Below are positions 1 to 64,000 of a stretch of 64,000 bases of DNA, in pieces (position 1 is the first letter of the stretch; every line of letters starts with the position of its first letter). The stretch is taken from assembly GCF_041146795.1 (NCBI RefSeq), contig NC_135170.1:19462033-19526032 (forward strand). Direction: 5' to 3'. A program made the position numbers and the translations under genes. The notes under the pieces were generated by a model. It worked only from the letters and a program-made list of their open reading frames with translations, ran no database searches and was not told the origin of the DNA. This DNA is from Maylandia zebra (lineage: Eukaryota; Chordata; Actinopteri; Cichliformes; Cichlidae).

Positions 1-1170
1 TCATTTAAACTTGTTGGTTTTCTAGCACAGACTCAGATTTTAATCTTAAAGCATTAAGCATACAATAGGGTTGAGATCAGGGCTTTGGGAAGACCATTCC
101 AAAAGTGTCAGCCTGCTTTTATCTATTCCAAATGCAGTTTTGATTTGTGTTTAGGATCATGGCCCTGGTGGGACACCCAACTGTGTTGGAGTTTCACTTA
201 TCTAGCTGTTGATTTGAGGTGAAGTTGAAGAATTTGGAGATAGTCCTCCTTCCTCATTATTCCAACTTCTTTGTGCAATGTACCAGTACCACTGGCAGCT
301 AAACAGTCTCAGAGCATGATACTACCACCACCATGCTTGACATTACAGCGTTAGATACAGTGTTCTTAGGTGCCTTTACTCCTCCAAAGTAGTAAAGGAG
401 AGGCCTCTTGTGGGAAGCGTGACCATAAAGCTTTTCTCCAGAAGGCATTCAGCTTGTCCATGTGTGGAAATTTGAGTAAAGCCTGAAGGTGTCCACTTTG
501 GAGCAGGGGCTTCTTTCTTGGTCGGCACCCTCTCAGACTACGTCCACACTAGCCCGGATAGATTTGAAAACGTCGTTTTAGAAAGTCTGCGTTTTTGAGT
601 GTCCACACTGCGACGGGACAGCTCTGTTTTCAAATGTATGCGTTTTCAAAACGCCGTCTCAGTGTGGACGGGAGGCCAAAACGGAGAGAAAACGATGCAT
701 TTTCAAATGAAAACGCATTAGTGTGGACGTAGCCTCAGTTCATGATGATGTAAAGCTTGTTTCACTGTGGCAGTGACACTGGTGTTCCAGCAGTCTTTTA
801 TGGCAGGCTTGAGTCTTGGTGGTTCCTGGGTTGTTCCTAAACATCTTAACCAGTTGCTTTTAAACTGAGGGTGACCGCTGGGGTCTTCTTCAGATCTTGG
901 CAAAGTGGTGACATATCTGAAAAACTTTACTTCAGATATTTTTTGTTTGAATCCATGATTGTGATATCTGCAGTTGTTTAGAAATGGCTCCAAGAGACTC
1001 ACCCACCTTGTGTAAATCTACAATTCTCCATCTTAGATCTTCACTAAATGCCTTTCAGTGAAGAACAGCATTAAGTGAGCGTATGTAAAGGTTTGACCCT
1101 ATGTGGATTAGAGAAAATCCAAAATAAACCCAAACTTGTACACTAAATTCTTGTTTTATAAAGTAATTAA
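1..1170 (-). mobile_element. Tc1/mariner-like DNA transposon relic, cut by the window edge
   Basis: The reverse complement of about 100-330 reads as a decayed Tc1-family transposase: the frame contains VKHGGGSIML followed by a degraded WGCF-like block, the usual catalytic-core landmark of Tc1 elements. The minus-strand 5' side continues to about 1000, and about 1080-1170 looks like a subterminal or terminal-repeat region. Frames are interrupted, so the copy is dead. It lies in a khsrp intron whose downstream exons are off the window. A smaller inverted-repeat element is nested within it near 538-735. The family is fairly sure; the exact ends are not. Confidence 0.6.
538..735. mobile_element. 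Small non-autonomous element (MITE) with inverted ends, nested in the Tc1 relic
   Basis: The ends carry a clear inverted repeat: CTACGTCCACACTA near 540 is mirrored by TAGTGTGGACGTAG near 720-733. The interior is rich in runs such as GAAAACG, and about 600-675 repeats the GTGTCCACAC/AGTGTGGAC motif in both orientations. It is about 200 bp long with no coding capacity. Flanking CCTCAG-like sequence on both sides could be an imperfect target duplication. Length and structure fit a hAT- or PiggyBac-type MITE, but I cannot assign a family. Confidence 0.55.
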
Positions 1171-1275
1171 AGATGCATGCTGTACAATCATTTCACCCTG
1201 AAAAAAGAAAACCCCAAATTACACTGACATTCACGCCCAGGATGAGTATCTGTAGACGACGAGTGCAACCAGTAC

Positions 1276-4200
1276 CTGGAGCTATCTGAACCTTGCAACC
1301 CGACTCTTGCTGTATCTTATTGATCTGTTCACCGCCACGGCCAATAACTGAAGAGAGAAGGTGGGGTTTAAAAAAAAGTGTGGTATACAGTACGTGTTAA
1401 AATAAAGCTGGGCTACACTCACTGAGTCCCACCATACTGTCTGGAACACTGTACTCCTCTGTGGTGGAGGTGGGTCTGATGCCATGATTACAGGAGGGAT
1501 ACAAAGGTGGGGGGGAAAAAAGCAATAAATCAGACAATAGCAAAGTCAGATTAATACACAGTCACCTGAGAGGTACGAGATCTCACCTTTGCTGTGCAAG
1601 AGCAGCTAGCTGTGCACCAATAGCTGAATGAGAAAACAAGGCAGGGGAGAGGTTTAGGATTACCAACGGACTAATGTGGAGGACGCAGACACCCACTGTT
1701 GACTGTAGGTCACAAATAACAATGCATGCAACAGTAAGATGAACTCACACAGCGCTTTGGCTGACTCCAAGTCACTCTGAGCAGCCAGCTTCTTGGTATC
1801 TGGCTCATCTGTCAGAGGAGGAAATGAAATGAATGTTCATAGGAGACTCCCTGGAACTAAAATAATCACAAAGCGAAATAAAGGTGCAGTCACCAGTATT
1901 TGTGTCCTCTAGCTGTCGTTTCTGCGCAGTGAAGGGAAAACTATCTGGAGCAGTGCTGTTGTTCACAGGAGGACCAGCGTCGCCCCCGATCTTAGCTGCG
2001 ATCTGAAACACAAGCAGAAGATTTGCCAGATAGTTCACTGTAGTGCAGCAGATCTACAGTATTACTGCTTTTTAATGATTTTTACACATTTTTCTGATTT
2101 CCCCCCAAGCTCCCTCCTTGGGGTTAACCCACCCACGGAAATCCTGGGAATGCCTCTGGCGTGACTGTAGTTTATTTTATGGATCAGATCCACCATTACA
2201 TTAAGATAAATAGAGTATTTTTTTTAATGAGCTATGTGATGGATACTGATGTGTTCAGGCCTGAGGTTGGGAAGAGTCCCACAGCTCTGGAAAACCTCCT
2301 GTGTTGTACCAGTGCCAAAGACTTCACGCCCCAAGGACCTCAACAGCTACAGGCCGGTGGCTCTGACATCCCACCTGATGAAGACCCTGGAGCGGTTGGT
2401 CCTGGCTCAGCTTCGGCGCCTAATAAGCTCATCACTGGACCCACTTCAGTTTGCCTACCAGCCTGGCATTGGAGCGGATGATGCAGTCATTCACCTCCTA
2501 CATCGTTCCCTCGCTCACCTGGAGACCGCTGGAAGCACTGTGAGAATCATGTTCTTTGATTTCTCCAGTGCCTTCAACACCATTCTTCCCTCGGTTCTAA
2601 AGGACAAGCTGGTGAACTCTGGAGTGGACCATCACCTCACTACCTGGATCCTGGACTACCTCACCGACCGACCACAGTATGTGAGGACTCAGGGCTGTGT
2701 GTCGGACAGGGTCGTCTGCAGTACGGGGGCCCCACAGGGAACGGTTCTGGCTCCGTTCCTCTTCACCATCTACACTGCAGACTTCTCCCACAATTCCACC
2801 CAGTGCTTCCTGCAGAAGTTCTCTGATGACTCTGCAATAGTCGGCCTCATCACTGATGGGGACGACAAGGAGTACAGAGGTCTGACCCAAGACTTTGTGG
2901 ACTGGTGCCAGCTGAACTACCTCCAGATCAACGCCAGTAAAACCAAGGAACTGGTGGTAGACTTCCGCAGGCACAAGCATTCTCCACTGCAACCACTGAA
3001 CATCCAAGGTATGGACATTGAGGCTGTGGACAGCTACAGGTACCTTGGTGTTCATCTGAACAACAGACTGGACTGGACTCATAACTCAGACGCCCTCTAC
3101 AGGAAAGGGCAGAGCAGGTTGTACCTGCTGCGGAGACTCAGGTCGTTTGGGGTGGAGGGCCCACTCCTGAAGACCTTCTATGACTCTGTGGTGGCCTCAG
3201 CCATCTTTTATGGCGTGGTCTGCTGGGGCGGCAGCATCTCTGCTGGGGACAGGAAGAGACTGAACAGGGTGATCCGAAGGGCCAGCTCTGTTCTAGGATG
3301 CCCTCTGGACCCAGTGGAGGTGGTGAGTGACAGGAGAACGGCGGCTAAGCTGTCATCCCTGATGGACAACATCTCCCACCCCATGCAGCAGACTGTGACA
3401 GCACTGAGCAGCTCCTTCAGTGGGAGACTGCGGCACCCACGGTGTGGGACGGAGAGATTTCGCAGGTCTTTCCTCCCCACTGCTGTCAGACTCCATAATA
3501 AAGACTTTAACTGATCAAGCACACACATCCATACATATGCAATAATACTAAGTGCAATAATCCTTTCTGTCATCGTTGTATTTTTACTCAGTTGTATATA
3601 GCATTTGTATTTGTATTCTATTTTTATCTTATTGTATATTTATTTTATTTTATTCTACTGTATATAGTATTTTATTTTATTCTATTCTGTACAGTTGTGT
3701 ACTGTATTTATTCTTATTGTATTCTAATTTTTGCCTCATAACTTTTGCACTGTCCACTTCCTGCTGTGACAAAACAAATTTCCCACGTGTGGGACTAATA
3801 AAGGTTATCTTATCTTATCTTTTCTATTCTTTGGCCTTGAGCAGCACACACCTGAATTATCCTGAAACACCTTTATATAAACTACTAACATTCATAATGT
3901 AGCTCAGCGCAGAGGAAGAAGCTGGTAGTGAAGTGAAGATAATAATGTTCTCTGAAGGTTTTCAGTGTTGTCACACTGGATATTTGGTGGGACGCTGAAA
4001 CTGTCCGGCCTCAGTTAAAGCTAACGCTGACATGTGATGGATGAAGCGGCAGAGGTGTGCCTGACTGTAGACACATTCACCATGAAGTGTTCGAATGTCA
4101 AATTTAACCTGGTCTCAGGTGTGTCCGCCTTCATACATGCTAGCTTCTTAGCTGTCTGTCTCATCCCTGCCTCACCTGCCGGGCCCGCTGCACCGCGTCC

Positions 4201-4304
4201 GCAAACGCATCCTTCTTGGCGCCCCCCGCTCCGTTCCCCACAGCCGCCTGTCCGGGCAGAGGAGCCCCGGGGACGGGCGGAGGTACCGCGTTGTACTCCG
4301 ACAT
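1276..4304 (-). CDS. khsrp: KH-type splicing regulatory protein (FUBP family), N-terminal part, six exons
   Basis: Exons on the minus strand: 4176-4304 (start codon at 4304), 1894-2002, 1749-1808, 1587-1623, 1423-1475 and 1276-1347, all with GT-AG borders and matching phases. The protein begins [19 protein letters not shown], a Pro/Gly/Ala-rich head. It then reads [48 protein letters not shown] and [19 protein letters not shown], which is the start of the first KH domain with its GXXG-type loop (GRGG). KHSRP binds AU-rich elements and U-rich intronic sites to promote mRNA decay, splicing and miRNA maturation. VNNST and QKRQLED favour KHSRP over FUBP1 and FUBP3. The exon 3 donor is placed at 1748 because only that site keeps phase. 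KH1 completion and KH2-4 lie left of position 1. Intron 1 holds an antisense Rex1 LINE. Confidence 0.85.
2243..3824 (+). mobile_element. Rex1 (Babar) LINE, 5'-truncated, with long reverse transcriptase frame
   Basis: An open frame at 2249-3514 (421 aa) covers most of a CR1/L2-group reverse transcriptase: [25 protein letters not shown] (catalytic Asp), [22 protein letters not shown] (an SDD variant of the YADD box), [15 protein letters not shown] and YRYLGVHLN. The DNA at about 2561-2581 (TTCTCCAGTGCCTTCAACACC minus its last base within the 20-base limit) matches, as I recall it, the forward primer used to amplify Rex1 from fish. The 3' side is AT-rich (3580-3720) and ends in ATCTT repeats at about 3807-3824, fitting the Rex1 tail. 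No endonuclease domain is present, so it is a 5'-truncated copy. The long intact frame suggests a fairly recent insertion, antisense inside khsrp intron 1. Confidence 0.85.
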
Positions 4305-5131
4305 GGTATCCAGAAAAGACCGAAGAGGAGAGAGAAGCAGAAAGCCGGGATCAGAGCTACGCAGGAGTGGGATGGGAAGTCAAGAAAGTGACGGGAAGGA
4401 TATCGCCGGTTGGAGACACGACGGAGGCCGGCGAGGATCATTCGCAATTTTATTGTTGTTTTGGTGGTAGCTGATTTATTATCATAGAAAACATGATCAA
4501 AGCTCATATGCAGGATGTAAAAGAGACTTTTTATTTTAAAAAAAATAGTTGTGCTTGAGCGATTTAACAGCCTATCCAAAGCCCAATAACTTATGTTTTT
4601 TTAAATAGATTTTGTATTATGAACAAAAAATATAAAAAGGAAAAGTAACCGAACTTTAATTGTGGTGGGATACAGGTGCAATATAGCAGAAATGAACTAC
4701 TTTGGTCCAGCACTACAGTAAACATGGTTTAGGTATTTTCCACCTCCGTCCCAAGTTACTTACATCTTCCCAATAAGATGACTCTTGCTTAAAAATATAA
4801 AACTGCAGTCGACCTTTCAAGTCTGTTTTCTGAGTAAAGTTTGAGCCAAATCATGAAACACTTGAAATGCAATTATCGTAATAAACTCAGCAACCATTTC
4901 AGATTTTTTAAAATCAGCTGTGATTCTTATGGTGCACTTCTATGAAATGCGATCTAATATCAGCTGTACTTGTACTCCAAGTTTCTAGTATCGGAGAGAC
5001 TTGGGCTATATGTGTCTTATGGACTTTGAATCAACACTGGGACAAATATTTTGTCATGTATTCAAGTAACTGTGAGTGGAGCTGTGGAACACGCAAGATT
5101 TCTTTGATGGCTTGTCGATTTCTAACATATC
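4305..5131. other. Intergenic region upstream of khsrp, no gene seen
   Basis: This stretch begins with the khsrp promoter side and 5' UTR: 4305-4450 is GC-richer and holds CpG sites, while the rest is AT-rich. Open frames at 4034-4474 and 4216-4470 are antisense shadows of khsrp exon 1. Past 4480 I see no protein-like frame, RNA gene or recognisable repeat. Confidence 0.5.
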
Positions 5132-5198
5132 TCCCAGGAAGTCAATATAGGTTCTCCTCTATATTGACTTCCTGGGAGTCAATATAGAGGAGAACCTT
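5132..5198. repeat. Compound fold-back at the 5' end of an L2 fragment
   Basis: CCCAGGAAGTCAATATA (5132-5148) is followed by its inverse TATATTGACTTCCTGGG (5161-5177). GGTTCTCCTCTATATTGACT is likewise inverted as AGTCAATATAGAGGAGAACC. The two overlapping hairpins sit exactly where the sense L2 coding sequence begins. Confidence 0.75.
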
Positions 5199-5875
5199 TC
5201 CTGGAGTGTGAACACCTCCGAGCTGCTGAAAAAGGCCCAACAGAGACTGTACTTCCTGAGAATTCTCAGGAGGAATAACATCACACAGAAACTGCTGGTG
5301 TCCTTCTACAGAGCCACCATTGAGAGTGTTCTAACTTACTGCATATGTATTTGGTACACTAGCTGCACAGGGGCTCAGAGGAAAGCACTCCAAGGGATCA
5401 TTAACACCGCCCAAAAGATCACTGGCTGCCCTCTCCCCACACTGGAAGTTCTACACAATGCCCACTGTTTTAAAAAGGCCCAAAACATCATAAAAGACAC
5501 CTCACATCCTGGCCACTCCCTGTTCGAACTGTTGCCCTCAGGCAGACGGTACAGGGCAATCAGAGCAAGGACTAATAGACTCAAACACAGCTGTTATCCA
5601 ACTGCAATAACACATCTGAATACTACAAAAAAATGTCCATCACGCCACTCTTGTGTTAATCCATGCACGGTCTGAAGCATGTGTGTGGGAATGTATGTGA
5701 ATGTTTTACTGTTACATCTTATTAGTATTTTAAGTATTCTATCTATTTTATTTATTGAATTTTATTGTTTTATTTATATTTTGATATTGCTAGGGATGAT
5801 GCAATGATCGGGGACCATTCTTCATTTCGTTGTTCTCGTGACAATGACAATAAAGTTTCTGATTCTGATTCTGAT
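5178..5875 (+). mobile_element. L2/CR1-type LINE 3' end
   Basis: The frame at 5208-5675 (155 aa) is the C-terminal region of an L2-group reverse transcriptase: KKAQQRLYFLRILRR, FYRATIESVLTYCI, GAQRKALQGI, LPSGRRYRAIRARTNRLK. It is followed by a short 3' UTR and the classic tail of repeated TTCTGA units (5857-5875). It is heavily 5'-truncated. The upstream fold-back suggests that insertion involved an inversion of the 5' part. Confidence 0.85.
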
Positions 5876-6170
5876 CAATGACACCGTAAATTTGTAGTTT
5901 TTTTAAAAAAAAATAATGCATTGTATTAGTTGCATCTTTAAAATATGTTTATCAAAATGTGTAATTCTAATGATTATTTAAACATAATTTTATGCAGTAA
6001 AATATATGGAAATTAAATTAGGGCATTAACAGATGGAACTAAGTTTTTTACACTGCAGCATTTTGCTGTAAATTCTTTTCTTAGAGTGAAAGTACTGGGT
6101 TGCAAAATTATTACAGTCTACATTTCAAAGTTGTTGTTTTTTATCACAAGCAAAATACAGAAAACAGTCA
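5876..6170. other. AT-rich intergenic sequence
   Basis: Between the L2 tail and the GIMAP 3' end I see only AT-rich unique sequence. There is no frame, RNA gene or recognisable repeat. Confidence 0.5.
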
Positions 6171-6474
6171 AACATAAAATCTTTATTGAATTCTTAACGT
6201 TGAACCATTTAATGTAGAATCAGGGGCAAATATAAGGTTTGGGCTAGGGTGGCATCAGCCGTTTTGACAACGAGAATCTGCTAACTATATTAAAACCAAC
6301 TGAAGGTTGCATAGCTTATTACATAAAAAAATAACCTATTTTTAAAAAATCAGGATCTTAGTACCTCTGTTTCAATCCAGTTTTTTTAGTTTGCTTAGCA
6401 AGTTCCTGCATTTGAGTTTTTATAGAGTTTTTCTTCTAATGAATAACTATCTTGTCCGTTGTGGGAATTGCTGG

Positions 6475-8085
6475 TTAATCATTTTCATCAGGCAGAGGAC
6501 TTTCATCCACATGACTGGCTGAGGCGCTCATGCTGCCAATCCCCGAGGTGACATCAGAGTTTCCAGCTCTGGTCTTCAGCCATTCAGACACTTTGGCACG
6601 TGCTCTTTGATTAAAAAGTTCTGACATGTTCCCGAACTCGGAGGGAACGTCTCCGCACACTGAAACAGAAATTGAATGCTATTTGATATCATACCCACAA
6701 GTAAAAATATAAAACAAATTCAGAGTTTTCTCTAATTAATATCAACTCACTGCTTGGAATGAAAACTCCATCCAAGCTGGCTCCTCGCTTCACAAATGGT
6801 TGTTTTGGTTCTTCTGGTTCATTTACAACAGCTCTCAACATTCGGTCTATCAGCTCTTGCTCCCTCCTGTTCCACTCTTCTTCTGTCAGCACAGGCTGTT
6901 TTTTCCCTTGTTTGCTTTCAGCAGTGAAGCATTGTTCCTTGTTCCGTGTAATCAAATCAATTATTTTTTGGAAGAGCAGTTTGACAGGAAAATGATAACC
7001 CAAACTATGGCAGTTGAGGACATGATATCTGTACCCACACTTTTCCACCAGCCACTGGAGGCTTTTCCCCTCTCCTGCAATGTGCTCCTCAATGAGTCTG
7101 TCATTCAGCCAGTCTCCCCAGGTGAACAACACCATGCAATGTCTCCACACTCTCTCTCCAAAGGGCATCAAAAGCTCAACCAGTGCTTTGTGGTCTTCCT
7201 CTGTGAATGCTTTGGAAATGGGAACAACCAAGAGAAAAACATGAGGGCCTGGAGCGCACATGGAGACGCTGCGGAGAACTTCTTCTTTTAGCCAGACAGG
7301 AGCCGTCGTGTCTGCAGGCCAGCCTGGAGTCTCAACGACTGCAACATTTATTCCACCTAAATTTCCTTCATGCTTTACACACTTTTCTGTTCTTCTCTGG
7401 TCCTCGAATTCCTGCACAATTTTTTTTTTATTTAACAATTGTTACAGATCTGATAAATTAAATTAAATCTTATCCTTTCTATATCACATTTCAATTCAGG
7501 CAGCATATTGGGTTACCTTTTTCAACAAACTTCTCTCAAATATTGTTTTGAAAAAGATTTTGTTTCCTGCCATACTCTTCCCAGATTCCTCTCTGCCAAG
7601 CAGTACAATCCTCAGGTCAGTGATTTTCAGCCTCTCTCCTGTAAAAAAGTAAAGTTTAAACTGAAAGAGTGACTAAAATAATGCCATAATTATTTGATGA
7701 TTTTTTGATTACCTTCAAATAACTTTCCCAGTATTCTTGATTGTCTTTCAGTGGTCTTTCTGATCCTTCTAGCTAATTTTCCTTCTGCCTCTTTTCTGGC
7801 CTCCAGCTGTGCTTCACGATCCGGATCAACTTCATAATGTGAGTTTTCATTTCCTGCCCACATCTCTTCAATCTTCTCCAGGAGATCTTGTACCTGCATC
7901 TCATCATTATCCTTCATGTTGTCCAGGACGTGGTACCTGTTCCCACACTGCTTCATCAGCCACTGCAGACCTTCCTCACTCTCTATACGTTCTTCCACAG
8001 TCTTCACTCCCAGCCAATCACCTCTAGTGAACAGAACAATGGTGTGCTTCCAGACATCATCCCTAAACAGACTCATGTGCTCCTG
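6475..8085 (-). CDS. GIMAP8-like GTPase, 3' portion: end of AIG1 domain 2, AIG1 domain 3 and C-terminus
   Basis: Minus-strand coding exons: 7713-8085 (second half of AIG1 domain 2, cut at 8085 by the inserted element), 7517-7638, 6751-7411 and 6475-6659 (stop at 6475-6477). Domain 2 shows HTIVLFTRGDWLG (G4-like RGDW), MKQCGNRYHVLDN and a charged helical tail. Domain 3 shows LRIVLLGREESGKS (P-loop), VVETPGW (G3), PGPHVFLLVVP, FTWGDWLNDRL and EKCGYRYHVLN. The terminal exon is polar and acidic, with no transmembrane helix. GIMAPs are septin-like GTPases of lymphocyte survival and vesicle membranes. Borders and phases agree across all exons. A minus-strand AATAAA near 6180-6187 probably ends the transcript. 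The other half of this gene is at 20611-25436. Confidence 0.85.
8080..8085. repeat. Target-site duplication, left copy (CTCCTG)
   Basis: Six bases directly before the element, identical to the six directly after it (20611-20616). They lie inside the GIMAP AIG1 domain 2 exon. Confidence 0.9.
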
Positions 8086-8331
8086 AGTAGTAATACGATG
8101 GCACCTATCCAATATGGCGGCCAACCGGTTTCGTGCGTGTGCGCATGCGCGTTCAGTAATACGATGGCACCTATCCAAGATGGCGGCCAACCAAACCGGT
8201 TTGAGAACCGGTTTGACCGGTTTCGTGCGTGTGCGCATGCGCGTTCAGTAATTCGATGGCACTAGTCCAAGATGGCGGCCAACCAAACCGATTTGACCAG
8301 TTTCGTGTGTGTGTGCGCATGCGTGTTCAGG
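8086..8331 (+). repeat. Three terminal tandem units with YY1- and NRF1-like motifs (left end)
   Basis: The units start at 8086 (AGTAGTAATACGATGG), 8155 (AGTAATACGATGGCACC) and 8247 (AGTAATTCGATGGCACT), about 69-92 bp each. Each holds an ATGGCGGCCAACC block and a TGCGCATGCG block. AAGATGGCGGC (units 2 and 3) is the YY1 consensus, and TGCGCATGCGC (units 1 and 2) is the NRF1 consensus. An ACCGGTTT/AAACCGGT palindromic motif separates them. Binding is inference only. Confidence 0.8.
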
Positions 8332-8493
8332 TGTGGAAATACCACAGGGTATCAGAGGGGTTATATGAGTTTATGTGTTTTTAACGGGGTTTTAATTTAA
8401 TCAAACCATAGGGTTTTTAATTAAACTATTTTTTCACTTAGGTGTATCGCAACATTCAGTTATGCATGTGTTCTTAAAAGCAATTCTTTGTTT

Positions 8494-10279
8494 CTTGTTT
8501 CATTCTTGGCGGAGTGGAAGCTGTTTTGGTTCACAGTGCGCCTTAACAAAGAGGGTGTGCTCTAGTCAAAAGTGTTGGTAATAGTGTTTTAATCACACTA
8601 ATTTTCTAAATCTGACAATGTCTCAGCTTGCAGTGAGGCATGCATTTTATTTTATAAATGGCACAAATGGGAATTTCTTCTGAATGGGTGATGTCAGCAT
8701 GTTCACAAGCGTTTCATTTAATCAAACCCCTAGTTTTAATTTAACTAGTTTTTACACATCTACTGGGGTTTCTTTCCAGGGTTGATGCGATCATTTTATT
8801 TAAAAATCGGGATTTCGGAATGTTGAACTAAGAGTGAGACAAAACCAGCCAGCTAGTTTTTAACACAGTAAATGTTACAAATAGCATTCAGTCCTTTAGA
8901 AAATAAATGCTATAAGCAGCCAGTATCGCTCTTTTCATCAGCCCTTTAGAAAATAAACGCTACAGTGATACTTCTAAAACCAGTCGCCCAGACCCGCTCC
9001 AACTTTTCAACAGCTGGCTAATTGTTTGAATTTGTTCAGGATTGTAAAAGCCCACCGCTGGGTATCACTTAGTTGTTGAGAGCACCATGCGAACAAGGGC
9101 CCAGCCTATTGTTTAAAGTGGCCAGTATTGGCTCTTTTTGTAATTCCTCGACAAGGTAAATGGGGCAGTTGGTACCAGTCGGGTGGCGACCCCGCCTATT
9201 GTCTGAAGTATCGGCTCCTTTGTAATTCCTTGAGAAGACAAAAGCCCTGTAGGGTCTCATTTAAATTGATTGGAGACATCTTGTTTCATTCTTGGCGGAG
9301 TGGAAGCTGTTTTGGTTCACAGTGCGCCTTAACAAAGAGGGTGTGCTCTAGTCAAAAGTGTTGGTAATAGTGTTTTAATCACACTAATTTTCTAAATCTG
9401 ACAATGTCTCAGCTTGCGGTGAGGCATGCATTTTATTTTATAAACGGCACAAATGGGAATTTCTTCTGAATGGGTGATGTCAGCATGTTCACAAGCGTTT
9501 CATTTAATCAAACCCCTAGTTTTAATTTAACTAGTTTTTACACATCTACTGGGGTTTCTTTCCAGGGTTGATGCGATCATTTTATTTAAAAACGGATCAA
9601 ACGGGCCATTTCTTCTGTAAGGGGTTTCATGGTTTCAGAGTAGTTTTTAACACAACAGATAGTCGCAAATAACATTCAGCCCTTTAGAAAATAAACGCTA
9701 CAGTGATACTTCTAAAACACGCTGCACACAATGTCACCTTTTCCCCCAAAGCAGCCAGTATCGCTCTTTTCAAACTAATCGTCTTTTAAATACACTCATT
9801 TTGTGATTCTGGTGTCACACCATGCACCGATGCAAGCATTTTATTTATTTAAAAACGGATCAAACGGGCCATTTCTTCTGTAAGTGGTTTCATGGTTTCA
9901 GAGTAGTTTTTAACACAACAGATAGTCGCAAATAACATTCAGCCCTTTAGAAAATAAACGCTACAGTGATACTTCTAAAACCAGTCGCCCAGACCCGCTC
10001 CAACTTTTCAACAGCTGGCTAATTGTTTGAATTTGTTCAGGATTGTAAAAGCCCACCGCTGGGTATCACTTAGTTGTTGAGAGCACCATGCGAACAAGGG
10101 CCCAGCCTATTGTTTAAAGTGGCCAGTATTGGCTCTTTTTGTAATTCCTCGACAAGGTAAATGGGGCAGTTGGTACCAGTCGGGTGGCGACCCCGCCTAT
10201 TGTCTGAAGTATCGGCTCCTTTGTAATTCCTTGAGAAGACAAAAGCCCTGTAGGGCCTCATTTAAATTGATTGGAGACA
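8494..10279 (+). repeat. Duplicated subterminal blocks in the left arm
   Basis: Two long direct repeats interleave. 8494-8806 recurs at 9280-9592 (offset 786), and 8939-9278 recurs at 9940-10279 (offset 1,001). A shorter block around 9588-9720 recurs at about 9851-9976. No credible gene lies here; the short 63-79-codon frames appear twice only because the DNA is duplicated. The mirror set is at 18417-20202. Confidence 0.8.
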
Positions 10280-10306
10280 TACCTTTCTTTTTGGAAACAC
10301 CCACCC

Positions 10307-10316
10307 TATATAAAAA
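10307..10316 (+). promoter_or_regulatory. TATA-box-like promoter of the element, left arm
   Basis: TATATAAAAA lies about 110 bp before the first ATG-containing block and upstream of the leftward-to-centre reading genes. GT and AG splice-like borders between 10435 and 11050 suggest a short spliced leader region. The mirror copy is at 18380-18389. Confidence 0.45.
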
Positions 10317-11033
10317 ACACGCTCAGAGCCCGATACCCTGAGCCATTTACGCCTCAAGATTCGCTGCAGAGCACACCATTTTCTTTGCGATCATCAACAC
10401 TAACATCGTTCTTTATAACATGGACATCGTAAACGGTAAGTAAAACAAAACCTATTATTGGATTTTTAAAAAGTGTTATGTTAACATATTATAGGATATT
10501 CAAACTATCTTTTTTTCCTAAAACAAAAGCTTAATTTTTAGGAGTTCGGGAGAACGGCCCAGGACCCTTTTCTTTAGAAACGGGCGCTTTTACAGCTGGA
10601 ACTAGTTCTCTAACAGGCACAAGGTGTGTACAGCATTACTGGATTTTTAAACGTATGTATGTTTTAAACTAGCGATTGTTTTAAATTATGTAATAACGTT
10701 TTTGTTTGTTCCAGGGTTAACAAACTGAGCAGGAAAACATTCAGACACCGCTACCACAGAGCCCTACCTTACATCAGGTGTGTATACAACGGGATGTATA
10801 GTTGTGTATTTTTTTTTTTTTAAAGGGGTTTAAACAATTACAAATGTTCTAAACTGACCGTTTTACACCTACAGAGCCACGCCAGAGAACCGGGTGTGTG
10901 GAGAAGCAGGACCATCCCGAATAACGCACACTACAAGGTAAGCATAGGCATATATAAATTAGATAAAAAGAGATAGAGAGGGAGACACGCTTATTCAGTT
11001 TGAAATGGGTACATGTATAATATGTTTTAACAC

Positions 11034-11594
11034 ATGTCTATCTATCTTCACAGACTGCAGAACAGCACCCCTCCTCATAATGATCAGGACACCATACGAT
11101 TCCAGACGTTTTTGGAATGTTTAAGCAGTATCGACCTCCCAGAACAACAAAAACCTGGAGCTTTGTGCAACAGTGGAGAGTCAGAACCGATCTTCATCAG
11201 CGAACCTGCAACACCCCCGAGTGAGTGGCTACCTCGCGATTTCTCTGATGTTTTTGAGTACAGCATGTCAGATTTTGATCTAGTTCATATACCCACCACC
11301 CCAGAATGTGTCAGAAATAGCGTTGATTCACACATAGATTTCGAAGAAGACGGCATAACAGACTCTCAAATATCAGCGGCGTATGATGCTTACATAAAGC
11401 TTCCAGACGCTCAGCCTGCTGAACAAAGTCATATAGCTTCAATAGCTTCAATAGCTGATAAATTATGTTTGATTGAAGCTAGACTCAATCAATACCACCA
11501 AGAAGCACAGGTACAAAGGCAACAGTTTACCAAACTCATAAACAAAGTGTGTAGTACATTAGACAACATCTGCAGCAAAATTTCAAGTCCCTGA
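11034..11594 (+). pseudogene. Polinton-associated protein of unknown function, left-arm copy
   Basis: This 186-codon frame ends 17 bp before the polymerase frame on the same strand. It is acidic, with a Glu/Asp-rich middle (FEEDGITDSQI) and a C-terminal stretch of likely helix, with no recognised domain. Its start may be formed by splicing from upstream blocks. I cannot name a function. It is part of a fossil element. Confidence 0.5.
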
Positions 11595-11611
11595 CTTTTA
11601 AAATCCAGACC

Positions 11612-14344
11612 ATGGACCCTCCAAATAAATTATTTAAACATAATAACGGAACCTCCACTCCTGTTAGATGTTTTGACTTAGAGACTTTTATGCAGTGGGC
11701 TGAAGAAACAGATAAAAAATTAGACGATATTATAGCTAGACTTAATAGGGTGCCTGCATCAGCCTCATCCGATACACATCCTTGTCAGACTGTTCCTACG
11801 TCTGCTATTGCTGATGGGGCTATTGTTGCTAATAATAGTGATAGTACAGCTGGTGTTGCTCGGGCCGTTGCTGTTACTGATGCTAACCATATAGCTTGTG
11901 CTGCTGGTGATTTTGCGTCTGATGCACAATCTAGCCGGGTCACCTCTGCTGCAGCTACTGCAGTTGTTATTGAGCCCGTTGTGCAGTCTGGGTCCGGCAG
12001 CCGCTCTCAGTCACACATTAGAGAGATACCTAATTTTAATGCTCGCGAATTGCGTGAACGCCTTGATTTTAGGGGTATAAGTCTCGATCATCCAGAACAA
12101 GTGCCGGCGCGAGTGCGCGAGTGCTTAGCCAATGTGATAGACAGAGCTGTGGCGGGATCCCAACAGGGCAGTGTTCTAAACGTGGTCCTGCGTGGCCCCT
12201 CGCTGGCTTCAGATGTTCAGGCTGTTTTAAACGCTGATGATCGGTATGATCCGGAGCTGTTTCTCGATCAAATTGCACAAGTTATGCAGAGTAATGATGA
12301 ATCTATCGGTGATGATGAATTAGAGTTTATTGTCACGGTAGCTCAGAACAGTAGTGGCGGGTCTCGCTTAAGACTGGCGCACATACCTTATGATGAGATT
12401 CTCTCAAAGAAAGGCAGACATTTATACACACCAAACAACACAAACAACAATTTGTGCTTCTCCCTATGCATAGCACATTCATTAAACTCATCATCCTCTG
12501 AGCATGAAAAACTTGCTACAGCTAAACAGATGCATGCTGAAGTAGGTCTATGCGACACACAGCAAGTATCATTCTCTGATGTCGGTAAATTTGAGAAGCA
12601 CTTCAACATTAAGATTGTAATCTATTACCACACAGAAGGGCGTAAACGCCTGGAATGTTTTTACACACATGAAGAGCCAAACCCTAACACGTTGATGATG
12701 TATCTCCATAATCAACATTACCACCTGATTTTAAACCCGACCGCTTTTTTGGGGGGATCCTATGTGTGTAATTTCTGTTACAGTATATATAATACACCAT
12801 TACAGCACAGCTGTAAACATAGATGTAACACATGTTACACACTCTGTCAACATCACAGGGGACCCACAGTGAAATGCAGCGACTGTAACCGCATCTGCAA
12901 ATCACAACACTGTTACCAACAACACAAATTACCTGAATTAAAACACAACATGATCCCCTGTGATAATATGAAACATTGCATGCACTGTGGCACCACATAT
13001 AGAGAATCCAAGAAATTGCCACACAAATGTGCGCAGCCTAGATGCGAGCACTGCCGCGAACCTAAATTAGCAGGAGACTCCGACCATCAGTGTTTCATAC
13101 AGCCTGTTGAAAAACAGAAGCCTAACGATAAATACATTTTATATGATTTTGAGACGCGGTACCACAACGGTAAACACGAGGCTAACTTTGTGTGTGCGTC
13201 TGATCTGAAGGGCAATAAGTTCACATTTAATACATTAAAGTGTGTGGAGGCGTTTGTGCAGCATTACAGACGCCCAAGGTTTCGTGGGTACACTTTCATA
13301 GCACATAATGCATCTGGCTTTGATAACTACATACTCCTCGAGTACTTTGTCAGACAGAGCATAACACCTAGTGTCATAATGAGCGGCAGCCGTGTGATTT
13401 TAATGCATGACAGGGACTATGACCAGCGGTGGATTGATTCGTTCAGCTTTTTGCCCATGGGCCTTGCCAAAATACCCTCTGCTTTAGGTTTTCAAGACCT
13501 GCAGAAGGGCCATTTCCCACACAGGTTTAATACGAGGGATAATGAGCGTTATGTGGGCCCGTACCCAGACCCCTCCTTCTACGGCTATGAGCACATGTCT
13601 GAAAGCGATAAGGTGCGATTCATGGAATGGTACCAGGTTGCCTCACAGAATCCCTTTGATTTTCAGGCTGAACTCAGGCGTTACTGTGTTAACGATGTTG
13701 ATGTCCTGCGTAAAGCATGCATCATTTATCGTGACACGCTACTGGGTTGTACTCAAGTTGATCCATTCATGTATACCACCCTGGCTGCATTTAGTATGGG
13801 TGTGTATAAAACGCTGTTTCTGCCTAGAGACGCGCTCGCTCTCACGTATGAAGGGGCATACGTTGAGCAGAACAAGACGTTTTCTAACGTCTCTATTGAA
13901 TGGCTTCAATATGTGTCCCACACCACCAACAAAGTGGTAAAACATGCTCTCAGAGGAGGCGAACAGAGGGTTGGACCGTATTTTGTGGACGGTTTTGACC
14001 CCACAAGTAATACAGCTTATGAATTTGCAGGATGTTTTCACCACGGTTGTGTTAAATGCTACCCCGAGAGTGAAGTTAATCCTGTCAGCAAAGCATCCTA
14101 TGGACTGCTGCATCGCATGTTTTGTGACAAAGTTGATGCACTGAGATCACAACACAGTGTGAGCGTAATAGTGATGTGGGAGTGTGAATGGGCTGCCTTG
14201 AAGCAGACAGACCCTGCAGTTATGGCTTTCATGCATACGTACAGAAAGCCAGAACGCCTGAATCCCCGAGACGCCCTTTTTGGCGGTCGCACAAATGCTC
14301 TAAAGCTGTACCACAAGACTGCACTGTGGGATAGAGACTGGTGA
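11612..14344 (+). pseudogene. Protein-primed family-B DNA polymerase fragment, left-arm copy
   Basis: The long frame shows, in order, a low-complexity Ala/Ser/Val-rich head, a conserved Polinton-type N-terminal block, a cysteine/histidine-rich zinc-binding region (about residues 390-510), and the 3'-5' exonuclease region with YDFET, AHNASGFDN and YCVNDVDV motifs. It runs into the centre of the palindrome, where the family's palm domain would begin. It is an incomplete relic of the replicase of a Polinton. DNA_pol_B_2 membership is inferred from these motifs. Confidence 0.8.
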
Positions 14345-17084
14345 AGTCGTAGTAAAATATTTTTTCATCACAAGCAGTCTTGTGGTACAGCTTTAGAGCA
14401 TTTGTGCGACCGCCAAAAAGGGCGTCTCGGGGATTCAGGCGTTCTGGCTTTCTGTACGTATGCATGAAAGCCATAACTGCAGGGTCTGTCTGCTTCAAGG
14501 CAGCCCATTCACACTCCCACATCACTATTACGCTCACACTGTGTTGTGATCTCAGTGCATCAACTTTGTCACAAAACATGCGATGCAGCAGTCCATAGGA
14601 TGCTTTGCTGACAGGATTAACTTCACTCTCGGGGTAGCATTTAACACAACCGTGGTGAAAACATCCTGCAAATTCATAAGCTGTATTACTTGTGGGGTCA
14701 AAACCGTCCACAAAATACGGTCCAACCCTCTGTTCGCCTCCTCTGAGAGCATGTTTTACCACTTTGTTGGTGGTGTGGGACACATATTGAAGCCATTCAA
14801 TAGAGACGTTAGAAAACGTCTTGTTCTGCTCAACGTATGCCCCTTCATACGTGAGAGCGAGCGCGTCTCTAGGCAGAAACAGCGTTTTATACACACCCAT
14901 ACTAAATGCAGCCAGGGTGGTATACATGAATGGATCAACTTGAGTACAACCCAGTAGCGTGTCACGATAAATGATGCATGCTTTACGCAGGACATCAACA
15001 TCGTTAACACAGTAACGCCTGAGTTCAGCCTGAAAATCAAAGGGATTCTGTGAGGCAACCTGGTACCATTCCATGAATCGCACCTTATCGCTTTCAGACA
15101 TGTGCTCATAGCCGTAGAAGGAGGGGTCTGGGTACGGGCCCACATAACGCTCATTATCCCTCGTATTAAACCTGTGTGGGAAATGGCCCTTCTGCAGGTC
15201 TTGAAAACCTAAAGCAGAGGGTATTTTGGCAAGGCCCATGGGCAAAAAGCTGAACGAATCAATCCACCGCTGGTCATAGTCCCTGTCATGCATTAAAATC
15301 ACACGGCTGCCGCTCATTATGACACTAGGTGTTATGCTCTGTCTGACAAAGTACTCGAGGAGTATGTAGTTATCAAAGCCAGATGCATTATGTGCTATGA
15401 AAGTGTACCCACGAAACCTTGGGCGTCTGTAATGCTGCACAAACGCCTCCACACACTTTAATGTATTAAATGTGAACTTATTGCCCTTCAGATCAGACGC
15501 ACACACAAAGTTAGCCTCGTGTTTACCGTTGTGGTACCGCGTCTCAAAATCATATAAAATGTATTTATCGTTAGGCTTCTGTTTTTCAACAGGCTGTATG
15601 AAACACTGATGGTCGGAGTCTCCTGCTAATTTAGGTTCGCGGCAGTGCTCGCATCTAGGCTGCGCACATTTGTGTGGCAATTTCTTGGATTCTCTATATG
15701 TGGTGCCACAGTGCATGCAATGTTTCATATTATCACAGGGGATCATGTTGTGTTTTAATTCAGGTAATTTGTGTTGTTGGTAACAGTGTTGTGATTTGCA
15801 GATGCGGTTACAGTCGCTGCATTTCACTGTGGGTCCCCTGTGATGTTGACAGAGTGTGTAACATGTGTTACATCTATGTTTACAGCTGTGCTGTAATGGT
15901 GTATTATATATACTGTAACAGAAATTACACACATAGGATCCCCCCAAAAAAGCGGTCGGGTTTAAAATCAGGTGGTAATGTTGATTATGGAGATACATCA
16001 TCAACGTGTTAGGGTTTGGCTCTTCATGTGTGTAAAAACATTCCAGGCGTTTACGCCCTTCTGTGTGGTAATAGATTACAATCTTAATGTTGAAGTGCTT
16101 CTCAAATTTACCGACATCAGAGAATGATACTTGCTGTGTGTCGCATAGACCTACTTCAGCATGCATCTGTTTAGCTGTAGCAAGTTTTTCATGCTCAGAG
16201 GATGATGAGTTTAATGAATGTGCTATGCATAGGGAGAAGCACAAATTGTTGTTTGTGTTGTTTGGTGTGTATAAATGTCTGCCTTTCTTTGAGAGAATCT
16301 CATCATAAGGTATGTGCGCCAGTCTTAAGCGAGACCCGCCACTACTGTTCTGAGCTACCGTGACAATAAACTCTAATTCATCATCACCGATAGATTCATC
16401 ATTACTCTGCATAACTTGTGCAATTTGATCGAGAAACAGCTCCGGATCATACCGATCATCAGCGTTTAAAACAGCCTGAACATCTGAAGCCAGCGAGGGG
16501 CCACGCAGGACCACGTTTAGAACACTGCCCTGTTGGGATCCCGCCACAGCTCTGTCTATCACATTGGCTAAGCACTCGCGCACTCGCGCCGGCACTTGTT
16601 CTGGATGATCGAGACTTATACCCCTAAAATCAAGGCGTTCACGCAATTCGCGAGCATTAAAATTAGGTATCTCTCTAATGTGTGACTGAGAGCGGCTGCC
16701 GGACCCAGACTGCACAACGGGCTCAATAACAACTGCAGTAGCTGCAGCAGAGGTGACCCGGCTAGATTGTGCATCAGACGCAAAATCACCAGCAGCACAA
16801 GCTATATGGTTAGCATCAGTAACAGCAACGGCCCGAGCAACACCAGCTGTACTATCACTATTATTAGCAACAATAGCCCCATCAGCAATAGCAGACGTAG
16901 GAACAGTCTGACAAGGATGTGTATCGGATGAGGCTGATGCAGGCACCCTATTAAGTCTAGCTATAATATCGTCTAATTTTTTATCTGTTTCTTCAGCCCA
17001 CTGCATAAAAGTCTCTAAGTCAAAACATCTAACAGGAGTGGAGGTTCCGTTATTATGTTTAAATAATTTATTTGGAGGGTCCAT
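14229..17084 (-). pseudogene. Protein-primed family-B DNA polymerase fragment, right-arm copy
   Basis: Mirror copy of the left-arm frame, reading toward the centre. It crosses the 51-bp spacer and there shows YYDFTSLYP, the palm motif A typical of family-B polymerases, before entering the opposite arm. It is also incomplete. This short stretch confirms that the gene is a polymerase and not just an exonuclease. Confidence 0.8.
14323..14373. other. 51-bp unique centre of the palindrome
   Basis: This is the only single-copy DNA in the element, bounded by GCAGTC-type mirrored ends (14311-14322 against 14374-14385). It codes for the start of the polymerase palm on the minus strand. It would be the loop of a fold-back molecule. 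Confidence 0.85.
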
Positions 17085-17101
17085 GGTCTGGATTTTAAAA
17101 G

Positions 17102-17662
17102 TCAGGGACTTGAAATTTTGCTGCAGATGTTGTCTAATGTACTACACACTTTGTTTATGAGTTTGGTAAACTGTTGCCTTTGTACCTGTGCTTCTTGGTG
17201 GTATTGATTGAGTCTAGCTTCAATCAAACATAATTTATCAGCTATTGAAGCTATTGAAGCTATATGACTTTGTTCAGCAGGCTGAGCGTCTGGAAGCTTT
17301 ATGTAAGCATCATACGCCGCTGATATTTGAGAGTCTGTTATGCCGTCTTCTTCGAAATCTATGTGTGAATCAACGCTATTTCTGACACATTCTGGGGTGG
17401 TGGGTATATGAACTAGATCAAAATCTGACATGCTGTACTCAAAAACATCAGAGAAATCGCGAGGTAGCCACTCACTCGGGGGTGTTGCAGGTTCGCTGAT
17501 GAAGATCGGTTCTGACTCTCCACTGTTGCACAAAGCTCCAGGTTTTTGTTGTTCTGGGAGGTCGATACTGCTTAAACATTCCAAAAACGTCTGGAATCGT
17601 ATGGTGTCCTGATCATTATGAGGAGGGGTGCTGTTCTGCAGTCTGTGAAGATAGATAGACAT
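17102..17662 (-). pseudogene. Polinton-associated protein of unknown function, right-arm copy
   Basis: Mirror copy of 11034-11594 with the same translation. Confidence 0.5.
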
Positions 17663-20364
17663 GTGTTAAAACATATTATACATGTACCCATTTCAAACTG
17701 AATAAGCGTGTCTCCCTCTCTATCTCTTTTTATCTAATTTATATATGCCTATGCTTACCTTGTAGTGTGCGTTATTCGGGATGGTCCTGCTTCTCCACAC
17801 ACCCGGTTCTCTGGCGTGGCTCTGTAGGTGTAAAACGGTCAGTTTAGAACATTTGTAATTGTTTAAACCCCTTTAAAAAAAAAAAAATACACAACTATAC
17901 ATCCCGTTGTATACACACCTGATGTAAGGTAGGGCTCTGTGGTAGCGGTGTCTGAATGTTTTCCTGCTCAGTTTGTTAACCCTGGAACAAACAAAAACGT
18001 TATTACATAATTTAAAACAATCGCTAGTTTAAAACATACATACGTTTAAAAATCCAGTAATGCTGTACACACCTTGTGCCTGTTAGAGAACTAGTTCCAG
18101 CTGTAAAAGCGCCCGTTTCTAAAGAAAAGGGTCCTGGGCCGTTCTCCCGAACTCCTAAAAATTAAGCTTTTGTTTTAGGAAAAAAAGATAGTTTGAATAT
18201 CCTATAATATGTTAACATAACACTTTTTAAAAATCCAATAATAGGTTTTGTTTTACTTACCGTTTACGATGTCCATGTTATAAAGAACGATGTTAGTGTT
18301 GATGATCGCAAAGAAAATGGTGTGCTCTGCAGCGAATCTTGAGGCGTAAATGGCTCAGGGTATCGGGCTCTGAGCGTGTTTTTTATATAGGGTGGGTGTT
18401 TCCAAAAAGAAAGGTATGTCTCCAATCAATTTAAATGAGGCCCTACAGGGCTTTTGTCTTCTCAAGGAATTACAAAGGAGCCGATACTTCAGACAATAGG
18501 CGGGGTCGCCACCCGACTGGTACCAACTGCCCCATTTACCTTGTCGAGGAATTACAAAAAGAGCCAATACTGGCCACTTTAAACAATAGGCTGGGCCCTT
18601 GTTCGCATGGTGCTCTCAACAACTAAGTGATACCCAGCGGTGGGCTTTTACAATCCTGAACAAATTCAAACAATTAGCCAGCTGTTGAAAAGTTGGAGCG
18701 GGTCTGGGCGACTGGTTTTAGAAGTATCACTGTAGCGTTTATTTTCTAAAGGGCTGAATGTTATTTGCGACTATCTGTTGTGTTAAAAACTACTCTGAAA
18801 CCATGAAACCACTTACAGAAGAAATGGCCCGTTTGATCCGTTTTTAAATAAATAAAATGCTTGCATCGGTGCATGGTGTGACACCAGAATCACAAAATGA
18901 GTGTATTTAAAAGACGATTAGTTTGAAAAGAGCGATACTGGCTGCTTTGGGGGAAAAGGTGACATTGTGTGCAGCGTGTTTTAGAAGTATCACTGTAGCG
19001 TTTATTTTCTAAAGGGCTGAATGTTATTTGCGACTATCTGTTGTGTTAAAAACTACTCTGAAACCATGAAACCCCTTACAGAAGAAATGGCCCGTTTGAT
19101 CCGTTTTTAAATAAAATGATCGCATCAACCCTGGAAAGAAACCCCAGTAGATGTGTAAAAACTAGTTAAATTAAAACTAGGGGTTTGATTAAATGAAACG
19201 CTTGTGAACATGCTGACATCACCCATTCAGAAGAAATTCCCATTTGTGCCGTTTATAAAATAAAATGCATGCCTCACCGCAAGCTGAGACATTGTCAGAT
19301 TTAGAAAATTAGTGTGATTAAAACACTATTACCAACACTTTTGACTAGAGCACACCCTCTTTGTTAAGGCGCACTGTGAACCAAAACAGCTTCCACTCCG
19401 CCAAGAATGAAACAAGATGTCTCCAATCAATTTAAATGAGACCCTACAGGGCTTTTGTCTTCTCAAGGAATTACAAAGGAGCCGATACTTCAGACAATAG
19501 GCGGGGTCGCCACCCGACTGGTACCAACTGCCCCATTTACCTTGTCGAGGAATTACAAAAAGAGCCAATACTGGCCACTTTAAACAATAGGCTGGGCCCT
19601 TGTTCGCATGGTGCTCTCAACAACTAAGTGATACCCAGCGGTGGGCTTTTACAATCCTGAACAAATTCAAACAATTAGCCAGCTGTTGAAAAGTTGGAGC
19701 GGGTCTGGGCGACTGGTTTTAGAAGTATCACTGTAGCGTTTATTTTCTAAAGGGCTGATGAAAAGAGCGATACTGGCTGCTTATAGCATTTATTTTCTAA
19801 AGGACTGAATGCTATTTGTAACATTTACTGTGTTAAAAACTAGCTGGCTGGTTTTGTCTCACTCTTAGTTCAACATTCCGAAATCCCGATTTTTAAATAA
19901 AATGATCGCATCAACCCTGGAAAGAAACCCCAGTAGATGTGTAAAAACTAGTTAAATTAAAACTAGGGGTTTGATTAAATGAAACGCTTGTGAACATGCT
20001 GACATCACCCATTCAGAAGAAATTCCCATTTGTGCCATTTATAAAATAAAATGCATGCCTCACTGCAAGCTGAGACATTGTCAGATTTAGAAAATTAGTG
20101 TGATTAAAACACTATTACCAACACTTTTGACTAGAGCACACCCTCTTTGTTAAGGCGCACTGTGAACCAAAACAGCTTCCACTCCGCCAAGAATGAAACA
20201 AGAAACAAAGAATTGCTTTTAAGAACACATGCATAACTGAATGTTGCGATACACCTAAGTGAAAAAATAGTTTAATTAAAAACCCTATGGTTTGATTAAA
20301 TTAAAACCCCGTTAAAAACACATAAACTCATATAACCCCTCTGATACCCTGTGGTATTTCCACA

Positions 20365-20610
20365 CCTGAACACGCATGCGCACACACACACGAAACTGGT
20401 CAAATCGGTTTGGTTGGCCGCCATCTTGGACTAGTGCCATCGAATTACTGAACGCGCATGCGCACACGCACGAAACCGGTCAAACCGGTTCTCAAACCGG
20501 TTTGGTTGGCCGCCATCTTGGATAGGTGCCATCGTATTACTGAACGCGCATGCGCACACGCACGAAACCGGTTGGCCGCCATATTGGATAGGTGCCATCG
20601 TATTACTACT
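20365..20610 (-). repeat. Three terminal tandem units with YY1- and NRF1-like motifs (right end)
   Basis: Mirror of 8086-8331, with the same unit order read from the outer end and the same motifs. Confidence 0.8.
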
Positions 20611-20616
20611 CTCCTG
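20611..20616. repeat. Target-site duplication, right copy (CTCCTG)
   Basis: Identical partner of 8080-8085. Its length of six matches Polinton integration. Confidence 0.9.
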
Positions 20617-21013
20617 GACTGCTCTATGATAGGATGTATTAAATGCAGATGCCAGGCCTACCACGAGGAGCACTGCGTGGGGTCCTGGAGTGCACATGTA
20701 CACACTGTTCTCTATTTCATGTTTATCTGTCTCAGAGGTGTCCTGAAGGGTGTGGTTGTAGAACCAGCCAGGAGAATCCACCACTGCGAGTGTCCTTTCT
20801 CCCAGAATGCCGTGATTAATTTCACAGGACATCGTTGTTCTTCTGTGATGAACAGCAAAAGCCTTTTTCCTCAGAATGGTGTTTCCAGCCGAGCTCTTAG
20901 CTGACCACTGAGCACCAACCATCACTAGTCTTAAATGTGCTGGTGGGGTTTTACCACCTGCAGAAGCAAAACTAATCAAGAATCAGGCATATAGTTTTAA
21001 TGCATTCAAATCA

Positions 21014-21064
<51 letters not shown>

Positions 21065-24000
21065 TACATCACCAAAACCAACCAGCTGATCTACACCATG
21101 GCAGCAGTGATATCACTAGGATATTTTGGATAAAACCTGGGGCCCGTTCTTCGTACGTCGCTTACTACATCCAAGATCAAATGACACATCCAAGACCAAA
21201 TCATCGCGCTAACCGTGAGCTCACTAATCCGGTTCTCCGAACACACCTGCTGTTGACGATTAGTACAGCTGGATGAAGTAATGTGAGATCACTGGGTGTC
21301 GTAAAAGGGGCTACGCATCGATAGTAGAAACATTGATTGGCAACCCTCTGATTGGTCGGTGAAAATGTCGAAGGAGCGCGCTCGGTATTTTTCGGCAGCA
21401 GAGCAAGAACTCTTGAGTGAGGGATTTCAGGAGTTTCAGAGTTTAATCAGTTGTAGCCACAGCTGCCCTGGGGCAGACTGACAGAAGCCAGGCTGCCATA
21501 TCGCGCCATCGGCCCCTCTGGCCAACACCAGTAGGCGGTAGGGTAGATTTATTATATTACACTATATTATCCAATATTATATTACATTATATTATATTAT
21601 GTTATATTATATCCCCTTTCACATTAGAGCCACAACAGGACCCACTAGAACATGGGAACAAGTAAAAGTGAAATATAAGAATATTCTACAGAATGGTAAT
21701 ATTTATCTCTTATATTGCTTTTAGTCTCTTGAAAAGAGACCCTGAAATAATCTGTTTGTTTGTTCATAACAGCAACCAAGAAAAGGGCAGGGTATTTTTA
21801 GTGTTGTAAATAAAGTGTATTTATCTTTTGACTATTTTAACCGGGTAATACGTTTTCTGTTTCTGTGATCACCCCCTGCTGCTCTTCCAATTATTGAAGG
21901 GGTTCCCTTCTACACTTGTGACATAAGCACTAGAAATCTCAAACCAAGGAGAACAGGAGAGCTAGAAGTACAAAAAATGCAACCCAAAACACAACTGCCA
22001 TAAAATGTGATAATATCAAAATAAAAGTACAAAAACTCAAAACACTGGGGCACCGACCGAGGACCATGACACATTGCCGTATACATGGATCTTGGAATGC
22101 CTACAATTGTCCAAGATTAAAAGGACCCTCAGAGCCTTCATCAGAAATTCAATGGGGATGTGGGGAACAACACTAGAGGCCAACTTCAAGCCAACTGCAC
22201 AAGTTTCCACAAGGAGATGCTCTGTCCCCATTCGTCATAGTCCTGAATCCTCTCAGTTAAATAGCTGACAAGACTTGCTACACATACCGAATGGAGCAAT
22301 TATTAGCCACCTCCTCTACGTGGATGACATCAAGCTGTATGCCAAGAGTGAACGAGACATAGATATACTGATCCATACCACTAGGATCTACAGCAATGAC
22401 ATCGGAATGTCATTCGGACTGGAGAAGTCTAGTCAGATGGTAACAAAGAGAAGAAAAATAGTCCGAAAAATAGTCAGAGCAGCATTACAGACCTTAAGGA
22501 TAGCTACAAGTGCCCGGGAATTCCAACGATAAATAGGAATCATGAAAGCTGCAACCACCAAATACCTAGTGAGAGTAAGGCAAGTCCTGAGGAGTCAGCT
22601 GAATGGAAAGAATACGATCTGGGCAATAGCTACCAACAAGATCTGGTACCTACGCTGTCCCAGTGATTAGATATCCAATTGGGATAATAAGCTGGCCAAA
22701 TAAAAAGATAAAAACTATTGACAACAAGACTTGGAAGCTCCTTACTATGCATGGAGGATTTCACCCAAAATCCAGCACTATGTGCTAAGCAGAAGGAAGG
22801 AGGCCAAGAACTAGTGAGAGCAACAAAGTCAGATGTTTTCTCCAAGTTCAAAAGACCCAAGTAGACATGAGCAAACTGAAAGAAACTCCGTCCCGGGTCT
22901 GGTCCGTGGATCGGGTTTCCCCGAGGCGTGGGCGTCTATAAGCAGAGTTTTGTCTTTACCCTATAAGATTCAAAATTATTCTTAAGTAACACTCAGCAAT
23001 ATATTCTCAAGTAGCACTCAGATATGCCGTGAGCGGGTTAGTTACGACGTCGGGAGCAGTTAGGAGAACAAAATGATACAGAGACTGTTCAGGTTGCTTT
23101 CCCAAAATCAACTCAAAGTTTTATTCTTTTGTGCAGCAGTATTTATAGGCAGAAAGTTCGTGTGTCAACAAGTTTCAAGTTAAAACCATATAAGGAAGGT
23201 CCCCCAGCTCTGAAAGGGGCCTTCTACAATCGTATCTCAACATACCTTTGACAGGTCCGTTAAACACTAGACAGTTAGAATCCTTTGTTCTACAAGATGC
23301 ACCCTCAAGGCCTATAAATCTTATACAGAGGTCTCCTACATCCGTGAGTTCTGACACAACCCAGATGGTCTTCACATAAACATCTTCTGCAAGGGAGTGA
23401 TAAGTAAAAGAGTGATTTGTTGGTGTTTTCCCTCCAACCTTAGTATCTACTTTCACACCATAAAATCTTGAGTTGACAAAGCAAGAGAAAATGACGGTTA
23501 ACATAAAGAGCCTTGTTGAGTCACAGAATCTTCTGTCTAATATCATCAAAAAAAGTACCCAGTACATGCTCCCATAATACTAAAATATCTAACACAAACT
23601 GCCATGGAAGTTTCAATGGAACTGAAACTGGAACCTATGGATCGGACCTTATCTCTATAGGGATTCTGTTTTTAAGTTACAAAGTAGCGACAGACCATGA
23701 GTCCCTACATTCAGAAGGCAAATATCTCTAATGAATATCTAAATGTAACTGTAACTAGTAACTGGTATCCATTGCCTTGTCTCATGTGGTGGTACATGAA
23801 ATATCTTGTATGTGTGTGTGAATAAAGTGAGAAATATGTCTCATTTTCTTCTGTAATTTACTTTAGAGATTTATTAGTCTTTAATTCAACTTTATTAAGG
23901 GGCGATCGTGGCTCAAGAGTTGGGAGTTCGCCTTGTAATCGGAAGGTTGCCGGTTCGAGCCCCAGCTTGGACAGTCTCGGTCGTTGTGTCCTTGGGCAAG

Positions 24001-25436
24001 ACACTTCACCTGTTGCCTACTGGTGGTGGTCAGAGGGCCTGGTGGCGCCAGTGTCCGGCAGCCTCGCCTCTGTCAGTGCACCCCAGGGTGGCTGTGGCTA
24101 CAATGTAGCTTACCATCACCAGTGTGTGAATGGGTGGATGACTGGATATGTAAAGCGCTTTGGGGTCCTTAGGGACTAGAAAAGCGCTATATAAATACAG
24201 GCCATTTATTGTGATTTTTTTTTCAGGACCTCTTTGACTCACCTTCAATTAGTGCTCTGAGTTTCCTTCTGTGTGTCTGCACCTCATCAAACCTCTTAGA
24301 TGCTCTGTCACTTATTGCTTTCATTTCCTCCCTCATAGCGTTTCCATGAGCACGATCAATGGGATAGTGACGGCCTCCATTTGCAGCAACCATTACGTCG
24401 ATTTTCTCAAAAAGCTTTTCAACTTGACTGCTGTCCTCCCTGTTACTCATACAGAGGGCATGTTTTCTGTTTCCACATTGCTCAAGAATCCACTGCATTT
24501 CTGACCACTCACTGATTTTGAAGTTGATATTTTTTTTTTCCCATGGATCTTCAGCAGTGAACAGTACGATGGTGTGATTCAACACATCCTTGTCGAAAAG
24601 TTTCAGGTGCTCGTTTAAAGATGATATGAAGATCTGGGGCAAAAAAAAGCTATGATGAAAGACCAGAAGAAATGCGTGAGGTCCTGGGGGACACAGATGG
24701 ATGCTGTTCTGGATTTCTATCTGATCCAGCTTTGGGGTGTTTTCTAGTGGATAGTGCCACCACCAGCCTGGAGTATCCACCACAGTGACCCGTCTGCCAT
24801 GAACCTCCTGCTGCCCCGCGACACTCTGGGCAGTTCTTCTGCTGGTGTCAAAAACATTTTGACCCAGTATGATGTTACCGCTCAGACTCTTATTACTGGG
24901 CTCTCCTGTTAATTCTCTGCCACCTATCAGCACGATCCTCAACTCTGGAGAGTCGTGACTGGGCCCTGCAACACAGATGCAGCACTGTTTACAAACTGTA
25001 AAACTATAAAAGTGTCTTCATACAGAATTTATGGACACGTTTGTGTAACTGCAAGTACTAGTAAATAAAACTGTGAAAACAATGTGAGTAGATAGCAGTG
25101 GTATGTTTGCTTAGCTTGTTGTCCATCAGTTTAAAAGCCAAGATGACAGAGGTGTGAAATAAAATGATGTTTTATACACACAGAATAATCTGTAAATGAT
25201 ATCTCTGTTAAGCACTGAGTACTCTACTGAACACTGTGCACAATCAGACATGCGACACTGAAAGTCACTTCCCTGTATGCAAAGACACGGCCAGTAACAA
25301 CTGAGTCTGATTAAAAATGTGCTTCCTTGTTATGTTAACAAATAAATCAAAACAGTCTTATATTCCATTTCTATATACAGGTTTCATGAACAGAATAATA
25401 TTTACCAGAGCTGGGAACAGCACGCTCATCAGCCAT
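20611..25436 (-). CDS. GIMAP8-like GTPase, 5' portion: start, AIG1 domain 1 and first half of domain 2
   Basis: Minus-strand coding exons: 25406-25436 (start codon at 25436, MADERAVPSS), 24243-24965 (whole AIG1 domain 1) and 20611-20957 (first half of domain 2). Domain 1 has LRIVLIGGRELTGEPSNKS in the P-loop position, VVDTPGWWWH (G3), PGPHAFLLVF, HTIVLFTAEDPW and EQCGNRKHAL. Domain 2 has LRLVMVGAQWSAKSSAGNTI, VVDSPGWFYN and CTPGPHAVLLVVGL, then stops at the element boundary. Phases join across every intron. Taken with the 3' portion, and counting the 6-bp target duplication once, the host gene is 2,436 nt, or 811 aa. Human GIMAP8 (665 aa) is the family member with three AIG1 domains. As sequenced, this allele cannot make the full protein unless 12.5 kb is removed. 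The P-loops of domains 1 and 2 depart from GxxxxGKS and may bind nucleotide weakly. Confidence 0.83.
21016..21062. repeat. (AT)n microsatellite with short (CA) end
   Basis: About 20 AT dinucleotides followed by ACACAC, in the GIMAP intron between domain 1 and domain 2 exons. The short frame through it is simple repeat, not a gene. Confidence 0.9.
21130..21600 (+). mobile_element. Possible Harbinger-type DNA transposon fragment
   Basis: GGGCCCGTTCTTCGTACGTC near 21141 looks like a DNA-transposon end. About 230 bp later ATGTCGAAGGAGCGCGCTCG opens a short frame, MSKERARYFSAAEQELLSEGF, resembling the Myb/SANT-like protein start of Harbinger-superfamily elements. The frame decays quickly, and about 21540-21610 is ATATT-rich. 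The family call is tentative. Confidence 0.35.
22040..22865 (+). mobile_element. Decayed non-LTR retrotransposon (R2/R4/Dong-like) reverse transcriptase fragment
   Basis: Interrupted plus-strand frames give QGDALSPF-like and LLYVDDIKLYAKSERDID (YVDD box), IYSNDIGMSFGLEKS and KYLVRVRQVL, followed by a degraded GGFHPKSS-like block near 22755. These are landmarks of the restriction-endonuclease-type LINEs found in fish. Several stops and frame changes mark an old, dead copy in the GIMAP intron. The clade is uncertain. Confidence 0.6.
22880..23600 (-). mobile_element. Possible retroviral LTR-like fossil
   Basis: On the minus strand a TATAAATA box (about 23150) is followed by AATAAAAC (about 23125). 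Next comes a GC-richer stretch with a run resembling the R/U5 region of a retroviral LTR, then a primer-site-like segment near 22890-22920. A 130-codon frame at 23175-23567 begins with a hydrophobic leader-like segment and has no recognised domain. Ends and target duplication were not found. It is a broken fossil of uncertain family. Confidence 0.3.
23899..24212 (+). mobile_element. tRNA-derived SINE, copy 1
   Basis: GATCGTGGCTCAAGAGTTGG (A box) and GGTTCGAGCCC (B box) form a tRNA-like head, followed by the teleost core GTGTCCTTGGGCAAGACACT and a 3' end AAAGCGCTATATAAATAC. It belongs to the same family as 32470-32788. Confidence 0.75.
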
Positions 25437-25586
25437 TGTTTAACTAAAGTGAAACAAAGAACAGGAAAGGCAGAACTCAAAGAACCAGTTTTGATCATCA
25501 GCTGTTTTCTTAAAGGAGAAATACCAAATATTTACTTTAGAAATGTGGTGATATTCTTTTTAAAATCACTTCAGGCAAACAGTGCT

Positions 25587-26360
25587 GCGAAGAAGTATTT
25601 GTCCCTTCCTGATTTCTTGGTTTTTGTTTTTGTTTTTTTCCATATTTGTTAAATGTTTCAGATGGTAAAATAAATGTTGATATTAGACTAAAGTAACCTG
25701 ATTAAATACAACAGTGATTATTTAATTTATTAAGGTAAGAAAGTTGTCCAATCCTACCTGGTCCTGTGCGACAAAGTGAGAGCTTAGTTCAGTTTCACTA
25801 ACCACACCCAGGCCTTATTACTGCCAGACTTGCTGAATCATGAAATCACCAAAAGGAAGAGAAACTGTCTGATAAAGTGAAGTAGGCTAAAAGCTCTCAA
25901 ACAGCACCACATAATAACACAGTCTAAGGAAACAGCTGAGAAATAAAGCCATTGACATCTCTCAGTCTGGAAAGACAAATGGAGAAGATTTGGAGCATAA
26001 AAGATGTCATAAGAGAACCAGAACAACATTTAAAGAACCGCAGGCCTCACTCACCTCAGTCAATATCAAAGTTCATGATTCAACAATAAGAAAAAGACTG
26101 TGAAAAATGGCGTCCATGGGAGAGCAAAACGAACACAAAGGTTCGTATCATTCCCCAAGAAATATATTAAATAAAATAATATTAAATTGAAATTATATAT
26201 ATTATATATAAACTAATAGTCTATGAACTGATGAGGAAAAAAGGTTCATTTTTTGGAAGTCAAACGTGGTGGTGGTAGTATGATGGCCTGGCGCTTCTTT
26301 GCTGCACATGGTCTGCTTGCAGTTTTTAGCAGAGACTTTTACATATCCTTTATTTATCCG
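25587..26360 (+). mobile_element. Tc1-like DNA transposon relic
   Basis: GAAGAAGTATTTGTCCCTTC near 25590 resembles the ends of a common fish Tc1 group. Downstream come the lead-in before the transposase start (25800-25900), a decayed helix-turn-helix region (about 25950) and GGTGGTGGTAGTATGATGGC (about 26268), the GGGSMM core landmark. It is strongly degraded, with no usable frame. Confidence 0.6.
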
Positions 26361-26497
26361 GGTAAAAAGTGTCATTGACATAAAAAATGTCTTTTTTTAA
26401 AGAAAGATCTGGCCAGGAGGGAAGCAGAAATTGTAAAAATAAATAAATAACAATAAACAGTTTTATAAACATACTTTAAGTGACTAAGAAGGAAAAG

Positions 26498-26578
26498 ATA
26501 TAATATAATATAATATATAATATAATATAATATAATATAATATAATATAATATAATATAATATAATATAATATAATAT
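26498..26578. repeat. (ATAAT)n microsatellite
   Basis: About 16 tandem five-base units of ATAAT/TATAA type. Intergenic. Confidence 0.9.
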
Positions 26579-26635
26579 GCAGAATCATAAACATATCTTT
26601 ATTTCATATATAGGCCCTTCAAAAATCCTTTTTTT

Positions 26636-27330
26636 AAAAAAAATTGTATTTATACAGCACCAAATCACAAGAGCAGTCGCCTCAAAGCGCTTTTTATTTT
26701 AAGGCAGACCTTACAATAATACATACAGAGAAACCCCAAAAATCATATGACCCCTACTGGCAAGAACTGGCGACAGTGGTGGAAAAAAAACCTCCCTTTT
26801 AACAGGAAGAAACCTCCGTCAGATCCAGGCTCAGGGAGGGGCGTCTGTCTGCTGCGACCATTTGGGGTGAGAGAAGGAAGACAGGACAAAAAACATGCTG
26901 TAGAAGAGATCCAGATATATATTTATACTTCCCCAGTCTATGTACACTAACAGGCCAGTTGCCATTTCTTTAATGTGAAGGATGTGGACGTCCTGGAGAG
27001 GGAGGAACAGAGGGACGGAGAGTAACACAGGTTATTTACATGAAAGGGAAAAGATACCTAGGCCCCTTAAGTGTACCTCTATCTCCAACTTACAATGCTG
27101 TGATTGCGTCCACTCCCCAACTCTCTGAATGGTACTCATGGTCAATCAATGGTACAATCATGAAACTGCCCATTGTTAGACATTGTTAGTTTCACCTATT
27201 ATGCAAATGTACTGTTTAAAAGGTTGGGGAAACCTGCAGTCAGCTGAGAGTGAAGAAGTCACTTGGATGAGTATTGAAATGGTTCTTCCACTGAAAAAGT
27301 CCAGGAAAACAGGATCAACTTCTAGGTTTG
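26636..27330. mobile_element. Teleost interspersed repeat, family not identified
   Basis: I recognise blocks common across teleost genomes: AAATCACAAGAGCAGTCGCC with AAAGCGCTTTT (26663-26697), ACCTCCCTTTTAACAGGAAG with CAGGCTCAGGGAGGGGCG (26790-26842), and AACCTGCAGTCAGCTGAGAG with GAAGAAGTCACTTGGATGAG (27230-27272). They probably belong to one or two retroelement-derived repeats. No coding frame survives. Confidence 0.5.
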
Positions 27331-28080
27331 TAATTTTTGTTTATTCTCTTTAGTGACAGGGTTTTAAATCTGTGCTAATATTAGTGTTTTCTTGGAAAAA
27401 CTTACTGACAGTGGAACAGTAGGCTGTGAAAGTCTGGGTGAATATAGTTATATAAATAAAGGTAGGAAACTGAAGTTAATTTGCCTTCTTTTGGTTGTAT
27501 GGGTAACAGGTTAGAGTGACGCTCAGTCGGGTCTCAAAAGACTGGATAAGCACAAAATATACCAAAGTAAACTGGTTCCTGACTCAATCATTCTTTTCAG
27601 GTCATAGAATTGTTTTGCTCTTCCTTATCCAGGTTAAATGAGCTTCAGTAACAGGGTTGCTGATATGTTTTTGGGGAAAAAACATTTATTATTCTTCATC
27701 TTTAACATATTGATGTGATGAAAAAAATGGTGTAACAATATAAAAGACACAATTATAAAATGAATTGTAATTGTTTGACATGAAATATGATTATCAAGAA
27801 GTTGGGATAAAATGTAAAAAAAATAAATAAAAACAGCTCCTTGATCTATTTTGTATTTTAAATATTTTGGAACCATTTTTTAACAACTAGCTTTAGCTTT
27901 TTCTCCCAATAAGTGTAATTTACACAAAAAATTATATTTTAATAGCTTTTACGTGGATGGATGGGATATAATTTTGTGAAACGTGAAATGCTCACACTAG
28001 AGGGAGCTGTCGTTATTTTACCTCTCCGTTGAAGGCGACGCCACACGCCATCTTTGTTATGGGCGGACTAGGACAGCTGA
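27331..28080. other. Intergenic AT-rich sequence between GIMAP and atad5
   Basis: I see no frame, repeat or RNA gene that I can support. It becomes GC- and CpG-richer from about 28020 on entering the atad5 promoter. Confidence 0.5.
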
Positions 28081-28094
28081 TGACGGAGGCGTTT

Positions 28095-28160
28095 TCTTCC
28101 CTGTGATTGGTGGACTGACGCTATGCCAAAGGTCGTGTATATTTCGCGCTCTTGATTCAC
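28095..28160 (+). promoter_or_regulatory. Putative atad5 promoter: CCAAT and E2F-like sites
   Basis: GATTGGTGG (28104-28112, a reverse CCAAT box) is followed by TTTCGCGC (28142-28149), which fits the E2F consensus. A CpG-rich first exon follows and probably ends at the donor after 28500 (TTCATCG then GTGAGTG). E2F control fits an S-phase gene, but this is inferred from motifs only. The first exon is non-coding; the coding start is after an acceptor at about 29662. Confidence 0.45.
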
Positions 28161-28500
28161 AACCGAACTGGCGCGCTATTGAAACAGCCGCAGTATGTGA
28201 AGAAATACGAACCTTTGGTTCGGTTTCGGAGCAGTTCGGAAAATATCCGTGTAACCTTTTAGCACTTTGCCTTCTTATATACTTGTCTGACACGCTGGTA
28301 AATGTTTGGAGCACTTCTGGGATCTGTGGGAAGCTTTTAGACTAGCATCTAGCGAAGACAGCTAGCTTGTTGTTTTACAGTAACATATTTCTTTTGGCAC
28401 CAAACAGACTCACGCGATGATTTTATGTTTAGTTGTTTGTTCAGTCAGTCGTAGACGTGAATGACAAACCTTTGCAGCAAGTTCCGGTTCGGCTTCATCG

Positions 28501-29661
28501 GTGAGTGTTTCCTTTGTTTACGTAGTTTCTCTCTCTTGTGTCGCACAAAACTGGAAGTTCCTGGGCGCCATGTCAGGAATAATATCATTTTACAGCTTAG
28601 TTGTTATTCGCGAACACCATAAGTAACAGACACGTGAGCCTAGTGTTTATCAGCCTTTTCATACTGACAGTGCTTTAGCAAAACTTCTACTTGGCTGTCG
28701 TGACATTGACAAAAAGCGCTGACAGAACACTACTTTAAAGAAAAGGAAAGGCTTTGTGTTATCACTTGTAAATACACTTAGTGTTAAAGTAATTATTAAT
28801 ATTTCTGAATGTAAATACCACATGCTTTTATCACAATGTCAAAACATAATAAACGCTCGTAATCCGCGCAACAAAATAAAAGGAAAACTGCTAAATCATC
28901 CAGAACATACCTGAATGCAGATGCATCATATAAAGTACAAATAACCTGCACATAGCTTTATTTTAATTGTTGATTTTCATTTCCCCCCCTTTCTTTCCCC
29001 ATTGTTATTTTTCCGGGTCCTTTTTTTTTTCTTGCCACCAGACTCGCTGCCTGGTGATTGTAGTGAATTTTTCACATTCAGCGACTGATTGCAACTTGCG
29101 GTGACTAAAGATTGCCCACTCACGACCAATTTGGATTGCACAGGTTGCCTAGTAGGAGGCAACCTTTTTGCAGTCAGTCTGACTTTGACTGCCTGCCATT
29201 ACTCGTTTAAGGTTTGCAAATAGTTACATCTAATTTATAAACACTGACTTACTGTTGGTTATTGTAAATATTGGATATTTACAAAGTTTAACTTTGAGGT
29301 CATCATTTGCAGTTAACAAAAGGTTCAAAGATCTCAATATATGTTAATGAAATACTCGGCAAAAATAAAATAAAAACATCAAAAAGTATTGTGATAATAT
29401 CATATTATGGAGTGTCTGGTGAGTCCCACCTGTAGCTTGTAGTTATTATTTTCTCTAAAAATAGTAAAGTCACAGAGGAGGAGAGACGGCTCCTTGGCAG
29501 GAATCAGTATGAGGGAAAATTAGAAAATGTCAGGTGACAGGATGGCTGGGTCTCTGGGAAAAGGAAAGTAGTTAAACTTTCACCTGAATCTCTGATGTGC
29601 CTTTGCTGATCTGTTCTTCTGCAGAGTTTTGTGTAACAGTGTTTTATTTCTTTCTGCTTTA
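28501..29661 (+). other. atad5 intron 1 (in the 5' UTR)
   Basis: About 1.16 kb from the GTGAGTG donor to a TTTAG acceptor. It is AT-rich with no supported repeat or gene inside. Confidence 0.5.
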
Positions 29662-29675
29662 GGTCTCGTCGGAAA

Positions 29676-32600
29676 ATGGCTGGTGTTGTGGCTATGCCTT
29701 CTGTCATTGAGGACTTTGACAGCCAGGTGTGCTATGACACTGATTTGAGCAGCGCATCAAATGCACCAACTATTTTTAACTGCCTTGCATTTTTATCTTT
29801 GATTAAATTTGTCTTTCTTTTGCAGCCTTGCAAGAAATCTCGCAAAGATGGTGGCAGTCCTGTTGTCAAAACAATCACCAACTATTTCTCTCCTGTGCCT
29901 AAGCCTGTGGAGAAACCCTTCTCTCCTCCACGTTCCAACAACATCATGAACTACTTTAGCAAGAGGGCTCCATCCTGTAAAGTGAAAACCAGCTCACCAG
30001 AGCAAACTAAAGAAGCAGGGAGGCCTCATTTTGCAGAAAAACACAACAATTCGGAGACGGTGAAACAGCTGTCTCAGAAACGGGGTCGAAAAACCAGCAA
30101 AGCTGCAAGGAAACTTGTGGGGGCTGAAGGTGTCAGTTCCACCGAGGAGTCAAGTTGCGTGACTGTACAAGAATCCCATGAAAGCAAAGACCAGGCTGTA
30201 GATGCAGTTAAAAGTTTTGGAGTCCTTGGCAGCGATACAGCAGCTCTACTGGCCCAGGTTAGTGCTGAGAGCTGCATTCCTGCAGAAACATCAGAGAGGA
30301 ATGCCACTAAGATTATCACGGATGAGCAGGCTGAGAAAGATGATGATCAGGAAGATGGTTCTAAATGTGTTGAACTTAAAACAGCACTAAACACTATTGA
30401 GTTGTCTCCGATTGTACCATCAAAGTATGAAGCAAAACAGGTTAAAACCACACCACAAAATACCAGGAAGAGGCAGCAACAAGAGGCAAAGCAGTCAGAG
30501 CCAGAGGAGAAAGAAGCAGAAACTGAGAACTCTCTCCGTGATGTAAGCACGGAGGTCAATGTTGATGAGTCTTCTCAGTTGAACAGCAGCACAGTAAGAA
30601 TCTCCTTTGAGGATTTTGTGCGGAGTCAGAATCAGGATGAGGCTGAAGAGGACAGAGAAGATGAAGAAGTAAAAGATGATGACCGTAAAATAAAAATTGA
30701 GACAAAGGAAACAAACTTGGGTGAGCTGGATATTTCCAAATCTGAAGAAAACATGGTTCCTAAGGAGTCGCCATCATTTCAGGTTTCACCCCGAACTGTC
30801 ACCATCCAGGCTCAAGTGCACGTCTCACCAAAACAAGAACCAAGCAAAGCAGTGGGAAAGTTGGCTTCCATCTTCAACCGGAGAAAAGGCGCGCGTAGTC
30901 CTGCAGAGAGATTCTCACCTTCTCTCGCAGAGGCTGGACAGCAGCTTCCTTCTCTGACTACCAAACGGAAATCCAACGTGGTTCTCCAGGAGGAGGATCT
31001 AGAGCTGGCAGTGCTCGAGAGCGAATCCACTCCTAAGTGCAGTGAAGTCGAGAGGAAGCAGTTCATGGCCGCTTTTAAGCAGCCCACTGCAGACGGCTCC
31101 AAATCCAAGCCTGTCAAGAGCCAAAGCAAGCAGAAGCAACCAGGAGAGCAAAGTTTGGATGCTGCTGATAAAGCTGCTGAAGCTGAAACTGAAAATCTGC
31201 TGACTGTTGAGCAAACATCTCAACCCTCTCAAGGAAAGAAGGCCACTAAGAAGAAACCAGCAAAAAAGGGGGGAAAGAAAGCTAAAGAGGGAGAGGAGAC
31301 TGTGAGTGCGTCTCCTGCTGCTGCTGAGGAAGAAACGCCAAACATGACTGTTGAGGTCGAGGAGAAAAGGCCAGAGTCTCCCATCACCACATCTCCGTCC
31401 GTGCCAGCTCTGAGAAGATCCAGACGGGAGGCCGTAGTGCAGAAAACACCTGAAACCACCCCAACAAGTCCTCTCAGAAAAACCAGGAGACAAACTCAAA
31501 CAGAGTCAAAGGACACTGATGTTACTGCTTTACCTCATCCTGAGGACAGCCCCATAAAGATGTCCACCCCAAAGACCCGCACGTCCAAATATGGCGTCTT
31601 TCAATCGGAGCTGATGTGCCCGCCTGACGATAAAGAGAGTCCAATCAGGTGACGCATGCTTTTTCTTTAATCTGCCTCCTGATCTTACCCATTTTTAACA
31701 TAAAAATGAAAACGTGTAATGTTTTTTTTCTTCTTTTTTTTTTTTTTTTTAGGATGAAATTTACGCGATCCAGTAAAAATCTTTCCACATCAAAGGCTGA
31801 AGGCATAAATGCGTCTTTGCCTACTAAAGTAAGCATGGCATTTTTTATTTTGTGACCTTGGGAAAAAATACTAAACCATCATAATTGTGGTGTGAAGATA
31901 ATTAAACACTTGTTCTAATTCATCCTATTCAGACATCGAGTGAGTCTAAGAAGAGAGAACAGGCCAAGAGGTTGGTGCAAAAAGCCAAAGTGATTCAGCA
32001 GAATAAAAAAACTTTGGAGAAGAGCTCTTTGAGGCGATCATCGCGAACTTCCATCAAGAGGAGCTACTGTGAAAATGAGGTAGAGTCAGTGGCAAGCGAG
32101 GAAGATGAAGTGTGTGTTAAGATGAGGCTATGAGTGAGTGGTGTTGCGTGACTGTGTAAACAAGAACTAAGGCAGACTGGTCTCAGATTACTGAGACTAC
32201 AAAATCGAACGTAACTAATACACACGTGTGTTAATACACACTAAACTACACATTTATTTCTCAGTCATGTTGTGGATGTTTACTCAGTTTGTCCTTAAGG
32301 GTCTTATGACATTATAAGACATTACTCGGAGAACATTTACATGTGAGGTTTCGATGTCGATTGCAAGTTACTTTAAGATCATCTTTATTGTCACTGACAG
32401 GAACAATGGAAGATATTTTGACAGCATAAATGTAAAATTTAAACATTTACATACAGTATAGTGCATAATTGGGCGACCGTGGCTCAGGGGGTTGGGAATC
32501 GCATCTGTAACCGGAAGGTCGCCGGTTCGATCCCTGGGCTCTCTGTCCTGGTCGTTGTGTCCCTGGGCAAGACACTTTACCCTACTTGCCTACTGGTGGT

Positions 32601-35600
32601 GGCCAGAGGGGCCGATGGCGCGATATGGCAGCCTCGCTTCTGTCAGTCTGCCCCAGGGCAGCTGTGGCTACAACTGTAGCTTGCCTCCACCAGTGTATGA
32701 ATGTGAGAGTGAATGAATAGTGGTATTGTAAAGCGCTTTGGGTGCCTTGAAAAGCGCTATATAAATCCAATCCATTATTATTATTAATTGAGTGCTCTAG
32801 TGCAGATAAAGGTGGGGATGGATCGTCAGTTCTTCATTCAAGACACATTTCACTGTGGTAGAGGTTTCAGAGGGGTCATTATTTCAAACCTATGCCATAA
32901 CTTTCCACCTGAAACAAATCCTCAGTCATTAGTCACCACTGACCCAGATGTTTTTAAAATCTGGGTTTAAAAATCTGAACAGTTATCAGTCTTAATGCAT
33001 CAGGCCTAAATATTACCTCGCTGTCGCCCTCATGAGTCTTTCTGGAGTAAAACTTAAAATACAACACCATAAAAAAGGCTCTCTGTGTTTTTGTTTGTTT
33101 GTGTTTGTCAGGATTCTGTCATCTGCGTTGATGACCAGACTGCCTCTCCTCTCAAAGAACCTGAAAAGATGAAAACCCAGAAGCCTTTACGCAGTCTGAA
33201 TGATGTTTTGGGCAAAGCCGCCCCACCTGGCAAAGCCTCTTCGGGTAGTTTTTATAGTTTCCTCTTGGCTAAAACTGTGATTTATTGATTTATTTTGTAA
33301 TATCTTCTAACAGATATGTGTTTCCTTTGTTTAAGGCTCCAGAGTGGGCTCACACAGCCAAGACAAGACTGCTTGCAAGGTGTCAGCCGTGATCTCCATC
33401 TTTGATGACAGCAGCCGCGAGGGCTCGGAGAACTCGCAGGATGATGAGCATTTCAGGGCGCGCAGAGAGTTCCTGAAGAGCGGTTTGCCCGAGTCCTTTA
33501 AAAAACAGATGGCCAAGACTGCTGCCACGAAGGAGGCGTACTCTGCCTCCTGTTCCTCCTTTCAGCTAGTGACACACACCAGGCAACCACCAAACGGTAA
33601 GCAGATTCATATTCAGTAGTCGAATATCACGTTGGAGTTTTAAGGCAAAGCCTAATTTCTGTGCATACCGACAGATTGCTCTCTCTGGAGTCTGCCATGG
33701 CCCGAGTCCTCATTACTTTGTCAGCTAAAAGAGCTTTGGAGGCAAACATCCAAACCTCTGCCAGCAGTCAGCAGCTCGCTTTGTGTGAAGACTGCACCAG
33801 CCTGTCGGAGCTTTTGTAAAAGGGTACACTGTTTTAATAACCTGATCCTCAACACCCATCACTTAATATCCAGCTTTAATCCCTCCCATCTAAAGGCACA
33901 TGTATAATAACAATGTTATATTTTTAAAAAAGGATGAGTTTATATGAAAATGCAAGCTTAAAACCCCCTTTTGGCTGTATTGTACTGGGATAAATAAAGA
34001 GTGGACTTGTTTTGGTTGCAGGGTTCAGGCTGGAGACCTGAGATCTCTGAAAGTGTTCGTCAGCTTCTAGTTGAGGAGTTCAGCACCAGCAACCCTCAGT
34101 TCCCTGCACAGATGTTCATCGCTCGCTTCCTGAAGAAACGCGCTGACCATCAGAAGCAGTTTACACACTCAGGTCAGTGTCTATAAGCAGATAAGTGCAA
34201 GGACACGTGTTAAACTGCAGTAGCTGTGTGTTTTAGGGTTTAATGACAGTCTGTTTAGTCCTTTTGACTGTAATTAATGTTCGCCTTGTTTGAGTGAAAA
34301 TGGGACAAATGTGCTTGTCTTGAATTATCCTGAACAAATACTGAATTTTCCTTTCTCAGAAGAAGAGGCTGTGACCAGAGATGCAGCTGAACCAGCGGGA
34401 GGGAAGAGGAAAAGAACGAGTGAAGGAGAAAATACGGCAAAGGTGGCTAAAAAGCGGCGATCCAACCATTCAGAGGAGAACGTCTCCACAGCAGAGCCAA
34501 CGAAGCGTGGAGGCCGTACAAGACGATCTCAGAGATCCAGGCGAGGAGAGGAGGACGAGGCGACAGAGAAAACCAAGCCTCCACTCCATCCTGTTCCCAT
34601 CCCACCTGACGATGACAGCGTGTGCATAGTAGAGGACTTGCTTTCAGGAGAGGACACTGGGAAAAAAGGTGTGGTAGCTTTTCTGTGTGTGTTCTGAATC
34701 ACTGCTGTTACCTTAAAGGAGTCTGTAGTTCTTCTCAGTATATATCAGTATTTATCTGCTTTTGAGATGAAGTTTGTTTTACAGCCTGTTCTCTGCTGCC
34801 CCCAACTGGCCAAAAAAAGAAAAACAGTAATTGCAAATATAAATCCTCAGATTAAAATCTGAAACTCAGTCTGGTGTATTCTTTGTTTTGTTTTTTCCTA
34901 CAGATGTGGTGAAGGAGGACGTGCTCTGGACTGACAAATATCTACCACAACACTCCAGTGACATCATAGGCAACACCGCCTCAGTGAGGAGGCTGCACAG
35001 GTGAGGAAATGCAGATGTAGATGACTCGTTTTTATAATGCTGTGCCTCTCATTTAAAAAAAAAAAAAATCTGCACTGTATGGAGATCAAATACTGACTGT
35101 ATATATTCTTTTTCGGCTAGCTGGCTGAAGGAATGGAAACTCCGTGCTGACAGAGAAGAAAGAAAAAAGCAGAAGGAGAAGAAAAAAGAGGACGGCAGCT
35201 ATGGTGAGCGATAAGAACAACAATAAAAATCTTAACTACTACTTTTAGCTCTTTTAACTCTGGGGATTTTTTTTAAAATCCCCAGACTCAGACTGGGACG
35301 GTGGAGAGGACGACTCCCAGGATGGAGAGGACATGTTGTGTAACACAGTGCTGATCACAGGACCCACTGGAGTAGGAAAGACTGCTGCAGTGTATGCTTG
35401 TGCCCAGGAGCTGGGCTTCAAGGTACAGACGTGTCACGTGACTCTGATGCGATGCGTTTGCTCAATGGATACCTGGATAACTTAAGTTCCTAAATTGTCT
35501 CTTCAGGTGTTTGAGGTGAATGCTTCATCGCAGCGAAGTGGTCGTCTTATTCTGTCCCAGCTGAAAGAAGCCACTCAGTCACATCAGGTGGATAGTCAGG

Positions 35601-35765
35601 GGGTCAATGCCCACAAACCCACATACTTCAACAGCTATGGCACGAGCAGCAGCACCGGCTCGCTCAGGCCTGGATCTTCTCCAAGTATGTGAAAATATCA
35701 CTCTCTCTTTTTTAAATTTTACATTCTGCACAATCTGCATGAGAATATTACAAGATGACTCTCTG

Positions 35766-35799
<34 letters not shown>

Positions 35800-38700
35800 A
35801 CTTTTCATACAAAAAATGTAGCACAAAGTGCTTTACATAGTTAAAAGCAGCCCACCCCACCCTCCAACTCACTCCCCACACTCTCATTAACATAAATGAT
35901 GTGAATACTTTGTCTTTCAGGAAAGCTGAACTCCCCTCGCAGGGTGGTTTCCTCCCCCAGGAAACCACAGTCGCCCAGAGGTGTTAAAAAAGGAAGCCTG
36001 ACTCCAGTTTCTTTAGCTAAATTCTTTAAAACAGCAGCGTCCAGCACCAAGGAGCCACAAAACACTACAAAAGGTAAGCAGATGGGTACATTTTAATCTT
36101 CTTTGATGATAAAACCTGCATGAAGGGTTTTAATTGGGGACTTTATTCTTTCATTTCTTCTTCCAGCTGCTTCCAAGAAAGTTGGGAAAGCAAATGAGGC
36201 TGTCCTTCCTGTGAAATCACCACCAGCTCCCAAAGAGAAGGGCAGCGAAGAACAGAGCAAGAAGACGGCAACGTCGCTCATCCTGTTTGAAGAAGTGGAT
36301 GTTATATTTGACGAGGACTCTGGATTTCTAGCTGCTATCAAGACGTTCATGACGACGACTAAGAGGCCAGTCGTCCTCACGACCAGCGGTTAGTCTTTCA
36401 GTGTGGCCTGTGCTAACGGTGTGTTTATCTACTGTTTGCATATTGAGTTTAAATGATGTTTGTTTTTGTAGATCCGGCTTTCAGCAGCATGTTTGATGGA
36501 ACCTTTGAGGAGATACATTTCAAGGCCCCATCTCTGGTGAGTGGAGGGTTGTTCGGCTTGATTGTGTCGGCTCTGATGGAGTCATTCAGCCCAGCATTCA
36601 TGTTTGGTTTTTTTGTTTGTTTGGTTTTTTTCCTGCTACAGTTGAACGTGAGCAGTTACCTGCAGCTGCTGTGTTTGGCTGAGGACATGAGGACGGACCC
36701 CGCGGACATCCGGTCTCTGCTCAGACTCAACGGCTGCGACATCAGGCAGAGTTTGCTGCAGCTGCAGTTCTGGACTCGCAGTGCAGGCGGCCGCCACGGG
36801 GCAAGGCCTTTAGTGCCGACAGGCAAAAATGGTAAGAAGATGATCAGGGAGAGTTTGAGCTTTTAATACCTTCTGTTTTTGCATAATAAAATAATTTTCT
36901 GTAGCTGTGACTCGCTCTAAAAGTGTTTTCTCCCTCATTTTATTAGAAACTGAAGTAAAGCCAGAAGCTGAAGAGGCAGCAGACAAATCCACCCTGCCTC
37001 CCTGTGACACTGGCTGCACTGAGAGCAAGCTGGGCCTGCTCAATAATGGACAAGAGACAGATGTTTTGGAGCTGCTCAAGGTAAATTGTTTATTTACCAC
37101 GCAGAGTGCATAACAGGCAGTCACGTCTATTAATGGATCGTGGCTCTGGTACTCAGGCAACAATTCCTGTCACTGCAGGGGCACCGAAAGTTTACTCACC
37201 GTACCTTCAGGCTGCTCATTCTTTCAAGTTAATTTTAGATGTATGGAAATACACTATCAAATAAAAGCACATTAACTGTGCACATTAGTTTGTAACTAAA
37301 GTGTGAAGCAGAACAGAAATGTCAGACTTTTAATTGTATTACACGCATTTTGTAGCTTTTCCTGCTGATAAAGAGCTCCTGTGGCCATTCATCCTGCATT
37401 AAAGTAATGAGATAATAGATTTCTATAAGTTTACACATTTACTTCTTAAAATTTAAGCCCAAAGAGTCGCAGTGACAGATTTCTTTCTGTTGAAATGCCG
37501 ATTACTCAGGGATTAAATGTGTAGTTAAACCTCTGTACACTGACAGAAAGGGCAGTTTCAAACTTTAATCTTACTCAAATCAGTTTGACACCCCTGATCT
37601 GTAGTGTGGACTTAGTCAATATTATTAAAATCTCATACAGGTAATTTGGCTGCAGTGACAAACAGAAACATGAATTAACTAGTAGTAGGTTGGACATCGT
37701 TCTGTGATCTAACATTAAATTACACCAAAGGAATCTCTGATTCCAGTAGGGAAAAATGTTTTTGTGAAATCGAGGAGTGGACGATATAGGAAGAAACGCG
37801 GACTGTCGTATCGATGCTTCCTGTTAGACGCTGCAGTTAAAAGTGTCAGTAAATAAAAATCCTTCATCCTTCTTTTCCAATAAGCTGCTCTCAGTGATGA
37901 CACACTTCCTAAGTAACATAACCTTAAAACCCTCCAGGAGATGCACAGTATTTTCACGTAATAAAACAAAAATATATTTCTACCTCACATGTTGTGCCTT
38001 GTAACCAGCTACCACATAACCACATCAATAATTTCCATCCCCTGTTTGCTGCTCCTCTCATATGGAGTGCCGAAAGTGAGAGCACCTTGCAACGCTTGAA
38101 GTCCTTTGTTTACATTTGGGTCACACATCACCAGCTCCTCGTATCACCTCCACGATTGATGATTTCACTCAGGAAATCATCAATCGTGACAATAAGGAGA
38201 ATGATGTGCTGTGTTTAAAGGGGTGAAATTTTTATTTTGAAGAGTAGTATTGGACGCTTATATGGCCCCACACTTTGAATAATGTCTGGCTTTAACAGGA
38301 GGAAAAAGTAGACACAGTTTGTTGTTTTGAAAGTTCAAATGCTGTTATAGTTCTGCAGGACTCGCACAGCACTTTGAGCTGAGCTGGAGTTAAGCGTGTC
38401 CAGTATGACTGAGTGTGTGTTGTTTCTGCAGAGCCACAGTCTGGTGGAGGAGCCCAGTTGTTGGGAGCTGCTGACGGACTGCAAACGACGTGGAGTCGAC
38501 TTGCTCTACTCGAACATGGAGCTCCTTTTACCTCTGCCGCTCACACATCTGACTACCTCTACCCGCAACCCAGAGCAGTGCGCTTCTGTATCGCAAGACC
38601 AGCCTTCTGCCAGTCCGAAAGAGCAACCGTCATCCACGCTGCTATCGACAGAGTCAGCTGATTGCTCAGACAGCAACAGTCCAGTCAAAATGTCTAACAG

Positions 38701-39818
38701 GATGAGGAAGAACAAGAGGAGACACCATCTACCTGACCAAGCTGGAGCTAACTCTGACTCAGACTCAGAAGATAGATTTCTTTCTCTCTGTAAGCCTCAG
38801 AACGCTCCTCAGGCCAAAGAGAAAGTCAAAGCTTCAGAAAGGGCTAAAAGGAAGCCGCTGACTCCTGAGGAGCGCTTAAAAAGCCTCCCAGTGTCACAGT
38901 GTCTGGAATCAATAGCAGACTTCTTAGACAGCATGTCCTACATGGACTCGTTGCTCGACAGGGCTGACAGTCACAGAGGTCTGTCATCTGTAAGTGTGGT
39001 CATAAAAGATGGGATGACAGACGAGTCAAGTGTGGAGGCTGAAAGAGGGAGCTCGATGACAGCAACTGGCCTGGAGATCCAGGCGGCGGTCGAGGCTCTG
39101 AGCTTCCGCAAGTTCCGGGTATCAGGAGAGGAGGCTTTGGAGAGAACACGACAGCTGGAAGGGGAGCTGGCCAAAGAGGCTGCAGCAGAGCTCAGCCTCC
39201 CCGTGGCTGCTCATCGTGAATGTTTCAGCTTCACACAGGACGGGCCCTCCGAGCCACAGTGAGTTTGGACCCCGAGAAAATGCCACGTTGCCCAACAAAC
39301 GTGTAAAAGTAGTTTCAATGGTTTTAGCTGACGTTGATGTCCGGTGTTGCTTTCCAGGTTGGTCGAGCGGAGGAGAGAAGTGATGGAGAGTCTGATGCTG
39401 AAAGGAGTGTTTGGTACACTTGGCAACAGTCCACCAGCTGCTCTGGACTATTTACCAATCATGCGCTGCATCTGCAGATCCGAGAAGCTTAAGGAGCAAG
39501 GCAAAGTTAAGCGAAGGTGAGGACAGAATTGCTGCTCCTTCAGCCGGTCAGCGGTGGCGGGTTTGGATTTGAACCGTTGGCAGGATGTGGTAAAGATGAT
39601 GGCGGTGGTAGTGAGGTTTCATTTTGTCACATTTGAATATGAGGCTACAAATAAATAAAATAAAACGTGGTGCATTAATGCAATTCATTTATATGAGTCC
39701 ACAGATAATGCTGAGCTGTTTATTTTCTGCCTCCTCCAGGTTTCTGCACTACCTCGACGCGATCCACTTGGGTCTCGAAAAAAGGACTCTACAGCTGCTC
39801 GCTGAAGATTTCCCCTAA
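29676..39818 (+). CDS. atad5: ATPase family AAA domain-containing protein 5 (ELG1), 21 coding exons
   Basis: Exons: 29676-29726, 29826-31648, 31753-31828, 31933-32109, 33112-33244, 33336-33596, 33675-33823, 34022-34172, 34360-34668, 34904-35000, 35121-35203, 35286-35422, 35507-35684, 35921-36073, 36167-36388, 36472-36536, 36642-36831, 36947-37080, 38432-39258, 39358-39516, 39740-39818. All phases join, giving 5,454 nt (1,817 aa; human about 1,844). ATAD5 forms an RFC-like complex with RFC2-5 that unloads PCNA from chromatin and brings USP1-UAF1 to deubiquitinate it. Seen: a disordered acidic N-terminus with TITNYFSP and NIMNYFSK, KSNVVLQEEDLELAVLE, SPIRMKFTR, Walker A GPTGVGKT, Walker B region LILFEEVDVIFDED, sensor-1-like VVLTTSD, and the collar region ending RFLHYLDAIHLG and LAEDFP. 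The start follows the family's M-x-G-V-x-AM pattern. Confidence 0.95.
32470..32788 (+). mobile_element. tRNA-derived SINE, copy 2, in an atad5 intron
   Basis: Same family as 23899-24212: GACCGTGGCTCAGGGGGTTG head, GGTTCGATCCC B box, GTGTCCCTGGGCAAGACACT core, AAAGCGCTATATAAATCC 3' end, then a TTA-type tail. It is in the sense orientation between coding exons 4 and 5. Confidence 0.8.
35769..35868 (-). mobile_element. Short retroelement 3'-end fragment in an atad5 intron
   Basis: (CAAT)n-like repeats, then CTTTATTTATAAAGCACTTT and AAAGTGCTTTACATA. This arrangement is common in teleost retroelement tails read on the minus strand. No coding sequence remains. Confidence 0.45.
37081..38431 (+). 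other. atad5 intron 18, largest coding-region intron
   Basis: About 1.35 kb with no supported gene or repeat. The only structure is a perfect 15-bp hairpin at 38151-38188 (CACGATTGATGATTT, loop CACTCAGG, then the inverse). Confidence 0.5.
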
Positions 39819-40540
39819 AACAACAAAGACGACCAGACTGGACTCCACAGTCACACACAGGCCTTCAATAAGTACTCTCTGGCTCTCAGAAGGACTGGTG
39901 TACAGATCTAAATAAGTGTGTGTCATCCTCTGAGATGGTGACAGAGCACACAGTCAGAGGCGTGTGAGCACAGAGGACCGCTTCCACATTGGTACCAACA
40001 TAGAGGCGACTGAATAGTAAAGATTTAATCTGAGCTAAAGGACGGACAACTAACTAACCTCACTTGTGTCATCTTTTGGTGCTCTAAAAACTAAAATTTT
40101 ACAATTTTGTCATCTTTATATTTTTGTACAGTAGTGCTCTATAGGGATGCGTATCGGTGGTTTTTATTTTGCAAAGTGCTGTTTTTATGAAGTAAAAAAA
40201 ATTTTCTTCTTCTTCTTACTAAGCCCCTGGGGTCCCTCGTGTGTGGGTGTGTGCAAAATATAATTTGTAAGTTACTGAATTGAAGTGCACATGCATGTCT
40301 GGCAGCTTCAGATGTCTGCAGCCAGCACATCTTTCTGCACAATAACTTACAATTAAAGGAATGAAGAAAAAAAAAAAAAAAAAACTTCACGGGCTCCATG
40401 CTTTACACCACATGTAAGAGATTAACATGTAAAATAAATCTTGCTTCTGTATTTGTGTAAATTGTCACTGATTTATTTCTTTTATTATTTTTTTGGTTCA
40501 TACAGTTAATAAAGACGTGCCGCTCTTGATCCAAAGCTTA
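39819..40540 (+). other. atad5 3' UTR and downstream flank
   Basis: After the stop (39816-39818) there is AT-rich non-coding sequence. Poly-A signals are AATAAA at about 40433 and in GTTAATAAAGACG at about 40506, and one of these probably ends the transcript. A short A-rich tract lies at 40366-40384. Confidence 0.5.
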
Positions 40541-41063
40541 CTGTGACATCTTCAGTCATTTTGCTGTGTTTAATGCTTTAAATATGGACACTTTCTTCAC
40601 CACAGTGGGGATTTCCTTACACAGCAATAAACGTTTATCATCCAAACAAGCCTAATGGTGTCATAAATCTGCTAAATTTAACAGGCTTCCGTGTAAATTG
40701 GCAGCGCGCTCGCATCTGCGCGGCGGGCAGACCGGTTTGTGGTTAGTTTCCTCTTTACCTTCATCACAGAGAGCAGCAGGGGTGCTCTGTGCACAAAGGT
40801 GCATTGTTTAAAAATAAAAATAAAAATAAATCAAAGGGAGCACCCTCTGTGACAAGCTCGCAGCTGGACGCGCTCCAGAGGGAGGAGGGTGGAGGTCCGC
40901 TTCGCGCTGAGGCATCCAAAACTCTTCTGTCGCAAGTTCCACTTTTTCTTTCTTTTTAAATTTTTTTTCTTAGTCGCCTTTTGTTGTTTGTCGCACCATG
41001 TGACCGCCACGCTCAAGTTCAACCGCGGGATCCATCAGTGTATGAGCCTGACTGTGCAGAGAA

Positions 41064-44000
41064 ATGGCAAACCGTGAGCGGAACAAAAAGATTTTACTGG
41101 AACTGGTGAAACAGTCAGACAACAGCCGGTGCGCTGACTGCGGCGAGCCCGGTAAGCAAATATATAAACGTTGGTACGTTTGTTATCGAAATAAAGTGAG
41201 GCGCGGATCCGAATTTGATGTGCGGGTACTACTCAGAGGCCTCGAGATGTTCAGATTTGATTTATTTTCATGCAGTTTAACCGGTTTGTTAATGTTATTT
41301 ATGAGGCTTGAAAAGACTTGCTCTGCGTGAACGCGTGCACCCTGAAGCATGTCCGTCACGGCTAAAGCTTGGTGATGGGCTGACATTGAGGGGCTGAAAA
41401 GGGTTTCCTGTTTTTGAACTTGAAAACTTAATACTTAAAAACTCAAAAGTCACTTTCCCGGGCATAGATGAGGCCTAATTGTGAACTAAACATTTACAGA
41501 TTTCAGTGGAAATCTTAAATGATTGATTAGATTTTTTATATGTTCTTAACCTCCTAATAGAGTGGCGGGAAGAAGTATTTATCTGAGTCATGTCTCTTCT
41601 TCTCACCTCTCCCAGAACCGGACTGGGCCTCCTACAAGTTGGGGATTTTTGTGTGTCTGAACTGCTCCGGGATCCACCGCAGCCTGTCCAGCCATGTCAA
41701 ATCTATCAGGCTGGACTTCTGGGAGGACAAACTAGTAGAGGTGATCACTGTTTTATCAGTCACCCACCTCTATTTGTGCTGTATCAGACTGTGTCTGTGT
41801 GTAATCCTAATGTGTGTGTGTGTGTTTATTCTGGGGGGTGGAAGTTCATGGAATCCAATGGCAATGCCAGGGCCCAGGCTCAATATGAGAAAGCTGTTCC
41901 ACCGTACTACTATCGACCCCAGCGGGAAGACTGCAAGTAGGTCTTTTCCACGATGATGATATTTACCAGCCTCTGTCGCCATGGCAGAATCCTTTATGTG
42001 TAATACCAGACTGCTGACAAGGCAGAGCCACAAAGTAGAGAAGTGAGAGCTTCTGGCTGTAGAAGAGAAATATAGATGAATTTCTGCTGCTAAATCAAGC
42101 TTCAATGATTCAGGTTTTTGTAAGAACACATTGCTATTGAACAGTGAATGCTTTTATATTTTCACTTTGATCCACAGTATCCTCAGGGAGCAGTGGATCC
42201 GTGCTAAATACGAGAGGAAGGAGTTCACAGGAGAGACCAAGTATCCACCGCTTCCATACACCACAGGTGACTTTTTTAACGATTTACTTATGAACTCTTT
42301 GGGGCTCACCTTCTTGTCAGTATCGGGGTAAAGGAAAACCTGTTCTTTGCATGCAGAACTGTGCCAGAAAAACCCGTTCTTTGCACAATGAACCATCCAG
42401 GAAGTGAAATCTAGCCACTGTCTCTTTGAGCAACCAGAAGGTTTTCATTTTAAGTGAAACCTTTTTTCTTATTCCCCTGTGACTCTCTTGGATTCATACT
42501 AGGGTTCTATGAAGGAATACTGTTGAAGAAAGGCAAAGACAACACACAGTTTCTGAAGAGAAAGTTCGTGCTGTCGGAGAGAGAATTCACCCTGAGCTAC
42601 TACAACAAAGAAGATGTGAGTTCCCTGCAGCTTTGACACAGTTACACCACCCGCTAGAACATGAATCACCAAGAGCGATGACCCTTAAATACTGCAAGAT
42701 GTGTAGTTATTATGGCATAATCATTGCTTGTGTTGAAGAAATTAGATCTTGTATCTAAGCTCTTTGTTTATCTTTTGCACACACAGCTTCAAATGTTTCT
42801 TCAAAGATCTATTGTAAGCAGAAAAGCCACCTTAGAATCAGTCAATCAGTTTCCTATAGCTTCACATACACCAGCAACTATAAAGGCAACGGTCACCATT
42901 TACTGGAGGAAATTCAGCTAATTTGGTTTTAGTTTTACCGCTAAAGGTCAAACAAGGAGATTTTTGGTACTCGTCCACAGATGCTTATCAGATTATCAGG
43001 TTATTACCATAATCAGCCATCTGCCATGGCCAGCTGAGGTGAAAGGAGGGAAATGGGATAAAAGACACACTGTGGAAGCAATAGTCTTATCTTAGGATTT
43101 ATTTGACTAATTTCACTTCGATATATGGTGGATGTTTCCATCTGAAATTCATAAACTTGGATGGCTCACAACAAGATAACGGCAGCAATAATAAGAAGTT
43201 GCACACATGAAGTGTCCCTTACACATTACGGGGCCTTATCTATATTATTTGCATCTGCATTGAATCCATGTGGAGCCTATGACATAAGCCTATTCAACTG
43301 GTCAACGCCACAGATAAACCTGAGCAGCTGTGATAATGGCGACATGCTGTTACATTTCTAGAGAGGAGCGTGTCCGGTTAAGGCGTAGAGTTTCAGAAGA
43401 GTTTTAATGCAATTCGTTTCACTATAGCTCTCATAAACGTAAAAGAAAGTTAAAAAAGAACTAGAGGAAAAGTGAGAAGATCACTAAAGTAATTTGGATT
43501 CATCCTCTGGGCATCATGAATGTCTGTGCTCCAACTGATGCTGAGCAGTTTCGATCTAAGTGACATTGAGCCAGTTTTTCCAGCAACAACAGCTGTATAA
43601 ACTGGATGCCTTCCTGTTATGCCTCCCTCTGGGCTTCAACCAGGGATCCTTCACTTTTTATGCGCCTGTGGTAATCACCACTTGCAGCCAGCATGGCTCA
43701 GACAAGTGTAAAAACAGCAGCACAAAGCCTCCAAATCTGAACTGCCCTTGTGTATTTGTTACAGGAGTCTAAAGGCCCCAAAGCTGTAATATCCATCAAG
43801 GACCTGAACGCCACCTTTCAGCCAGAGAAGATCGGCCATCCTAACGGACTGCAGATCACCTACCAAGACGGGGATCACACCAGGAACCTCTACGTTTATC
43901 ATGAGCGTTCTGAAGTCAGTCGACATGATCGTCTATAGCATCAATATTAACACCTGGTAGGTCTCATATACTTGTTTTGAGGTTCTAATAGAATCTCAAA

Positions 44001-47000
44001 GTTTTTGTTTTTGCTTTACTTCAGGAAATAGTCACATGGTACAACGCGATTCGAGCCGCTCGCTATGCGTACTTGAAGACGGCCTACCCGACAGGAAGCG
44101 ATGAAGAAGTAAGTGTCAAACTATTTCATTTTAAGCCAGCTGTATGTCAGTTTTTAGCTTGTATATTTTAGTATTTGACATGTTTACTGTCTTGTGTCTT
44201 CATCAGCTGTTACCAATGATAACAAGAAACTACCTCAAAGAGGGTTACATGGAAAAGACGGGGCCTATGGTGAGCTCACTGAAGTCACTCGAGCGTCATT
44301 TGCACGCCTATATTATTTCTCTTTTACTTTGATTTTTACTCACACTCACCAGCAAACTTGTTTGTGACTACATTATGTGTGATCAGTACATCTGAATGTG
44401 TTTCTGTTCCTCTTTTAGACTCTGACTCACATGTGCGTGCAGCTCGAATCTTTTTTCTTTTTTAAGAATCAGTTTGTGCGATAGGAGGTTTTGAGGAAAT
44501 GAAGTCTGATGAGCACATTTTTCAAATGCACATTTTATTTTTGAAATCAAATGCTTTTTATTTTATTTTGTACGCAGCAAACAGAGTCATTCAAAAGGAG
44601 GTGGTTCATTTTAGACTCTCAAAACAGGAAGTTGCTCTACTTCAAAGGCCATCTGGTGAGGACACTACCTCTTTTTTCCATCTCACTCTAACCCCACACT
44701 GTACACCTATGAAGTATGTGAGTCACGTGCTTTTTCTTGTTGTAGGATGCAGAGGAGCTAGGGGCCATTTTTATCGGCACAGAGTGCAAAGGTTACTCGG
44801 TTAGGGAGTGTGTCCCGCTGAACGCCCGGGGAAACAAGTGGAAGTGCGGATTGATGGTGGAAACGCCCGAGCGACAGTTCGTCTTCATGTGCGAGCAGGA
44901 GAGGGACCAGAGGGAGTGGCTGGAAGCGCTCAGGAAGGTTTTGTCCAGACCCATGTCACCCCAGGATTATACCAGTAAGCAAGACTTCAGTGTGCTTTAA
45001 ATATGCTGGTGCCCAATTTTCCATATTATTTTTCTTTGTATTCAAAGGAAAACTTGAACTCCATTAACTAAATACCGTACATGGCCACTATTTAATCCTC
45101 CACAGGCACAACCCATAACCATCACCCCATTTTACAGAAACGTTTGGACACTGTGGAAATTATCAGTAAAAGCAGAATGACATATTTTGCACAAATTTAA
45201 AATCTTATCTCTTATCTATGATGTTGAAACTGGGAAAATGTGTTGGGTTTTGCTCATTTTGAATTTAATGGCAGGAGCACATTTTAAAAAAAAGTTGGGC
45301 GAGGGGGATTAAATAACTTGAAAAAGTTGTGTAATGCTGTAAAACAAACATCTGATGGAGAGTGATGACAGTAAATAGTTTAAAATACTATTTATTGTCT
45401 ATTTAATCCATTACTGACCATTTAATCCAGGGGTGGGCAACTCCAGGCCTCGAGGGCCGGAGTCCTGCAGGTTTTAGATCTCACCTTGGGTCAACACACC
45501 TGAATCACATGATTAGTTCATTACCAGGCCTCTGGAGAACTTCAGGACATTTTGAGGAGCTAATTTAGCCATTTAAAATCAGCTGTGTTGGTTCAAGGAC
45601 ACATCTAAAACCTGCAGGACACTGGCCCTCGAGGCCTGGAATTGCACACCGCTGATTTAATCCATCATTGGGATTGTTTCCAGTCCCTATAAGGCAGGGG
45701 TGGACAACTCCAGGCCTCGAGGGCCAGTGTGGCTGAAAACCTATATTGCATGACCATTATCTTTAGGTCCAGTCATGATTCTGGTCGCGCTTTATGGTTT
45801 TCTCACTGCTGCGCACAAAAATGCAATTTTGCCTTTTTCCTTTTAGATTAGATTAGATAGAACTTTATTAATCCCTCGGGTGGGTTCCTCTGGGAAATTC
45901 GATTTCCAAAAAAGCACAGCAACGACACAAGTTACAGAGTTATACACACACACACATATATAAATACAGAGACAATATAAATAAAATATACGAAGGGGAT
46001 AAATAGAATAAATAGGAATAAAAATAAAAATACAAGTGAATTGCACATTTCAAGTATTGAGTCTATTGCACCGTTGACTATTTACAAAAAGTATTGCACA
46101 AAAGGTATTGCACAGTGAGGTGAAGAGGCACTACAGCTTGCTTGTTCCTCCCTCCTTTGTCCTCCTGTTTCCTCTCCCCTCCAGAGAGGAGTTAAACAGT
46201 CTGATGGTGTGTGGGACAAAGGAGTTTTTAAGTCTGTTAGTTCTTGTCTTGGGGAGAAGCAACCTGTCACTGAACAGACTCTTCTGATTGTTTATGGCCG
46301 TGTGCAGAGGATGCCTGGCATTGTCCATAATGTCAATCAGTTTCTTTAATGTCCTTTTCTCTGCCACTGTCACCAGAGTGTCCAGCTTCATGCCGACCAC
46401 AGAGCTAGCCCTCCTGATCAGTTTCTCCAGCCTGGATGAGTCCTTCTTTGCTGTGCTGCTCCCCCAGCACACCACAGCATAGAAAAGTACTCCAGCAACC
46501 ACCGACTGGTAAAACATCCTCAGGAGCTTCCTGCAGATGTTAAAAGACCTCAGCCTCCTGAGGAAGTACAGTCGGCTTTGGGCTTTTTTATACAGGTGCT
46601 CTGTGCTGCATGACCAGTCCAGTTTATTGTCCACCCACAGCCCGAGGTACTTGTACTTGTTGACCACCTCCACCTCCTCCCCCTCTATCTGAACCGGCAG
46701 TGGACCTTCTCTGGACCTCCCGAAGTCCACAACCAGTTCCTTAGTCTTTGAGGTGTTGAGTTGCAGGTGGTTTGTGTGACTCCATGCGACAAAGTTCCTC
46801 ACCAGACTTCTGTACTCCTCTTCCTGATCATCCCAGATACACCCCATGATGGCTGTGTCGTTGTAGCGGCTCCCCAAGTTCAGCAGCACACGCCTTTAGC
46901 ATCCTAGGACACACCTTGTCTGGGCCTGCTGCCTTTCTGGGGCGAAGCTTCCTCAGTTGTCTCCTGACCTGATCCACTGTGACACTGGGAGATGTTTGGG

Positions 47001-48734
47001 AAGAGGGGAGGGGGGGAGATGTCTTGCTGCTGAGAGAGGGATTGGAGGAGGGGGGTGTCATGGTGTCAGGAAGGGGGGGAAGCGAGGGAGGTAGGAGAGT
47101 GGGGATTGGACTCTGTAGTGAAGGTGAGGGTGGGGGGGTTGTGGGCTGGTCAAACCTGTTGAAGAAGTTGTTGAGTTCGTTTGCCTTCTCCACAGTCCCC
47201 CCCACTGTGCTTTTCTTGGTGTTGTGGCCTGTGATGGTTTTCACACCATTCCAGACCTCCCTCATATTGTTCCTCTCCAACTTCTGCTCCACCTTCCTCC
47301 TGTAGGTGTCCTTTGCTTCCCTCAGGCAGCGTTTCACCTCCCGCTGTGCTGCTTTCATCTCCTCCTTCACTTTGCTCCTGAAAGCCTTCTTCTTCATGTT
47401 GAGGACAGCTTTGACTTCCTGTGTTACCCACGGTTTGTTATTAGGATAACACCGTACCGTCTTAGCAGGGGCGACTGTGTCCACACAAAAGTTGTACTTT
47501 GTGAAGAAAAAAAATTTTATACTTCAGGAACATTGCCACCTTCTCTGGACCTTAGTTTTTTAAGGCATCACTCACCCAGGCCTAGAGACCGATTGGCCAA
47601 CCAATGGTCACTAGGGAAAAATGTGTATCCCCTCCCTGATTGGCGAGTAGTTGCTAGGTGACACACTCACAATGAAGGATCTGCACTAAAAATCTCTTCA
47701 TGATTGTTCTGGTTGCTAGCACATGGACTTGCAGGGATGACATTTTGTTTGATAAGTGTTGCTAACTACTGGCTGAGCTGCAGTGAAACTTAAAAAAGTG
47801 CAACACAAACTGGAAATGGAGAACTTTCACTTTCAAAAATTCCAGCTTTACTGCTTCAACCAGTTCCATTACAGTAGTGCAACCTTTACTCTGAAGGTGA
47901 AGGGTCTCCGTTCAAAAGCTTGCATCTCTGTTGGTATGGAGGCACATCAGTGTCCATGGAATTGGTAGCTTGCGCATCTAGAAAGGCAGCATTAATGCTG
48001 AAAATACATACAGGTTTTAGAGCAGGGGTGGGGGAACTCCAGGCCTAAATGGCCAGTGTCCTGCAGGCTTTAGATATCACCCTGGTCAACACACCTGACC
48101 ACCCTTGAGGCCTGGACTTCCCCCACCCCTGTTTTAGTGCAACACATGCTCCCATCCAGTATGCTAAACCACATACTGCTCAGTTTAAAGATTCATTATC
48201 TATTGTGTTCTACTGTGAATAAAATATGTGTTTAAGTTGATATTTCCAAATCATTTGAATCTGTTTTTATTTATATTTCACACAGCACACTCCCATCTAC
48301 TTTTTTAACTAGGGTTATATTTGGTTTCAATGAAGGAACCTTGACATGTATTTACTTAAGATATAGTGTGCAGCAGCAAGACACATGCTGTCTGTAGCTG
48401 TTTCTGTCTGTCCGAGAAGAGGCAGAGAGAAAAAAAGCATCTTGTGTTATCACAGTTACAGTATGTATTTTTGGCCTTGTTTAGCACATTCAGATATGGT
48501 GTTGGTACGTTTTTAGGTAATATTTTAAGCCCTTAGTTGGCATGCTTATCCTTTAAATGTAGCTCGTAACAGTGCAAAAGCAAAGTGCCTCAAGCAATCT
48601 GGCCTCCCTGCTACAGCTTTAATATACATATGTAATCATTTATAGAAAGCTGTAGTAGCTGATCGTTAGTGTGTTAAGCTCTAATGATATTCTTTCTCAT
48701 TCCAGCTGAAGCCGTCATGAAGTATAAGCGATGA
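41064..48734 (+). CDS. adap2: ArfGAP with dual PH domains 2 (centaurin alpha 2), 11 coding exons
   Basis: Exons: 41064-41151, 41616-41740, 41845-41936, 42178-42266, 42503-42615, 43765-43914, 44025-44108, 44207-44269, 44578-44655, 44746-44974, 48706-48734. These total 1,140 nt, or 379 aa (human ADAP2 381). The protein binds PtdIns(3,4,5)P3 at the membrane and stimulates GTP hydrolysis by Arf6. Seen: ArfGAP zinc finger CADC...CLNC (CX2CX16CX2C) with the arginine-finger region GIHRSL (about residues 21-55), EQWIRAKYERKEF, PH1 from about 128 (GFYEGILLKKGKDNTQFLKR), KAVISIKDLNATFQ, RNYLKEGYMEKTGP, and PH2 (FKRRWFILDSQNRKLLYF to REWLEAL). MANRERNKK and the atad5/rhot1 neighbours favour ADAP2. The C-terminus RPMSPQDYTTEAV recalls ADAP1 (RPMLPQEYAVEA), so the subfamily is slightly less sure than the family. 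Confidence 0.92.
42616..43764 (+). other. adap2 intron 5
   Basis: About 1.15 kb of ordinary intronic sequence. Several short frames occur, but none resembles a protein. Confidence 0.4.
45427..45655. mobile_element. hAT-type MITE with long inverted ends, copy 1 (adap2 intron 10)
   Basis: Left end CAGGGGTGGGCAACTCCAGG with CCTCGAGGGCC and CCTGCAGGTTTTAGAT; right end ATCTAAAACCTGCAGGAC with GGCCCTCGAGGCCTGGA. About 230 bp long and non-coding. The end motif and size fit a widespread fish hAT MITE. Confidence 0.75.
45696..45735. mobile_element. hAT-type MITE, copy 2, left end only
   Basis: CAGGGGTGGACAACTCCAGG followed by CCTCGAGGGCCAGTGT repeats the first 40 bp of the copy at 45427. The rest is missing. 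Confidence 0.65.
45846..47484 (-). mobile_element. Rex1/CR1-type LINE with internal loss
   Basis: Minus-strand frames: 46828-47484 covers the linker between endonuclease and reverse transcriptase (KPWVTQEVKAVLNMKKKAF, RKLRPRKAAGPDKVCPRML). 46131-46889 covers the RT C-terminal half ([56 protein letters not shown]). The central RT palm, including the first catalytic Asp region, is absent between them, so the copy is defective. The 3' tail on the minus strand is AATAAAGTTCTATCTAATCT, a short ATCTA repeat like the Rex1 tail at 3807. It lies antisense in adap2 intron 10. Confidence 0.75.
48022..48142. mobile_element. hAT-type MITE, copy 3, internally shortened
   Basis: CAGGGGTGGGGGAACTCCAG at the left and CCCCACCCCTG at the right, with the shared CCTGCAGG and CAACACACCTGA internal blocks. 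About 120 bp against about 230 in copy 1. Confidence 0.65.
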
Positions 48735-50196
48735 TCGATGAAGCTGCGAGCGAGAGAACAGACCTGCTGTCGGCTGCACTGACTCTCAGTACTGACTGAT
48801 TCATGCTGTGCAGAGCATTAAAAGGCTTCAGTACGCTCACTTCAACTGACACTGTTTCTAATGCTAAAATAAGGCCTCACATGTGTTTATCATTATACAT
48901 AAAATGCATTCTGCTGTTAAACACCTGATCAGCATTGATATATCACTGGGTACACCCATGCTGTATATGAATGTATTTCAAAATTTTAATAAATTTATTT
49001 TGGATATTTAATGAGTGGATACATTTATATTTGAAAGTGAAGATGCTACATGACACTATGGCCACAAAATAAATGTCTTTTTTTTTGAATGGTGTCTTTT
49101 TTGCAAGGTTTTTTTTCCCATGTGCAGACAAATTGCAAACACTTATTAGAAATGATGCTAATGAATCAAGATTATGTCACAATATCACAGCTTTTTAAAT
49201 TAATGCCATTTTGGTGTTTGCTCTTTCTTGTTCCTCAATTATTTTTTATTTATTTATTTTTTAACTGAAAAATTTCTCATGCTGCCTTTAGGGGTCGCCA
49301 AAGCGGACCATCTGCATCCATCTCTGTCACACCAACTATGTGCATGTCTTCCTTCACTGCATCCATCCAATGAAAATTTGAACATGAGCTCGAAAACAAA
49401 ATAACGTTTATAAAACATTATTTGACTTGATGCTTCCATAAACACCCTGAATGTGGAAGAACATGGCTGGATGGAAAACCTCAGCACTGATATAACAGGC
49501 TGCCTGACAGAAACTACGATGCCTTGGCATGAAAACACTTCATCCAGCTTTGTCCATATATCCTGTTTTGGGGGAAAATACTAGCTGAGCTGTTTAACGT
49601 GTAAAGCTGTTCACAAAAGGTAAGAAATATAGATATCATTATAAAGCAGTCATCTTATCAACCACATAAAACCAGGTATATTGTTTGCTGCTTGTTTTAG
49701 TAAAGTTTTAATTTTTAATATTTTATTTGGACAGGCAGGAGACGCCAAATCATTGCACTTCCACGTTTTAAATCCAGGGAGCAGCACAGAGTGTTTTCTT
49801 TTCATGTTTTTAAAATTTCTGGTGCGCGTTTTGTCCTGTCTGGCTTGCCGTAGATACCCGGTCTTGTAGGTCGGGCATGCCCGTGAACCATCCACTGCGA
49901 AATCCTCTGCCAGCGCCTTCAAGAGAGCGATTAACGTGCGCTTACAGAGATATGTGACACATACTGCATTAAACGTTGTCTTTCTGTCCAGCGGATAAGC
50001 AATAAGTTCAGCAGAAGCGTGCGGAAAATTGCGAGCAGGACCCGAAAAGTGTCCGTCCGTTTTGTCCTACAAAGGCGCGGAGTGTTTGACAGTGGCAGGG
50101 CCCAACGGTAGTTAACTGCCTAAGGAGGAGGACGGCATCCAGAGGTCTACATGAAACAATAAAGACGGTCCTCTGTGCAGGAAAACAAGTGCCAAC
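48735..50196 (+). other. adap2 3' UTR and adap2-rhot1 intergenic region
   Basis: The adap2 3' UTR probably ends near 49010 (AATAAATTTATTTTGG at about 48988). An RTE fragment follows at 49262-49372. 49900-50196 is GC-richer and holds the rhot1 5' UTR and promoter side. No other gene is seen. Confidence 0.5.
49262..49372 (-). mobile_element. RTE-type LINE 3'-end fragment
   Basis: The reverse complement gives ATGGATGCAGATGGTCCGC followed by TTTGGCGACCCCTAAAGGCA, the usual 3' end of teleost RTE elements. About 110 bp, non-coding. Confidence 0.5.
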
Positions 50197-63241
<13,045 letters not shown>

Positions 63242-64000
63242 GTTCATACACAAAATAAACTCTAGTGTTTAACATGGACTCATTCCTCCTCTCTGTCTCC
63301 GATCCTGGGGCTGGACCTCCACGATGGGACGCAGAGAGGCTTTACCCAAGCTCACTAACACTGGTGGTAGTGACAGCTCCTCTGCTTTCCCTAAGTGTTC
63401 CCCACTGGTTCAGTTTACACTGCATATCAACTGTAAGGAGAGGGGGACACCATTATTGGTTTTACGTTATGTTTAAATATTTCTGCTGATAAATTATTGG
63501 CTTTTCCTGCCACGGTTGGGTTATAGTACTCGTACAGAGCAGGCTGTTCTCTGCTCAATGAGAAACACAGTGATGAAGTCGTTAGCAGTAGTAAAGTTAA
63601 TAATAATATAGTTAACAGTTAATCTCTGTTATCAAATGATGATCGTGTTTCCCAGAGGTCATTGTTTCAGCTGAATAAGAGCTGAAGGTCTTTAAATCTT
63701 CTGCACCGTGTGGGAAAATGCGTCCTCAGACTTTCTCAGGCAGGTCGTCAGGGATGCGTAGAGTTAGCAGCTGTAGCAATGACACAAAAACCAGCTGCTT
63801 GACTGTCGATGCAGTTGTGTGTGGATTTTGTGCTATTCAAGCTTAAACTGTGACGTCAGTTTATCTCTATCAGCTGCAGACAGATTCTGATGCTGCAGAT
63901 GGTTCATTTCCTAAAATTCCAGAAGTTCTTTTTCCAACTTTAAAATCATAACACATTTGGAATAATATTACATCAATTTACATGCAGCATATTGACTATT
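63242..64000 (+). other. rhot1 intron after the cysteine-rich exon, to the window end
   Basis: No further rhot1 coding sequence, repeat or RNA gene was recognised. The exon(s) coding for the C-terminal tail anchor are expected further right. Confidence 0.45.

What the first reader, a model, noticed from the sequence alone, without database searches (positions are those of the whole stretch)
8086..20610. A Polinton fossil that is a 12.5-kb near-perfect palindrome
Seen: AGT-starting inverted ends, 6-bp target duplication, a protein-primed polymerase fragment, and two 6,237-bp arms that mirror each other at every landmark (coordinates sum to 28,696) around 51 unique bp. Known: ordinary Polintons are 15-20 kb or longer with terminal repeats of a few hundred bp. 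Protein-primed linear genomes, as in adenovirus, can yield defective fold-back genomes. Inference: this is the genomic record of a snap-back defective Polinton genome that was still accepted for integration, needing only the outer end supplied twice. It would be a new structural class (palindromic, MITE-like Polinton derivatives). Likely very young. The element is broken and incomplete.
Basis: partly seen in the sequence, partly recalled or inferred. Interest (0 to 1): 0.93.

Follow-up and report, generated by a model that had tools for sequence, protein, structure and literature searches.

The report
Palindromic snap-back Polinton insertion
A virus-like jumping gene (Polinton) most likely folded back on itself while being copied, became a perfect 12.5-kb mirror-image molecule, and still inserted into an immune-type gene; two more mirror-image relatives with other centres sit elsewhere in the same genome.

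Summary
Confirmed and extended. The insert (8086-20610) has two 6,237-bp arms with 0 differences, a 51-bp centre, AGTAGT/ACTACT ends and a CTCCTG duplication. Its flanks are the two halves of one AIG1/GIMAP-type domain. The host genome holds parents: seven 14.7-15.7-kb Polintons with 120-376-bp terminal repeats and integrase. The 'unique' centre is ordinary polymerase sequence continuing the right arm; in parents it lies between AGACTGC and GCAGTCT, where the palindrome turns: a 7-bp snap-back primer. Two further TSD-flanked palindromes have other centres: C7 (11.2 kb, 103-nt loop, 9-nt primer with two G·T wobbles frozen in one arm) and C24 (6.5 kb; independent, or a deleted C7-type palindrome). 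Of 13 elements read at both ends, 12 have a TSD; 3 of these are palindromes, all without detected integrase. Best reading: snap-back of a linear replicating strand, then insertion by integrase from elsewhere. Fold-back before insertion is inferred; in-situ rearrangement remains possible, assembly error unlikely. The window palindrome was found once, so 'MITE-like' is unsupported. Nine paper searches listed no palindromic Polinton.

The parts
8080..8085 (.). left copy of the 6-bp target-site duplication, CTCCTG
20611..20616 (.). right copy of the target-site duplication, CTCCTG
8086..14322 (+). left arm, 6,237 bp, polymerase-side end outermost
   Evidence: 0 mismatches to the right arm; the right arm plus centre has 4 mismatches in 6,226 bp to parent C14
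14374..20610 (-). right arm, 6,237 bp, exact reverse complement of the left arm
14323..14373 (-). 51-bp centre (snap-back loop): ordinary polymerase coding sequence continuous with the right arm (encodes ..DEKIFYYDFTSLYPT..)
14316..14322 (-). primer side of the 7-bp microhomology (GCAGTCT on the minus strand); in parents it follows the loop and continues AAAAAAG
14374..14380 (-). template side of the 7-bp microhomology (AGACTGC on the minus strand)
8086..8334 (+). left terminal zone (corresponds to the terminal repeat of parents), 249 bp, three tandem units, followed by polymerase-side sequence
20362..20610 (-). right terminal zone, identical to the left one
11612..14344 (+). left copy of the truncated family-B polymerase ORF (stop-to-stop frame 11555-14344); runs into the centre and stops
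   Evidence: Pfam on the right copy
14229..17084 (-). right copy of the polymerase ORF (frame 14229-17141), reads through the centre to DFTSLYPTVQ, then antisense into the left arm; the rest of the polymerase is absent
11031..11594 (+). upstream ORF, 187 aa, no Pfam match (mirror copy 17102-17665, minus)
7690..8079 (-). 3' part of the interrupted GIMAP/AIG1-type coding frame
   Evidence: Pfam AIG1 profile positions 109-206, E 4.3e-17, (stretch 7690-8085); joined frame
20617..20982 (-). 5' part of the same GIMAP/AIG1-type frame
   Evidence: Pfam AIG1 profile positions 1-96, E 5.5e-18; continuous with the 3' part when flanks are joined with one TSD copy

Best explanation
The insert is a non-autonomous Polinton (Maverick) derivative born by snap-back of a replicating linear genome. 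SHOWN: the parents; polymerase-side sequence at both ends; the loop continuous with one arm; the 7-bp inverted microhomology at the turn; TSD and clean empty site; no integrase detected inside; two more TSD-flanked palindromes, one (C7) with a primer scar checked against two relatives. INFERRED: a nascent or displaced single strand starting at the polymerase-side terminus had a free 3' end inside the polymerase gene; its last 7 nt (GCAGTCT) paired with AGACTGC 51 nt upstream; the hairpin was extended back to the terminus; re-replication from that end gave a linear duplex with two identical ends. Integrase from an intact relative then inserted it into the GIMAP-type gene with a 6-bp duplication. 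Whether the free 3' end arose by template switching or by resection of a broken linear molecule cannot be told.
For: Arms 0 of 6,237 different. The empty site restores a continuous frame whose two parts match AIG1 profile positions 1-96 and 109-206. Of 16 loci matching the centre query only the window matches across it; the other 15 match from query position 36-37 on, i.e. share the loop plus 7-8 bp and then diverge. Parent C14 reads AGACTGC, 51 nt, GCAGTCT, AAAAAAG. A match of 7 or more bases at a random fold-back junction has frequency 0.0007 in 399,846 simulated junctions. C7: arms with 5 mismatches and 8 gap bases in a 4,972-column alignment, 103-nt loop, TSD GCTGTG; in the inner 345 bp the only 2 arm mismatches lie in a 9-nt primer whose sequence equals that of C5 and C15, and both would be G.T wobbles; chance of a 9-nt duplex allowing G.T 0.0012 in 299,966 trials. 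C24: TSD CTGGCC, turn at 8-bp GGACAGTT, measured against the C7 arm. The two terminal repeats differ within each of 7 parents, but are identical over 249 bp in the window. Integrase: open and 100% identical in 7 of 7 parents; no hit in the pieces tested of the three palindromes.
Against: No other copy of this exact palindrome was found, so replication of it as a palindrome is unproven; no extrachromosomal molecule was observed. The exact parent was not found: the extra 66-bp terminal unit of the palindrome is in none of the other loci fetched, and polymerase-side ends of the 7 parents stop matching its end after 10-27 bp just as integrase-side ends do after 21-27 bp, so which parental end each terminus came from cannot be read there. 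In the nearest parents the two terminal repeats are alike for the first 164 bp (C14) and 111 bp (C19a), so an in-situ crossover there would leave little trace. Gene conversion could also have made the ends alike. In C7 and C24 the left and right terminal arrays are not identical (169 and 181 bp; 181 and 163 bp), and they belong with C5 and C15, which have about 1.4-kb terminal repeats of polymerase-side type. C24 also lost about 1.9 kb from one arm and may be a deletion derivative of a C7-type palindrome.
Confidence: 0.75

Rival explanations
1. In-situ rearrangement: a full-length Polinton inserted here first; a later break inside it was resected, folded back at the 7-bp repeat, copied out to the polymerase-side end and recombined with the integrase-side terminal repeat, deleting the rest.
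For: Fold-back at short inverted repeats is also a known product of resected chromosome breaks (recalled). It keeps the original TSD. In the nearest parents the two terminal repeats are alike for the outer 164 bp (C14) and 111 bp (C19a), and in C15 for about 1.4 kb, enough for the last step.
Against: The window's ends are identical over 249 bp whereas the two repeats differ in each of 7 parents; the true parent's repeats are unknown, so this is only suggestive. The same two-step event would be needed at least twice (window, C7), three times if C24 is independent, with a perfect TSD each time. A chromosomal inverted duplication candidate in this genome, C15b, looks different: its flanks are inverted too, 199 of 200 identical.
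Confidence: 0.17
2. Assembly or library artefact: a fold-back chimeric read was built into the contig in place of a normal element.
For: Zero arm differences; fold-back chimeras with short microhomology are a known artefact of amplified or long-read libraries (recalled); no reads are available here.
Against: A fold-back read would carry the left flank on both sides; here two different flanks join to polymerase-side sequence with a perfect TSD and a continuous host frame. C7 is the same kind of object with arm differences, which a read artefact would not give. No N in the window.
Confidence: 0.05
3. It is an ordinary family of Polintons with giant terminal repeats rather than a rearrangement.
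For: Terminal repeats up to 1,447 bp are reported in intact vertebrate Mavericks (PMC8097293, passages); C15 has about 1.4 kb.
Against: The arms end inside the polymerase gene, and the nearest parent, C14, has 183- and 185-bp repeats.
Confidence: 0.01

Closest known systems
Polinton/Maverick elements of vertebrates
   Same: AGTAGT..ACTACT ends, 6-bp TSD, family-B polymerase; parents of 14.7-15.7 kb with integrase lie within the 12.7-24.6 kb range of PMC8097293 (passages)
   Different: No integrase detected, polymerase cut, 6.2-kb perfect arms instead of a short terminal repeat, polymerase-side sequence at both ends
Snapback genomes of adeno-associated virus (PMC8235507, passages)
   Same: Self-complementary genomes with one terminus duplicated and a symmetric or asymmetric form; replicate with Rep and helper functions; template switching cited as a proposed origin of non-unit genomes
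   Different: AAV does not use protein-primed replication (recalled); those molecules were read from virions, here it is a chromosomal insertion
Defective fold-back adenovirus genomes (Daniell 1976; content recalled, reference seen only in the list of PMC5033970; paper not held)
   Same: Protein-primed linear genome, duplicated terminus, snap-back on denaturation (recalled)
   Different: Packaged incomplete particles, not inserted by an integrase
Hairpin and palindromic derivatives of yeast linear plasmid pGKL1 (recalled; not seen's listing)
   Same: Palindromic derivatives of a protein-primed linear element (recalled)
   Different: Cytoplasmic plasmid, no integration
Foldback/Galileo transposons (PMC3573991, listing only)
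   Same: Long inverted terminal repeats
   Different: Galileo is classified by its transposase with P elements; long repeats are its normal form, not a snap-back inside a polymerase gene

Membership tests
Polinton/Maverick | AGT/ACT-type termini and 6-bp TSD | tested here: met
   parents 7 of 7
Polinton/Maverick | family-B DNA polymerase of the protein-primed type | tested here: inconclusive
   Pfam DNA_pol_B_2 E 5.5e-25; the motifs that mark protein priming were not tested and the gene is cut
Polinton/Maverick | RVE-type integrase | tested here: not met
   not detected in the window arms or at the window's place in the genome; present in 7 of 7 parents (rve and chromo in C14). Hence a non-autonomous derivative, not an intact Polinton
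Polinton/Maverick | double jelly-roll capsid gene | tested here: not met
   the partial capsid-like ORF of C14 finds nothing in the arms; in C14 itself the DJR-like match is below threshold, 18.8 bits against a cut-off of 27, so the probe is weak
Snap-back defective genome | palindrome with one natural end at both termini, loop continuous with one arm | tested here: met
Snap-back defective genome | turn at a short inverted homology present in the parent | tested here: met
   window 7 bp against parents; C7 9 nt with 2 G.T against C5 and C15; C24 8 bp, checked only against the C7 arm
Snap-back defective genome | existence as a replicating extrachromosomal molecule dependent on a helper | not testable with these tools
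   only a genome assembly is held
MITE-like amplified family | many copies of the same short derivative | tested here: not met
   centre found once (16 candidates, all scored); the other palindromes have other centres

The most novel reading that the evidence does not exclude
Fold-back palindromes are a regular by-product of Polinton replication and a standing class of integrase-dependent satellites. They carry the replication end twice and lack integrase and, as far as tested, capsid genes. C24 may be a deleted descendant of a C7-type palindrome, which would mean that palindromes replicate and insert as such. They could outcompete the parent as defective-interfering genomes, and once inserted could yield hairpin or convergent transcripts that silence the parent family.
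Probability: 0.25. Interest if true: 0.9.

Novelty: new variant of a known kind. Interest (0 to 1): 0.78.

Why it matters
How vertebrate Polintons replicate is inferred mostly from their genes. A fold-back primed inside the polymerase gene, and a relative (C7) with the primer's own wobble mismatches frozen in one arm, are sequence records of a single strand with a free 3' end extended back to the terminus, as expected of linear, strand-displacement replication. If the fold-back preceded insertion, two copies of one end plus integrase from elsewhere suffice for insertion. The model predicts extrachromosomal snap-back molecules that can be looked for.

Tried and rejected
Rejected: 'unique' centre (parental polymerase sequence). 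Rejected: MITE-like copies of this palindrome. Rejected as an insertion-type palindrome: C15b 1281740-1290771, whose flanks are inverted copies. Rejected as palindromes: C5 and C15, which have polymerase-type ends on both sides but different halves. Weakened on re-reading: the argument that the window's right terminus cannot come from an integrase-side end; polymerase-side ends stop matching as early, and base 28, a T at both window ends, is T in 4 of 8 polymerase-side and 0 of 7 integrase-side ends of the C14-type family but T at the left (integrase-side) ends of C15 and C5 and G at their other ends. For this I lowered the main explanation from 0.8 to 0.75 and raised the in-situ rival from 0.13 to 0.17. 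Led nowhere: IMG/VR scans, PDB sequence search with the polymerase, phage records (two weak hits at 26-27% identity), Rfam and tRNA scans. The far end was not found in 3 of 10 far stretches (L030, L034, L035), so those copies are not counted. An inverted pair of ends on C22 about 22 kb apart, two direct pairs on C3 and other single ends were not resolved; one search scored 40 of 52 candidates, so there may be more palindromes.
Full report
OBSERVATION. The window holds a perfect 12,525-bp palindrome at 8086-20610: two 6,237-bp arms without a single difference, a 51-bp centre at 14323-14373, and no symmetry outside. It is flanked by CTCCTG on both sides. With the insert and one CTCCTG removed, the flanks read as one open frame on the minus strand (..SAFNTSYHRAVQE-HMSLFRDDVWKHTIVLF..). 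The right flank matches Pfam AIG1 profile positions 1-96 (E 5.5e-18), the left flank positions 109-206 (E 4.3e-17). The element thus sits inside a GIMAP/AIG1-type coding region, and this supports the joins to both flanks in the assembly.

WHAT THE CENTRE IS. The minus-strand frame 14229-17141 runs from the right arm straight through the centre as polymerase sequence (..ACDEKIFYYDFTSLYPTVQ..; Pfam DNA_pol_B_2). So the 51 bp belongs to the right arm, and the turn lies at its left edge.

PARENTS. The host assembly is held (962 Mb, 63 contigs). A query across the centre (14280-14420) finds the window alone over its full length; 15 other loci match only from query position 36-37 onward, eight of them at 100% (16 candidates, all scored). 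In the copies printed in readable orientation (5 of 9 loci) and in C14 the parent reads AGACTGC, the 51-nt loop, GCAGTCT, AAAAAAGACTATCC. The palindrome instead goes from GCAGTCT into the reverse complement of the sequence upstream of AGACTGC. The turn therefore uses a 7-bp inverted repeat. At random fold-back junctions in the parent a match of 7 or more bases has frequency 0.0007 (399,846 trials), though the gene offers many such repeats (71 pairs with loops of 10-200 nt in 3.1 kb).

Seven parents were followed to both ends (7 of 10 far stretches held the far end). They are 14,739-15,730 bp long, start AGTAGTAATA, and carry perfect 6-bp TSDs (7 of 7). Their terminal repeats measure 181-193 bp on the polymerase side and 120-376 bp on the integrase side; the two repeats of one element are never identical (7 of 7), though in C14 they differ by a 2-bp gap only. 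C14 has an integrase with chromodomain (matches to foamy-virus integrases in the PDB). All seven carry the same integrase at 100% identity without stops. Against C14 the window arm plus centre differs at 4 of 6,226 positions without gaps, leaving out its outer 69 bp, which hold an extra terminal unit. Against C19a it differs at 0 of 4,442 inner positions, while the outer part of C19a has 5 mismatches and 12 gap bases in 1,136 columns and lacks part of the internal repeats. With a recalled fish mutation rate of 3.5e-9 per generation, zero arm differences gives a 95% upper bound near 69,000 generations, unless gene conversion keeps the arms alike.

THE ENDS. Just inside the terminal repeat, polymerase-side and integrase-side sequences of the parents are different; the palindrome has the polymerase side twice. 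Its outer 249 bp are identical at both ends and include a 66-bp first unit whose junction occurs in none of the other loci fetched. Which parental end each terminus came from cannot be read from the outermost bases: integrase-side ends of the seven parents stop matching after 21-27 bp, polymerase-side ends after 10-27 bp. Base 28 is T at both window ends, in 4 of 8 polymerase-side ends and 0 of 7 integrase-side ends of the C14-type family, but also at the integrase-side ends of C15 and C5.

MORE PALINDROMES. A search with the polymerase-side subterminal sequence gave 40 scored hits of 52 candidates, seven of them forming inverted pairs with another hit within about 22 kb, the window included. 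The integrase-side counterpart gave eight strong ends and no inverted pair. Small stretches of five other pairs were read. C7 (45153974-45165152, 11,179 bp, TSD GCTGTG) is a palindrome of 5.5-kb arms (5 mismatches, 8 gap bases in a 4,972-column alignment of most of the arms) with a 103-nt loop. C5 and C15 have both ends, TSDs CTCGCG and CTCAGT and integrase frames split in two; they carry the C7 centre region in one orientation. They read ..GGGGTGA-TCAAACTTG-CAGCC.. where C7 reads ..AGCCG-TCAAACTTG-CAGCC... The 9 nt TCAAACTTG sits on one arm, facing CAAGCTCGA on the other. In the inner 345 bp these nine contain the only two arm mismatches, and both would be G·T pairs in the primer-template duplex. 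This is what a primer leaves behind when it is extended without repair.

C24 (2132886-2139364, 6,479 bp, TSD CTGGCC) has 2.4-kb arms (one gap in 2,165 columns). Measured against the C7 arm it turns at the 8-bp repeat GGACAGTT with a loop of about 650 nt and has lost about 1.9 kb from one arm, with a few filler bases. It may be an independent fold-back, or a C7-type palindrome that suffered two deletions, one of them across the centre at the same 8 bp; I cannot tell. The latter would mean that a palindrome moved as a palindrome. The terminal arrays of C7 (169 and 181 bp) and C24 (181 and 163 bp) are not identical left to right.

No integrase was detected in the tested pieces of the three palindromes, and all three keep the end opposite to it. 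Of 13 elements with both ends read, 12 have a TSD (7 C14-type, C5, C15, window, C7, C24), and 3 of these 12 are palindromes.

CONTROL. The thirteenth, C15b (1281740-1290771), also shows mirrored ends, but its flanks are mirrored too (199 of 200 bases; window 52, C7 56, C24 49, C15 45 of 200). That is a chromosomal inverted duplication or an assembly palindrome, and shows how those differ from the three insertion-type palindromes.

MECHANISM. The sequence shows fold-back at a short inverted repeat, arms that run to the natural terminus, and insertion with a TSD. The order fold-back first, insertion second is inferred. The identical 249-bp ends, the recurrence in at least two independent cases and the missing integrase fit it. 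An in-situ break and fold-back in a C14-like element could end by recombination in the shared outer 100-160 bp and would be hard to tell apart at the window alone. That pPolB of polintons carries an N-terminal terminal-protein domain and a vOTU domain is from PMC11071308 (passages); I did not test these domains here. The retained polymerase piece ends at DFTSLYPTVQ (calling this motif A is recalled).

NOVELTY. Nine paper searches listed no palindromic or snap-back Polinton. Most lists were capped (44 papers hold both 'polinton' and 'palindrom', 25 listed), and I read titles and abstract starts only, except passages of PMC8097293, PMC8235507, PMC5033970 and PMC11071308. Most subscription papers are not held, so this is weak evidence of absence. 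Snap-back defective genomes are known for AAV (passages) and, from recall, for adenovirus and yeast linear plasmids. What looks new is their record as TSD-flanked insertions of a Polinton. The host is probably a teleost fish (inference from the GIMAP-type gene and Maverick family; not tested).

Noticed in passing
G000:C15:1281740-1290771 (L048-L050): Diverged Polinton-type ends in mirror image with mirrored flanks (199 of 200 bases): a chromosomal inverted duplication or assembly palindrome.
   Followed up: partly
window 8493-10280 and mirror 18416-20203: Nested direct repeats of 342, 318 and 138 bp inside each arm; their arrangement varies between parent copies (C19a is about 1 kb shorter than C14).
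   Followed up: no
window 10420-11594: Upstream region reads by eye like several tiny exons with GT..AG borders before a 187-aa ORF, odd for elements described as intronless in PMC8097293; splicing not tested.
   Followed up: no
G000:C5:6249558-6263721 and C15:28054865-28068931: A second Polinton lineage with polymerase-side sequence at both ends (about 1.4-kb terminal repeats in C15) and an integrase frame split in two in both copies.
   Followed up: partly
window 11612-14344 and 14229-17084: Two truncated polymerase frames converge on the centre; read-through transcripts could form a long hairpin RNA.
   Followed up: no
G000:C3 56620703/56629774 and 60740936/60750484; C22 18825514/18847326: Further paired polymerase-side ends, two pairs in direct orientation and one inverted pair about 22 kb apart, unresolved.
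   Followed up: no
window, C7 and C24 palindromes: Each kept the end far from the integrase gene; no inverted pair of integrase-side ends was found (C14-type query only). Too few to call a bias.
   Followed up: partly
window 45420-45661: A 242-bp imperfect inverted repeat (about 74%) with a related piece at 48023-48098, possibly a small hairpin transposon.
   Followed up: no
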